DNA of 45,483 nucleotides from the IMG/VR virus record IMGVR_UViG_3300020027_000017, positions 1 to 45,483 of that record. One strand, written 5' to 3'. How positions within the stretch are numbered: position 1 is the stretch's first letter; each line of letters opens with the position of its first letter. Source of the DNA: a virus. The notes beneath the pieces are model-generated. The model searched no databases, was not told the origin of the DNA, and saw only the letters and a program-made list of their open reading frames with translations. Shown piece by piece: positions 1 through 45,483 of this stretch. The translations under genes were made by a program, and so were the position numbers.

Positions 1-144
1 GTTCTTATTACCTTGCCTCGCGGGCAGTTCGAATCGAGGCCTGACGCACATCTGCTAGAGGTGGGCGCGAATACCCTCGCAGTCGGCGTGCATGGGCGCT
101 GGGAGCTGCTGCAGTTCGCTGATGCTGCGCAAGTAGGGCCGACG
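1..144. repeat. Terminal direct repeat, left copy (circular-permutation overlap)
   Basis: Bases 1-144 match bases 45340-45483. Bases 19-144 are identical. Positions 3, 6 and 18 differ (T here, G at the right end). All three are third codon positions of the tail gene and are synonymous (Val, Leu, Pro). The overlap keeps one reading frame open across the junction, so the molecule is circular or circularly permuted and the window ends are arbitrary. Confidence 0.95.
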
Positions 145-693
145 AGCTGGCGCCTCACTCGACTGCTGCGAGGGCGCAGGGGCACGGAGCACAATATAGG
201 GCGCTCGCAGATAGGTGATACAGCCGTGCTCGTGTCAGGTGCAGGCACTATCAGGTTGCCGCTCACCACTGCCGACGTTAACGCTCCTCGCGTCTATCGA
301 GGGGTAACGATCAATGCAACGCTAGGCAGCGGTGTGGATCAGACATTCACGAGCGCAGGCGAGGCGCTGAAACCGTTCTCGGTGGTGCACGTGACTGCTG
401 AGGATGTAGGGGCAGATGTACTCATCAGCTGGACGCGTCGCGATCGCCTGGCGATCGGATTCGTAGATCCGGTGCCGATGTCAGAGAGTATCGAGGCCTA
501 CGAGGTAGACATCCTCGGTGACGGCAGCCCTGCATTAGTGCTGCGCACTCTCAGTAGCAGCACGCCTAGCGTCACCTACACTGCAGCGCAGCGGCTCGAT
601 GATTTCGGCAGCCCCCCGCCCACTGCATTCGAGGTTCGTATCTATCAGCTCGGCTCGCTTGGCCGGGGGCAAGTCACGGAGGCGATCGTATGA
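1..693 (+). CDS. Tail-tip hub protein, C-terminal part (continues from 44365-45483)
   Basis: This frame is open from base 1 and is the continuation of the gene beginning at 44365. Joined through the 144-base overlap, the product is 555 residues, of which the last 182 lie only here (145-693). The hub second half of GTA-like and siphoviral tails (phage tail protein family) ends in beta-rich, fibronectin-like domains. The segment here, with motifs such as SIEAYEVDI followed by strand-rich sequence, fits that, although I could not assign the domain precisely. The stop overlaps the ATG of the next gene (690) in an ATGA junction. Apparent internal starts near base 13 are artefacts of the window edge. 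Confidence 0.85.
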   Translation, partial: VLITLPRGQFESRPDAHLLEVGANTLAVGVHGRWELLQFADAAQVGPTSWRLTRLLRGRRGTEHNIGRSQIGDTAVLVSGAGTIRLPLTTADVNAPRVYRGVTINATLGSGVDQTFTSAGEALKPFSVVHVTAEDVGADVLISWTRRDRLAIGFVDPVPMSESIEAYEVDILGDGSPALVLRTLSSSTPSVTYTAAQRLDDFGSPPPTAFEVRIYQLGSLGRGQVTEAIV

Positions 694-1406
694 CTACACC
701 GGTGCTCGGATTAGAGGAATGGGAATCAGCGCAGGCACAGCCTGAGGTGACGGTTAACGAGGCCGTGCGCTGGCTCGAATGCTTTGCGTCACTCGTAGTC
801 GCATCGCAGGCGGTGAATGATCCCCCGAGCGGGAGTGACGGCGATCGCTACATTGTCGGCGCGATCCCAACAGGCGCATGGGCGGGACACGCGCTGCAGA
901 TTGCCTTGTTTATGGGCGACGCCTGGGACTTTCGCGTTGCGCCTGAGGGTGCGATTGCCTGGGTGTTAGATGAGGACGCTGCATTTAGATACCTGTCGGG
1001 GGTATGGACTGAGGAGGTTGACGATGTAGGCGGCAGCAGCACCTCGCAGGCCTATCAACTCTCAGGCTCAATACTGATTGCAGTGCCGAGCGCGCCTCGC
1101 TTTCAGGTTCCAGTGGCCGGCGCTCTAGTGCGATGGGCGCTGCATGCGGAAGGCGGGCCAGGCGATGCAGTGGTTGACGTGCGCCTGGGGTTTGCCGTGA
1201 ACTCGCCTCCTACAGGCCCTGGGGATTCAATCTGCGATGGATCGCCTCCGACTATATCGGCGGACGTAGGCAGCACTCAGGATTGCAGCGCATGGGCAGT
1301 TACCGCAGTTGACGCGTTCGAGGTTATCGAGTTTGTATTGCTCAGCGTAGACACAAACATAACGGCACTTCACCTGCAGCTGACTATCGAGCCTCCGCCC
1401 CCGTGA
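690..1406 (+). CDS. DUF2793 tail-associated protein
   Basis: The 238-residue product starts with the DUF2793 pattern: L-G-L-x-E-W near residue 6, Q-P-E-V-T-V-N-E-A at 17-25, GDRYIVG around 50 and TGAWAGH around 61, then Trp-rich turns to about residue 110. DUF2793 proteins sit at the end of tail-tip operons in GTA-like phages; their biochemical role is unknown. The C-terminal 120 residues are beta-rich, end in a Pro run, and may be a phage-specific receptor or trimerisation domain (inference). GGAGG lies seven bases before the ATG, and the start overlaps the upstream stop. Confidence 0.8.
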   Translation: MTTPVLGLEEWESAQAQPEVTVNEAVRWLECFASLVVASQAVNDPPSGSDGDRYIVGAIPTGAWAGHALQIALFMGDAWDFRVAPEGAIAWVLDEDAAFRYLSGVWTEEVDDVGGSSTSQAYQLSGSILIAVPSAPRFQVPVAGALVRWALHAEGGPGDAVVDVRLGFAVNSPPTGPGDSICDGSPPTISADVGSTQDCSAWAVTAVDAFEVIEFVLLSVDTNITALHLQLTIEPPPP

Positions 1407-1852
1407 CAGAGCAATGGACAGTCGAGACGCTTAGACAGCATTGCGAGAGTGTTACTCGCGAGCGAGACGCGCGCTATGCGCATCAGTTCGAGTCGATAGA
1501 GGCAGTAATCGTGGCGCAGCAGCGCGAGCTGCAGTCAGCGATACAAGCAATGGAAAGGCATATACAGCGCGCGGAGGAGGTGCAGGAGCGACGTTTCGAA
1601 TCAGTGAATACTGCGCGTCGCGTCGGCGATGATCTATCGAGGCAAATGATGCCACGCGCAGAGGGCGTTCAGCGTGATGCGGCCCTCGATGAAAAAATCA
1701 TGGCGCTAGCCTCGCGCATGGATCGGACTGAGGGGCGCTCGCGAGGCCTCAATGCGGGCTGGGCCTATCTCATCGCTGCAATCGGAATGCTGGCATCGAT
1801 CGTCACGGCCGTCTACGCAATATCGAGGCTCGCTGCTGCCTCGACACCCTAA
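1403..1852 (+). CDS. Coiled-coil protein with C-terminal membrane anchor
   Basis: The 149-residue product starts at GTG, overlapping the upstream TGA (GTGA). Residues 1-110 are charged and helical, with heptad-like spacing (many Glu, Gln, Arg) typical of a coiled coil. Residues about 118-142 form one hydrophobic segment (AYLIAAIGMLASIVTAVYAI). No signal peptide or catalytic motif is visible. Small coiled-coil/TM proteins next to holin-like genes are common at the end of tail operons, and a lysis-accessory or superinfection role is possible. I do not recognise the family. Confidence 0.7.
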   Translation: MTEQWTVETLRQHCESVTRERDARYAHQFESIEAVIVAQQRELQSAIQAMERHIQRAEEVQERRFESVNTARRVGDDLSRQMMPRAEGVQRDAALDEKIMALASRMDRTEGRSRGLNAGWAYLIAAIGMLASIVTAVYAISRLAAASTP

Positions 1853-1864
1853 GGAGCTGCTGCA

Positions 1865-2131
1865 ATGAGTCCTTTGCTTCCGTGGTATGAGTCGCTGATC
1901 ATCAGGCAGCAGGTAGTGCAGATGGTAAACGCGTTTTTTATCCTGCTCGGTATCTCGACGTCAGCAGTCGATATCGACGGCACTGTCGGCGCTGTGTTCG
2001 GCGCTGTGTCTGTGTTTACTGCGATCTGGACGCTTGTCACGCGCCTGCGCAGGGCAACGCCTGCGATTACTGAGGAGGCAGCGCAGCGCCTGGACGTCGA
2101 GCTGCGCAAGCTGCAGGAGCGCCAGCCGTAA
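1865..2131 (+). CDS. Small two-TM membrane protein, holin candidate
   Basis: This 88-residue protein has two hydrophobic segments (about 18-35 and 40-58) separated by a short turn with Asp residues, then a basic, charged C-terminus with helical heptads. Length and topology fit a class II-like holin. It is the last gene of the late operon, directly before a terminator, and is preceded by AAGGAG seven bases before the ATG. Against a confident holin call: no recognisable endolysin is adjacent. It could also be a generic phage membrane protein. Confidence 0.6.
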   Translation: MSPLLPWYESLIIRQQVVQMVNAFFILLGISTSAVDIDGTVGAVFGAVSVFTAIWTLVTRLRRATPAITEEAAQRLDVELRKLQERQP

Positions 2132-2135
2132 AAAA

Positions 2136-2158
2136 GGGGCAGCGCCGATCGCTGCCCC
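2136..2158 (-). terminator. Intrinsic terminator at convergent operon ends
   Basis: A 9-bp perfect stem (2136-2144 with 2150-2158, GGGGCAGCG/CGCTGCCCC) has a 5-base loop. Six A residues on the left (2130-2135) read as a U tract on the minus strand. It should end the leftward 2747-2183 operon and, as a bare hairpin, may also slow rightward late transcription ending at 2131. Confidence 0.85.
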
Positions 2159-2182
2159 CATCCTCCCTGCAACCCCTCTTTT

Positions 2183-2395
2183 CTATACGAGTGAGCCTGA
2201 ACTGTAAGCGCCGAACTCGAAATGATGCCCGTTCTGGTTCACCTCGCGCGTAGCTCCGCACTCATTGCACGTTTGAGTGTAGGTGACACAACCTGATGCT
2301 GATTTATTCTCGTGTGTTACCCCCGGCGTATACACGCCTCCGCTGTAGCTGAAATGTTGCCCGTTCGTTACCGACGAATGCGCGCAATGTTTCAT
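2183..2395 (-). CDS. Small hypothetical protein with one CxxC pair
   Basis: This 70-residue protein is last in the three-gene leftward operon. Two further Cys-containing segments flank a CNEC motif near residue 43, and several His residues (HH near 57) could complete a metal site. GAGG stands about ten bases upstream. The ATG overlaps the stop of the preceding gene. No family recognised. Confidence 0.6.
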   Translation of the reverse strand: MKHCAHSSVTNGQHFSYSGGVYTPGVTHENKSASGCVTYTQTCNECGATREVNQNGHHFEFGAYSSGSLV

Positions 2396-2553
2396 AAACC
2401 TAATCCTCGCTGTTTATTCATCCTCGACACAAGCCGCTGCAGGCGCTCCTCGTCATCAGGATGCACCGGCACCTGCACTAACTTGAATCCCGCGCCTCTG
2501 ATGCGATCGCGTTGCGCCTGCTTACGCTGCGCAGCTGTCTTAGGCTTGCTCAT
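2392..2553 (-). CDS. 53-residue basic protein, possible DNA-binding
   Basis: The frame is 53 codons with ATGA overlaps on both sides: its ATG (2551-2553) overlaps the TGA of the upstream gene and its TGA overlaps the ATG downstream. The first half is strongly basic (Lys/Arg/Gln helix, residues 1-20), followed by a short strand (FKLVQVPVHP) and an acidic/leucine helix (DDEERLQRLVSRM). Basic helix, strand, then D-E-R-L helix recalls small ribbon-helix-helix-like phage proteins. That resemblance is an inference. Confidence 0.6.
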   Translation of the reverse strand: MSKPKTAAQRKQAQRDRIRGAGFKLVQVPVHPDDEERLQRLVSRMNKQRGLGL

Positions 2554-2747
2554 TCGAGCACCTTAACGAGGGTGCAGCCTACCTCGCTCGCGTGCGCGCG
2601 AGCCTCCTCGCGAGCTGCTGCGTAGTCAGTGCAGCTAGCCCAGAAAGTCTCTGTGCCGATCAGAAACCCCCAGACGCCAGGGCCTTCGGGTTCCTCCCCG
2701 TGCTCCCTGTAGTAATCAGACACATCCACTTCGACGTATGTGCGCAT
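2550..2747 (-). CDS. 65-residue hypothetical protein, first gene of operator-controlled operon
   Basis: I place the start at the ATG at 2745-2747 because GGAG lies nine bases before it. Upstream in-frame extension would run through the operator region. The product is acidic, begins with a strand (MRTYVEVDVSDYY) and has a central Gly/Trp-rich stretch and a C-terminal helix-strand. It is the first gene after the palindromic operators at 2791-2806 and 2863-2880, so its expression is probably switched by their ligand. Function unknown. Confidence 0.65.
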   Translation of the reverse strand: MRTYVEVDVSDYYREHGEEPEGPGVWGFLIGTETFWASCTDYAAAREEARAHASEVGCTLVKVLE

Positions 2748-2790
2748 CTTAGAACTCCGGTTGCTGCAGATCAGGCTGTAGTCATTCTGC

Positions 2791-2806
2791 GCGTGACATG
2801 TCACGC
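2791..2806. promoter_or_regulatory. Palindromic operator, promoter-proximal copy
   Basis: This is a perfect 16-bp palindrome, GCGTGACATGTCACGC, about 44 bases upstream of the first gene of the leftward small operon. The same core recurs at 2863-2880. Perfect dyads repeated in one intergenic region are typical of dimeric repressor sites. I could not pick a convincing -35/-10 pair on the minus strand. Confidence 0.75.
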
Positions 2807-2862
2807 TGTATGCGAACCCCGTCGCAGATCACCCTAAGCGCAATTTGTGACGCAAGGCGCAG

Positions 2863-2880
2863 CGCGTGACATGTCACGCG
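2863..2880. promoter_or_regulatory. Palindromic operator, distal copy
   Basis: This is a perfect 18-bp palindrome, CGCGTGACATGTCACGCG, sharing the 16-bp core of the site at 2791-2806. The two centres are 73 bp apart, close to seven helical turns, so bound dimers would face the same side of DNA and could loop. A loose half site (TTGTGACGC) lies between them near 2845. Confidence 0.75.
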
Positions 2881-2915
2881 TGAAACAATGGCCCAAACCG
2901 AGAACCCAAAAAAAA

Positions 2916-2938
2916 GGGCCAGGTTGCGTGCCTGGCCC
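2916..2938 (-). terminator. Intrinsic terminator of the long leftward operon
   Basis: An 8-bp stem (GGGCCAGG 2916-2923 with CCTGGCCC 2931-2938) has a 7-base loop. Eight A residues (2908-2915) give a U tract on the minus strand. It follows the last gene (2970) of the leftward accessory run and separates it from the small operon further left. Confidence 0.9.
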
Positions 2939-2969
2939 GAAGTGCAAAGGGGGCAAGCTCCAAGCGCGG

Positions 2970-3515
2970 TTATGCCGGTGCCCCCAAAGCGGACTCTGTT
3001 CGAATCTTGGCCAGTGTTTGCGCAATCTGCGCGGGCGTATGCTGTTTCACCACGTTGGTGCCAGGCGCCTCAAGCCATCGGCCGTCTGTTGTAAGTTGCG
3101 GCGGAAACAACGCGAGCGCCGCGAACGCGTCAAACCGTATCAACGCTATCTGTTGATCGGTATCCCAGCGCCTAGCCAGCCAGGATCGCAGCTTTAGATC
3201 GCGGTGCGCTAGAGGAGTGCGCGGATCGATCCATATCTGTAACACGCAAACTGCGCCGACGCCTTCAAGCTCTATAAAATCCAGCGCCTTGTCTATGATG
3301 TAGCCAACGCGATCCGGCCTGGGCAGCGGTATTGACTCGTCAGAAAGCCAGGCGCACGTCCAGAGACGACAGCTGATTGGATAGGCAGATGTGCCGTATA
3401 CACGGCATCCTTTAGCGCATTGCTGCGCGCACCGCGTGGCACAGGGTTTGCCGATCTCCGCCACGGGCAATACGCGGCAGCACAGTGTGCATTCGTTACA
3501 AGTTCGTTGGCTCAT
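2970..3515 (-). CDS. YkgJ-type cysteine-cluster protein
   Basis: The 181-residue protein has ten Cys in its first 54 residues (6, 9, 12, 13, 25, 29, 33, 37, 49, 54), including CNECTLCC and a later YPISCRLWTC. That matches the YkgJ/CxxCxxCC family (PF03692), thought to bind zinc or an Fe-S cluster; its activity is not established. I chose the ATG at 3515 because family members begin just before the Cys motif. A GTG at 3548 in the same frame would overlap the upstream gene by 13 bases. Neither start has a good ribosome site. The C-terminal 120 residues lack a known motif. It is the last gene before the terminator. Confidence 0.75.
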   Translation of the reverse strand: MSQRTCNECTLCCRVLPVAEIGKPCATRCAQQCAKGCRVYGTSAYPISCRLWTCAWLSDESIPLPRPDRVGYIIDKALDFIELEGVGAVCVLQIWIDPRTPLAHRDLKLRSWLARRWDTDQQIALIRFDAFAALALFPPQLTTDGRWLEAPGTNVVKQHTPAQIAQTLAKIRTESALGAPA

Positions 3516-3535
3516 CTTTCGGTGGCCGCGATCGA

Positions 3536-3736
3536 TCACTTTAGGCACCTGCGGATATCATGCTCTTCACTGCCGGGCGCATCGTCGCCAGAATCTACCC
3601 ATTCAATCGATCGAAGTGCCTCGACAACCAGCAGCAGGTGTGCGATGAAATCAATGCGCGCGGGCGTGGTTGGCTGAATAGCTTCGGCCACCTCCTGCAC
3701 CTTTAAGTAAGCGTAATCGTAAGCTCCGCCGCTCAT
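3536..3736 (-). CDS. Small conserved phage protein (MSGG- type)
   Basis: This 66-residue acidic protein begins MSGGAYDYAY and ends with IEWVDSGDDAPGSEE, a pair of features I associate with a widespread family of short phage proteins of unknown function. Its ATG overlaps the stop of the upstream gene (ATGA). No metal or catalytic motif is visible. Confidence 0.7.
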   Translation of the reverse strand: MSGGAYDYAYLKVQEVAEAIQPTTPARIDFIAHLLLVVEALRSIEWVDSGDDAPGSEEHDIRRCLK

Positions 3737-4026
3737 GAGAATTCATCCTCTAGATAATCAATGATAGCGCTGCGTATTTTCTCCTGCGTACGCTGCAGCA
3801 GGTGCGGTAGGCGGAGTGTGAAAAAATCAGCGTGGGCCTCGACGCGAAAGTACAACGCGCAGACATCAGCGAAACGCCAGAGCCAAGCATCGGGAGGTTC
3901 AAACTCCCAGCCAACCTCCTTATAGAGCGCTGCCACAGCAGCCCGTGTAGGAGTGTCGAGGTAGAGCCTCAAGTCGATTAGATCCTGAGGCAGCGCAGGG
4001 TGATCAGCGACAATTAGGGTAGTCAT
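3733..4026 (-). CDS. 97-residue hypothetical protein
   Basis: I place the start at ATG 4024-4026, overlapping the TGA of the upstream gene; the longer in-frame extension is Arg-rich and looks non-coding. The product has amphipathic helices, several Trp (GWEFEPPDAWLWRF) and an acidic C-terminus. The motif GWEFEPPD resembles YEFKPPVGF in the product at 9933-10244, and both are early-region proteins of similar length. They may be distant relatives. Confidence 0.65.
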   Translation of the reverse strand: MTTLIVADHPALPQDLIDLRLYLDTPTRAAVAALYKEVGWEFEPPDAWLWRFADVCALYFRVEAHADFFTLRLPHLLQRTQEKIRSAIIDYLEDEFS

Positions 4027-4295
4027 ATCGGTAGCGGATCCACTCGTATGGACGTGACTCGCCTGCGTCGCGCCTCCTGAGTCGCAATAGCCTTCGCAGC
4101 GAGGTAACTCAGAGGCAGGATGCAATTCTCGCGCTGCCCTGGTATCCAGGGTTCCTCTAGAGCGTCGGCGAAATAGAAAATCCAGATCGCCTCGCCGCGC
4201 GGCATATGCCCGTGCATCTTGCGAAACGCTGAGGCGTTGAACGCACACTGGAAAGGCATTACGCGCCGCTTCGGCTCGACATACGGGCGCGTCAC
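4023..4295 (-). CDS. 90-residue hypothetical protein
   Basis: It starts at GTG 4293-4295, overlapping the TGA of the 18-codon frame upstream. A second candidate start is the Met at residue 13. Basic N-terminus, aromatic-rich centre (AIWIFYFAD), then a basic C-terminal helix. No family recognised. Confidence 0.6.
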   Translation of the reverse strand: MTRPYVEPKRRVMPFQCAFNASAFRKMHGHMPRGEAIWIFYFADALEEPWIPGQRENCILPLSYLAAKAIATQEARRRRVTSIRVDPLPI

Positions 4296-4348
4296 TTCGG
4301 AATCCCCTGTATGCGCTCGTCTCGCTCCGTCGCTAATTCTTTATTCAT
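4292..4348 (-). CDS. 18-codon micro-ORF linking two genes
   Basis: ATG 4346-4348 directly follows the TAA of the upstream gene, and its TGA overlaps the GTG of the downstream gene. The predicted peptide is MNKELATERDERIQGIPK. It fills exactly the gap between two real genes, so it may carry ribosomes across (translational coupling) rather than make a functional peptide. Confidence 0.35.
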   Translation of the reverse strand: MNKELATERDERIQGIPK

Positions 4349-4702
4349 TTACCATTTCCTGGTTGTCACAGAGGGATCTGATACGAGCGCCTCCAGCGTC
4401 GCGGTAATCGCTCGCTGATGTCCATATATAAGCGCTATCGTCTTGCGCATGTAATGCAGCTCGGCTATCACTGAGCGCGCCACCTCAGGTGCATCATGCG
4501 TACTCCATAGGATGTTCGAGGGCGGATCGCCTTTCAGCGCGTTAACTACGCCATTGAGTAAGCTTCCGAACCTGTCCATCAGCGCAAACGAATCTATGTA
4601 TTCGAGCGCGTCTTGCTCGGTAATGAATGTGCAGACGAGTTCGCCTGGCGTCTCGCCGTAGACGTTCCAGCCTGTGCTTCTGTCTTCATTCTTCAGATGC
4701 AT
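4349..4702 (-). CDS. 117-residue hypothetical protein
   Basis: The N-terminal 35 residues (WNVYGETPGELVCTFITEQDALEYI region) look like a small strand-rich module; the rest is helical. The ATG overlaps the upstream gene by ten bases. No family recognised. Confidence 0.65.
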   Translation of the reverse strand: MHLKNEDRSTGWNVYGETPGELVCTFITEQDALEYIDSFALMDRFGSLLNGVVNALKGDPPSNILWSTHDAPEVARSVIAELHYMRKTIALIYGHQRAITATLEALVSDPSVTTRKW

Positions 4703-5133
4703 CGCACCGCCTCCGAGTACTTGTCTGAAAGATCAATAAAAGGCACACCTGCGAGTGCGGCACCGAGGAGCATGTTCTTTGTGCCGTTGTGCCCAGGGAA
4801 CGCGATAACGAGCTGTGGGCGCAGCAGTAGCATGTTTCTGTTACGGATGCTGCCTGCAGACTTTACGTTGCCGTGAGCGCGGTAGTAATCCCAGAGCGCA
4901 GGGCACCCGCACGGCTGTACGCCTCGACGCATCGCCCACTTTTTCGCGAGCGTATCAGCGCCGTCAGCCTCGCCGTGCACCATCACGCGAAACTTGTACC
5001 TCAGGTGCAGCAAGTCAAGCTCGGCGGCAATGAACTGAAAGTCTGCGAACAGACGTCCGCCACACACAAGCGCGATATCGATACCTCGCTGCGGTAGAGG
5101 AGCGCTAACGAGCGCTGAAAAAAGTGGTGTCAT
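4693..5133 (-). CDS. YspA-like SLOG-fold (DUF2493) nucleotide-binding protein
   Basis: This 146-residue protein carries the DUF2493/YspA signature: CGGR at 24-27, GEADGAD at 54-60, SIRNRNML at 95-102 and FPGHNGT at 112-118. SLOG proteins are Rossmann-like and bind nucleotides or nucleotide-derived ligands. Phage versions are common, but their ligand is unknown; defence evasion or sensing has been proposed for the superfamily. It lies mid-operon and its ATG overlaps the preceding stop. Confidence 0.85.
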   Translation of the reverse strand: MTPLFSALVSAPLPQRGIDIALVCGGRLFADFQFIAAELDLLHLRYKFRVMVHGEADGADTLAKKWAMRRGVQPCGCPALWDYYRAHGNVKSAGSIRNRNMLLLRPQLVIAFPGHNGTKNMLLGAALAGVPFIDLSDKYSEAVRCI

Positions 5134-5531
5134 GACACTTGTTTCCAGTCTGTTTTTACGCGTTCGCGCAGGAGCGCTGCATAGATAAGGATCACGGCCT
5201 GCATTGCGTCATGCGATAGACTTAAATCTGTCTCAATTCCTTTATTGACGAATTGCCACGCGACTGTATCGCGCCCGATAATTGCGCCAGACACTCGGCG
5301 TGTTTTCGATAGCTCGATGCATCGCGTCTTAGCTAGCACTCGCAGCGTCATATCGTAGTCACCTATCCCAGTGCCCCACACAAGTTCTATACAGGTGTCG
5401 CAGACAATCTCATCAGGGTTATTCGATCCCCAGCGGGATCGCAGCAGCTCATCGCCTCGCTGCTGCCAGGCGCCTCCGCACGACTGGCATGGAGTGCGAA
5501 CGTGCGTACCGCCTACAGGCCTGCTATTCAT
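5130..5531 (-). CDS. Zn-ribbon-like hypothetical protein
   Basis: In 133 residues there are two Cys pairs, CQSC near 15-18 and CDTC near 44-47, spaced as in a treble-clef or zinc ribbon, followed by a mainly helical C-terminus. Probably a small metal-binding protein; a nucleic-acid role is possible but not shown. Overlaps both neighbours by four bases or fewer. Confidence 0.65.
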   Translation of the reverse strand: MNSRPVGGTHVRTPCQSCGGAWQQRGDELLRSRWGSNNPDEIVCDTCIELVWGTGIGDYDMTLRVLAKTRCIELSKTRRVSGAIIGRDTVAWQFVNKGIETDLSLSHDAMQAVILIYAALLRERVKTDWKQVS

Positions 5532-5773
5532 TGCGGCGGCACTCCGTGTGTTTTAGAAAACAATGCAATTCGCTCGACTATCACCTTAGAGTCGAAATCA
5601 TGTCGCCCCGCAAGCGTCTCGCGACACTGCTGCAAGATGCTCCACGCGTCGCGCAGTTGACGGTAGGCGCTGATCAATTCTCGCCCACGCTTAAGGAACT
5701 GCGCCCGCAGGAACCAAAGCAGCGCTACCTGCATCAGAAAAAACACCACGTTTGCGATAACGATCGGCGTCAC
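5528..5773 (-). CDS. 81-residue single-pass membrane protein
   Basis: I take GTG 5771-5773 as start because it overlaps the TGA of the LuxR-type gene (GTGA); the longer ATG form would overlap that gene by 120 bases. Residues about 3-22 are a hydrophobic segment (IVIANVVFFLMQVALLWFL), then a basic stop-transfer and a helical cytoplasmic tail. Could be a lysis accessory, an exclusion protein or something else. Confidence 0.6.
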   Translation of the reverse strand: MTPIVIANVVFFLMQVALLWFLRAQFLKRGRELISAYRQLRDAWSILQQCRETLAGRHDFDSKVIVERIALFSKTHGVPPQ

Positions 5774-6039
5774 GGGTTCGCCTCCAGCGGCCGGGTGCGA
5801 CGTCGATTCACCTGCGACTGACGTACGCTCGACTGCCGCACAACCTTGCTCGCAACCGCAAAGGAGCTGAGCTGCGCGATAGTCGAGCATCCGGTGGTGC
5901 GCCTCATGTTCGCTAAGTGATTCTTTACCGTGTTAAGCGTGATGCCTAGGCGTGCGGCAATCTCGACGCGCGTAAAGCCTCGACAGAGTAGCTGCAGTAC
6001 AGCGCGCTCCCGAGCAGTGATGACGACAGCGAGGCCCAT
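5770..6039 (-). CDS. Small LuxR-type (GerE) HTH regulator
   Basis: Residues 7-60 form a GerE/LuxR C-terminal HTH: ITARERAVLQLL, GFTRVEIAARLGI, then the recognition helix NTVKNHLANMRR. There is no receiver or ligand-binding domain, so it is a stand-alone DNA-binding unit with a basic tail. Such proteins dimerise and bind palindromes, so it is one candidate ligand for the dyads at 2791-2880 or 8531-8558 (inference). It is transcribed in the same leftward run. Confidence 0.85.
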   Translation of the reverse strand: MGLAVVITARERAVLQLLCRGFTRVEIAARLGITLNTVKNHLANMRRTTGCSTIAQLSSFAVASKVVRQSSVRQSQVNRRRTRPLEANP

Positions 6040-6055
6040 TAGACAGACTCCTATT

Positions 6056-6352
6056 TCACGGACGCTTGAATTGCTCTAGCTCGGCTAGAGTGAGTGGCGG
6101 AGCATCAGGATCTATGTGCGCCTCGTGATCATCGAGGAAAGCCTCGATTGCACCTCGTAGCGATGCGCGCCACTCGTTTTTAGGGATGACGAACGTAGTG
6201 ATTACATCCTCAGGCTCCATAGTGCAGGGCACCGTCTGCCAGCCCTCCCCGACGCAGGCCCAGTGCCCTCCATCGTCATTCACGATAGCCGGCGCAGCAC
6301 CCTCGCTGCAGGCCTTCTCTAGGCCTGCAAGTAGTTCTGTATCGCTGCGCAT
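6056..6352 (-). CDS. 98-residue acidic hypothetical protein
   Basis: Acidic, with a Gly/Trp strand-rich middle (GGHWACVGEGWQTVP) and a helical C-terminus ending in ELEQFKRP. One base separates it from the upstream gene. No recognised family. Confidence 0.65.
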   Translation of the reverse strand: MRSDTELLAGLEKACSEGAAPAIVNDDGGHWACVGEGWQTVPCTMEPEDVITTFVIPKNEWRASLRGAIEAFLDDHEAHIDPDAPPLTLAELEQFKRP

Positions 6353-6353
6353 T

Positions 6354-6911
6354 TTAGTTCGGCGCTCCTCGCCCTAGGATTTCCTGAAAATGCTTACGTG
6401 CGGCAGCAAGTCGCATGCGTGATTCGTCAGGCAGATCCGCAATCTCATCGCTAGTCAGCAGGCGCAAGTCAATTTTCCCTGCATCGTTTTTCAGCGTCAT
6501 GAGGAACGCACCGCAGGTGCAGACAGACGGCTTACCGATCACCTCCTCTATATTTTCATGCATCAGAATAACCGGCTTCGCACACGCGGGGCAAAGCGCC
6601 TTACGCTCAGCGGGAGTCTCGGCCCACACTTTATGCGCAGCTACAGCTGTCGCCATAAGCTCCATTTTTTCGTCCATCTTAGCCTTGCGTGCTTTCATCG
6701 CGTCGCGCTCTAGAGCGTTCGCCATGCTTCGCAGAGCGTCAGGTACGTCTCTGCTGTCGAATCCCCTGGTAGAGATAGCGAGGCATCCGTCCGAGTCGAC
6801 TGTGGCGAGTAATACCTGCTCTGTCGAGCGTATTAGGGCGACAGTCGCGGCAATCCATTCATCGAGGGTATCCATCACCATTGATGGTGCAGCCTGTGAT
6901 TCGTCTGTCAT
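6354..6911 (-). CDS. 185-residue Zn-ribbon-containing hypothetical protein
   Basis: I use the ATG at 6909-6911, just past the upstream TAA (6917-6919), rather than the longer frame. Helical N-terminal half with a basic segment (MKARKAKMDEK). Two Cys pairs, CPAC and CTC, in the C-terminal half look like a zinc ribbon. Function unknown. Confidence 0.65.
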   Translation of the reverse strand: MTDESQAAPSMVMDTLDEWIAATVALIRSTEQVLLATVDSDGCLAISTRGFDSRDVPDALRSMANALERDAMKARKAKMDEKMELMATAVAAHKVWAETPAERKALCPACAKPVILMHENIEEVIGKPSVCTCGAFLMTLKNDAGKIDLRLLTSDEIADLPDESRMRLAAARKHFQEILGRGAPN

Positions 6912-6916
6912 GGTGT

Positions 6917-7312
6917 TTACTTCCCGAAAAAATAAATCCAATCTTCGTGATCCAGCTTAACTCGCTTCTCAGGGTGCGCTAAGAGCACCTGCGCCCACGC
7001 CTCATAGGCATTGCGCAAGTCAGTATGCTCGCGAATCTTTTGCACGCACTCTGTCAGATCATCCTGCATCGTCGGATCGATCATGATCTGAGCGACGCGC
7101 CCCGAGCGCGTACCGATCTTGTAGCTGTTAGACATCAGCTGATCAGCAACTGACTCGCTGATAGTCAGGCCTGACGCGTGCACCTTTGCCATTATCTCCT
7201 CTTTCTTGGCCTCCCAGACTAGGATGCGCAGGATTCGGAAATCGCGCTGCGCCTCCGCAGCCTGTGCAATTTTCGACGCTGTGTATTCGAATTCCCATTC
7301 ATGCCTTTGCAT
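6917..7312 (-). CDS. 131-residue hypothetical protein
   Basis: Starts at ATG 7310-7312 with AAGGAG eight bases upstream. Helical N-terminus, central segment HASGLTISESVADQL, C-terminal HEDWIYFFGK. No catalytic motif or family recognised. Confidence 0.65.
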   Translation of the reverse strand: MQRHEWEFEYTASKIAQAAEAQRDFRILRILVWEAKKEEIMAKVHASGLTISESVADQLMSNSYKIGTRSGRVAQIMIDPTMQDDLTECVQKIREHTDLRNAYEAWAQVLLAHPEKRVKLDHEDWIYFFGK

Positions 7313-7517
7313 TGCGATCGCTCCTTACTATCGAACCTATATATTTTCGGCTTGCTCGGACGACGTAGGATTGATCCATCGGCCAGGTGCACTTGACGCC
7401 GAACGCCACCGGCCAGCGCGAGAATTCCCGTCTCGACAGACATCCGATTCGGATGGATTCAATCGTGCGCAGAATCCTGCATCGCCAGTAGCACACGCGT
7501 ATTATCACTATCCTCAT
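7299..7517 (-). CDS. Doubtful 72-residue frame between two genes
   Basis: About 200 bases lie between two firm genes. This frame has an ATGA overlap with the upstream stop and overlaps the next gene by 14 bases, which is how its neighbours are arranged. Its composition (many Cys, Trp, Arg, Ile) is poor for a protein. A second frame, 7219-7443, gives a more protein-like N-terminus (MSVETGILALAGGVRR) but would overlap the next gene by 94 bases. One of the two may be real; the region may also hold a frameshift. Confidence 0.3.
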   Translation of the reverse strand: MRIVIIRVCYWRCRILRTIESIRIGCLSRREFSRWPVAFGVKCTWPMDQSYVVRASRKYIGSIVRSDRNAKA

Positions 7518-8095
7518 TTCCCCATAGCCTCCTGTAGTGATGTCAGAGCCAGCAGCGTCAGCAGGTGCGCCGGATCTGGTTTGCTGATCTTTCCGTCTCG
7601 AATCATGTCCAGAATTTTCTTCTCTGCATGCGTTAGGTATATGAGTGCATCGCGCTGCGCTCCATTCACTACGCGAGGCTGCTGCTGATTAGCAGGGATC
7701 ACCGTGACGTTACTGCCTGCAGATCGATGCACGCCGTTCCGCACCCAATAGTGCACATTGACGTACGGTACTTGCAGCTCCCGTGCAACGTCAGGAATCG
7801 ACACCCCTGTACGGTGCATTGTTATAGCTTGCTCCTTAAGCTCTATTGAATACTCGCGCCGCTCCTGCTGCGCAGGTTTAGGTATTTTCTTGGCTGTTTT
7901 CTTGCCACCTGCTTTGTTCGCCTCTTTCGCTTTCTGTGCCCAGGCATAGAGCACTGAATCATTTACGCCCAACTCCTTTGCTAGCTGCGTGATCTGGGTT
8001 CCGTTGTGCTTAGCTTCCAGGAATCGAACTACTGCCTTCGCTTTGAAATCAGCGTCAAATTTACGGGCAGGTTTTTTTATCTCGGTTGTTGTCAT
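7514..8095 (-). CDS. Protein with two transposase-type HTH domains
   Basis: The 193-residue product has an IS3/IS911 OrfA-like HTH at about residues 12-58 (FDADFKAKAVVRFLE, then LAKELGVNDSVLYAWAQKAKE). A Lys-rich linker follows, then a second HTH at about 80-120 (YSIELKEQAITMHRTG, VPYVNVHYWVRNG). There is no DDE catalytic partner, and no insertion-sequence ends are visible, so this is not an active transposon. A domesticated DNA-binding regulator or architectural protein is likely. The C-terminal 70 residues are helical and uncharacterised. Confidence 0.75.
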   Translation of the reverse strand: MTTTEIKKPARKFDADFKAKAVVRFLEAKHNGTQITQLAKELGVNDSVLYAWAQKAKEANKAGGKKTAKKIPKPAQQERREYSIELKEQAITMHRTGVSIPDVARELQVPYVNVHYWVRNGVHRSAGSNVTVIPANQQQPRVVNGAQRDALIYLTHAEKKILDMIRDGKISKPDPAHLLTLLALTSLQEAMGK

Positions 8096-8424
8096 GCGTG
8101 CGCTAGTGCTCTGCTGTTAGAGGGGTACGCACGTCGCTTAGGTAGTGAAGCTTTAGCAACTGCTCGGCCTCGTTTGCTATGAGGCTTGTAGTTAGCGGGG
8201 GCCTTCAATCGCGAGGCCTCGCTAAGATCGTCCACATCGCCGGGCATGATCACCTGCAGGCGCGAGTCAAAGAGATTGATTTTCTGGCGACGTTCTAGCG
8301 TGCGCGCAGGCGAGGACTTCAGATACGCGACTAGGTAGGCGCGACACGCGGGGCATTCTTCAAGGCGCGAGCGTGGAGAAACTTCTGAGGTACAGCCTGC
8401 GATTGTGCAGCGTCGAATTGCCAT
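8092..8424 (-). CDS. Small Zn-ribbon basic protein, first gene after internal promoter
   Basis: I place the start at the ATG at 8422-8424, with GGAG ten bases before it; the in-frame upstream ATG lies in the leader. The 110-residue product has CTIAGC and CPAC pairs near residues 6-27 and a very basic C-terminus, so nucleic-acid binding is plausible. It is the first gene downstream of the candidate promoter at 8474-8502. Confidence 0.65.
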   Translation of the reverse strand: MAIRRCTIAGCTSEVSPRSRLEECPACRAYLVAYLKSSPARTLERRQKINLFDSRLQVIMPGDVDDLSEASRLKAPANYKPHSKRGRAVAKASLPKRRAYPSNSRALAHA

Positions 8425-8473
8425 CGTTGCTATCTCCGTGAGCAGTTGAAAGGTTCGCACCCAGCCGTGCGTC

Positions 8474-8502
8474 CTTATATGTTAGTTGTTCGCAGGCTGC
8501 AA
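8474..8502 (-). promoter_or_regulatory. Candidate internal leftward promoter
   Basis: Reading the minus strand, a -10 TATAAG (8474-8479) lies 17 bases from a weak -35 TTGCAG (8497-8502). It sits in a non-coding stretch of about 300 bases (8425-8728) and would drive 8424 leftward. Only the -10 is strong, so an activator may be needed. Confidence 0.5.
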
Positions 8503-8530
8503 AGTAAGGGTTTATCGCAGGTTGCGGGTA

Positions 8531-8558
8531 ACTAGTCCTGTGCGGTAGGACTAGTCCT
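8531..8558. promoter_or_regulatory. Double dyad ACTAGTCCT upstream of the internal promoter
   Basis: ACTAGTCCT (8531-8539) and AGGACTAGT (8547-8555) are perfect inverted repeats with a 7-base spacer, and AGGACTAGTCCT (8547-8558) is itself a 12-bp palindrome. The site is about 28 bases upstream of the -35, the right place for an activator. The octamer GGACTAGT also occurs twice in the putative origin at 18636-18655. The remainder of 8425-8728 holds only a GC-rich palindrome near 8710-8720; I see no gene there. Confidence 0.6.
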
Positions 8559-8728
8559 AGTGGTTTGTCTGCCGTCAGGAGCGGTGCGGTACTGATATGC
8601 AGCACAATGCGCCTGCGAGAGGATAGGCACCTCGGAGCTACGCGCACACACAGACGATATGCCCCGCTTAGTCGAGGGCGAGCCTACAGAGCAGCGATCA
8701 CGCCTCCGAGCCCGGCGCCGGTGCCCTA

Positions 8729-8878
8729 TTACCGGAGCCGGCCTTTCAAACGCTTCAGAAGAAAGCCGACGACGGCGCCCGCGAGCGCGCACCAGAAGTT
8801 TCGCCACCATACATCGCTCACGGGAAAAGCTCCGGGATCCTCGTTATGCTTCGCGGCCAATGCGCATGCGTGCGACAC
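8729..8878 (-). CDS. Small single-TM protein (about 49 residues)
   Basis: The frame is open from a TAG near 8914. GTG 8876-8878 gives 49 residues, and GTG 8819-8821 gives a 30-residue form with GGAG eight bases upstream. The C-terminal part (FWCALAGAVVGFLLKRLKGR) is one TM helix with a basic tail. The upstream part (ALAAKHNEDPGAFPVSDVWW) also looks protein-like, favouring the longer form. It overlaps another frame at 8818-8976. Confidence 0.5.
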   Translation of the reverse strand: MSHACALAAKHNEDPGAFPVSDVWWRNFWCALAGAVVGFLLKRLKGRLR

Positions 8879-8976
8879 ATACAGCTGCGAATCCAGAGGT
8901 TGAAGGCGTGGCTATAGCGAAAGCGAGGTTTCGAGCCTATCTCGCAATAGTGAATTGACTCGCGCTTACGCTTCAT
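8818..8976 (-). CDS. Overlapping 52-codon frame, coupled on both sides
   Basis: ATG 8974-8976 overlaps the TGA of the HigA-like gene, and the TGA here overlaps the GTG at 8819-8821 (GTGA). The first half (MKRKRESIHYCEIGSKPRF) looks like protein and the second half does not, whereas the other frame (8729-8878) looks real in exactly that second half. A frameshift joining the two, or a true overlap, would both explain it. Confidence 0.35.
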   Translation of the reverse strand: MKRKRESIHYCEIGSKPRFRYSHAFNLWIRSCMCRTHAHWPRSITRIPELFP

Positions 8977-9128
8977 CCGAAAAGCTCCGGGAAACGCTGG
9001 CGCTCGTAGCTTTCCATCAGTGCAACCAGGCGCACTAGCTCTACGCCCTCAGGCGAGTCTGGCTCAGGATCTTTATCCATTAGATCGCTGACAATCTCTG
9101 ATGCCGCGTTGTATTCCTGTTCAGTCAT
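8973..9128 (-). CDS. 51-residue HigA-N-terminal-like protein
   Basis: The acidic product contains LMDKDPEPDSPEGVEL and LVALMESYERQRFPE, a pattern like the N-terminal helical segment of HigA-type antitoxins (L-x-D-x-L...EAYE-x-x-x-F/Y-P). The HTH half of HigA is missing. The upstream gene has a Cro-like HTH, so the two may act together (inference). ATGA overlap with the upstream gene. Confidence 0.6.
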   Translation of the reverse strand: MTEQEYNAASEIVSDLMDKDPEPDSPEGVELVRLVALMESYERQRFPELFG

Positions 9129-9541
9129 TCCTCAATTCTCCTTACTCGGGTGTATCGAGTGACTTTCGCAAGGCCCAGATGCTCCAGTACACGTGGAGTC
9201 AGCTTGCGCGAGCCGTTGAGCACGCCTGTAATAAACGGATGCGTAACGCCTAGTTTCTCTGCGAGGAGTTTCTGACTGCCGATGGCCGTCACCTCTGCCT
9301 GCAGCATGGCGCGCACCTCCCAATCTGTTATCAGCGAGCCCTCTATCACCCGCGAGTCTCCATACTCCTTAACCTGCAGCCATAGCCACACGGGGCCGCA
9401 GGCTAGCTCAGCAGACGGTAAGGGGAAACTAGGATCGCGCTCCCTCCAGTTGGACACTACCTGTCGAGTAACCCCGAAGTGATGGGCTATCTCAGTGAGG
9501 CCCATCAGTGACTGCTTAAGGTGCCGGCCTAGTTTGTTCAT
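9125..9541 (-). CDS. Dual-HTH DNA-binding regulator
   Basis: I use ATG 9539-9541, overlapping the TGA of the upstream gene; the longer extension is Arg/Cys-rich and unlikely. The 138-residue product has an AlpA/MerR-like HTH near residues 12-40 (MGLTEIAHHFGVTRQVVSNWRERD) and a second Cro/XRE-like HTH near 92-127 (SQKLLAEKLGVTHPFITGVLNGSRK). Two unlike HTH units in one short protein could bind two half-sites or a non-symmetric operator. It is a possible repressor, since no classical CI is seen. Confidence 0.7.
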   Translation of the reverse strand: MNKLGRHLKQSLMGLTEIAHHFGVTRQVVSNWRERDPSFPLPSAELACGPVWLWLQVKEYGDSRVIEGSLITDWEVRAMLQAEVTAIGSQKLLAEKLGVTHPFITGVLNGSRKLTPRVLEHLGLAKVTRYTRVRRIEE

Positions 9542-9735
9542 TCCTCTGCACCGTCTGCAGGGTGCATGATTGTCGTAACCCACCACTCGATGACGTCGAG
9601 CGCACCGGCAGCCTTTCTCGCGATCGCCTGCCCTCCTGCAATCTTGTCCAGGGCACTGCAATACGTCTCTGCCTCTACGAGGGCGTTATACAGTTTGCGC
9701 GCGCCTAGCTGCAGCTCCGTTCGATCCTCTGACAT
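9538..9735 (-). CDS. 65-residue hypothetical protein
   Basis: Almost entirely helical and mildly acidic (GARKLYNALVEAETYCSAL). Adjacent to the regulator gene with an ATGA overlap. No family recognised. Confidence 0.6.
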   Translation of the reverse strand: MSEDRTELQLGARKLYNALVEAETYCSALDKIAGGQAIARKAAGALDVIEWWVTTIMHPADGAEE

Positions 9736-9936
9736 TCAATCCTCCTCGATGCGCTTCTGTGTGTGGCAGCCCTTGCATGCCCAGCGAGGCCCATACGCGC
9801 GCATGCGCACGCTGCCGCCGCGCTCAGCTGCTAGTTTCATCTCGATGAAGTGTAGCGCTAGCTGCTGACGCCGCATTTTTTTGCCGCACGATGGGCAGCG
9901 CGGAGTCGGGACGTGCCGAATTACCTCGTCAGTCAT
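9736..9936 (-). CDS. Short Zn-ribbon protein
   Basis: This 66-residue protein has CPSC at 14-17 and CKGC near 54-57, with basic residues between, as in a zinc ribbon. Probably nucleic-acid binding. It abuts the neighbouring genes with zero to four bases of overlap. Confidence 0.65.
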   Translation of the reverse strand: MTDEVIRHVPTPRCPSCGKKMRRQQLALHFIEMKLAAERGGSVRMRAYGPRWACKGCHTQKRIEED

Positions 9937-10244
9937 TTATCTATCAGCTTATTGATAAACGCGGAGGCCTCCTGAGCTGCAGGATGTAGGCCCTCGGGCG
10001 GCAGCGAATGCACGCTAACGCGCCGCAGTACATCGCGAGGGCATAAATCAGACAGGCAGCGGTTTCCTCCCTTCCAGGCGCATAGCATCTCGCATTCGCG
10101 CCACTGTGTTAGGAACACGCCCCACATGAGCAACTGCACTTCAGTCGTATGCTGCATGAATCCCACAGGGGGCTTAAATTCGTAGCCGAGCAGAGCGAAG
10201 GCCTGCACAGTAACGTCCCATTCGATTTTTTTTTCGTCGCTCAT
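9933..10244 (-). CDS. 103-residue hypothetical protein
   Basis: Contains YEFKPPVGF and several Cys/Trp residues (CEMLCAWKGGNRCLSDLC). It is similar in style to the product at 3733-4026. Function unknown. ATGA-type coupling with the gene on the left. Confidence 0.65.
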   Translation of the reverse strand: MSDEKKIEWDVTVQAFALLGYEFKPPVGFMQHTTEVQLLMWGVFLTQWRECEMLCAWKGGNRCLSDLCPRDVLRRVSVHSLPPEGLHPAAQEASAFINKLIDK

Positions 10245-10247
10245 TAC

Positions 10248-10970
10248 TCACAATCCTCCGGCATCAGGGTTAGCAGCGCGCTGTCGCTCGAACGCCTGGC
10301 GCTGCTCTAGCAGCATGATTTGCTCCTGCGCTCGCCTAAGGATCGCGACTAGTCGGGCGTCAGCGCCGTTAACCTCAGCAATTGCTGCCTCGATGTCATC
10401 GCTTGTTACGGTGCAGAATTCGGCAGATGCTGCAGTTCGGCGCTTGCGCTCGGCCCTGCTCTCAGCAGCCATCATTGCGCACTCGATAGCCATTGCCTCG
10501 CACAATGTGTGAAAGCTGACGAGGCAGGTATCCCACACCTCGACACCGCCGCCGATTTCGTCGCTGCTGTAGGTTCGCCCGCCCGCTTTGTTCGCCTCCC
10601 AGAACAGGGTGGCGCCGCTGTGCATGTCGACTGCGCCCTTTGCCAGGGCTGCTTTCACCTCCGCTGCGTCGGCATTCGGTTTCAGCCAAGGCGGCGTGCG
10701 TGCATCGATGTCTGCCTGCAGCTTGTCACGCTGCTCAATCATGCTGTGCAGCTCAGGCCCGAGCGCTCCGGCGAGCTTTGCGGCTATATCATTCTCATTC
10801 TGCAGTATGCGGATAGTCTCATCGCGCTCGCGCAGGCTATCTTCAAGCTCCTTTCGCCAGAGCGCCTCTTTGTGCATTTTTAGGCCTATGTCGCCTGCGG
10901 CCTTCATGGCGATGTCAGCTTGCGCCTGCAGCACCTCAATGCGTTGCTCTAGGCTCTTCGGCTCTTCCAT
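10248..10970 (-). CDS. Coiled-coil protein of 240 residues
   Basis: Residues 1-85 are a long charged helix with heptad character, followed by a Pro/Trp turn (TPPWLKPNADA) and helices to the end with another coiled-coil stretch at about 165-235. GGGGAGG stands about ten bases before the ATG. It is the first gene after the integrase terminator, so it depends on read-through or an unseen promoter. Confidence 0.65.
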   Translation of the reverse strand: MEEPKSLEQRIEVLQAQADIAMKAAGDIGLKMHKEALWRKELEDSLRERDETIRILQNENDIAAKLAGALGPELHSMIEQRDKLQADIDARTPPWLKPNADAAEVKAALAKGAVDMHSGATLFWEANKAGGRTYSSDEIGGGVEVWDTCLVSFHTLCEAMAIECAMMAAESRAERKRRTAASAEFCTVTSDDIEAAIAEVNGADARLVAILRRAQEQIMLLEQRQAFERQRAANPDAGGL

Positions 10971-10993
10971 GGCGGTAATCCTCCCCGTAAAAA

Positions 10994-11020
10994 CGGGGCA
11001 AGCTTAGCAGCCTTGCCCCG
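10994..11020 (-). terminator. Intrinsic terminator after integrase
   Basis: A 9-bp stem (CGGGGCAAG 10994-11002 with CTTGCCCCG 11012-11020) has a 9-base loop. Five A residues at 10989-10993 make a U tract on the minus strand. It lies between the integrase and the next leftward gene. Confidence 0.85.
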
Positions 11021-11042
11021 TGCGCTGTCTACCCCTCTGTGG

Positions 11043-12230
11043 CTATAGCAAGTCGACTGCGGCGCGCGTCTCTGTCGGCGACAGGTGCGCATAGCGCAGT
11101 ACCATCGTCATTGAGGCATGCCCTAGCAGCTCCCGCACCGTGTTCAGCGCGACGCCTTTCTGCACTAGCCGCGATGCGAAGTGATGCCGCATATCATGCC
11201 AGCGGAACCTCGTAATCTTGGCGGCCCGCAGCAGGGCTTTCCATGCAGTCTTGAAACCTCCGGCGAATGGAAACGCGCGCTCAGTGTCAGTCGCCTCTGC
11301 CTGCCAGGCTTTCAGGATCTGCATAGCCTCAGAATTGAGCGGGATGTGTCGAGTCTGGCCGCTCTTAGTGAGGCCTCCCTCTAGGGTTAGCACGCGCTGC
11401 CGGAAGCCGATGTTTTCCCATCGCAGCGACAGCAACTCGCCTAGGCGCATCCCAGTATTCAGCGTCAGCAGCACAGCCGGCGTCAGGTGATCGCCGTATA
11501 TGCGCTCGCTCGCTGCAGACTCGCGCTGACGTCGCATGCGCTGCGCATCAGGCGTCAGGCTGGCAGATATCATGCGCACGTCGCGGGCCGTCAGCGCAGC
11601 GCGTAGGCGGGCCTCCTCTGCCTCATTGAGGTAGCGCACCTTAGGGTTACGATCTAGCTTCGGTTTATCGACGTCACGTATCGGGCTGCATTCGAGTTTG
11701 CCTGCCTTCACGGCCCTGCGCAGCACTCCGGCGAGCGATTCAACGTTGCGCCGAATCGAGGAGGGTTTGTAGCCGTCCTCGACTTGAGTGCTCATCCACT
11801 TATCGATGAGGGCAGCGGTGATATCGGTAAGAGGGTAGGCGTCCCATTGTGCGAAATGTTGACGCACCGCATACATCGTCTTAGCGCGGGTGCGAGGCCG
11901 GTGCAGCTTTAGCCAGGGTTCGTATATTTCATCGATGAACTGCCTTAGCGTCACTGCGCCCTCGATGAACCCCGACATGGCGGGCCTGCCCAGCTTGACG
12001 TTGCTGACGATTGTCCTGCACCGCTCGCGGGCCTCATCAGGCGTCAGCTGCCCGACGCGAGCAATGCGGATCCTGCGTTTGCTCGTCAGTCGAGCGTAGT
12101 AGGTACGAACCCCTGAGGGTTGCACCCTGAGCATGAATCCTCTGAGTCGCGAGTCCTGAATCTCGAACGGTTTTGCTCTAGGTTTTGCCTCGTCACTGCT
12201 GAGCAATCGAGCGCTGATTACCATCGGCAT
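11043..12230 (-). CDS. int: Tyrosine integrase
   Basis: The 395-residue product has the three parts of a phage tyrosine recombinase. First is an N-terminal DUF4102-like arm-binding region (about 1-85, with the DxRLRGFMLRV core). Second is a core-binding SAM-like domain (about 92-185). Third is the catalytic domain, with Arg262 in TGMRLGELLSLRW, Lys289 in TKSGQTR, His345 and Arg348 in WHDMRHHFAS, His371 in LLGHAS and the nucleophile Tyr380 in RYAHLSP. All catalytic residues are present, so it should be active. GGAGG lies about six bases before the ATG. The gene reads away from attP (12401-12439), and its promoter overlaps three repeats that may be its own arm sites. Confidence 0.97.
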   Translation of the reverse strand: MPMVISARLLSSDEAKPRAKPFEIQDSRLRGFMLRVQPSGVRTYYARLTSKRRIRIARVGQLTPDEARERCRTIVSNVKLGRPAMSGFIEGAVTLRQFIDEIYEPWLKLHRPRTRAKTMYAVRQHFAQWDAYPLTDITAALIDKWMSTQVEDGYKPSSIRRNVESLAGVLRRAVKAGKLECSPIRDVDKPKLDRNPKVRYLNEAEEARLRAALTARDVRMISASLTPDAQRMRRQRESAASERIYGDHLTPAVLLTLNTGMRLGELLSLRWENIGFRQRVLTLEGGLTKSGQTRHIPLNSEAMQILKAWQAEATDTERAFPFAGGFKTAWKALLRAAKITRFRWHDMRHHFASRLVQKGVALNTVRELLGHASMTMVLRYAHLSPTETRAAVDLL

Positions 12231-12268
12231 AAAATCCTCCCCAGACGCGTGCTTATAAGCAAGGGTGC

Positions 12269-12296
12269 ATTATAAACAGGTACTAACCGGTATTAA
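12269..12296 (-). promoter_or_regulatory. Integrase promoter
   Basis: On the minus strand a perfect -10 TATAAT (12269-12274) is separated by 16 bases from TTAATA (12291-12296). The transcript would start about 30 bases before the integrase ATG. A 10-bp palindrome GCTTATAAGC (12251-12260) lies just downstream of the start. The -35 and spacer are covered by the repeats at 12279-12306, which suggests autoregulation. Confidence 0.7.
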
Positions 12297-12306
12297 TGAG
12301 TACTAA
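12279..12306. repeat. Three 10-bp phased direct repeats, arm-site candidates
   Basis: GGTACTAA (12279), GGTATTAA (12289) and AGTACTAA (12299) repeat with an exact 10-bp step, i.e. on one helical face. They lie between integrase and the attP core. This layout fits arm-type integrase sites or excisionase sites. AAATCA also recurs at 12305, 12332 and 12351, the last within a small dyad (12351-12363). Confidence 0.6.
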
Positions 12307-12400
12307 ATCAGTCGAGGCATAACCGCATTGAAAATCATGCAGTTACCGCCAAATCACTGATTTACAAGGAGGTGCGAAAAGGGCCGAATTCACATTCGCA

Positions 12401-12439
12401 ACGAGAAGGCCAGGGGTTCGATCCCCCTCGGCTCCACCA
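12401..12439 (+). other. attP: attP core: 3' end of a tRNA or tmRNA gene
   Basis: The sequence contains a T-arm (stem AGGGG/CCCCT around loop TTCGATC) followed by a 7-base acceptor strand CGGCTCC and ACCA, ending at 12439. No 5' half of a tRNA precedes it. Such 3' fragments next to an integrase are the classic attP, restoring the host gene on integration. The acceptor CGGCTCC would pair with GGGGCCG, giving the G3-U70 pair of tRNA-Ala or tmRNA (ssrA); I cannot choose between them. The left border of identity is a guess. The whole of 12231-12507 is otherwise non-coding. Confidence 0.8.
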
Positions 12440-12507
12440 TAAAAACAAGCCTTTTTCGTCAATCGAGGCCTCAGCTCGAAAACGCTGTAAGCACAGGGGA
12501 AGCACAA

Positions 12508-12798
12508 GTGCCGAGACTCGACGTACGGATACCTGCATCAGCGTGCCCGTTCTGCCGTACGAAAATCAGCAAAGCATCGAGGGTAGCGGGCGACGCAAAG
12601 TGCCCTGACGTCGGCGCAGTAGGCTGCTGTCAGAACTGCTCGGGCCTGATCAAATTCGGCGAAGGGATGACACTGCTGCGCGTAACGCAGGAGGATCTAG
12701 ACGCGATGACTAGCCGTCGCAGGGATTTTTTTACGAGTCTCGCCGCATCAGTCGCGCGGCGGCTGCTCGGGGAGTGGATCGAATCGGAGCGAGAATGA
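12508..12798 (+). CDS. Zn-ribbon protein in plus-strand island
   Basis: It starts at GTG 12508, with AGGGGA seven bases upstream. The 96-residue product has CPFC (13-16) and a later CCQNC, typical of a zinc ribbon, followed by a helical C-terminus (RRRDFFTSLAASVARRLL). It is one of two rightward genes between attP and the leftward early operon. Role unknown; its position suggests lysogeny or excision control. Confidence 0.7.
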   Translation: MPRLDVRIPASACPFCRTKISKASRVAGDAKCPDVGAVGCCQNCSGLIKFGEGMTLLRVTQEDLDAMTSRRRDFFTSLAASVARRLLGEWIESERE

Positions 12799-13034
12799 AG
12801 ATAGGAACTGTGGAAAAACTTAAGCTAAATCTCGCAGAGATAGTCGAGATTACAGGTGAATCTCTGAGCGTAATTCACGACGCAATCAACGCGGGGCACC
12901 TCGATACATTCCTTGTCGGGCGCCGGAGATTCGCGAGGCCTGTAGCAGTGAGGCTATGGGTAGATTTTCTAGAGCGAGAAAGCAAGGCGGGCCGGCCTGT
13001 CTGCTACAGAGCGCGAGCGCGAGCGCGCTCCTGA
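12795..13034 (+). CDS. Small HTH protein, excisionase candidate
   Basis: I use ATG 12795, overlapping the upstream TGA. The 79-residue product has LAEIVEITGESLSVIHDAI, then AGHLDTFLVGRRRFARPVAV, the winged-HTH layout of MerR/AlpA/Xis-type proteins, then a basic tail. Small size, closeness to integrase and attP, and opposite orientation fit a recombination directionality factor. That role is inferred. Its last 31 bases overlap the 3' end of the convergent MT-A70 gene. Confidence 0.65.
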   Translation: MKIGTVEKLKLNLAEIVEITGESLSVIHDAINAGHLDTFLVGRRRFARPVAVRLWVDFLERESKAGRPVCYRARARARS

Positions 13035-13573
13035 TGAGTTGCAGGAGCCTCGTTACCCCACGACTGCCATCCGCTGCGGGTGTTTCTAGCGAACATCTCA
13101 AGCCGAGGGCCATCAACAACGGACTCTATGTATTCATAGAAAATGTGCGGCTTTTGACTGTGTTTAAACACTTTAGCCGCAACAATGTTATGCCTCAGAG
13201 ATCTAAATGCCTTTACTCTGCCTCGCACTCCGAATAGAACATGCTCTGTGTGGCCGCGAAACCAGTACCCCATTCCTTTGCAACGCAGTTTGTGCCAGGT
13301 AAGCATCGTTTTATATTTGAACCCCCATGCATTTAGCGTAGCTAATGCGTCTGGAAGCATCGGCACGGTAGTCCACATAAAGCACACAGAATCGCGAGCG
13401 GCACACTGCGCGATAGGTAGCGCCTTTATTTCATCTAGACTCATGACGTCGTAGTAGTCGCTAGCGCCGTTACAATAAGTAGGCCGCCGCGATCCGGTTG
13501 GGGATGTAAATTTATAGCTCCAAGGAGGATCGGCATAGATGACGCGATACTCCTTACCAATATGTTCTTTCAT
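13004..13573 (-). CDS. MT-A70 family adenine N6-methyltransferase
   Basis: The 189-residue protein carries DPPW at 15-18 (YADPPWSY), the catalytic motif of MT-A70/beta-class N6-adenine methyltransferases. The other family blocks are also present: DEIKALP, FMWTT, the WGFKYKTMLTWHK strand and GHTEHVLFGVRG. Length fits phage members of the family. It methylates adenine in DNA (family knowledge; target site unknown) and probably shields phage DNA from restriction. It is last in the leftward early operon and runs into a convergent gene. Confidence 0.9.
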   Translation of the reverse strand: MKEHIGKEYRVIYADPPWSYKFTSPTGSRRPTYCNGASDYYDVMSLDEIKALPIAQCAARDSVCFMWTTVPMLPDALATLNAWGFKYKTMLTWHKLRCKGMGYWFRGHTEHVLFGVRGRVKAFRSLRHNIVAAKVFKHSQKPHIFYEYIESVVDGPRLEMFARNTRSGWQSWGNEAPATHQERARARAL

Positions 13574-13785
13574 CGTATTGCTTGACGTCGCTCTGCATGC
13601 CTCGGAGCAACGCAGCTATTTACCCACGAATCTAAATCGATAACGTTGTATCGAACGCTGCGCCCGACTTTCATATAGCGAGGCCCAGGCTTTCTATTTC
13701 CGATCGCACCGCTGCAGCGATCTTTTCGCAGGTAGTGAACAGACATGCCTATGTATTTGGCAGCGTCTGTTTCATTGAGCATCAC
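13570..13785 (-). CDS. AlpA-like helix-turn-helix protein
   Basis: This 71-residue protein has LNETDAAKYIGMSVHYLRKDR followed by GPRYMKVGRSVRYNVIDLDSWV, the pattern of AlpA/HTH_17 excisionase-like domains. It could be an excisionase or a transcription regulator. ATGA overlap with the upstream gene and four-base overlap with the methyltransferase gene. Confidence 0.8.
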   Translation of the reverse strand: MMLNETDAAKYIGMSVHYLRKDRCSGAIGNRKPGPRYMKVGRSVRYNVIDLDSWVNSCVAPRHAERRQAIR

Positions 13786-14642
13786 AGCAGCTTTACCTCA
13801 GGCGAGTCATCCGGGCGCAGGGCGATAGTGCGAGGCGATGCAGTGGGCAGCGCGCGCCTGCGATGATTCCATCCCTTGCAAACCATGCGCAGCTTGTCAT
13901 CAGCGCGTAGCTTTGTGCGGCTCTGCGCGTCGCGTATCAGCGCAGCTCTCAGTTGCCATTCCACGTCATTCTGATCAATGTTTTCGCCGGTATAGAGCTT
14001 GCGCATAAAATCCTCGGCGATGTCAGAGGACTTGCGTGCGAAAAATTCGAATAGGGCACCGCCTGAGCCTACTGACAGCGGGCGCGTCTCATGCGGGTAA
14101 CTCTGCAGGCGCTCGATGCACTGAACTAGCGAAGGGTGCTTAATCAGGTACTCGATGGTGTCGGTGTTAGACACTTTGCTAACCCATTTCAGTCGGCCTA
14201 CCTCTAGGCGCTTGCACCAAGCCACAGCGGTTGCAGCAGCTCGAACAGTGCTGAGGCTGATGTCGGGGAAGTGCAGCGACAGCGCATCAGCAGGCGTGCG
14301 CACTGCACCGGTGTCGATTGTCTTAAAGGCCTCCTTACTGATACCGAATACAATCATCGACTGCACCTGTCGGCCCGCCTCGATGATCGCCAACAGGCGA
14401 TGCTGTCCGTCTAACACCTGCTCATCATCGCTTATGATGATGGCCTGTCCGTTCATCTGCCAATGTCCGGCGAGAATTTCACTCGCGAGGAATGATACGT
14501 GACGGCGCCGCACGGGCCGATTGTTCCTGTTCGCACGCAGCCAAGTGGTTGCAAGCTCTGGAGTGATCGTATCTAGCCAGGTGACGGCATCGCTGCCGTA
14601 CAATCGCGAGACTCGCTCAGATAGCTGAATAACGTTAGTCAT
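13782..14642 (-). CDS. DGQHR/ParB-like protein
   Basis: The 286-residue protein has VLDGQHRLLAIIEAG (DGQHR at 78-82), the signature of ParB/sulfiredoxin-fold DGQHR proteins, preceded by a helical region with NRPVRRRHVSFLA. The C-terminal 180 residues are helical and basic. Phage members are common in early operons; their role (DNA binding, nuclease or NTP hydrolysis) is not established. It lies between an AlpA-like gene and a 58-codon gene with overlapping starts and stops. Confidence 0.7.
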   Translation of the reverse strand: MTNVIQLSERVSRLYGSDAVTWLDTITPELATTWLRANRNNRPVRRRHVSFLASEILAGHWQMNGQAIIISDDEQVLDGQHRLLAIIEAGRQVQSMIVFGISKEAFKTIDTGAVRTPADALSLHFPDISLSTVRAAATAVAWCKRLEVGRLKWVSKVSNTDTIEYLIKHPSLVQCIERLQSYPHETRPLSVGSGGALFEFFARKSSDIAEDFMRKLYTGENIDQNDVEWQLRAALIRDAQSRTKLRADDKLRMVCKGWNHRRRALPTASPRTIALRPDDSPEVKLL

Positions 14643-14815
14643 TGTACAGGCAACGCCATCAGTATCTGATCAGCGATATAGCGCAGGCGATCCTGCCCGA
14701 CGTAGAACGCTACGTGCTTATCCAAAGGCCTGATGTCAGCGTGCCAGCGAAGCGCCTTAACGACGGCCTCCCAGTCGAGTGCCGGCAGTCTCACTGTGTA
14801 TAGATCCTCACTCAT
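14639..14815 (-). CDS. 58-residue hypothetical protein
   Basis: The frame runs from ATG 14813-14815 to TGA 14639, which overlaps the ATG of the next gene; its start overlaps the stop of the previous one. The sequence is protein-like (TVRLPALDWEAVVKALRW). No family recognised. Confidence 0.65.
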   Translation of the reverse strand: MSEDLYTVRLPALDWEAVVKALRWHADIRPLDKHVAFYVGQDRLRYIADQILMALPVQ

Positions 14816-15033
14816 GCTGCATCCTCACGCTTAACCTGCAGCAGCAGGGGCCGGCTGCAGTACGGACAAAACAGGAACCCATTGCGGAAGCCTGTCTTAT
14901 CGGGCGTGCTCTCGGAATCGATGCACCACTGCCCGCACCCTGTTTCCCATGCCGCCTGCAGCACGCCTCCGTGCGCGCCCACAGACTCAGCGCTGAATCT
15001 CCATCGACACTCATCGCGTGACAATTCATTCAC
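14812..15033 (-). CDS. 73-residue protein with C-terminal CPYC
   Basis: It has a CPYC motif near residue 56 and other Cys at about 33 and 37 (CGQWC), so a zinc site is likely. Overlaps the next gene by four bases. Another frame at 14808-15029 is rejected as a shadow. Confidence 0.6.
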   Translation of the reverse strand: MNELSRDECRWRFSAESVGAHGGVLQAAWETGCGQWCIDSESTPDKTGFRNGFLFCPYCSRPLLLQVKREDAA

Positions 15034-15035
15034 TG

Positions 15036-15713
15036 CTACACCCCCGAGGCAATCCTTTTCTCGCTCCAGATACGCACGCCGGCAACCTTTGCATCTGCTT
15101 TCATCGCAGTAACGTATCGCCGTATCTTCGATTCGTCCGGCATCAGATATTCTCGGGGCAGCAGGGCCGCATCTTCAATCTGGAACTGCCACACCTCGCG
15201 TACGCTTTGCCCTGCGATTTTTGGGGGCTCGGTACGTATAACAGGCGCCATCGTTAGCGCTGCCTGCTGCGCAAGCGCTGCAGCCTTGTCTGCGTTGCCT
15301 ACTGCATCAGCCTTGTCGGCTCGCGCCTCTAGTCGAGCGCGCGCCGTTGCAGCCTGAGCATCTGCAACCTGCTGCAGGCGTCGCTGCTCGGCTGCTTTCT
15401 TGCCCAGGTACTCGGCCATGCGAGCTTTGCGTATCGATAGCTCCTGCTTTTGCAGATCCCACGGCCGATTCCACCACGCGCGTAGGCTTGTCAGTGCCTC
15501 ATTGAGTGGCGCCGTTGTCTGCTTATAGCCAGACTCATACATGCGCCCTCGCGCCGTGCAGCCTTTCAGCTCCTCGGCCTCCGCCTCGTAGTCAGCATCA
15601 GTATTGATCACTGACACTCGCGCCCTATCGAGGTGCTTCTGCGCGGCGTCATACATCGCGACGTCAAACGTCGGCATAATCACCTGCGGCAGGGCAGGCA
15701 CTGACTTACCCAT
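15036..15713 (-). CDS. Conserved early phage protein with coiled coil
   Basis: This 225-residue protein has an N-terminal helical domain, a long coiled coil rich in Ala, Gln and Arg (about 90-150) and a compact C-terminal domain with REVWQFQIED, LLPREYLMPDESKI and a closing VAGVRIWSE. The PREYL-D-x-x-x-I...GVRI pattern is shared by many phage proteins encoded beside exonuclease and annealing genes. A part in recombination is inferred from that context. Confidence 0.65.
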   Translation of the reverse strand: MGKSVPALPQVIMPTFDVAMYDAAQKHLDRARVSVINTDADYEAEAEELKGCTARGRMYESGYKQTTAPLNEALTSLRAWWNRPWDLQKQELSIRKARMAEYLGKKAAEQRRLQQVADAQAATARARLEARADKADAVGNADKAAALAQQAALTMAPVIRTEPPKIAGQSVREVWQFQIEDAALLPREYLMPDESKIRRYVTAMKADAKVAGVRIWSEKRIASGV

Positions 15714-16305
15714 ATTTTCGCTCCTGTTTATTCCAGTGTGTCGTCACGCATGCTTGAAACAACGCATAATCGCCGTTGTCATCGCGGCATCGCTCCGAGC
15801 TGTAGTCATTGTGTTTCAGGCGTACGCAGAGCCGGCGGCTACGCGAGTGCCTACGCCCGGCCCGAAAAGTTTCCTCGTAGAGCTTTTGATAACCAGCGAG
15901 CTGCGCGCCCACTGTCTTGGGCATTGCATCCGAGACTTTCCAGTCGACATAGCAGAGCCATCCGTCCCAATCCAGCAGCAAGTCGAGAGTGCCTGCAACG
16001 CGCAGAGTCTTACTCGCCACACGCTGCTCTGATGCGAGCACCGTAGCGCCAGATACGCGCAGGAACATCGCAGCGCCGTTGACGTAGGGCGCAACGGCAG
16101 CGTCTAAGGAGTCCTCATCGAGCTGGCCACGTGCTAGCAGGTTCACTGCCGCATGCACGTCGCGCCCGAGCGCTCCCGCAGCCTCCAGCTGCCAGGCGGG
16201 GACGTGGCTCCAATCAGTCTGCGGGCGCAGTACCTCAGTCACAGAGGGATAGCGCTTACCGTCAACTGTGTAAGCGTGCAACGCTGCGTCAAATTCGATT
16301 TTCAT
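15706..16305 (-). CDS. PD-(D/E)XK nuclease, RecB/Cas4-like
   Basis: The 199-residue protein shows the PD-(D/E)XK core: Glu24-region helix (SVTEVL), GTLDLL with Asp108, DWK at 121-123 and the QLAGYQKLY helix (Q135, Y139). It probably is the 5'-3' exonuclease that resects ends for recombination. The C-terminus is unusually rich in Arg/Ser (RRHSRSRRL). It overlaps the upstream gene by four bases and the downstream gene by eight. Confidence 0.8.
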   Translation of the reverse strand: MKIEFDAALHAYTVDGKRYPSVTEVLRPQTDWSHVPAWQLEAAGALGRDVHAAVNLLARGQLDEDSLDAAVAPYVNGAAMFLRVSGATVLASEQRVASKTLRVAGTLDLLLDWDGWLCYVDWKVSDAMPKTVGAQLAGYQKLYEETFRAGRRHSRSRRLCVRLKHNDYSSERCRDDNGDYALFQACVTTHWNKQERKYG

Positions 16306-16571
16306 TCGGCAGGCCCTATGAATTGCGTATCGGGGCCTATCTTCACGAACGGACTAAACACCTGCAGCAGCAGCGGCTGCAGCAGCTGATTAAACGTCAG
16401 CTGTGACACCCAGATCACGCCTGTGCGGCGCACCTCCGCTAGCTCTATCTCGTTAAGCTCCCAGCAACTCGTGACTATGCCGGACTCGGTGACGTGCGCA
16501 GGCAGCGGGTTATATTCGGGCTGCTGATCACCGTACGTCTCGGTTTGTTCCTCGAAATAGATAGGCTGCAT
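16302..16571 (-). CDS. 89-residue hypothetical protein
   Basis: Acidic and strand-rich, starting MQPIYFEEQTETYG. A strong AGGGGGA lies before the ATG. The 153 bases upstream (16572-16724) hold a 15-codon frame and short GC-rich dyads near 16590-16640, but no gene I can support. Confidence 0.6.
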   Translation of the reverse strand: MQPIYFEEQTETYGDQQPEYNPLPAHVTESGIVTSCWELNEIELAEVRRTGVIWVSQLTFNQLLQPLLLQVFSPFVKIGPDTQFIGPAE

Positions 16572-16724
16572 CGCATCCCCCTGGTAGATAGGTGCCGGCC
16601 ACGGGGCGTGGATTTCGTCACCCCCTGCCGGCTCTCACGGTTTTTTACGGGCCTGCAGCACTCATGAGTAATCTGCACCTGTAGCGCTCCATCACCTCAA
16701 AAAGCGCTGCCCGTCACGATGAGA

Positions 16725-16859
16725 CTATTCCCCTTTGTCGAATTCGTAACAACTGAGCACCGTGTGACATCGAGCGCATATCAGGAAATCCTTTTCCTCT
16801 TTCCAGCGATGCCCGAGGAAATACGTACACAGCAGCCGGTGAAACTTCCGAACGATCAT
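16725..16859 (-). CDS. 44-residue CxxC protein
   Basis: ATG 16857-16859 overlaps the TGA of the upstream gene. The product has a basic N-terminus (MIVRKFHRLLCTYFLGHRWK) and CARC...C near the end, a likely metal site. Small, but well coupled. Confidence 0.6.
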   Translation of the reverse strand: MIVRKFHRLLCTYFLGHRWKEEKDFLICARCHTVLSCYEFDKGE

Positions 16860-17698
16860 GTTCGAGCCTCATTCATCTGCGGATCGGCTATGTAGGCGAG
16901 CGCGGTATTCAAATCACTGAACTGCAACTCAGGCAGCGACTTGATACCGAAGCGCTCGCAGAGCTGCTGCGCGGGCATACCCGCATCGTCCATCTTTCGC
17001 TGCACTGTGCGCTGCTGCTGATCATTGATCGCGCCTGTGGCGCCTGCCTTAACCTTCGGATCGGCGCGTGGCTTATCCTCCTGAATCACGCCCTCCTCAT
17101 CGACTGTCGAGGGGCGCAGCTCGGCCGGCATATCCTCTAGATCCTGAGTAAAGATCGCTGTGGCGCCTGTCACGTTCAGCGTCATCGCGATGTGGGCACG
17201 CTTAGCAGCCATTTTCAGCACTGTATTGGCCAGATCCTCCGGCTCGGTGCGCACCTGATTCTGCCGGTAAGGCTTGCCTCCCTTGCCTGGCAGCCATTTC
17301 GAGCGCCTGCGATCATCAGGCGTCTCGTTAAATTCCTCGATGCATACCGGCTTGCGCCACTTGTACTTAGTTTCATTCGAGCTGCACTCGCCGATGCCTG
17401 AGCCGAGCACTGCTGCAGTCACCTGATGCTGCCCAACGCACTTGACGCGGATGCGTACGCAATCATGCGTAGACAGATCCTCAGTGATGTAGTCGGGCGC
17501 GATCTTAAACACGGTGCAGAGCTTTTCGGCGCCAGGCTTGAATAGCGTCGGCTTCGGCGTGCCCGGAATCGTCCCGTAGTCCTGGCCCTTTTTCATCGCG
17601 TTGCGCATGACGTCCTGAATCGTCATCAGGCGCGACGTCAGATCAGTGCTGCTGCCGAGATCATCAGGGGGCTGGAAACGTGCAATCGCTGTAGACAT
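16856..17698 (-). CDS. Conserved phage protein, probable recombination partner
   Basis: The 280-residue protein contains KKGQDYGTIPGTPKPTLFKPGAEKL, split around residue 45, then a strand-rich core (CVRIRVKCVG, GIGECSSNETKYKWR) and EDLANTVLKMAAKRAHIAMTL with FTQDLED. I recognise this as a conserved phage family found near exonuclease and ssDNA-annealing genes. Whether it anneals DNA itself is not known to me. The C-terminal 60 residues (about 220-280) resemble a small helical DNA-binding tail. Confidence 0.65.
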   Translation of the reverse strand: MSTAIARFQPPDDLGSSTDLTSRLMTIQDVMRNAMKKGQDYGTIPGTPKPTLFKPGAEKLCTVFKIAPDYITEDLSTHDCVRIRVKCVGQHQVTAAVLGSGIGECSSNETKYKWRKPVCIEEFNETPDDRRRSKWLPGKGGKPYRQNQVRTEPEDLANTVLKMAAKRAHIAMTLNVTGATAIFTQDLEDMPAELRPSTVDEEGVIQEDKPRADPKVKAGATGAINDQQQRTVQRKMDDAGMPAQQLCERFGIKSLPELQFSDLNTALAYIADPQMNEART

Positions 17699-17713
17699 GT
17701 GTGTGACTCCGAA

Positions 17714-17899
17714 TTAAACAGGCAATTTGCCGCGAATCTTTGTTGCCAGCTCTACCTGCGTCCTCAGTTCCTCGGCTCGCTCCTCGCTGATCACGACAGG
17801 CGATCGCATCATGAGCAGCGCCATATCTACGTAATTAGTCAGTAGTGTTTTGAGCCAAGACAACTCGTCATCCCCGAGATCGAGTGTGTATTCAGACAT
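17714..17899 (-). CDS. 61-residue acidic helical protein, first leftward early gene
   Basis: Begins MSEYTLDLGDDELSWLKTLL. No clear ribosome site. It is the first gene left of the divergent control region at 17951-18005. Function unknown. Confidence 0.6.
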   Translation of the reverse strand: MSEYTLDLGDDELSWLKTLLTNYVDMALLMMRSPVVISEERAEELRTQVELATKIRGKLPV

Positions 17900-17950
17900 T
17901 TTGCTGAGCTGCGAATAGAGTGGAAGGGCCGAGAGTCTGCCTGCGCACCC

Positions 17951-18005
17951 TGCTAAGCCGCGATTAGTAGAGTACGCAACAAATTGCTTAGCGCGATGCT
18001 AAGCA
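17951..18005. promoter_or_regulatory. Divergent operator region (Cro/CI-type sites)
   Basis: TGCTTAGC (17985-17992) and GCTAAGCA (17998-18005) are perfect inverted repeats with a 5-base spacer. A second, imperfect site begins with TGCTAAGC at 17951 and continues to TTAG at 17964-17967. They lie between divergent early genes (17899 leftward, 18048 rightward), where lambdoid phages keep their repressor sites. I could not fix the promoters themselves. Confidence 0.7.
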
Positions 18006-18047
18006 CCCTTATTGCGCCGTCAACGCCATGCGGCAAACTGCGCGCGT

Positions 18048-18311
18048 ATGAAGCTCAAAACATTTTGCGAGCGACTGACGACGCGCCAGCGCTCTAGATT
18101 CCTGCGGTTAGCAGGCACCACACAGAACTACCTATGGCAGCTCCTGGGAGGGCATAGGCAGCCGAGCCTGCGCATCCTGATAGCGCTGCGCGAGGCGAGC
18201 AAAGCGATGTTTCCTCGCGATCGCACGCGCTGGCTCACAGTGGGGCGCATGCATATCGAGTCAATCGAGGCGCAGGAAACCAAATCCGCAACGCAGGCCC
18301 TATCCGCATGA
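18048..18311 (+). CDS. Cro/YdaS-like HTH regulator
   Basis: I use ATG 18048; a TTG at 18012 in the same frame would lie just past the operators. The 87-residue product has KTFCERLTTRQRSRFLRLAGTTQNYLWQLLGGHRQPSLRILIALREA, the layout of YdaS/Cro-type HTH proteins (helix, turn, NYLWQLLGGHR recognition region). It is first in the rightward operon and next to the dyads at 17951-18005, so it probably binds them. There is no visible ribosome site, so a leaderless or coupled start is possible. Confidence 0.75.
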   Translation: MKLKTFCERLTTRQRSRFLRLAGTTQNYLWQLLGGHRQPSLRILIALREASKAMFPRDRTRWLTVGRMHIESIEAQETKSATQALSA

Positions 18312-19078
18312 AAACGAAATCGCGCCCCTGGTTCAGGATGTACGTAGACGCCGTCGAGGATGACAAGCTGCTGCTGCTGGCCGCTGAGGATTGCTGGCAG
18401 TTCGTCAAGCTGCTCTGCCTCAAGCGCAGCGGCATCCTCGACTCTGATGCACCGCAGCTAGATAAGCGGGTGGCGCTGAAAATGCGCCTCGCCCCGGACG
18501 TGCTCATCGAGGTAAAGCGGCGCCTCATCGAGGTGGGCCTAATCGATGATAGCTATCAGCCGCTGGGGTGGAATAAACGGCAGTTCGAGAGTGACGGAAC
18601 CGGTGCAGAACGCATGCGAAAACTGCGCGAAAAAGGGACTAGTAAAAGGACTAGTGACAGTGATGTGACAGCGGATGTGACGTCACGCGTGACAAAAAGT
18701 GACGCCATAGATACAGAGACAGAGTCAGATACAGAATCAGAATACTCCCCGCCTGCGTCGGGGAGTGCAGAGGGGGCAGCGCAGACGCGCCGCCCCACGC
18801 GCGCCGCGAAACGAATTCCAGCAACCTGGGAACCGAGTACGGATTTGCTCGCATGGGCAAGCACCGAGGCACCGCTGGTAGACTTGCGCAATGCCTTCGA
18901 GTCAATACGCGATCACGAATTCAAAACAGCGCATCGCGACTGGGATGCGGTTGTGCGCAACTGGCTCCGCCGTGATCAGCAACGCATCGAGGAGCGCATG
19001 CCCCGCGTGCGCATCGTCAAGCCTGAGGCCCCGCAGTTTCGCGATGACGATGACAGCATGGACGGGATCGAGCTGTGA
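18308..19078 (+). CDS. O-like replication initiation protein
   Basis: The 256-residue protein starts with a winged-helix replisome-organiser domain (about 1-95; KSRPWFRMYVDAVEDDKLLLL, WQFVKLLCLKRSG, LAPDVLIEVKRRLIEVGLID). A low-complexity linker (about 105-165, Ser/Thr/Asp/Glu) follows, then a helical C-terminal domain (about 175-230) with KTAHRDWDAVVRNWLRR. This three-part plan matches lambda O-type initiators. The linker DNA carries phased iterons (18636-18703), as in lambda ori. ATGA overlap upstream and GTGA overlap downstream. Confidence 0.8.
   Translation: MKTKSRPWFRMYVDAVEDDKLLLLAAEDCWQFVKLLCLKRSGILDSDAPQLDKRVALKMRLAPDVLIEVKRRLIEVGLIDDSYQPLGWNKRQFESDGTGAERMRKLREKGTSKRTSDSDVTADVTSRVTKSDAIDTETESDTESEYSPPASGSAEGAAQTRRPTRAAKRIPATWEPSTDLLAWASTEAPLVDLRNAFESIRDHEFKTAHRDWDAVVRNWLRRDQQRIEERMPRVRIVKPEAPQFRDDDDSMDGIEL
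18636..18703 (+). other. ori: Putative replication origin: phased iterons inside the initiator gene
   Basis: Two GGACTAGT units (18636, 18648; 12-bp step) are followed by five GTGAC units at 18654, 18665, 18677, 18689 and 18699 (steps 11, 12, 12, 10), with one inverted GTCAC at 18682. All steps are about one helical turn. The stretch just after (18704-18755) is relatively AT-rich. Iterons plus AT-rich DNA in the linker of an O-like gene is the lambda ori arrangement. Confidence 0.6.
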
Positions 19079-19566
19079 GCGCCGACGACTGGCAAAAGCT
19101 CGGCGACGTCAAGTTGCCCCGCAAGGCCGCAGCAACGCAGGAATCTGCACCTGCACCGAAGCACTACATTTCACGTCGAGCGCATACCGTCTGGGAACGC
19201 ATGCGCATCTGGTACCCGAACAAGCTCGCAGCGCACGCACCGGCCGATTACTGCAAGGTGATAGACGCCAGCAAGTCACTCGACGCGCTGCGCACCGCAA
19301 TGGCCAACATGAAAGTTCGCCACGTCAGCTGGCCGCCGACTTTCCCCGAATTCTCGCTGCTGTTTAACGAGCAACGCGCCAAGTCAATCAACTGGCCGGT
19401 GATCCTCGATGAGTTTGCCAACAAGCTCATCAGCAGTGGTGAAATCACATTCGATCAAGCACGCCGCCTGAACTGGCATAACGACGGTGCGAGATACACC
19501 GCGCTGTCAGTACCTGCGATCGGCGACGCGCCTGCAAAGCGCTTCCCTATCGAGGTGCCCAAGTGA
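19075..19566 (+). CDS. Probable helicase-loader (P-like) replication protein
   Basis: This 163-residue protein follows the O-like gene with a GTGA overlap. The core MRIWYPNKLAAHAPADYCKVID...SLDALRTAMANM followed by VSWPPTFPEFSLL is the pattern of phage P-type replication proteins (W-x-x-x-L...WPP-x-x-P-E-F). Position and pattern support a loader for the host helicase. No ATPase motif is visible, as expected for the P class. Confidence 0.65.
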   Translation: MSADDWQKLGDVKLPRKAAATQESAPAPKHYISRRAHTVWERMRIWYPNKLAAHAPADYCKVIDASKSLDALRTAMANMKVRHVSWPPTFPEFSLLFNEQRAKSINWPVILDEFANKLISSGEITFDQARRLNWHNDGARYTALSVPAIGDAPAKRFPIEVPK

Positions 19567-19817
19567 GCAAAGCACGCGCGCACGAATCTGCAGCTGAGCA
19601 ACTGCAACGCGATGTAGACAAGCTCATAGATCGCTACGAGACGCCAGGCGTACGCATGGGGGGTAGCGTCCTTAGAGTCGAATGCTTCAAGGCAGATCTA
19701 GTGTTTGCTGTCGAGTCCCCTAACGGCGATATGCACTATAGGGGGCGAATCCTGCTGCCTGTCGCACGAAAGAAAAGCAAGGTTTACACCGCTGATCAGG
19801 TGCGTTGGGATGAGTAG
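19563..19817 (+). CDS. 84-residue hypothetical protein
   Basis: Starts at GTG 19563, overlapping the upstream TGA. Helical N-terminus and beta-rich C-terminus (GSVLRVECFKADLVFAVE, MHYRGRILLPV). Function unknown. Confidence 0.6.
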   Translation: MSKARAHESAAEQLQRDVDKLIDRYETPGVRMGGSVLRVECFKADLVFAVESPNGDMHYRGRILLPVARKKSKVYTADQVRWDE

Positions 19818-20229
19818 CGCAGGCTATAACCCGCTGCGATGGAAGTGTGAGCAACTCGGTTGCTTCAACAAAGTAGCGCGCCCGAAAATCGAGATATTTG
19901 CTGAGTGTTTCCCTCGGCGTATCGCGATGGGCGATATGGACGGGTATGTAGAGATCGGGGGAAAGTTCCTGATCATGGAATGGAAGCACACAGGGCACGA
20001 ATCACTAGAGGAGGGCCAGCGCAGGGCTTTCGATGCGTTCCTCAGGGCACCGAACAGGATGTTTACTATTCTGTGCATCTGTGGCGATGCGCATCGCATG
20101 CAGGTATCGAGCGCGATGTATTACGCCGGCATCGGCAGCGCATGGAAGCCTCGCGACATGGAATGGTGCAGGCGTTTCATATCGAGCTGGGCAAGCTGGG
20201 CCGACAGGAGGGTGTATGCCGCGTGTTAG
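19810..20229 (+). CDS. PD-(D/E)XK-like nuclease
   Basis: I use ATG 19810, overlapping the upstream gene by eight bases. The 139-residue product has GDMDGYVEIGGKFLIMEWK: Asp44, then Glu57-x-Lys59, and a Gln at 70 on the following helix (EEGQRRAF). That is the D...ExK core of the PD-(D/E)XK superfamily in a short resolvase-like protein. Either an endonuclease or a Holliday-junction enzyme is possible. It is followed directly by another small nuclease. Confidence 0.65.
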   Translation: MSSAGYNPLRWKCEQLGCFNKVARPKIEIFAECFPRRIAMGDMDGYVEIGGKFLIMEWKHTGHESLEEGQRRAFDAFLRAPNRMFTILCICGDAHRMQVSSAMYYAGIGSAWKPRDMEWCRRFISSWASWADRRVYAAC

Positions 20230-20548
20230 AGGACACATGATGGAGGGCCGGCGTGATGCTAATCATGCGGAGGTAGTTCACTGGTATAAGCAGCACGGCT
20301 GCACCGTTGTCGATTTGAGCACTGTAGGCAGCGGGTGCAGTGATCTGCTAATCGGTTGCGCAGGCGTCACTGATCTGTGCGAGGTGAAAACGCTCTACGG
20401 GGAGCTTTCAGAAAGTCAGAAGCGATTCAACCGCGACTGGAACGGCTCGAAATCCTGGAAGTGCACCACGCTCGATGACGTTAACGCGCACGTATGCCAC
20501 ATGCGGGCAAGGGCGCGGTTACTGGGCAAGCTGAATAGGGCCGAGTAA
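20216..20548 (+). CDS. VRR-NUC-type nuclease
   Basis: I use the ATG at 20216 (14-base overlap with the upstream gene). The 110-residue product has NHAEVVHWYKQHGCTVV, then VGSGCSDLLIG (Asp43), LCEVKT (Glu56, Lys58) and SESQKRF (Gln68). These are the four blocks of the VRR-NUC branch of PD-(D/E)XK nucleases. Stand-alone VRR-NUC proteins in phages cleave branched DNA (family knowledge). Placement after the replication genes fits junction resolution before packaging. Confidence 0.8.
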   Translation: MPRVRGHMMEGRRDANHAEVVHWYKQHGCTVVDLSTVGSGCSDLLIGCAGVTDLCEVKTLYGELSESQKRFNRDWNGSKSWKCTTLDDVNAHVCHMRARARLLGKLNRAE

Positions 20549-20736
20549 TGAACAGCGGCAAATTCTGCAGGCTGACGACGCTCACAGCTCGCTGCACCTC
20601 CTGTAACAAGCTATTCGCCGTTACCTATGCGCAGCTGCACTTTTCCCGTGAAGACGGATGCCTATTCAGCCCGTGCTGCTTCGGCGTAGCTACCCTGCAT
20701 GCCATAACAGTGAAAACGGCGAGGGCGAAACGGTGA
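20548..20736 (+). CDS. 62-residue CxxC protein
   Basis: Has a CTSC pair near residue 16 and CC near 43 (FSPCCFG), a possible zinc knuckle. One-base overlap with the upstream stop and GTGA overlap with the next gene. No family recognised. Confidence 0.6.
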   Translation: MNSGKFCRLTTLTARCTSCNKLFAVTYAQLHFSREDGCLFSPCCFGVATLHAITVKTARAKR

Positions 20737-21104
20737 CAGTTGCAACGTCAGAGGACATCGCCTTTATCGATCGGATCCTAGAGTCTTGGGCCGCATGGGC
20801 AAGGCAAGACGGTTGCCCTCGATGCTCGCACCCGATCAGCTATGCGAGTGCACGCAGCGTGTCGCACGTATTGAGGCTAGGCGATGAATCTTTTTCGGTA
20901 GTCGACAGCGCTGTGGCAAAGCTCACTCTAGAGCGCCGCAACGTGATCAAAATCCACTACTGCAGGCCGGAGCATGAGACGCGAGGCCGCAAGGCACAGG
21001 TTTGCGGTATTTCGATCACGGGGTACAACCGCCTAGTGCGCAATGCACAGCTCGATGTCTACGAGGCCCTAGTGGCGCGTGTCGACTCCTGGCGCATGTC
21101 GTGA
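20733..21104 (+). CDS. Q-like late antitermination regulator
   Basis: I place the start at GTG 20733 (GTGA with the upstream stop). The 123-residue product has the layout of Q/ArpU-type late regulators: W-x-x-W near the start (ESWAAWAR), a central VDSAVAKLTLERRNVIKIHYC, then a basic linker and an HTH-like end (SITGYNRLVRNAQLDVYEALV), resembling sigma region 4. Last but one before the structured leader at 21598, which is where a Q protein should act. A CPRC-x3-HPIS stretch near 30 may bind metal. Confidence 0.7.
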   Translation: MTVATSEDIAFIDRILESWAAWARQDGCPRCSHPISYASARSVSHVLRLGDESFSVVDSAVAKLTLERRNVIKIHYCRPEHETRGRKAQVCGISITGYNRLVRNAQLDVYEALVARVDSWRMS

Positions 21105-21535
21105 TTCGAACCCCGCAGCTCGTCTATCGAGCGCCCTACGTGTACCTGTGTCAGAGCGCCGAAAAATCTCGCCTGATACGTATTGGCCACACAATGCGTC
21201 CTGTTTACGAGAGGCAACGTCTAGAGAAGCGCTACGCGAACGGCATAGCCTGGCTGTGCAACGTTCGAGCCTTCGCTGTGCTAGCGCCTGTGCTGTGGGC
21301 GCGATTCGCGTACTGCAGTGCTGGGCGGCAGTGGTTTCAGCCGGATAGGCGGTTACTGCTGCTGGCGGATCAGCTCGTACGTCGAAATAGCGAGGCCTTG
21401 CTTAGCGTGGATGACTTGCAGGGCATATTTGCAGCAGTATTTCCTGAGGCGCCTTACACCGGCATCGCTCAGTACCGGATCAGCGAGACGTACATTCGGC
21501 GCTGCCGAATGCAACTCTACGATGGAATCGTATAG
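21101..21535 (+). CDS. GIY-YIG/T5orf172-like protein
   Basis: Starts at GTG 21101, overlapping the upstream TGA. The 144-residue product has APYVYLCQSAEKSRLIRIGHT, then a conserved AVLAPVLWARF helix and GRQWFQPD, matching the T5orf172/MUG113 branch of GIY-YIG nucleases (Y-V-Y...I-R-I-G; WF-x-P). The first Tyr and the I-G are present; the usual acidic residue is not clearly placed. It may be a homing-type nuclease or a domain with another role. Confidence 0.6.
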   Translation: MIRTPQLVYRAPYVYLCQSAEKSRLIRIGHTMRPVYERQRLEKRYANGIAWLCNVRAFAVLAPVLWARFAYCSAGRQWFQPDRRLLLLADQLVRRNSEALLSVDDLQGIFAAVFPEAPYTGIAQYRISETYIRRCRMQLYDGIV

Positions 21536-21597
21536 TTGAAATCTCGCATCAGCCAGTACAAATGCTTATAGGCCTTTCGCAAGTGGGGAAGTAAAAA

Positions 21598-21746
21598 GCC
21601 TGCACTGTAGGTTCGCTGCGTTAGCGCTCGACTGAGGCCTTGTAAACCTCCGAGTGCAGGCGCTTAGGCATAGGGGGCGAGGCCTCGCGCATTTGGCGCC
21701 TAATCCTCCCTGGTACGCGTAGCTTTTCCCTCTATGCCTAAGCGCC
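21598..21746 (+). promoter_or_regulatory. Structured intergenic leader before the late genes
   Basis: GCCTGCACT (21598-21606) pairs with AGTGCAGGC (21653-21661), with an inner AGGTT/AACCT (21609-21613, 21645-21649). A second pair of 15-base arms, GGCGCTTAGGCATAG (21659-21673) and CTATGCCTAAGCGCC (21732-21746), buries the ATG of the next gene. The two hairpins share only three bases. GCGAGGCCTCGC (21678-21689) is a further palindrome. No gene lies between 21536 and 21733. It could be the late leader where the Q-like protein acts, or part of a cos/pac region. Confidence 0.6.
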
Positions 21747-22063
21747 CTCCCATACATAGGCCCCTCGGGCACAGGAGCGAGCAGCAACGTAAGTATGCGT
21801 ACAACGTTGCACGCCTAGCACGCCTGCTAGCACGTGGTGATCGCAGCCCCTACAACGCACCCTGGCCCTCTATACGCAAGGCGCACTTACTAGCGAATCC
21901 CTTGTGTGTGTTTCACATGGAACAATCTCAGCGCGTACCTGCTAACGAGGTAGATCATATCGACGGTGATCCGTGGAATAACGAGCCACGTAATCACCGC
22001 TCGCTATGCAAGCGCTGTCATTCGAGGCGAACTGCTATAGATCAGGGGTTCGCTAAGCGATGA
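21734..22063 (+). CDS. HNH endonuclease (packaging-associated)
   Basis: The 109-residue protein contains NPLCVFH, EVDHIDGDPWNNEP and LCKRCHSRRTA. The DH-x-x-x-GD...N...CKRCH layout is the HNH fold with a structural zinc site. HNH proteins beside TerS/TerL in HK97-like phages are needed for cos cleavage in several studied cases. The ATG sits in the right arm of the inverted repeat at 21732-21746. Confidence 0.85.
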   Translation: MPKRPPIHRPLGHRSEQQRKYAYNVARLARLLARGDRSPYNAPWPSIRKAHLLANPLCVFHMEQSQRVPANEVDHIDGDPWNNEPRNHRSLCKRCHSRRTAIDQGFAKR

Positions 22064-22272
22064 GCAGCATAGGCGCATGCGTCGAGCTGATCATCGATGA
22101 GCAAGGGCGCACAGTCGAGGTATTGATAGACGGGGCTAGGATCACGGATGTAGACAATGCAACCGTGCTAGCGGAGCCGAATCAGAGATTGCAGATCGTT
22201 ATCACCGTCAACGTGCAAAGCCTCCTATCGCGCTCAGGAGGCCTGCAGGGGGTAGGTGGTGCAAAACTCTGA
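22060..22272 (+). CDS. 70-residue hypothetical protein
   Basis: ATG overlaps the HNH stop. Strand-rich and acidic (ELIIDEQGRTVEVLIDGARI), with a second half of repeated strands. Followed by about 100 non-coding bases (22273-22374) in which I see no clear signal. Function unknown. Confidence 0.6.
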   Translation: MSSIGACVELIIDEQGRTVEVLIDGARITDVDNATVLAEPNQRLQIVITVNVQSLLSRSGGLQGVGGAKL

Positions 22273-22374
22273 GCATTTTCAGCCACGAGCGCGACGCTAC
22301 CGCAATTTTCGCGCGCTCGATTCAAGGGTTTCGCACTGCAAACTGCGGGGCGCGTGCCCTAAATCGGCCAGCAG

Positions 22375-22911
22375 ATGACGCAGGGAAGCGCTGCAGACGC
22401 GATCGTAAACCGGGCGCTAGATAGCCTAATCCCGTACGCGCGCAACGCTAGAACGCACTCAGACGCGCAGGTTGCGCAGATTGCAGCGTCGATTCGCGAG
22501 TTCGGATTCACGTCGCCAGTCCTAGTCGACAGCGCCGGGACAATCATCGCCGGCCATGGGCGAGTCATGGCAGCTCGGCAGCTCGGGCTACAGACAGTGC
22601 CCACAATCTGTGTCGGTGACTGGAGTGACGCGCAGCGCCGCGCCTACATTATCGCGGATAACAAGCTGGCGCTTAACGCAGGCTGGGATCACCAGCTACT
22701 TGCTATCGAACTTGACGAATTGCGCGAGCTGAAATGGGATATGGATCTGTTGGGGTTCGAGGCGTCCGAGTTAAACGAGCTGATAGGTACGCCGAACTTC
22801 GGGCCTAGTAGCGCAGATGAGCAGGGCAAGCTCGATGCGCTTGCAGAAAAGATTGTGCAGTGTCCGTTTTGCAGTCAGCGATTCGATGTCAACGCCCTCC
22901 CTAAGGATTGA
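22375..22911 (+). CDS. ParB-like nuclease-domain protein with C-terminal CxxC
   Basis: The 178-residue protein has the ParB N-terminal core: SLIPYARNARTHSDAQVAQIAASI, FGFTSPVLVD, TIIAGHGRVMAARQLG and ADNKLALNAGWD. This domain often precedes a methyltransferase in phages; here the methylase part is missing. Residues 160-178 end in CPFCSQRFDVNAL, half of a zinc finger. It overlaps the Mom-like gene by 26 bases, which suggests coupled translation and a joint role in modification. Confidence 0.8.
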   Translation: MTQGSAADAIVNRALDSLIPYARNARTHSDAQVAQIAASIREFGFTSPVLVDSAGTIIAGHGRVMAARQLGLQTVPTICVGDWSDAQRRAYIIADNKLALNAGWDHQLLAIELDELRELKWDMDLLGFEASELNELIGTPNFGPSSADEQGKLDALAEKIVQCPFCSQRFDVNALPKD

Positions 22912-23545
22912 TTGGGCCTCACATGAGGCAGCAGCTACAGCGTGCAGGCGCTGGCATTACTCGCGCAGTATGCCGATGCCACCGCTCGTCAAGTGCGGCG
23001 TCTGGGAGTCAGGAGAATTCATCGGTGTAGTACTGTTCAGTCGAGGCGCCTCGCGGAACCTGATGAGGCCCTACGGACTGCAGCAGGAGCAAGGTTGCGA
23101 GCTAACTAGAGTCGCGTTGCGTGCTCACTTAACCCCTGTCTCGCGCATCGTAGCGATCGCGATACGCATGATGCACAGGCAGAATCCTGGTTTACGCCTC
23201 GTTATTTCCTTCGCAGACGCGAATCAGGGACACGTCGGCGGCATCTATCAGGCCGGTAATTGGATCTATTCAGGCCTGACGAACAAGAAAATAGAGTACG
23301 AAACAGCGGGTGGAAAGCGCCTGCACTCTAGGCAGGTATCGCGCAACGGCTCGATAAAGCAGTTTGGCGAGTACACAACTGCTCCGAAAGTCGCAGACTG
23401 TAAGCGAATCTATTGCGAGGGGAAGCATCGCTACCTAATGCCACTCGATGCAGACATGCGCGCGCAGTTGCTGCCCTTAGCGCTCCCATACCCTAAGCGT
23501 CCAAAGCATGCGATGGCCGGCACCACCGGCACAGCGACGGGGTAG
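22886..23545 (+). CDS. mom: Mom-like DNA adenine modification protein
   Basis: I use the ATG at 22886. The 219-residue product matches Mom-family proteins: WHYSRSMP, GVWESGEFIGVVLFSRGA, the CELTRVALRAHLTPVSRIVAIAI stretch and VISFADANQGHVGGIYQAGNWIYSG. Mu Mom has a GNAT fold and converts adenine to an N6-methylcarbamoyl form, which blocks many restriction enzymes (established for Mu). Length is close to Mu Mom (about 240). It is encoded just upstream of terminase, so it would act late, before packaging. Confidence 0.85.
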   Translation: MSTPSLRIDWASHEAAATACRRWHYSRSMPMPPLVKCGVWESGEFIGVVLFSRGASRNLMRPYGLQQEQGCELTRVALRAHLTPVSRIVAIAIRMMHRQNPGLRLVISFADANQGHVGGIYQAGNWIYSGLTNKKIEYETAGGKRLHSRQVSRNGSIKQFGEYTTAPKVADCKRIYCEGKHRYLMPLDADMRAQLLPLALPYPKRPKHAMAGTTGTATG

Positions 23546-23566
23546 CACCGATCTGGACGCTCCACT

Positions 23567-24046
23567 ATGCCATCTGGAAGAAAGCCTAAGCCGACGTGGT
23601 TGAAACTGGTTGCCGGGAAGCCAGGACATCGCCCGCTCAATCTAGACGAGCCTCTAGCAGAGGGCGATCTCATTGAGGCGCCTGACTGGTTCACTCCAGA
23701 GCAGACAGCAACCTGGGATGCTGCAATCAAAGCAGCACCGCCAGGCCTGCTAAAGGAGCTAGATCGCTCAGTGCTGACTGTGTGGGCGACAGCCTGCTGG
23801 CTGCATAAGGACGCGATTAAACGCATATCGATATCGGGCAGCGTCGTGCGTAACCCTGTAACAGGCAAGCCGATGGAGTCGCCCTACGTTGCCATCGCGA
23901 AAGATAACTCGCAGATCATGCTGCGAGCTGCATCAGAGATGGGATTCTCACCTACATCGCGCGCACGCGTGAAAGTGGATGTTGGAAAACGTGTCGGAAA
24001 TAGATTCTCGGAAATCAAAGATCTCAAGGAAATTGACGAGGTGTAG
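23567..24046 (+). CDS. terS: Terminase small subunit, P27 family
   Basis: The 159-residue protein begins GRKPKPTWLKLVAGKPGHRPLN, the hallmark of P27-type small terminases, followed by a helical core and a basic, Lys-rich end. It recognises the packaging site and recruits TerL. Its 3' end overlaps the longest frame of TerL by 68 bases. Confidence 0.9.
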   Translation: MPSGRKPKPTWLKLVAGKPGHRPLNLDEPLAEGDLIEAPDWFTPEQTATWDAAIKAAPPGLLKELDRSVLTVWATACWLHKDAIKRISISGSVVRNPVTGKPMESPYVAIAKDNSQIMLRAASEMGFSPTSRARVKVDVGKRVGNRFSEIKDLKEIDEV

Positions 24047-25733
24047 GGATTACGTATCGATTGCGATCGCGTACGCCGAAGAGGCTATCGCAGATAAGGC
24101 GCATGAAAGTCATAACAAGGCAGTGCGCCTAGCAGCAGCAAGGTTTATTAGAGATTTGAAACGCACGCAAAACAAGCGGCCGCCGTTCAACTTTTCACCG
24201 CATTGGGCTAACAAGGCTTGTGCCTTCATTGAGCAACTGCCGCACGTCGAGGGCGTATGGGAATCCCTGACGATTGTGATGCACCCGGCGCATATCTTTT
24301 TCGTGGTGAATCTCTTCGGGTTCAGAGCGCTAGACGGAACGCGCCGATTCACGTCAGCGCTATTCGCTGTTGCTCGAAAGAATGCCAAGAGCACCATAGC
24401 GGCAGCAATCCTACTGTGTGCATTTTGCTTAGAGCCGGAAGTCGGCCCGCAGGTTATCTCTGCAGCCACGACAGGATCGCAGGCGCGTATTGTCTTCGGT
24501 ATCGCGCAGCGAATGGTGCAGCAATCGCAGGATTTGCGGCTGGCTTTCGATTTAGAAACATTCGCTAATTCGATTGCTCGGTATGAGGTTGGCGGGCTTT
24601 TTAAGCCGATCAATGCCAAGGCGAGCACTCAGGATGGGTTAAACCCATCGCACACAGCGCTAGATGAGATTCACGCGCACAAAACACATGATTTGCTAAA
24701 CGTGCTGCGCTCAGCAGCAGGCGCTCGACGCTCGCCGTTGTTTCTCTATACCACCACCGAGGGCTACGAAAACACAGGGCCGTGGGGCGAGTTGCGCAAC
24801 TTCGCGCTGCAGGTAGTGCAGCGCGTAGTGGATGCCGATCACTTTCTAGCGCTGTACTACGGGCTAGATGACGAGGATGACGACTTTGACGAGCGACGCT
24901 GGGTAAAGGCTAACCCACTAATGCAGGTGAATCCGATACTCCTGAGCGAGATACGCAAGGGCGCTATCGAGGCAAAGTCAATGCCGGGGCAGCTGGCAGA
25001 GTTCCGCATTAAGCGGCTAAATCGCCGAGCAGCTGCAGCGAGTGCGTGGGTAAACCTGCGTCGCTGGCGCGAGTGCTCAGGCCCTGTTGATCTCGCAAAG
25101 ATGCGAGGCCTGCCGTGCTGGGGCGGCCTCGACTTAGCAGCGACTACCGACATGGTGGCGTGGGCCTTGCTGTTTTATGACGAGGATGCTGATCACTTCT
25201 ACACGCATGTTCGCTACTGGGTGCCTGCAGGTGCAGTGCATTCGCGTACTGAGCGCCGCTCGGTGCCCTATTCCGGTTGGATAGAGCAGCGTCTAGTGAC
25301 TCTAGTCGACGGCGATACGATTGATTACGAGCAAATAGAGCAGCAGATCCTCGCTGATTACGAGGAGTTTTCACCCTCGGTGATCGCTTTTGATCCCTGG
25401 AACTCTACAGCGATGACTAACAATCTGACGAACCAAGGGGTTCCGATGGCTGCATTCATCCAGGGTGCGAAGTCCTATAACCCGGCGATGAAAGTGTGTG
25501 AGCAAGCCTACATGGATAAGCGCCTGAGTCACGGCGGCAATCCGGTGCTGCTATGGAACGTCTCTAACGTGGTGCCTATACGTGATACGAACATGAATAT
25601 TCGCCCCGATCGCAAGCGCTCGCCTGACAAGATAGACGGCGCCTGTGCTCTATTCATGGCGTTCGGCGTCTCGCAGGTTGCAGACGCGAATGCGAACGCG
25701 GCCGGATTCTTTACTGATCCGGTGCGCGCATGA
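23979..25733 (+). CDS. terL: Terminase large subunit, HK97-like
   Basis: In this longest frame (584 residues) the ATPase has ARKNAKST at 132-139 (Walker A-like) and ALDE at 227-230 (Walker B), then TTTEGY (coupling). The nuclease has Asp385 in GGLDLAATTD and Asp553 in KIDGACA. It packages DNA into the prohead. The true start is uncertain: ATG 23979 overlaps TerS by 68 bases, and a TTG at 24033 would remove 18 residues and fits the usual family N-terminus better. The stop overlaps the portal ATG. Confidence 0.95.
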   Translation: MLENVSEIDSRKSKISRKLTRCRDYVSIAIAYAEEAIADKAHESHNKAVRLAAARFIRDLKRTQNKRPPFNFSPHWANKACAFIEQLPHVEGVWESLTIVMHPAHIFFVVNLFGFRALDGTRRFTSALFAVARKNAKSTIAAAILLCAFCLEPEVGPQVISAATTGSQARIVFGIAQRMVQQSQDLRLAFDLETFANSIARYEVGGLFKPINAKASTQDGLNPSHTALDEIHAHKTHDLLNVLRSAAGARRSPLFLYTTTEGYENTGPWGELRNFALQVVQRVVDADHFLALYYGLDDEDDDFDERRWVKANPLMQVNPILLSEIRKGAIEAKSMPGQLAEFRIKRLNRRAAAASAWVNLRRWRECSGPVDLAKMRGLPCWGGLDLAATTDMVAWALLFYDEDADHFYTHVRYWVPAGAVHSRTERRSVPYSGWIEQRLVTLVDGDTIDYEQIEQQILADYEEFSPSVIAFDPWNSTAMTNNLTNQGVPMAAFIQGAKSYNPAMKVCEQAYMDKRLSHGGNPVLLWNVSNVVPIRDTNMNIRPDRKRSPDKIDGACALFMAFGVSQVADANANAAGFFTDPVRA

Positions 25734-27106
25734 GGTTGCGGCAGGAATCTAATCTGCTGCCTCGCGCAGCAGGGGTAACGCCTGCGCGTCGCAAGCAATT
25801 CTTCTGGGGCCTGTGGAGCTTTAGCCAGAGCATCCTGCGCAATCGGACTTTCTGGCCGCTCGGTGGCGGACAGGGAGAGTCGGCTCCTCCTGTCAATCAA
25901 GTCAGCTCGCGCTCAGGGATCAACATCGATCAAGCGGTGACGCTGACGCTTTCGACAGCGTGGGCCTGCACGTGGCGCTACGCGAATACGATTAGCACGC
26001 TGCCCCTGATGCTCATGCGCACAGGGCCGCAGAATACCGCGACTGTCGCCAGCGACTTGCCCCTGTATTCGATCCTGCATGACAAGCCGAACGAACAGAT
26101 GTCAGCGTCTGCGTTCTGGCAAAGCATGGTTGCCTCGATGTTCCTGTGGGGCAACGCGTACGCACTCAAGCTATACAGCGGTACTGAACTCGTCGGCCTC
26201 AAGCTACTGCGCCCCGAGTACGTTACGCCGTACTTACGTAACGATCGCCTGCGCTTCGATTACGCGCCAGGCATTGAGGCCGAGGCAGACTACTCAGCCG
26301 AGCAAGTGTTTCATCTGTTTCACCGCTCTCTAGACGGCCTCGTCGGCACCTCGCAATTGCAGTACGGGGCAGATTCTCTAGGGCTCGCGTTGTCTGCTGA
26401 GCGAACTAGCTCGCTCTACTGGAAGAATGGAATACGCGCCTCAGGGTTCATTAAAACCAACAGCTGGTTGACGCCGAAGCAGCGCAAGGATTACCGCGAG
26501 TCTGTGATGGGATTCATGGGCAATAGCGATGCGACAGACGCCAAGCAGGGCGGCGTGATGATTATCGAAAACGCTGCAGACTTTCAGCCGATCACAATGA
26601 AGCCAATAGACGTCGAGCTGCTGGCGTCGCGCCGCTTCTCTGTCGAGGATGTTTGCCGGTTCTGGGATCTGCCCCCGGTACTCGTTGGGCACGCTGCAGA
26701 CGGGCAAACGATGTGGGGCACAGGTATCAGCGAAATTATTCTCGGCTGGTTCAAGCTCGGCTTGACGCCGATCCTGCGGCGCATTGAGCAGGAGATTTGG
26801 CGCCAGCTTCTGGATCCGGTGCAGCGCCTGAGCTTGTTTGCTGAGTTCAACCTAGAGGCACTGCTGCGCGGTGATCCTACGGCGCGCGCTGCCTTCTATT
26901 CGCAGATGAGCCAGAACGCGATCTATACGCGCAATGAAATCCGCGCAAAAGAAAACCTACCGCCGATGCCTGGCGGTGACGTGCTCACTGTGCAGAGCAA
27001 TCTAGTACCGCTCGATAAGTTGGGCGAGGTTGCAAGTGCACCTGCAGCTCAGGTGCGTAGCGCGCTGCGCGAATTTCTCGGAGTGAAAGATGACGCAGCA
27101 AAATAA
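25730..27106 (+). CDS. Portal protein, HK97 family
   Basis: The 458-residue protein shows the HK97 portal pattern: INIDQAVTLTLSTAWACTWRYANTISTLPL, the GNAYALKLYSG strand, SARERT-type clip region, and LASRRFSVEDVCRFWDLPPVLVGHA in the stem/crown. It forms the dodecameric DNA port. The N-terminal 60 residues are longer and more basic than usual. ATGA overlap with terL and 17-base overlap with the protease gene. Confidence 0.92.
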   Translation: MRLRQESNLLPRAAGVTPARRKQFFWGLWSFSQSILRNRTFWPLGGGQGESAPPVNQVSSRSGINIDQAVTLTLSTAWACTWRYANTISTLPLMLMRTGPQNTATVASDLPLYSILHDKPNEQMSASAFWQSMVASMFLWGNAYALKLYSGTELVGLKLLRPEYVTPYLRNDRLRFDYAPGIEAEADYSAEQVFHLFHRSLDGLVGTSQLQYGADSLGLALSAERTSSLYWKNGIRASGFIKTNSWLTPKQRKDYRESVMGFMGNSDATDAKQGGVMIIENAADFQPITMKPIDVELLASRRFSVEDVCRFWDLPPVLVGHAADGQTMWGTGISEIILGWFKLGLTPILRRIEQEIWRQLLDPVQRLSLFAEFNLEALLRGDPTARAAFYSQMSQNAIYTRNEIRAKENLPPMPGGDVLTVQSNLVPLDKLGEVASAPAAQVRSALREFLGVKDDAAK

Positions 27107-27824
27107 GCAACGGGCGTTCCCTCTGAACGTCAAAGACATTCAGGAGGCCGGCACGTTCAGCGGCTATCTAAGTGTATTCGACGTCATCGATTCGTATAGA
27201 GAGGTAGTGGCGCCCGGCGCGTTTCGCAGCACGCTATCAAAGTGGACGGAGAAAGGCAGACTGCCGCCGCTGCTTTGGCAGCACCGCTCAGGCGAGCCGC
27301 TCGGCCCCTTTACTCGCATGGAAGAGGATAAGCGCGGGCTGTATTTCGAAGCGCAGCTACTAGTCAATGACATCGCGCGCGCGCGCGAGGCGTATGCGCT
27401 GCTGAAAAACAAAGTCATCGGCGGCATGTCGATCGGCTTCTCTATCAACCCTGATGGCGAGGAATACGACAGCCGCGCCGGGGTAGTTGTTTTGCGTGAC
27501 ATCGATTTGTGGGAGGGCTCGTTAGCGACATTCCCTGCAAACGAGGCAGCGCAGGTATCAGACGTTAAGGGCCGAGAGTTTATCGAGCGTATCCGCGCAT
27601 CGACTGAGCGCGGGAACCTCCCGACGATTCGAGATTTTGAGGACGCAATGCGAGAGGTATTCGCGTTCAGCCGAGACAAGGCGAAGGCACTGGCCAGCCT
27701 GGGGCTCGGGCAACTGCAGCGAGAGGCTGGCAGTAAAGAGGCAAGTCCGACACTGGCCGAGATCTTAGAGGCCGTGAAGCAATTGCCAGACATTCAATCT
27801 TTACTAAAAGGTAACTCGCAATGA
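27090..27824 (+). CDS. Prohead protease, HK97 family (U35)
   Basis: The 244-residue protein has GTFSGYLSVFDVIDSYREVVAPGAF, then His65 in LLWQH, Ser114 in GGMSIGF and Glu142 in DLWEGSLATFPAN. These are the catalytic residues of the HK97 U35 protease, which matures the capsid by cutting the scaffold and capsid N-terminus. The C-terminal 70 residues are a helical scaffold-like tail. ATGA overlap with the capsid gene. Confidence 0.93.
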   Translation: MTQQNKQRAFPLNVKDIQEAGTFSGYLSVFDVIDSYREVVAPGAFRSTLSKWTEKGRLPPLLWQHRSGEPLGPFTRMEEDKRGLYFEAQLLVNDIARAREAYALLKNKVIGGMSIGFSINPDGEEYDSRAGVVVLRDIDLWEGSLATFPANEAAQVSDVKGREFIERIRASTERGNLPTIRDFEDAMREVFAFSRDKAKALASLGLGQLQREAGSKEASPTLAEILEAVKQLPDIQSLLKGNSQ

Positions 27825-29023
27825 CTCCTGAACAGCAGGCACTGATTGATGGCATTAAGGCCGCGATGAAAGAACGCGATGCGGAAACGCTCGTGGTACT
27901 GAAGAAAACTGCCGAGGATGTAGAGAAGTTCGGCAAGATTCAGGAGGGCACCAAGGATGCAATCGCCACCCTGAATACCAAGGGCCAGGAACTGCATGCG
28001 CGCCTGTCGGAAATCGAACAGAGCGTTGCAGGCCTGAAGGCTGCAGGCCCGAGCAAGCCTGAGCAGGAGAAGAGCTACGGGCAGCAGTTCGTAGAGTCTG
28101 AAGAGTGGAAGGCCTTTGCCAAGCGCGGCGGCAGTATCAAGCATACGTCCGAGCCGTTCCGTGCGAAAGCTATCACCTCGATTGCAGGCAGCGGTGCTGC
28201 AGGTATCTGGAGCGATCGCCTGCCAGGCGTCATCGAGGAGCCGCTGCGTCCGCTCAGCATTCGAGACTTGCTCGATGTCGGCCGCACCACGAGCAACCTC
28301 ATCGAGTATATCCGGGAGCTTGTGTATACGAGCAATGCGGATGTAGTCAGCGAAGGCACGCTTAAGCCTGAGTCAAACATCACGTACGAACGTGCGGATT
28401 CGCCGATTCGTACCATCGCGCACTGGATTCGCGCTACTCGACAGGTACTCGCAGACTTCCCGCAGCTGCAGTCTCTGATCAACGGGCGCCTGCGATGGGG
28501 CCTGAAGATTAAGGAGGAGAATGAGATTCTCCTCGGTGACGGCACCGGCGAGCATCTGCTCGGCTTGATCCCTCAGGCGACGGACTACAACACGGCTCTA
28601 AACAAGTCGGGCGATACGATGATTGACGTTATCCGTCACGCGCTGCTGCAGGTAGAACTCGCGTTCTATCCTCCGTCAGGAAGCGTGATGTCTCCGACTG
28701 ACTGGCATAACCTCGAACTGACGAAAGACAACGAAAACCGCTACATGATGGCATCGCCTATGGCGCGTACGCCACCGATGCTGTGGGGTTATCCCGTCGT
28801 CAGCAGCCACGCGATGACGCAGGGCGGATTCCTCGTCGGTGCGTTCCGGCTCGCCTCGACGCTGTGGGATCGCGAGGAATTTTCGATCATGGCCAGCACT
28901 GAGGATCGCGATAACTTTGTGACGAACATGGTTACGATCCTCGGCGAGGAGCGCCTCGGCCTCACTGTCTACCGTCCGCGTGCATTCGTTTACGGTAACT
29001 TCCCGATCGGCAGCACTACCTGA
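27821..29023 (+). CDS. Major capsid protein, HK97 fold
   Basis: The 400-residue protein has an N-terminal coiled-coil delta domain (about 1-95), expected to be removed by the protease, then a mature region starting near the KSYGQQFVESEEWKAF stretch. SIRDLLDVGRT, YERADSPIRTIAHWIRATRQVLAD, LLGDGTGEHLLGL and the closing FVTNMVTILGEERLGLTVYRP match HK97-type capsid proteins. The gene is followed by a terminator at 29047-29072. Confidence 0.93.
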   Translation: MTPEQQALIDGIKAAMKERDAETLVVLKKTAEDVEKFGKIQEGTKDAIATLNTKGQELHARLSEIEQSVAGLKAAGPSKPEQEKSYGQQFVESEEWKAFAKRGGSIKHTSEPFRAKAITSIAGSGAAGIWSDRLPGVIEEPLRPLSIRDLLDVGRTTSNLIEYIRELVYTSNADVVSEGTLKPESNITYERADSPIRTIAHWIRATRQVLADFPQLQSLINGRLRWGLKIKEENEILLGDGTGEHLLGLIPQATDYNTALNKSGDTMIDVIRHALLQVELAFYPPSGSVMSPTDWHNLELTKDNENRYMMASPMARTPPMLWGYPVVSSHAMTQGGFLVGAFRLASTLWDREEFSIMASTEDRDNFVTNMVTILGEERLGLTVYRPRAFVYGNFPIGSTT

Positions 29024-29046
29024 TACCCGTTCGTCGGGCCTGTGTC

Positions 29047-29079
29047 GGAGCTGCGGACTGCAACGCAGCTCCTCTTTCT
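29047..29079 (+). terminator. Intrinsic terminator after the capsid gene
   Basis: A 9-bp stem (GGAGCTGCG 29047-29055 with CGCAGCTCC 29064-29072) has an 8-base loop and is followed by TCTTTCT. It lies in the 67-base gap between the capsid and the next gene, so capsid mRNA can be made in excess. A smaller hairpin (CCCG/CGGG) precedes it. Confidence 0.75.
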
Positions 29080-29090
29080 AAGGTTGAAAT

Positions 29091-29387
29091 ATGCCTCAAT
29101 ACGTAGCGCTAAAGACGTTTCTGGGACGGTACGGAACGATGCACAGGGGCATGACGTACACGCTTCCCGACGGATACGGGCGCGATCTAATGCACAACGG
29201 CCTAGTGCGCCTGATGTCTAGGGATCACGCACCGGTGAACGCTGCTCATGCGGAGGCCCCAGTAAAGTTGGGGGAAGGTACGGAGGCCCGGCAGGGCGAT
29301 GGGACGGCGCTACCGTTGTCTGTATTGCTTCCGGCCCGTCCCTCACTGAGGCGGACGCTGACTACGCGCAATCGCGGGCCAAAGTAA
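29091..29387 (+). CDS. Small protein after the capsid; probable frame break
   Basis: The first 60 residues (MPQYVALKTFLGRYGTMHRG...YGRDLMHNGLVRLM) look like a genuine small protein, possibly a head accessory protein. After about residue 60 the frame turns Arg/Leu-rich and loses protein character, while the -1 frame becomes protein-like from about 29280. Either the protein ends early by chance or it should fuse to the next frame. An AAGGTTG ribosome site lies before the ATG. Confidence 0.55.
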   Translation: MPQYVALKTFLGRYGTMHRGMTYTLPDGYGRDLMHNGLVRLMSRDHAPVNAAHAEAPVKLGEGTEARQGDGTALPLSVLLPARPSLRRTLTTRNRGPK

Positions 29388-29881
29388 TCACGATCAATTC
29401 GAGCTATGCGCGCGCGCGTGATGCAGATGTCCTGTATGCGTGCGACTGGCGTTGGTGGAATCACTACATAGGGCAGGTGCGCAAGTCCTTTGCCGGGGAA
29501 CTGTGGACTTGCTCAGAGCAGGCGCGCGATGAGTTCGGCCTCTACTGGATTCGAGGAGCGCCTGGCGATGGGATCGCGCCGGATCCTGACACTATCCTGC
29601 ACGGGATGAATAGCGGGCATCAGGCGATCAACCTCGCGTGCATTTTCGGGGCCTCGCGCATCTTGCTGCTCGGTTACGACTGCATGCATACCGGCGGCAA
29701 ATCACACTGGCACGGCGATCATCCTAAGACGCTAGGTAACGCTCGATGCGTCGGGCAGTGGGCTCGGGGGTTCGCTCGCCAGGCAAAGGATGCAGCGCTG
29801 CGAGGTGTCGAGATAATCAACTGCAGCCGCGCGACAGCGCTTACGTGCTTTCGACGCAGCATCATTACCGAGTGCATCTAA
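29222..29881 (+). CDS. DUF115-like protein lacking a start codon (first gene of island)
   Basis: This frame opens after a TAG at 29219-29221 and contains no ATG, GTG or TTG until 29477. The protein-like part begins near WDGATVVCIASGPSLTEAD and continues with VITINSSY, DVLYACDWRWW, MNSGHQAINLA, ASRILLLGYDC and GGKSHWHGDHP, which match a DUF115-like family often linked to glycosylation. Translation must enter by a -1 shift from the 29091 frame, from a rare start, or not at all if a base has been lost. No slippery heptamer is evident; a G5 run at 29270-29274 is one possible site. Confidence 0.5.
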   Translation, partial: GSRTGERCSCGGPSKVGGRYGGPAGRWDGATVVCIASGPSLTEADADYAQSRAKVITINSSYARARDADVLYACDWRWWNHYIGQVRKSFAGELWTCSEQARDEFGLYWIRGAPGDGIAPDPDTILHGMNSGHQAINLACIFGASRILLLGYDCMHTGGKSHWHGDHPKTLGNARCVGQWARGFARQAKDAALRGVEIINCSRATALTCFRRSIITECI

Positions 29882-30507
29882 TGAAAGGCTGGGACTGGAG
29901 CAAGTTTAAGGGTAGTCAGGCCTGCCTAAAGTGGGCGCGTCGCAACCTTGAAGCGCTCGAAAAGACGCTGCCGCTAGTGTCTGCGCGCAAGGCCTGTGTG
30001 CAGGCGGGGGGCAACCTCGGAATATTCCCGAAGTGGCTGGCTCAATATTTTGAGATTGTTTACACGTTCGAGCCTGAGCAGGAACTGCATAAGCTGCTAA
30101 AGCTGAACGCACCGGAAAATAACATCCTCTGCATGAATGCAGCACTAGGAGATACGACAGAGCCGGTGCGTATGGCGTGCACGCGCCGCGATGACTCGGG
30201 GCGCGCTGTGCATGAGGGCCTGACGCACGTAGCTGGGCCGGGAAATGTTCCGTGCCTGCGTCTAGATGACTTGCGCCTGAATGAATGCAATCTCTTGTAC
30301 CTCGATATCGAGGGCTGGGAGTATCGGGCGCTGATCGGTGCTCGCGAGACGATTGATAGGTGCCGCCCGGTGATAGGTGTCGAGATAAACAAAAACATTT
30401 CGTACACAGGCCGAAGCGGTGACGAGCTGCGCAAGCTGATCATCTCGCACGGCTATCAGCTCGCCCTCACAGTGCAGTCCGATGAAATCTATACCCCCGC
30501 ATTCTGA
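29881..30507 (+). CDS. FkbM-family methyltransferase
   Basis: I use ATG 29881, overlapping the upstream TAA by one base. The 208-residue product has ACVQAGGNLGIFPKWLAQYF (SAM motif I), VYTFEPEQELHKLLKLN (motif II), NNILCMNAALGD and LLYLDIEGWEYRALIGA (motif IV, D-x-E-G-x-E). FkbM enzymes usually O-methylate sugars or polyketides; here the substrate is probably a glycan made by the neighbouring glycosyltransferases (inference). Confidence 0.85.
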   Translation: MKGWDWSKFKGSQACLKWARRNLEALEKTLPLVSARKACVQAGGNLGIFPKWLAQYFEIVYTFEPEQELHKLLKLNAPENNILCMNAALGDTTEPVRMACTRRDDSGRAVHEGLTHVAGPGNVPCLRLDDLRLNECNLLYLDIEGWEYRALIGARETIDRCRPVIGVEINKNISYTGRSGDELRKLIISHGYQLALTVQSDEIYTPAF

Positions 30508-31213
30508 GCAGGCAGCGTATGACGCAGCTTTCAATCGAGCGCGCGCCGTTGAATACCCAGAGCTAGATCGCTTAGAGCAGCTCGCAGGCTACGCGGTTGA
30601 TCGCGCGCGACTAGAGAGTGCAGCGAGGATTCTGCAGTGCCCGATCAAAGCGAACGCGCCGAACTGGCAGCACGGGCGCGTTCTATATACGCTCGCGCGT
30701 CAATACATCGCGTGGCAGAAAGTCCCGACTATCTTTCTCGATATCGGCACCGCGAAAGGGTTCTCGGCGTGCGTCCTATCGTGGGCGATCGCGGATGCAG
30801 GCGCTGCGCACCGCGTCATCTCTATCGATGTAGTAGAGCCTGACACGTTCGTAAAGCGTAACAGCGTTGTAGAGTGCGAGCGCCTGATGACAGTGCAACA
30901 GTTCGTAGCGCCATTCATCGCCGCGCAGGTGTCCGTAGAGTTTCTCGGTAGAGGCTCAGCAGACTGGCTCATAAAAGCGCCTCGCGATACGCATATCGGC
31001 CTCGCGTTCATCGACGGCAAACATACGTTCCAGTCGGTGACGCTGGAGGCGCTTTCGATTGCCAAGTTCCAGTGTCGAGGCGACGTGATGGTATTTGACG
31101 ATACCCAAATCCCTGACGTAGGCCGCGCCACGATGCAGCTGCGCAACTATCGCCGCGACGGTATCTATCTGTCAGGGGCGCATCGCTCCTACTGCGTAGC
31201 CGTCAAGTGCTGA
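30482..31213 (+). CDS. Class I SAM-dependent methyltransferase
   Basis: The 243-residue protein has TIFLDIGTAKGFSACVLSW (motif I), RVISIDVVEPD (motif II) and GLAFIDGKHTFQSVTLE with VMVFDDTQIPDV, the pattern of Methyltransf_24-type enzymes. It overlaps the FkbM gene by 26 bases and the next glycosyltransferase by seven. The substrate is unknown; a sugar is likely from context. Confidence 0.8.
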   Translation: MKSIPPHSEQAAYDAAFNRARAVEYPELDRLEQLAGYAVDRARLESAARILQCPIKANAPNWQHGRVLYTLARQYIAWQKVPTIFLDIGTAKGFSACVLSWAIADAGAAHRVISIDVVEPDTFVKRNSVVECERLMTVQQFVAPFIAAQVSVEFLGRGSADWLIKAPRDTHIGLAFIDGKHTFQSVTLEALSIAKFQCRGDVMVFDDTQIPDVGRATMQLRNYRRDGIYLSGAHRSYCVAVKC

Positions 31214-31851
31214 CGGTTGCGTGCGTATACGTGAAAGGGCATGTTGCCTTTACTCAAGAGTACGTAAAGCGTCTGCACTCAATGGCGCGGCGCTGCATCG
31301 CCCGCCCGTTCGAGTTTGTCTGCCTCACTGATCAGCCCCATCAGATGCCTCGCGGCGTGCGAGCAATCCCGATCAGGTTGCCGTATCGCTGTAAAGGATG
31401 GTGGGCGAAAATCGAGCTATTTAAGCCAGGCAGATTCGGAGGGCGCGTTCTGTATCTCGACTTAGATACGCTGCTGCTCGGGCCGCTCGATGACATCATT
31501 GATTACAACGCAGAGTTTGCGCTAGCGCCAGACGGTGCCCCGAACTTCAAGGGCGGCGAGGGCCTTGCTGTAGTCAAGCGCTATAACTCCAGCGTGATGG
31601 TTTGGGATTGGGATTTTGCACCTGAGCTTTACAGGCGCTGGACTCCTGCGGTAGCGCGCCGCCTATGGGGTGATCAGGACTGGATCGGCGAGCAATGCCC
31701 GGACGCAAGCATCATGCCTGCAGAATGGTTCCCTCGACTGAGTATCGCGCGCGAGCGCTGGCCGCAATCTGCAAAAGTGGTGCTGTGCAAAGCGCCTAAA
31801 AATGCAGCAGCGGCTCTGCATTGGAGCTGGTTCGAGGAGATGTGGAAATAA
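31207..31851 (+). CDS. Glycosyltransferase, GT8-like (first copy)
   Basis: Starts at GTG 31207. The 214-residue protein has TVACVYVKG, FEFVCLTDQ, WWAKIELFKPG, VLYLDLDTLLLG (DxD, the metal/sugar-nucleotide site) and FNSSVM-like YNSSVMVWD, followed by GDQDWIGE. This is the GT-A fold GT8-like plan. It is distantly like the product at 32596-33306, probably an old duplication. Confidence 0.8.
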   Translation: MLTVACVYVKGHVAFTQEYVKRLHSMARRCIARPFEFVCLTDQPHQMPRGVRAIPIRLPYRCKGWWAKIELFKPGRFGGRVLYLDLDTLLLGPLDDIIDYNAEFALAPDGAPNFKGGEGLAVVKRYNSSVMVWDWDFAPELYRRWTPAVARRLWGDQDWIGEQCPDASIMPAEWFPRLSIARERWPQSAKVVLCKAPKNAAAALHWSWFEEMWK

Positions 31852-32603
31852 TGGGCGCACCGGGATTCGATGACGCACCGATGACGTGTTTGGCACCCTC
31901 GGGAAGTTTCACGCCTATAACATTCTGCTATCCGTACTACGAAAACGCAGGATTTTTGCGCGAGCAAGTACACGTCTGGAATAACTATCCTGACGAGTTG
32001 CGCCGCCACCTGTCAGTCAACATTGTAGATGACGGCTCGCCTGATCATCCTGCAGCTGACGTGCTGCGAGACATGCGCTTGCGCTTTACTGTTCGGCTAT
32101 TCCGCATCGGCGTGGACGTTCGTTGGAACTGGCTTGCAGCTCGAAACATCGCAGTTAATTACGCGCATGATTGGTGCCTGCTCACGGACATGGATCATGT
32201 GGTTCCGCAGGAAACGCTGCGCGCGATCATTTGTAGCAGGCTATCCAGCAATGTCATTTACAGATTCAGCAGGCGCGAGCATACAGGCGAGGTGATACAC
32301 CCGCACCCGAATAGTATGCTGATGAGGCATGCAACGTTCTGGCGCGTCGGAGGGTATGACGAGGCGCTGTCGGGACACTACGGAACAGACGGGGATTGGC
32401 GCAGGCGCTGCGCAGCGACTGCCCCTGTGTTTACGCTTCCGTGCCATCTGCTGCGCTACGAGTACCAGGGCGACAGCTCGACTACGCATTACCTGCGCAA
32501 GCAACCTGAGGATGCAGGCAAAAAGGCAATCATCGCAAAGCGCGGGCCGGGCTGGCGTCCTAAGGTGCTGTCGTTTCCTTACGAGGAGATAATCATTGCT
32601 TAG
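31851..32603 (+). CDS. Glycosyltransferase, family 2
   Basis: ATG 31851 overlaps the upstream TAA by one base. The 250-residue product has TPITFCYPYYENAGFLREQV, VNIVDDGSPDH (nucleotide-binding DDGS) and WNWLAARNIAVNYA with LLTDMDHVV (DxD), then WRVGGYDEALSGHYGTDGDWRRRC (ED-like acceptor region). These are the GT2 landmarks. It may add the second or third sugar of a short glycan. Confidence 0.85.
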   Translation: MGAPGFDDAPMTCLAPSGSFTPITFCYPYYENAGFLREQVHVWNNYPDELRRHLSVNIVDDGSPDHPAADVLRDMRLRFTVRLFRIGVDVRWNWLAARNIAVNYAHDWCLLTDMDHVVPQETLRAIICSRLSSNVIYRFSRREHTGEVIHPHPNSMLMRHATFWRVGGYDEALSGHYGTDGDWRRRCAATAPVFTLPCHLLRYEYQGDSSTTHYLRKQPEDAGKKAIIAKRGPGWRPKVLSFPYEEIIIA

Positions 32604-33306
32604 GGTAGTGACGTGGAAGTGGAAGCCTCTGCAAGGCTACCGCAGCACGTTCCTTGCAGCGCACGTAAACATCCTGCGCAATATGGTTGCGCGTCACTAC
32701 AAGCGCCCTCATGAGTTCGTCTGCATTACTGATGACGCGGAGGGTATCGATGCAGACATTCGAGTGATCCCGCTTTGGGATGATCACTCTACGATCGTAA
32801 GCCCGCACCGCCCGACGAGTCCTAGCTGCTACCGCCGACTGAAAGCATTCAGCGCTGAGGCAGCAGACATTATCGGGCCTCGATTCGTCAGTCTGGATTT
32901 AGACACGGTGGTTACGGGGGATCTGTCGCCGTTGTTTGATCGCGAGGAGGATTTCGCGATCTGGGGCGATACCGCACCGCGCACCTGGTACAACGGGAGC
33001 TTTTGGATTCTCACTGCAGGAACCCGCACGCGGGTGTGGACTGAGTTTGATCCGAAGCGATCACCGGCCATAGCGAAAGCATCCGGGCAACTCGGCAGTG
33101 ATCAGGCGTGGATCGGCTACTGCCTCGGCCCGCACGAAAAAAAACTCAGTCAGCGCGAGGGTATCTATTCATGGCGGGTGCACATTGAGCCGCGCGGCGG
33201 TGCGCTACCTCGCGGCTCGCGGTTGGTTATGTTCCACGGCCACACGGATCCGTGGATGCCTCACATTCAGCAAAAGCACAGCTGGATTCGCGAGCACTAT
33301 AGGTAA
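32596..33306 (+). CDS. Glycosyltransferase, GT8-like (second copy)
   Basis: Starts at TTG 32596, overlapping the upstream stop. The 236-residue protein has HEFVCITDDAEGI, YRRLKAFS, FVSLDLDTVVTGDLSPLF (DxD), TWYNGSFWIL and GSDQAWIGYC, then a C-terminal VMFHGHTDPW (the H-G-x-x-KPW-like end of GT8 enzymes). Last gene of the island; head-tail genes resume six bases later. Confidence 0.82.
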   Translation: MLRVVTWKWKPLQGYRSTFLAAHVNILRNMVARHYKRPHEFVCITDDAEGIDADIRVIPLWDDHSTIVSPHRPTSPSCYRRLKAFSAEAADIIGPRFVSLDLDTVVTGDLSPLFDREEDFAIWGDTAPRTWYNGSFWILTAGTRTRVWTEFDPKRSPAIAKASGQLGSDQAWIGYCLGPHEKKLSQREGIYSWRVHIEPRGGALPRGSRLVMFHGHTDPWMPHIQQKHSWIREHYR

Positions 33307-33311
33307 TCATC

Positions 33312-33623
33312 ATGCTTACGCTGCTGGAAGTGAAAGAACATCTGCGAATTGAGCCGGAGAATACGACGCAGGATGATTACCTATCGCGCCTGAAGGCAAG
33401 TGCGGAAGCCTGGGCCTGCAGCTTTCTCAATGTCGACTCTCTGGAGGAGTTCGATAGCGACAGTAGCCCGCCTGCAAGTCCGTTCAGGCTGCCGGAGGAT
33501 CTGAAAACAGGGCTGCTGTTTCACGTCGAGGCAGTGTATCACCGAGACGAAAAAATGATGCAGCTGCTGCTAGACAGGGCCGAGTGGTTAGTAATGCCGT
33601 ACCGCAAACAGATGGGCGTATGA
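33312..33623 (+). CDS. Head-tail connector, gp6-like
   Basis: This 103-residue helical protein begins LTLLEVKEHLRIEPENTTQDDYLSRLKASAEAW, the standard opening of phage gp6-like adaptor proteins (PF05135) that bind under the portal. The usual position directly after the capsid gene is here displaced by the 4-kb sugar island. Confidence 0.88.
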   Translation: MLTLLEVKEHLRIEPENTTQDDYLSRLKASAEAWACSFLNVDSLEEFDSDSSPPASPFRLPEDLKTGLLFHVEAVYHRDEKMMQLLLDRAEWLVMPYRKQMGV

Positions 33624-33823
33624 ACTGCAAAACGTGTCGACGCATCCGGGAAAGATGGCGCGAAATCCTAGCGCGTAGAGATATCAGGCGCGCAGAGGAG
33701 CGCGCGCGTGCGAAGCGCTTCGCAGCGCAGGCACGTTTGCCAGATGAGCCACCGTTTCGCAACGCGCGCCGGCCCGATGAACCGCCTGTGCGCAACGTAC
33801 CTCCTGAGGATCGCGATAGATGA
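33620..33823 (+). CDS. 67-residue Arg-rich protein
   Basis: I use the ATG at 33620 (overlaps the upstream TGA). Begins MNCKTCRRIRERWREI with a CKTC pair, then is very rich in Arg/Ala and Pro/Arg repeats (RLPDEPPFRNARRPDEPPVRN). Probably a small nucleic-acid-binding or connector-accessory protein. No family recognised. Confidence 0.55.
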   Translation: MNCKTCRRIRERWREILARRDIRRAEERARAKRFAAQARLPDEPPFRNARRPDEPPVRNVPPEDRDR

Positions 33824-34233
33824 ACTCCGGGCAGCTTGATCAGCGCGTGCTACTGCAGCGCCGCATCGAGACGCGCACGCTGCGCGGCGCCGTAGTGACT
33901 GCATACATCGATGCAGGCTACATGTGGGCTGCTGTTGAGCCGCTGAGCGGGCGCGAGTTGTTTCATGCGCAGCAGACGCAGGCAGAGATAACTACGCGCG
34001 TGCGCGTGCACTGGCAGCGGGGAATTACCGAGCTGATGCGCATAGTGCATACGCGCAGCTACGCCTCGCCTCAGCTCCTCGATATTTACGACGTCGCCTC
34101 TGTGCTCGACATGTCATCGCGGCATCACGAGCTGCACCTACTCTGCATTAAGCGGGCCGTCGAGCAAGGGGTAAGCATACCCCCGTCAATCATCACTGCA
34201 GATATGGACTCTATAACCGTCGACAACGGGTGA
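33820..34233 (+). CDS. Head closure protein, gp16/HK97 gp7-like
   Basis: This 137-residue beta-rich protein has LDQRVLLQRRIETRTLRGAVVTAYIDAGYMWAAVEPLSGRE and MRIVHTRSY, matching head-tail joining (SPP1 gp16/PF05521) proteins. It closes the head beneath the adaptor ring. ATGA overlap with the upstream gene. Confidence 0.85.
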   Translation: MNSGQLDQRVLLQRRIETRTLRGAVVTAYIDAGYMWAAVEPLSGRELFHAQQTQAEITTRVRVHWQRGITELMRIVHTRSYASPQLLDIYDVASVLDMSSRHHELHLLCIKRAVEQGVSIPPSIITADMDSITVDNG

Positions 34234-34236
34234 CGA

Positions 34237-36729
34237 ATGCAGACGCCAGTCAATATCGGGGCCTCAGCGAATGATGGCACCGGCGACAGCCTGCGCGTTG
34301 CGTTCGCAAAGCTGAATGCAAACGATGCCGAACTGTTCGCAACTACGGCCGCTACGCCTGCGTCACTCCTGGCTCTAATCCTGCAAGTTGACGGGCCTGG
34401 CTCGGGCCTAAATGCAGACTTGCTCGATGGACTCAATTCAACTGCATTCGCGCTGGCGATTCACCTGCATGCAATCGCGGATGTCACCGGCTTGCAGGCA
34501 GCGCTCGATGCGAAGTTACCGGCTACGAGCTACACGGCAGCTGACGTACTGAGCAAGCTACTGACAGTCGACGGTGCCGGCTCGGGCCTCGATGCTGACA
34601 CCCTCGACGGGCAATCCTCTGCAGCGTTCCTGCTAGCGTCGAGCTACACAGCGGCTGACGTACTGTCGAAACTGCTAACGGTAGACGGTGCGGGTAGCGG
34701 CATAGATGCGGACTTGCTCGACGGCATGTCATCTGCTGCCTTTGCGCCGGTGTCACATACGCACGCGCAGAGCGAGGTGACAGGACTCCCAGCAGCCCTT
34801 GCAGCAAAGCTTGACGCAACTGCCTACACGGCCGCTGATGTCATCGCGAAAGTCCTAACGGTAGACGGCGCAGGCTCAGGGTTAGACGCTGATCTGCTGG
34901 ACGGGCTGTCGTCTGCTGCCTTCGCAACCGCTGTGCACTCGCATGCAATTGCTGACGTCACCGGCTTGCAGGCAGCGCTTAACGGGAAAGGGGATCTGTC
35001 GAGTTCGGTTTCAGTTTCTGTGGACAGCGAGTTAGTAGTATTCAGTGGCACTACGGGCAAGCTGATAAAGCGAGCGATAGGCACAGGCCTTGCGACGTTG
35101 ACGGCGGGCGTGCTGTCACTCACGGATCCAGCGACGTTCGCCGCAGCGGTGCATACGCACGCCCAGGCAGATGTCACAGGACTCACAGCAGCGCTCGCAG
35201 CTAAGTTAGATTCGAGCGTATACACCGCCGCTGACGTCCTGTCGAAACTGCTAACCGTTGACGGTGCGGGCTCGGGCCTCGACGCCGATTTGCTCGATGG
35301 CTTTTCATCTGCTGCCTTTGCAGCTGCGTCGCACGCGCATACGATCGCTGACGTGACAGGCCTGCAGACGGCGCTCGATGCCAAGCTTGCATCAGCCAGT
35401 TACACGGCAGCTGACGTGCTGAGCAAGCTACTGACGGTAGACGGTGCAGGCAGCGGTATAGATGCGGACTTGCTCGACGGGCAATCCTCTGCAGCGTTCC
35501 TGCTAGCGTCGAGCTACACCGCCGCTGACGTACTGAGCAAGCTACTGACAGTCGACGGTGCAGGCTCGGGCCTCGATGCTGACACTCTAGATGCGCTGTC
35601 GTCGGCTGCATTCCTGCAGGTATCCAGCTATCAGGCGCTGACGCCGACGTGGAGCGCCGATCACACCTTCACGGCGAAGGTATTTGTAACGGCTGTGGCA
35701 ATCCCGGCAGGCCTCGGCGGCGGCGGTGCGGGAAGTTTGTATGTCGGCGCCACAACCACCGGTTCGATAAACGCTTATCAGTACGGTGCGGTGCCGCATG
35801 TCAACCTGTACCGCACCAACGGCAGCGTCGGATCGGAAACGGCTATCGTATCCGGCAACCAGCTTGGAATGCTGCGTTACAGCGGCAACTACACTACCGG
35901 CACGTTCTACAGCGGTGCCGAAGTCATCGGAAGTGCAACCGAGAATTGGAGCGGCACGAATCGAGGGGCCAAGCTAGAGCTGTATGTAACGGCTCTAACG
36001 ACGGTTGCGCTAGTGCAGGCAGCTAGCATCGCGTTCGAGGAGATAACGCTACTCTCTACGCATGAGCAGCCGATCCTAACGATGGGTTCGTTAGTCGGGA
36101 CATCGCTAACAGCCCTGCGCGGCATAACTGTTGCGACTACAGGCGCTGCGAATTTGAGGCTGGTATCTAGAGCGGGGCGAAACACGTTCAATGCGATTCG
36201 CATAAACGGTACTAGCGCATCGCCAACAGCATTGCTCGCGAATGATCCGCTATTCCTGTTCACCTCAGGAGGTGCGCAGGATACAACGCCGACGCTCAAT
36301 ACTGCTGGCGGCTTCTCGATGACGGCCGGCGAGAATTGGAGCGCTACAAATCGCGGCTTCATTTTGAGGCTGCAGAGTACTGCAAACGGCGGAACCACTC
36401 AGTCGAATACGATCACGTGTCACGGAACGCAAGCACAATTCCTCGACGGAACTTTAGCGCTGCCTGCTGTCGCCTGGGCTAGCAGCCTCGGGATGGGCCT
36501 TTACAGGATCGCAAATAATCAGCTCGGCGTCAGCTGCAACGCAACGCTGGTGCTCGATGTCTCGACGGCGCTTTTCGCGATCACCGCGACAACGGTTCGA
36601 TTAAACACCACTAGCGCCACGACGGTAGGCGCTGCGGGAGGCGCGTCTGCGTTGCCTTTAACCCCGCTTGGGTACATCACAGCGAACGTGAACGGCACCG
36701 CCTGCAAGATACCTTTCTATAACACCTGA
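34237..36729 (+). CDS. 830-residue repeat fibre or adhesin in the connector cluster
   Basis: The N-terminal segment VNIGASANDGTGDSLRVAFAKLNANDAELF is the anchor-like motif of phage fibres. Residues about 49-460 carry seven LTVDGAGSGxDADxLDGxSSAAF units interleaved with five HxHAxxDVTGLxxAL units, as in tail-fibre stalks. The C-terminal 370 residues are Gly/Thr/Ala-rich and beta, with two ENWSxTNRG motifs about 130 residues apart, a likely trimeric tip. Location between head closure (33820) and tail completion (37023) is unusual; it may be a head or neck fibre. No chaperone domain is visible. Confidence 0.75.
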   Translation: MQTPVNIGASANDGTGDSLRVAFAKLNANDAELFATTAATPASLLALILQVDGPGSGLNADLLDGLNSTAFALAIHLHAIADVTGLQAALDAKLPATSYTAADVLSKLLTVDGAGSGLDADTLDGQSSAAFLLASSYTAADVLSKLLTVDGAGSGIDADLLDGMSSAAFAPVSHTHAQSEVTGLPAALAAKLDATAYTAADVIAKVLTVDGAGSGLDADLLDGLSSAAFATAVHSHAIADVTGLQAALNGKGDLSSSVSVSVDSELVVFSGTTGKLIKRAIGTGLATLTAGVLSLTDPATFAAAVHTHAQADVTGLTAALAAKLDSSVYTAADVLSKLLTVDGAGSGLDADLLDGFSSAAFAAASHAHTIADVTGLQTALDAKLASASYTAADVLSKLLTVDGAGSGIDADLLDGQSSAAFLLASSYTAADVLSKLLTVDGAGSGLDADTLDALSSAAFLQVSSYQALTPTWSADHTFTAKVFVTAVAIPAGLGGGGAGSLYVGATTTGSINAYQYGAVPHVNLYRTNGSVGSETAIVSGNQLGMLRYSGNYTTGTFYSGAEVIGSATENWSGTNRGAKLELYVTALTTVALVQAASIAFEEITLLSTHEQPILTMGSLVGTSLTALRGITVATTGAANLRLVSRAGRNTFNAIRINGTSASPTALLANDPLFLFTSGGAQDTTPTLNTAGGFSMTAGENWSATNRGFILRLQSTANGGTTQSNTITCHGTQAQFLDGTLALPAVAWASSLGMGLYRIANNQLGVSCNATLVLDVSTALFAITATTVRLNTTSATTVGAAGGASALPLTPLGYITANVNGTACKIPFYNT
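34381..35613 (+). repeat. Tandem coding repeats in the fibre gene
   Basis: Seven copies of a repeat of about 23 residues (D-G-x-G-S-G-x-x-A-D-x-L-D), with linkers of one or two kinds. Some copies are nearly identical at DNA level: the 40-50 base stretch around 34602-34645 recurs at 35467-35515. Sequence similarity in copies far apart suggests recent duplication or gene conversion. Confidence 0.75.
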
Positions 36730-36735
36730 GCAGCC

Positions 36736-37026
36736 ATGAAATACGAACTGAATACTAAGCTTCTGAACCTCGATGGAACCGAGATAAAGACGCCTGAGGG
36801 CGGCGCGGTAACGTTCAAAACAGTAGCAATTGCCTGTCTGGTGCAAGCGCAGGATCGCGAGGCCGAAGACAAAGTTGCGGCATTCCGGCTCGCGGTAAAA
36901 CTCGAATGCGCGACTGCAACGGTGGAGCTTGAAGCCGAGGAGGTTACTCGACTCAAGCGGCTGATCGGCGCTGCTATGCCTGTCGTCATCGTGGGCCGCA
37001 TGTTCAATCTGCTGGAGCACAAATGA
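36736..37026 (+). CDS. 96-residue phage structural-region protein
   Basis: Begins with a short strand (YELNTKLLNLDGTEIKTPEGGAVTF) followed by helices. It resembles small proteins in the connector region of other phages that lack an assigned role. Seven bases after the fibre gene; overlaps the next gene by four bases. Confidence 0.65.
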   Translation: MKYELNTKLLNLDGTEIKTPEGGAVTFKTVAIACLVQAQDREAEDKVAAFRLAVKLECATATVELEAEEVTRLKRLIGAAMPVVIVGRMFNLLEHK

Positions 37027-37445
37027 TTCAGGGTGGCGCGCAGCTACGTCGGCAGCTCCTGCAGCTGTCACGTAATGCTCAGGGGCGCGCGCTGCGCGCT
37101 GCCGTGCGCGCCGGTATCAAGCCTGCTCAGGCGCGCGCAAAACAGCTGATACCTGTAGGCGATGAGGCGCACAAAACCGAGCAGGGCAAAGTAGTCAGGC
37201 CCGGATTCGCACGCCGCAGTATCCGCGCCATCGTGAAAGTCAGTCGAGATAAGACGCGAGCCGAAGCGCTCTTGGGCGTGCGCAAAGAGGCGCGATATGC
37301 GGTGCAGTTCATTGAGCTGGGCAGCAGCAAGACGCCTGCACAGCCATGGTTGCGGCCAGCCTTCGCGTCCCAGCAGCAGCAGATGGTTGAAGCAATCGCA
37401 GAGTCGCTTCGCAAAACGATCGCGGACGCAGCGAACACAAGATGA
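37023..37445 (+). CDS. Tail completion protein, HK97 gp10-like
   Basis: The 140-residue basic protein has the HK97-gp10 pattern: an N-terminal helix with RALRAAVRAGIKPAQARAKQLIPVG, then VGVR-like LLGVRKEARYAVQFIELGSSKTPAQPWLRPAF. It joins the tail to the neck. ATGA overlap on both sides. Confidence 0.85.
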   Translation: MIQGGAQLRRQLLQLSRNAQGRALRAAVRAGIKPAQARAKQLIPVGDEAHKTEQGKVVRPGFARRSIRAIVKVSRDKTRAEALLGVRKEARYAVQFIELGSSKTPAQPWLRPAFASQQQQMVEAIAESLRKTIADAANTR

Positions 37446-37831
37446 GTGATCCGAATTTTTTCCAATACCTGCTCGATGTAGCGCAGGTGCAGATGCTTAT
37501 TTCCGATCGCTTTTACGCCGTGCGCGCACCGCAGGGGGCACAGCTGCCGTATGTGGTGTGGGCACGTTCAGGCCTAGACAGGCAAGCGATGTATTGCGGC
37601 GTCAATGGCGTAGTCGTCGGCGAGTACACATTCAGCTGCTACGGCATCACGCCTGACGAGGCGAACCGTGTGCACATAGCTATCCGCTACGCAATGCAGG
37701 ATTTCGCCGGAATGATGGGCGACGTGCGCGTAAAGCACTGCCACCTGCAAACAGATTTCGAGTTAGAGGATCCCGATCCTGACACACACAGTGTGCGGCA
37801 GCTGTGGCAAGTCCATTTTGTAGAGACATAG
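37442..37831 (+). CDS. Tail terminator, DUF3168-like
   Basis: The 129-residue protein has ISDRFYAVRAPQGAQLPYVVWARSG, a central strand-rich region with YTFSCYGITPDEANRVHIAIR, and a closing VRQLWQVHFVE. This is the DUF3168 (gpU-like) layout of tail-terminator proteins, which cap the tail tube. Confidence 0.8.
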   Translation: MSDPNFFQYLLDVAQVQMLISDRFYAVRAPQGAQLPYVVWARSGLDRQAMYCGVNGVVVGEYTFSCYGITPDEANRVHIAIRYAMQDFAGMMGDVRVKHCHLQTDFELEDPDPDTHSVRQLWQVHFVET

Positions 37832-37843
37832 GAGCGCCTATCC

Positions 37844-38275
37844 ATGGCATCTGAAGATACCTTGATCGGTAATGAGTTTCGCTTTCAAGTCGGAAACGGG
37901 GCCTCGCCAGAAACGTTTGCAAATATGTGCGCCACAGTCGAGGCGAGCGGGCTCGGTGAGGAGTCGCCTCTAATCGATACGACTGCACTTTGCGACGCTG
38001 CGCGCATGTATCGGCGCGGCCTGCCGGACGGCCTAGAAGTGCCGCTGTTGGTTAATTTCATCCAGGGCGATGAGCAGATACAGAATCTGTACCTCGATTA
38101 CAAAGCGAAAACAGTTCGCAACTTTCGAATGGTGATCGCGGATTCTTCGCCAGAAGAGTACGTCGAGTTTTCGGCGATCATTCGAGGCTGGAGCCTCGGC
38201 GCGCCTGTCGGCGAAAAATCCACGATGACGTTTACGCTAAAAGCAACCGGGGAAGTTAACTGGGTGTTTGCATGA
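37844..38275 (+). CDS. Major tail tube protein
   Basis: This 143-residue protein is beta-rich, with EFRFQVGNGASPETFANMCATVEASG at the start and FTLKATGEVNWV at the end. It has the standard size and position (after the terminator, before the chaperone pair). AGGAG lies before the ATG. Confidence 0.82.
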   Translation: MASEDTLIGNEFRFQVGNGASPETFANMCATVEASGLGEESPLIDTTALCDAARMYRRGLPDGLEVPLLVNFIQGDEQIQNLYLDYKAKTVRNFRMVIADSSPEEYVEFSAIIRGWSLGAPVGEKSTMTFTLKATGEVNWVFA

Positions 38276-38538
38276 GCAGATTCACGCTTCAATCCGAGAC
38301 TATCGAGATACGCGGGCAGACGCTTACAGTGCGCGAGCTGACGGATAAGCAGAAAGGGCAGTGGGCGAAAGCGGTAAGCGACGATGTTTATTGCGCGCCC
38401 TCTATGCTCGTCTCGCTTGTCTGCTATCCGCCGGTGACTATCGAGGAGGCAGCAGACTGGCCCTCGCAGATCACCGCGCAGGTTGTGACGATAGCGCAGC
38501 GGCTGTCAGGTATGGGGGGCGACGAAAAAAACGCCTAA
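38272..38538 (+). CDS. Tail assembly chaperone, zero-frame product (G-like)
   Basis: This 88-residue product ends GMGGDEKNA. Located after the tail tube and before the tape measure, as lambda G. Near its end is the slippery A-AAA-AAC (38526-38532), which makes the longer G-T product. Confidence 0.85.
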   Translation: MSRFTLQSETIEIRGQTLTVRELTDKQKGQWAKAVSDDVYCAPSMLVSLVCYPPVTIEEAADWPSQITAQVVTIAQRLSGMGGDEKNA

Positions 38539-38873
38539 CGCCCGAGGAGATTTTCCGGTGCAGGATCGCACTGGGCCTCGGGCTGCTACCTAGTGAGGTG
38601 CAGGAGATACCGGCTAGCGATTACTCGATGCTGACGCGCTACTGGCTGCATGAGCCATGGGGTTCCTGGCGCGACAATCTGCACACAGCATTACTCGCCA
38701 CTGAGATACGCAGGCCGTATCTAAAGAAGGGCTCGCCTAACCCAATCGGGGATTTCATGCTCAGGCATCCCGACGAGCTGAGCGAGGAGCGCGCAGAAAA
38801 GAAGCGCAAGGCCTCCCGCAACCTGTTCAGCATGTTCAAATCGATCGCAAAAAAGAGGCCCCGCAATGGTTGA
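38272..38873 (+). CDS. Tail assembly chaperone, frameshifted GT product
   Basis: A -1 shift on A-AAA-AAC at 38526-38532 joins the first 87 residues to the downstream frame (RLTPEEIFRCRIALGLG onward), giving 200 residues. The T part ends in a basic tail (ASRNLFSMFKSIAKKRP). In lambda the GT form helps the tape measure assemble. The downstream frame has no good start of its own at the shift, supporting the join. Confidence 0.88.
38526..38532 (+). other. Programmed -1 frameshift heptamer
   Basis: A-AAA-AAC is a classic slippery heptamer in the correct phase (zero-frame codons GAA, AAA, AAC). Zero-frame termination follows two codons later at TAA 38536. I did not find a clear downstream pseudoknot by eye. 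Confidence 0.88.
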
Positions 38874-40752
38874 TCTAGCATCGCTAGTAGTCAGGCTTAT
38901 CGCGGATACCTCGCGTTTTCGTGGCGATCTAGATCGCGCGGCGAATGAGCTTTCGGGGTTCGAGAGGATCGCGAAAAGCGCTGTCGGAAAGGTTGCCATT
39001 GCGGCAGCAGCAGCTGCTTTCTCGGCGGCAGCTGCATTCGCCGTCATGGCGAAATCGGCTATCGATGCTGCCGACTCAATGAATGATCTGTCCAAGCAGA
39101 CAGGTATCAGCACGGAGGCGCTGTCACAGCTTGAATATGCAGCAGAGCAATCAGGCACGAACCTGGAGGGCCTCACTGCGGGGTTCCGAAAGTTCAGTAA
39201 ACAGATTGCGGAGGCCGCTGAAAAAGGCGGGCAGGCGCGCGACGCGTTCAATCTAATCGGAGTCTCTGTAACTGACGCAGCAGGCAAGTTAAAGCCTACT
39301 GAGCAGCTGCTGCTAGACGTTGCAGAGCAGTTCAGCATGTACAAAGACAGCGCGGCCAAGGCTGCATTCGCACAGGAACTGTTCGGGAAGTCAGGCGCGC
39401 AGCTTATCCCGTTCCTGAATCAGGGAAAGGCAGGAATACAGGGCCTCATGAAAGAGGCGGAGCGCCTAGGCCTTACGATCTCGGGAAAGACAGCTGCAGC
39501 AGCCGATGACTTTAATGACACCCTAAACACGCTTAACGCGCAGCTGACAGGGATAGTGCGACAGGTGACGTATGAAATGCTGCCGATGCTGCTGAATCTG
39601 GTTACAGCGTTTTCAGAGTTCGTGCGCGAGGGCAACGGCGCGCGAGGTTTAGTCGAGGGCCTAGGCACTGCATTCCGTGCGGTACTGTACGTAGGCATCG
39701 CAGTAGCGGATTTGTTCGGCGATCTAGGCCGCGCTATTGGCGCGTTCTATGCTGCGGAAAACGCGCTGCTGCATCTGAACGTTAAGGAGGCGCTGACAAT
39801 CATTGCAGAGGCGAACGCTGACGGAGTTGCGCAGGAGGAGCGTACTTCTAAGCTGCTTGCAGCGATCTGGGACGATCGGGGTAAGGCGTACAAGAAAGCA
39901 TTCACAATCGATAACCTGCTCGGGCTCGGGCGAGATTCACCGCGCCCAAAGCCGGGCGATAAAGTCGATTTCCCGATCCCGAAAGCAATCATCGATCCGG
40001 TGCAGGAAATTGAAATCAAGCTTAAGAAAATCGAGGTAGGCCCGCTCGATGATTTGTTTGACGAGATGAATAAAAAGACTCGCACTAGCACCGAGACGAT
40101 TCTGGCGACGTTCAGCGAGTTAAAGGCGAGCCTCGATGTACTGTTCAGCGAAGGCATCATTAACCAGGATGTCTACACAAAACGTCTCCAGGGCGTGTAT
40201 GACGACATGCGCGAATCTATTGCGAGGCAGACTGAGGAGGCGAAAGAGAAAGCAAAGGAGCTTAACGAGTTCCAGCTGCAGGCAGCACGCAATACGCAAG
40301 ACATCATTGCGCAGACGTTCGAGGATCTGGCGACGGGCGCTGATACCTCATTCGGTGAAATCGTGAAATCCTTCGGGCAAATGATCATACGCCTAGCGGC
40401 ACAGGCTGCTGCTGCGAACCTTGCAGGCAAGCTGTTCGGCGAGGCAGGCGGCGGCGAGAAAGGTTCAACGGGGTGGATAGGCGCAGCGATAAGTGCATTC
40501 ACAGGTGCGCCGAAACGGGATAGAGGGGGCAGGGGGCGCGCAGGCGTTGCCTATGCGATCGGAACGGGCGCGCAACCGGAGATGTTCATCCCAGATCGCG
40601 CGGGCACGTTCGTACCTGCAGGCATGGGCGGTATGGTTGTAAACAACAATTTCGCTGTAACAGGAGATGCGCCAATCTCGCAGCGAACGCAGCTACAAGT
40701 TGCAGCTGCGGCCTCGCTAGGAGTTCAGCGCGCTAACCGCCGGAATAACTGA
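38866..40752 (+). CDS. Tape measure protein
   Basis: The 628-residue protein begins with LASLVVRLIADTSRFRGDLDRAANEL, typical of tape measures. A strongly hydrophobic Ala-rich segment at about 43-62 follows, then long helices with DSMNDLSKQTGISTEALSQLEYAAEQSG and a GKSGAQLIPFL block. The C-terminus has YAIGTGAQPEMFIPDRAGTFVPAG, the usual closing motif. Length predicts a tail of roughly 90-100 nm at about 1.5 Angstrom per residue. Confidence 0.92.
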   Translation: MVDLASLVVRLIADTSRFRGDLDRAANELSGFERIAKSAVGKVAIAAAAAAFSAAAAFAVMAKSAIDAADSMNDLSKQTGISTEALSQLEYAAEQSGTNLEGLTAGFRKFSKQIAEAAEKGGQARDAFNLIGVSVTDAAGKLKPTEQLLLDVAEQFSMYKDSAAKAAFAQELFGKSGAQLIPFLNQGKAGIQGLMKEAERLGLTISGKTAAAADDFNDTLNTLNAQLTGIVRQVTYEMLPMLLNLVTAFSEFVREGNGARGLVEGLGTAFRAVLYVGIAVADLFGDLGRAIGAFYAAENALLHLNVKEALTIIAEANADGVAQEERTSKLLAAIWDDRGKAYKKAFTIDNLLGLGRDSPRPKPGDKVDFPIPKAIIDPVQEIEIKLKKIEVGPLDDLFDEMNKKTRTSTETILATFSELKASLDVLFSEGIINQDVYTKRLQGVYDDMRESIARQTEEAKEKAKELNEFQLQAARNTQDIIAQTFEDLATGADTSFGEIVKSFGQMIIRLAAQAAAANLAGKLFGEAGGGEKGSTGWIGAAISAFTGAPKRDRGGRGRAGVAYAIGTGAQPEMFIPDRAGTFVPAGMGGMVVNNNFAVTGDAPISQRTQLQVAAAASLGVQRANRRNN

Positions 40753-40753
40753 T

Positions 40754-41392
40754 ATGCCGACGATCACTGCAGATACCACGCCGGTGTTTCCTACGTGCCC
40801 GGCATACGGATTTCGAGCGGATCCATTCTTTCTAGTCAAGATCATCGCGCGCGAGGGCGGTTACGAGCTAGTGGATAGAAAGTGGAGCCAGGCTCGCCGG
40901 CAATATGACGGGACGCCGTTAGGCGATCGCGCGCAGGAGGATATAGAGGATATCCTCTACTTCTGGCTCGCTATCGGAGGCATGGCGGGGCGCTTTCGCT
41001 TCAAGGATTACACCGACTACAAGAGTAGTCGACTAGCGGGCGACGTCAGCGCGATTGATCAGCCGCTGCTAACGCTCGATACAAGCCCGGTGTCATATCA
41101 GCTAGCAAAGCAATACATCGTAGGAGCGTTCTCGCATACGCGGCCCATACGACGGCCACGTGCAGGCACAGTGCTAGTCGCGAATGAAGTCGGGGCAGCG
41201 CAGACAGACTACAGCCTCGATGAGTCGACGGGCATACTGACACCGGGCGGAGGATTTGCAGGCGTGCCAACGGCCGCAGGGTTTGAATTCGACGTGCTGT
41301 GTCGATTCAATGACAGCTTTACGCCGAGCATCGTCAACCACGAAATCCAGAATGCGGAGGTGTCTATTATCGAAATCCGCGAGGCCGACTGA
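40754..41392 (+). CDS. DUF2460 distal tail protein (GTA gp12-like)
   Basis: The 212-residue beta protein has PAYGFRADPFFLVKII, a FWLAIGGMAGRFRFKDYTDYKS core and FDVLCRFNDSF near the end, matching DUF2460. Such proteins form the first ring under the tail tube. Stop overlaps the next ATG. Confidence 0.87.
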   Translation: MPTITADTTPVFPTCPAYGFRADPFFLVKIIAREGGYELVDRKWSQARRQYDGTPLGDRAQEDIEDILYFWLAIGGMAGRFRFKDYTDYKSSRLAGDVSAIDQPLLTLDTSPVSYQLAKQYIVGAFSHTRPIRRPRAGTVLVANEVGAAQTDYSLDESTGILTPGGGFAGVPTAAGFEFDVLCRFNDSFTPSIVNHEIQNAEVSIIEIREAD

Positions 41393-42267
41393 TGCGTACC
41401 GATATAAGCGAGGCGCTCCTAGCGCATCTGCGAGGCAATCAGCTGACGGTAGCAATCTGCTGGGTGATCGCAAAGCGTGACGGCACTTTCATTCGCGGCA
41501 CCGAACATGATCGCGACGTGACTGTATCGGCAGGGCCGCTCGCCGGTGTCTATCGCGCAGGTGCAAACATCACAGCGAGCACCGTGCAGAGCGGCTCTGA
41601 CTTAGCTGCAGACAATATGGACGTCGACGGCGCGATACCTCAGCAGCCAGTTGACTACATCGATGTCAGCGTTCGAGATATCGAGGGCGGCCTGCTGCAA
41701 CAAGCGCCCGTCACAGTGTTTTTCCTGAACTGGACGGCGCCGGGCGATGGGCAGGCGATCATGCGTCGAGGGTTCCTCGGCGAGATTACACGCGACAGCG
41801 ACGGGCGCTATACGACAGAGATTAGAGGCCTGCTGCAACTCCTATCGCAGCAGGTAGTCGAGACGTACAGTGAACGCTGCATCGTTAAGCGATTCGGCGA
41901 CGCGCGCTGCAAGCTGAATCTCGCGCCCTACACGCACACAGGCACCGTAACTGCAGTCACGAACCGAAAGCAATTTCAAACGGACTTTGACGCGTCGCCG
42001 TATCCTGATTTTCGTGGCGGTGAATTCACGTTCACCAGCGGTGCTAACTCCGGCTACAAACGAGAGTCGCGCACTAGCGAGGCAGGCGAATTTATGTTCT
42101 GGGAACCCTTCCCCGAGACGCCTGAAGTTGGCGACACGTTCAGCGCGATCCAAGCCTGCAACCGCAGCTTGATCACCTGTCGAGACGTGTATGACAATCT
42201 GGTGAACTTTCGAGGGCATGGCGTATTCATCCCCGGAATCGATGCGCTGATGCGAGGCCCGACGTGA
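41392..42267 (+). CDS. DUF2163/BR0599 tail protein (GTA gp13-like)
   Basis: The 291-residue protein has TVAICWVIAKRDGTFIRGTEHDRDV, a central RGFLGEITRD, and four Cys (CIVKRFGDARCKL, CNRSLITC) in the C-terminal half, matching the DUF2163 plus BR0599 layout. In GTA the counterpart is the hub with a bound Fe-S cluster; the Cys pattern supports the same here. Confidence 0.87.
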   Translation: MRTDISEALLAHLRGNQLTVAICWVIAKRDGTFIRGTEHDRDVTVSAGPLAGVYRAGANITASTVQSGSDLAADNMDVDGAIPQQPVDYIDVSVRDIEGGLLQQAPVTVFFLNWTAPGDGQAIMRRGFLGEITRDSDGRYTTEIRGLLQLLSQQVVETYSERCIVKRFGDARCKLNLAPYTHTGTVTAVTNRKQFQTDFDASPYPDFRGGEFTFTSGANSGYKRESRTSEAGEFMFWEPFPETPEVGDTFSAIQACNRSLITCRDVYDNLVNFRGHGVFIPGIDALMRGPT

Positions 42268-42686
42268 TCACTCAGGCGCAGCTCATTGAGGAGGCGCGCC
42301 GCTGGCTGGGGGTTCCGTACGTGCATCAGGGCCGAACACAGTACGGTGTCGACTGTATCGGCTTCATCCTCTGCGTGCGCAACGCCATCAGCCCGTGGTG
42401 GGCAGTGAACGCACGCGAGCTGCGCACGTATCAGCGCCGCCCTAAGGACGGCCTATTGCTCGGCATCGTAGAGCAGCACTGCCTGCAGCTAGCAGCGCCT
42501 GAACCTGGGGCAATGATCCTGATTCGCTGGCCGCAGACGCCGTACCCTTCGCACGTCGCTATGTACGTAGAGGGAAACCTTATTCACGCGTACCAGCGCG
42601 CGCACTGTGTAGTCGAAACAGGATTTAGAGCGCACTGGAGGCGCTATACGCATTCGTACTGGAGACTTCCGGGCGTGCAAGCATGA
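42264..42686 (+). CDS. NlpC/P60 tail peptidase (GTA gp14-like)
   Basis: Starts at GTG 42264 overlapping the upstream TGA. The 140-residue product has WLGVPYVHQGRTQYGVDCIGF with Cys31, and SHVAMY with His97 and LIHAY with His108, the NlpC/P60 core. It cuts cell-wall peptides as DNA enters. It is the only peptidoglycan hydrolase I recognise in the window. Confidence 0.9.
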   Translation: MITQAQLIEEARRWLGVPYVHQGRTQYGVDCIGFILCVRNAISPWWAVNARELRTYQRRPKDGLLLGIVEQHCLQLAAPEPGAMILIRWPQTPYPSHVAMYVEGNLIHAYQRAHCVVETGFRAHWRRYTHSYWRLPGVQA

Positions 42687-44368
42687 GTAACGCAGGGCAG
42701 GCAGCACTCGCAATTGTTGGCAGTATCGTAGGCTTTGCAGTCGGAGGCCCTGCAGGCGCTGCGTATGGCTTTCAGCTAGGCCTCGCTGTCGGGACGCTGG
42801 TATCTCCTACGCAGCTGCCAGGCACATTCGGGCCTCGACTGCAGGATAAGCGCACTACGAATGTCGAGCTAGGCACGCCAATCACAGAGCTATTCGGGCG
42901 CGACGTCGTAACGGGAACAATCATTTGGCTCGGTGAAATAATCGAGACGTCAATGACTGAGGACGTCGGTGGAAAAGGCGCACCGGAGGGCAGCAATACC
43001 ACCTACAGCTACAAGCAATCTATCGCGATCGGCCTCTGCAGAGGCCCGCAGTCAGAGCTGCGCCGCATCTGGGAAAACGGCAAGCTCGTATATGACACTC
43101 GAATAATCGACGGCGAATCCGCTGATGATTTCCTGCAACGCGTAGCCTCTAACGAGCTGTACGCATCAGGCTTTACGCTCTATCAGGGAGATGAGGCGCA
43201 GCTGCCTGATCCTACCATCGAGGAGAAAGAGGGCGTCGGCAACGTGCCTGCCTATCGAGGCCTCGCGTATATCGTGTATATCGAGCGCACCCTGCGCGAT
43301 GATCAGGCCCTGCGTCATCCATCGTTTAAGTTCGAGTTAGACGCTAGCGAAACAGGAGGGGGCGACTCCTTTATTATCCCAGGAGTGCTATTCGTTACTG
43401 AGGTGCCAGGTAGTGAGTCAGAGCCGTATTTTCTTAGGGCGCTGACGTTCAATGACACTGATTCAGTGGACGTGGTGCAGTTCGAGGATACTTTCGACTC
43501 TTCAGGAATCAATGCTGTTGACGTCTGCGGAAAAGGTACGCGGGTTTTTGCAATCGGCAACCTCAGCACCACCCAATACTGGGCGCGATTCTCTAATGAC
43601 GGAGGCGAGACGTTCGCAGTAGTACTAGTCGGCGCCGAATTCGGTACGCCTCCAACGACAGTCCAGCCGTTCAGTTGCGACATGTCATCAGACAGTTACC
43701 TGATTGTCTGCTCAGGAATGCGGCAGCCAACCGATACGGAAGCGCTTGTTTACTCTTCGAGCGATAGCGGGCAGGCCTGGGGTAACTGCGTGATATTAGC
43801 TGTCGAGTCAGATTTCAGATTCAGCCGGGTTAAGTACATAGAGCCTGCAGATATCTGGCTGTGCGGAGGCTTTCGAGGTATCGCGAAATCGCTCGACGGC
43901 ATCACGTGGTATCAGCCGCTTTCAGGAGGCGTCGGCGCGATCCTGGACTTTGCATACGGTGCAGTGACGACAGTAGCAGCTGTAACTTCAAGCTCTATCT
44001 ACGCATCCACGGATGACGGCGAGACGTGGAGCCTCGCTTACAATGGAGGGTTCTCGCATCGCGGCTTAGCCTTCTGTAACTTCACCTGGTGCCGTTACGA
44101 CGCCGGGATATTCGGGGTTATCGACGGAGGATTTTCAGTCGCTACAAGCGTTGCCGGCCCCTGGAGCGCGATCGCTACGGCCCCGGCCGGGTGGGATATT
44201 CGCGACTTGATTTCAGACGGGCAAAAGTTCATCGCTGTAGGAAAGAACGGCGTCGGTGCAACGCTGATCGGGGTTTCAACTGACGGGGTAACGTGGACGG
44301 TTGCATCCGAGGGGCATGTTGCTAACGCCAGGATCAATCGCGCCAAAAACAGGTGGACATCGATATGA
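42683..44368 (+). CDS. Tail-tip hub N-terminal half with an inserted Asp-box propeller
   Basis: Residues 1-220 are the hub N-part: Gly/Ala-rich start, TPITELFGRDVVTGTIIWLGE, YSYKQSIAIGLCRGP and NVPAYRGLAYIVYIE. Residues about 230-545 carry five Asp boxes: SNDGGETF (304), SSDSGQAW (359), SLDGITW (403), STDDGETW (442) and STDGVTW (532). That predicts a BNR-like beta propeller, absent from ordinary hubs, where the second hub half follows directly. The second half is the next gene, linked by an ATGA overlap. The propeller may bind a cell-surface sugar (inference). Confidence 0.82.
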   Translation: MSNAGQAALAIVGSIVGFAVGGPAGAAYGFQLGLAVGTLVSPTQLPGTFGPRLQDKRTTNVELGTPITELFGRDVVTGTIIWLGEIIETSMTEDVGGKGAPEGSNTTYSYKQSIAIGLCRGPQSELRRIWENGKLVYDTRIIDGESADDFLQRVASNELYASGFTLYQGDEAQLPDPTIEEKEGVGNVPAYRGLAYIVYIERTLRDDQALRHPSFKFELDASETGGGDSFIIPGVLFVTEVPGSESEPYFLRALTFNDTDSVDVVQFEDTFDSSGINAVDVCGKGTRVFAIGNLSTTQYWARFSNDGGETFAVVLVGAEFGTPPTTVQPFSCDMSSDSYLIVCSGMRQPTDTEALVYSSSDSGQAWGNCVILAVESDFRFSRVKYIEPADIWLCGGFRGIAKSLDGITWYQPLSGGVGAILDFAYGAVTTVAAVTSSSIYASTDDGETWSLAYNGGFSHRGLAFCNFTWCRYDAGIFGVIDGGFSVATSVAGPWSAIATAPAGWDIRDLISDGQKFIAVGKNGVGATLIGVSTDGVTWTVASEGHVANARINRAKNRWTSI

Positions 44369-45483
44369 CGATATCGGTAGCCGAAATCATCTCGACGCTG
44401 TGTCAGCGCTGCGGCCTGTCAGAGGACGATATCGACGTATCGGATTTAGAGGGCGTGAACGTTGCAGGCTACAAGCTAGAGCGACTGACAGACGCGCGCA
44501 GCGCAATCGCGGTGCTGCGTCAGGTGGGATTTTTTGACGCGGTGGAAAGCGGCGGCGTTATCAAGTTCCCCACGCGAGGCAAGGCAACCGTCAGGACACT
44601 GAGCGCGGCGCAGCTCGCAGCGCATGAGTACGGGAGCGAGCAACCTGTAAGCGTCACTACAAAATCGGTGCAGGATGTAGAACTGCCCCGTCAGCTATTC
44701 GTGCAATACAGGGATCCTGCGCGCGACTACGATAACGGGCAGCAGGGTTCACCGACGCGCCTGACGACAGACGCTGTTAACGACGTGTACGTAGATATCG
44801 CGGTAGCTATCGATGCGACGCAGGCGCTGCGAGTTGCTGAGATGCTATGGGCAGACATGTGGGCAGGCCGCTGGCAGCACGCCCTAGCGCTCGATGCGTC
44901 GAATGCGGATCTGGAGCCTACCGATACAATCCTGGTACCTGTAGACGGGCGCCTGGAGCGCATGCGCGTGGTAGCAATCCAGGATTCAGCCGTGGTGCTG
45001 CGCTCGCTGTCACTGCTGCGCGATGACGTAGGTTCGTACGTGTCAACCGCAATCGCGGATCCCCCTGCAGCGCCGCCGCAGCCGCTGATGATTCTCGCCG
45101 GTACTACGCTAGTGCTCCTCGACTTGCCCCCGCTGCGCGTCACGGATAACGATCCTGGCATATACGCTGCCGTGCGACGCACTAGTGCAGGCAACCTATG
45201 GCCAGGCGCCTCTGTGTTTCGCGGCGAGCCCGGGGGCGCTCAGATAGCAGTAGGCAGCGTGACGAGCGAGGCGGTTGTAGGTACGGTACTCGCTGTTATA
45301 GGTACAGGCCCGTACACAGTCTGGGACGATGCGTCCGAAGTGCTGATTACCTTGCCGCGCGGGCAGTTCGAATCGAGGCCTGACGCACATCTGCTAGAGG
45401 TGGGCGCGAATACCCTCGCAGTCGGCGTGCATGGGCGCTGGGAGCTGCTGCAGTTCGCTGATGCTGCGCAAGTAGGGCCGACG
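44365..45483 (+). CDS. Tail-tip hub C-terminal half (continues at 1-693)
   Basis: The 373 codons here join residues at base 145 to give 555 in total. The start (TISVAEIISTLCQRCGLSEDDIDVSDLEG, AGYKLERLTDARSAIAVLRQVGFFDAVESGGVIKFP) is what normally continues a hub protein after its N-terminal part, including the R-x-G-L...D-V-S-x-L pattern. ATGA overlap with the upstream gene suggests equal synthesis of both halves. The frame runs off the right end and resumes at base 1. Confidence 0.85.
   Translation, partial: MTISVAEIISTLCQRCGLSEDDIDVSDLEGVNVAGYKLERLTDARSAIAVLRQVGFFDAVESGGVIKFPTRGKATVRTLSAAQLAAHEYGSEQPVSVTTKSVQDVELPRQLFVQYRDPARDYDNGQQGSPTRLTTDAVNDVYVDIAVAIDATQALRVAEMLWADMWAGRWQHALALDASNADLEPTDTILVPVDGRLERMRVVAIQDSAVVLRSLSLLRDDVGSYVSTAIADPPAAPPQPLMILAGTTLVLLDLPPLRVTDNDPGIYAAVRRTSAGNLWPGASVFRGEPGGAQIAVGSVTSEAVVGTVLAVIGTGPYTVWDDASEVLITLPRGQFESRPDAHLLEVGANTLAVGVHGRWELLQFADAAQVGPT
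45340..45483. repeat. Terminal direct repeat, right copy
   Basis: Partner of bases 1-144. G at 45342, 45345 and 45357 faces T at 3, 6 and 18; the last 126 bases are identical. See the left copy. Confidence 0.95.

Follow-up and report, generated by a model that had tools for sequence, protein, structure and literature searches.

A glycosyltransferase and methyltransferase cassette in the head module of an HK97-type phage is probably a head-modification system. Its entry enzyme would be made by programmed -1 ribosomal frameshifting and docked on the head, and downstream enzymes would build and methylate a glycan. The cassette region occupies 29091-33306 of the window, the whole 45,483-nt stretch analyzed here (IMG/VR virus record IMGVR_UViG_3300020027_000017). 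The frameshift and the synteny of six genes are strongly supported by comparison with relatives; comparative sequence evidence covers the way the frames are arranged, the missing start codons, the slip motifs, the similarity of folds and the gene order. We infer production of the fusion, its binding to the head, a glycan product on the virion head and the donor sugars used. A preliminary description of the region missed the frameshift, the likely nature of the small protein and the relatives D3, P1 and S20.

Gene content of the cassette

The genes that the preliminary description had named were all recovered, overlapping and in the place given for them (Table 1). Neighboring genes abut or overlap, as at the TAATG at 29879. 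The FkbM product scored above curated cutoffs (PF05050, 66.7 bits against 22.7; TIGR01444, 68.8 against 37.7), as did the GT2 product (PF10111, 31.1 against 27.3), whose DMD is a DxD motif. NCBIfam profiles added nothing beyond the FkbM match among the cassette products. GT8-like a and b are 30% identical to each other (E 9e-14) and had no Pfam match in the profile search; their naming rests on the phrog_1962 name 'glycosyltransferase' and on DxD motifs. The DUF115/MptE-like frame is open across 29222-29881 and matched PF01973 (MptE-like, formerly DUF115) at 6e-5 and 23.3 bits, below the gathering cutoff of 34.6, so that 'DUF115-like' is a similarity label only.

Table 1. Features of the cassette and its borders in the window.
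Feature	Position	Strand	Evidence or remark
HK97-type major capsid protein	27821..29023	+	PF05065 4.8e-51; phrog_10 2.9e-65
Terminator-like hairpin, likely attenuator of downstream transcription	29047..29072	+	9 bp, 7 GC
Small ORF, 98 aa, zero-frame product	29091..29387	+	folded N-terminal domain, then disordered tail
Candidate -1 slip site G_GGG_GAA	29270..29276	+	zero-frame codons TTG GGG GAA
DUF115 / Maf- and GT42-like glycosyltransferase domain	29273..29881	+	-1 frame; phrog_4603 3e-52
FkbM-family methyltransferase	29881..30507	+	PF05050 3.7e-18; TIGR01444 6.5e-19; GGNLG motif
Class I SAM methyltransferase (Methyltransf_24; weak RMNT_CmcI)	30482..31213	+	PF13578 1.6e-10; PF04989 3.7e-5; DIGTAKG motif
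GT8-like glycosyltransferase a	31207..31851	+	phrog_1962 2e-23; DLD motif
GT2-family glycosyltransferase	31851..32603	+	PF10111 2.1e-7; DMD motif
GT8-like glycosyltransferase b, paralogue of a	32596..33306	+	phrog_1962 2.1e-13
gp6-like head-tail connector (Ad1), right border	33312..33623	+	PF05135 1.5e-6; phrog_40 5.7e-10

The small ORF and the DUF115 frame are a constant feature of this capsid lineage. Head modules had been expected to run from capsid directly to connector, which is false here: both genes directly follow the capsid gene in 15 of 15 relatives whose capsids are at least 57% identical and whose sequence continues beyond the capsid. Finding the same genes in most relatives, with no glycan on their virions, had been named as a possible argument against a decoration role; the small-DUF115 pair does occur in all close relatives, whereas the full set varies. 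Searching the phage collection at the nucleotide level gave no matches, and every comparison was therefore made with protein sequences.

A hairpin separates the capsid gene from the small ORF. The hairpin, proposed earlier as a terminator at the left border, is real and recurs at the same place in relatives, where 51 of 59 capsid-small gaps contain a hairpin against 8 of 59 shuffled gaps. A T-rich tail follows the hairpin in 32 of these 59 gaps.

The DUF115 frame lies in the -1 register

The DUF115 frame of the window is not a free-standing gene, as it had been presented, because its register is -1 relative to the small ORF, from which it is reached, and it has no ATG, GTG or TTG upstream of 29477, a position already within the domain. 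Among capsid-adjacent relatives, 110 of 111 share this register (80 capsid-adjacent genes, all 24 genes of a held-out set and 6 further cases); the single exception, L020, is in +1. ATG, GTG and TTG are absent before the invariant SGPS motif in 74 of 104 capsid-adjacent DUF115 genes, against only 4 of 53 copies that do not adjoin the capsid gene (Fisher p 4e-15). Even CTG, ATT, ATC and ATA are lacking before the first strand in 30 of 51 startless representatives. In some members of the D3 group, a GTG or TTG roughly 60 nt upstream of the motif could act as a start.

The -1 arrangement is common to about a hundred diverse phages. It is found in the window, in the contigs L007 and L008, in the cultured phages D3 and S20, and in isolate prophages of Bordetella, Achromobacter, Halomonas and others. 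Nature also supplies an in-frame version: in L061 and L062 the small domain and DUF115 are fused behind an ATG, 287 nt past the capsid gene, and an additional scan for such fusions gave only these two contigs. We found no published report of a -1 frameshift joining the small ORF and DUF115 in the openly licensed papers searched.

Slip motifs are enriched in the zero frame

Comparison of sequences places the slip in the window most likely at G_GGG_GAA. This is not a classical heptamer, permitting perfect re-pairing for the P-site codon only. It precedes the SGPSL motif by 57 nt in the window, L007 and L008 despite differing flanks, and other relatives have different slip sequences, including G_GGA_AAA and A_AAA_AAC. 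Across 63 representatives less than 80% identical, X_XXY_YYZ heptamers numbered 40 in the zero frame, compared with 8 and 5 in the two remaining frames. An independent held-out set gave the same picture, with a slip motif in 23 of 24 genes against 7 and 4. The motif is C_CCA_AAG in D3 and C_CCT_TTG in S20; C_CC.A_AA.G is the best E. coli motif for frameshifting, and C_CC.U and C_CC.C tetramers are frameshift-prone (PMC4066793). A search for conserved stimulatory RNA structure gave no clear signal, folding being just a little stronger (mean z of -0.69) than for controls (-0.34).

Predicted folds of the two parts

Structure prediction suggests that the small protein is probably head-binding. The AF2 model has a pLDDT of 93-95 over residues 1-40 and a pLDDT of 45-66 beyond them. 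The small domain superposes on the C-terminal domain of lambda gpFI (2lsm; Z 5.2, with an rmsd of 1.0 across 42 aa). Other small folds, such as NTL9 and GINS domains, score equally well, and the top Foldseek match of the small domain was YqbF (2hjq). Searched by sequence against the PDB, the small protein had no match, gpFI and YqbF included. The lambda gpFI gene lies just after the capsid gene, as does the small ORF here, which begins 67 bp past the capsid stop in the window (median gap in relatives, 72). The C-terminal domain of gpFI reportedly binds the head protein. gpFI is a capsid chaperone (Popovic 2012, as cited in PMC4493119); it differs from the present protein in being a packaging chaperone without an enzyme.

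The DUF115 domain, in its predicted structure (AF2 pLDDT 94), shares the Maf / GT42 sialyltransferase-like fold. The predicted trans-frame fusion has 263 aa and comprises residues 1-61 of the small protein and the DUF115 domain. The best structural match of the domain is the Maf flagellin glycosyltransferase 5mu5 (Z 16.4, with 14% identity and an rmsd of 2.4 across 169 aa), and CstII follows at a Z of about 12. Maf is larger, at 632 aa, and acts on flagellin. Catalytic-type residues (SGPS, N, D, NxG, GxD and HWHGxH) are invariant over 33 diverse sequences.

Related arrangements in other phages

The cassette recurs as a unit. DUF115-FkbM-MT24-GT8a-GT2-GT8b is syntenic in head modules from two lineages, where it occupies two positions. 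The second lineage (IMG/VR contigs L034-L048 and L134-L145) keeps the six-gene order or a permutation of it, but its cassette lies between Ad1 and Hc1/gp10, its protease gene precedes the portal and its DUF115 has its own start.

Cultured phages share parts of the arrangement. In Pseudomonas phage D3 (orf6-orf6.5-orf7-orf9) the capsid, small ORF, -1 DUF115 and Ad1 are in the same place, but no glycosyltransferase/methyltransferase island separates orf7 from Ad1, and a methyltransferase, orf13, follows Hc1. The annotation of D3 orf7 starts at 5951, past the SGPS motif, and shows no frameshift. Tetraselmis viridis virus S20 / SI1 has the capsid, small ORF, -1 DUF115 and an island before the connector; it differs in gene number and order, has a second DUF115 and is distant in sequence (28-44%). 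In P1 (pmgO-pmgP-ppp-pmgQ), the DUF115 homologue PmgO lies near a glycosyltransferase, has its own ATG and is away from the capsid gene.

Phage frameshifts and virion glycosylation have known or proposed precedents. In mycobacteriophages, phage-encoded glycosyltransferases are proposed to decorate capsids (PMC11256854). We know of no frameshift-tethered enzyme described in that system. A -1 programmed frameshift yields a minor extended protein in the tail chaperone G/GT (PMC3711429), and an MHP-gpFI-like frameshift has been proposed for TP901-1 (PMC4493119); these involve other genes, whereas here the extension would be a glycosyltransferase domain.

Target of the cassette

The cassette fits head decoration because it is syntenic in the head module and its first enzyme appears joined to a small capsid-binding-like fold. 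The earlier proposal of a virion-decoration system co-expressed with the head is borne out in part, for a head-module cassette whose first enzyme appears joined to a capsid-adjacent protein; the fibre and DNA are unsupported as targets. For the fibre (34237-36729), homologues were confined to the window, L007, L008 and L015, the last with a partial island. We rejected it as a co-inherited target since many other complete islands have no fibre homologue, and it is an unlikely substrate because it is not consistently linked to the island. Against DNA stand the Maf/GT42-like fold and the outcome of Pfam/PHROG profile and structure searches, in which no DNA glucosyltransferase family matched. We saw no sugar-nucleotide genes.

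Alternative explanations

If DUF115 were translated independently, through reinitiation or from some non-standard start, the -1 overlap would be a matter of tight gene packing. This reading could draw on the in-frame ATG, GTG or TTG in 30 of 104 genes and on ATT and ATC codons within the motif region. We consider it very improbable in view of the near-uniform register, the 30 of 51 startless representatives that lack even weak start codons upstream of the domain, the enrichment of slip motifs in the zero frame only and the natural in-frame fusion. The homopolymer GGGGG at the site might point to a single gene broken by metagenome-assembly indels. That chance is negligible: independent close relatives, cultured phages and isolate prophages have the same register with different slip sequences, and we rejected sequencing or assembly error on this ground.

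If the frameshift is real, the fusion might still be mainly a structural or assembly protein, present in the head as a minor DUF115-extended form with enzymatic activity secondary or lost. The arrangement does involve a head-module protein, like other frameshifted virion proteins; the records of PAJU2 and Klebsiella phage Eowyn describe DUF115 homologues as 'structural protein', and P1 PmgO carries the label 'putative morphogenetic function'. This role nevertheless seems unlikely given the invariant catalytic-type residues and a DUF115 gene that travels with glycosyltransferases and methyltransferases. Moreover, P1 pmgO is non-essential in the laboratory (PMC10695390), and the DUF115 enzyme is therefore not a general assembly factor. 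The cassette might instead modify host surface sugars, for example in receptor or O-antigen conversion against superinfection, its place in the head module reflecting late co-expression only. Such a function would suit a temperate phage, and an integrase is present; surface polysaccharide pathways commonly include GT2 and GT8-like enzymes as well as CmcI-like methyltransferases, and D3 is serotype-converting through other genes. We find it doubtful, as the enzyme appears joined by frameshift to a capsid-adjacent domain, the late head-module location holds in two lineages at two positions, and the island products matched no flippase or polymerase in Pfam/PHROG searches.

Proposed mechanism and significance

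Head modification by a frameshift-made enzyme, the reading we favor, would proceed as follows. Of the ribosomes translating the small ORF downstream of the capsid gene, most would end at 29387 and free a small protein that probably binds the head. A minority would slip back one base into the DUF115 frame and produce the 263-residue fusion with its Maf/GT42-like glycosyltransferase. The slip, jointly with the hairpin that follows the capsid gene, would set a low enzyme dose. Through the small domain the enzyme would dock on the capsid or prohead and put a first sugar on protein there; the GT8-like and GT2 enzymes would lengthen the glycan, whose methylation would fall to the FkbM and Methyltransf_24 enzymes.

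The arrangement may have consequences beyond the window. If the fusion is made by frameshifting, D3 orf7 is therefore truncated in databases, missing its first strand and the SGPS motif, and many prophage 'alpha-2,3-sialyltransferase' genes are probably truncated likewise. Glycosyltransferase genes are widespread among phages. The chances seem to us evenly balanced that a conserved, unannotated -1 frameshift, in D3-type and many HK97-like phages, sets the ratio of free chaperone to its glycosyltransferase-bearing form and so delivers a protein-glycosylating enzyme onto the phage's own capsid during assembly. If true, a frameshift that tethers an enzyme to a head-binding domain would be a direct mechanism for bringing such glycosyltransferases to virion proteins.

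Results

A frameshift very probably joins the small open reading frame (ORF) beside the capsid gene to the DUF115 frame that follows it. In the 45,483-base IMG/VR virus record, the order 3' of the capsid gene is small ORF, DUF115-type frame, FkbM methyltransferase, second SAM methyltransferase, GT8-like, GT2 and GT8-like glycosyltransferases and gp6-like connector. The DUF115 frame offers its first ATG, GTG or TTG only well 3' of SGPS, an invariant motif near the beginning of the domain, and the overlapping small ORF continues beyond that motif in the other frame. Two loci whose DUF115 is 79–81% identical to the window's (L007 and L008) are arranged identically. Across related loci the small ORF forms one homologous family (alignment A2), and in 80 of 81 out-of-frame cases of the first set DUF115 is reached by a one-base step back. 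The exception, L020, is the sole relative in the +1 register, reflecting either +1 shifting or a sequence error. Six further cases, three from each of two sets, in which the small domain initially went unrecognised, all proved on inspection to have it, in the -1 register.

Absence of a start accompanies proximity to the capsid gene. Startless DUF115 genes make up 74 of 104 capsid-adjacent copies; copies elsewhere, those of PAJU2 and P1 among them, have their own starts, only 4 of 53 being startless. In one lineage (L061 and L062), a single frame with an ATG, directly 3' of the capsid gene, encodes both small domain and DUF115; this is the natural version of the protein expected from frameshifting at the other loci. 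The annotated start of orf7 in Pseudomonas phage D3 falls 3' of SGPS, so the database protein lacks the beginning of its domain. The arrangement occurs in cultured phages and isolate prophages (Bordetella, Achromobacter, Lysobacter, Halomonas and others), which rules out assembly error as its source. The loci, gathered through sequence similarity, do not form a random sample, and contigs from metagenomes carry no assigned host.

Slippery motifs are concentrated in the expected frame. Where the DUF115-frame stop is near the domain, only about 36–60 bases are left in which the slip can occur, and these intervals contain C_CCT_TTG (S20, L024, L084), C_CCT_TTA (L064), A_AAA_AAC (L023) or A_AAA_AAA (L060). 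D3 and its relatives L098 and L099 carry C_CCA_AAG about 36 bases 5' of SGPS. In our tests genes below 80% identity counted as independent, although related sequences are not entirely so. Among 63 such representatives, zero-frame heptamers numbered 40 against 8 and 5 in two control frames; A-runs, which fit the motif in several frames at once, inflate these control counts. Others of the 63 carry C_CC.U or C_CC.C tetramers. In E. coli measurements C_CC.A_AA.G is the most efficient motif, and both tetramers exceed background (PMC4066793). A second, independent set (n=24), scored by the criteria of the first, gave the -1 register in 24 of 24, no start in 21 and a zero-frame slip motif in 23, against similarly inflated control counts of 7 and 4. 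The window's own candidate looks weaker and is the least certain part of the case for the window itself.

Features of the window and of related loci
Feature	Location	Strand	Remarks
Integrase	11043-12230	minus	phrog_1, 1e-62
DNA methyltransferase	13004-13573	minus	phrog_359
ParB-like/methyltransferase-associated protein	22375-22911	plus	phrog_620, phrog_498
HK97-type capsid gene	27821-29023
Small ORF	29091-29387	plus	98 aa
DUF115 open frame	29222-29881		first ATG/GTG/TTG at 29477
Candidate slip site G_GGG_GAA	29270-29276		common to window, L007, L008
Overlapping tail ORFs	38272-38538, 38361-38873		between major tail protein and tape measure
Small ORF and DUF115, +1 register	L020 6942-7917
Single-frame fusion	L061 and L062, 9821-10603
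D3 orf7	L003 3952-4410		annotated start at 5951
DUF115 homologue, PAJU2 ORF010	L187 2489-3058		deposited as 'structural protein'
DUF115 homologue, Klebsiella phage Eowyn	L188 2992-3564		deposited as 'structural protein'

One half of the predicted fusion resembles a glycosyltransferase, and the other may be a gpFI-like head protein. The DUF115 model (pLDDT 94) finds its best match in the Maf flagellin glycosyltransferase (Z 16.4), followed by the Campylobacter sialyltransferases CstI and CstII (Z about 12), with unrelated folds well below. Residues 1–41 of the small protein are confidently folded in its predicted model, and the domain superposes on the lambda gpFI C-terminal domain (rmsd 1.0 over 42 residues, Z 5.2) and on YqbF. 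NTL9 and GINS domains match equally well, so the fold by itself does not decide its identity; location 3' of the capsid gene adds weight to a gpFI-like reading. Popovic in 2012 reportedly gave the gpFI C-terminal domain a head-binding role. According to PMC4493119, gpFI is a capsid chaperone helping the terminase–procapsid interaction, and for TP901-1 there had been a proposal of a -1 frameshift joining the capsid protein and a gpFI-like protein.

All 15 capsids with 57% or more identity to the window's and with downstream sequence are followed by the small ORF–DUF115 pair, which on these sequences is general in the capsid lineage. From DUF115 to the connector the interval ranges from no genes (D3) to six or more, and the window's exact set recurs in L008, L007 and L013/L018. 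A second lineage has the same six genes in unchanged order between the Ad1 connector and Hc1/gp10, its DUF115 having its own start; the six genes thus hold together as one functional unit and remain within head modules. Many islands hold a second, more distant DUF115 gene within the glycosyltransferase cluster (L009, L010, L011, L055, L056, L057, L015). The window's island enzymes retain intact catalytic motifs (in gene order from the FkbM methyltransferase on: GGNLG, DIGTAKG, DLD, DMD, DLD), and its two GT8-like proteins are paralogues. A conserved terminator-like hairpin precedes the small ORF (51 of 59, versus 8 of 59 shuffled), suggesting that expression beyond the capsid gene is throttled.

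Elsewhere in the window, away from the island, lie the DNA methyltransferase and the ParB-like protein. The integrase makes the phage probably temperate. The overlapping tail ORFs resemble a typical tail assembly chaperone frameshift pair, and the phage may therefore use two frameshifts.

Discussion

Structural genes of phages are known to use frameshifts, and glycosyltransferases encoded by phages are known as well. Within incomplete coverage of the literature, which took in PMC5009743 and PMC3711429, no paper describing a frameshift that connects them was found.

What the predicted fusion would do is less firmly indicated than the frameshift itself. One main rival gives the extension a structural role: depositors have called two DUF115 homologues 'structural protein', which could reflect detection in virions. 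In the laboratory P1 can do without pmgO and the genes around it (PMC10695390), which fits decoration better than assembly, although P1 lacks the frameshift form. The other main rival has the cassette modify host sugars. We lean towards glycosylation of the head by the cassette. The small domain would carry the DUF115 enzyme to the head, hairpin and frameshift together would hold enzyme level low relative to capsid, and the other island enzymes would extend and methylate the sugar.
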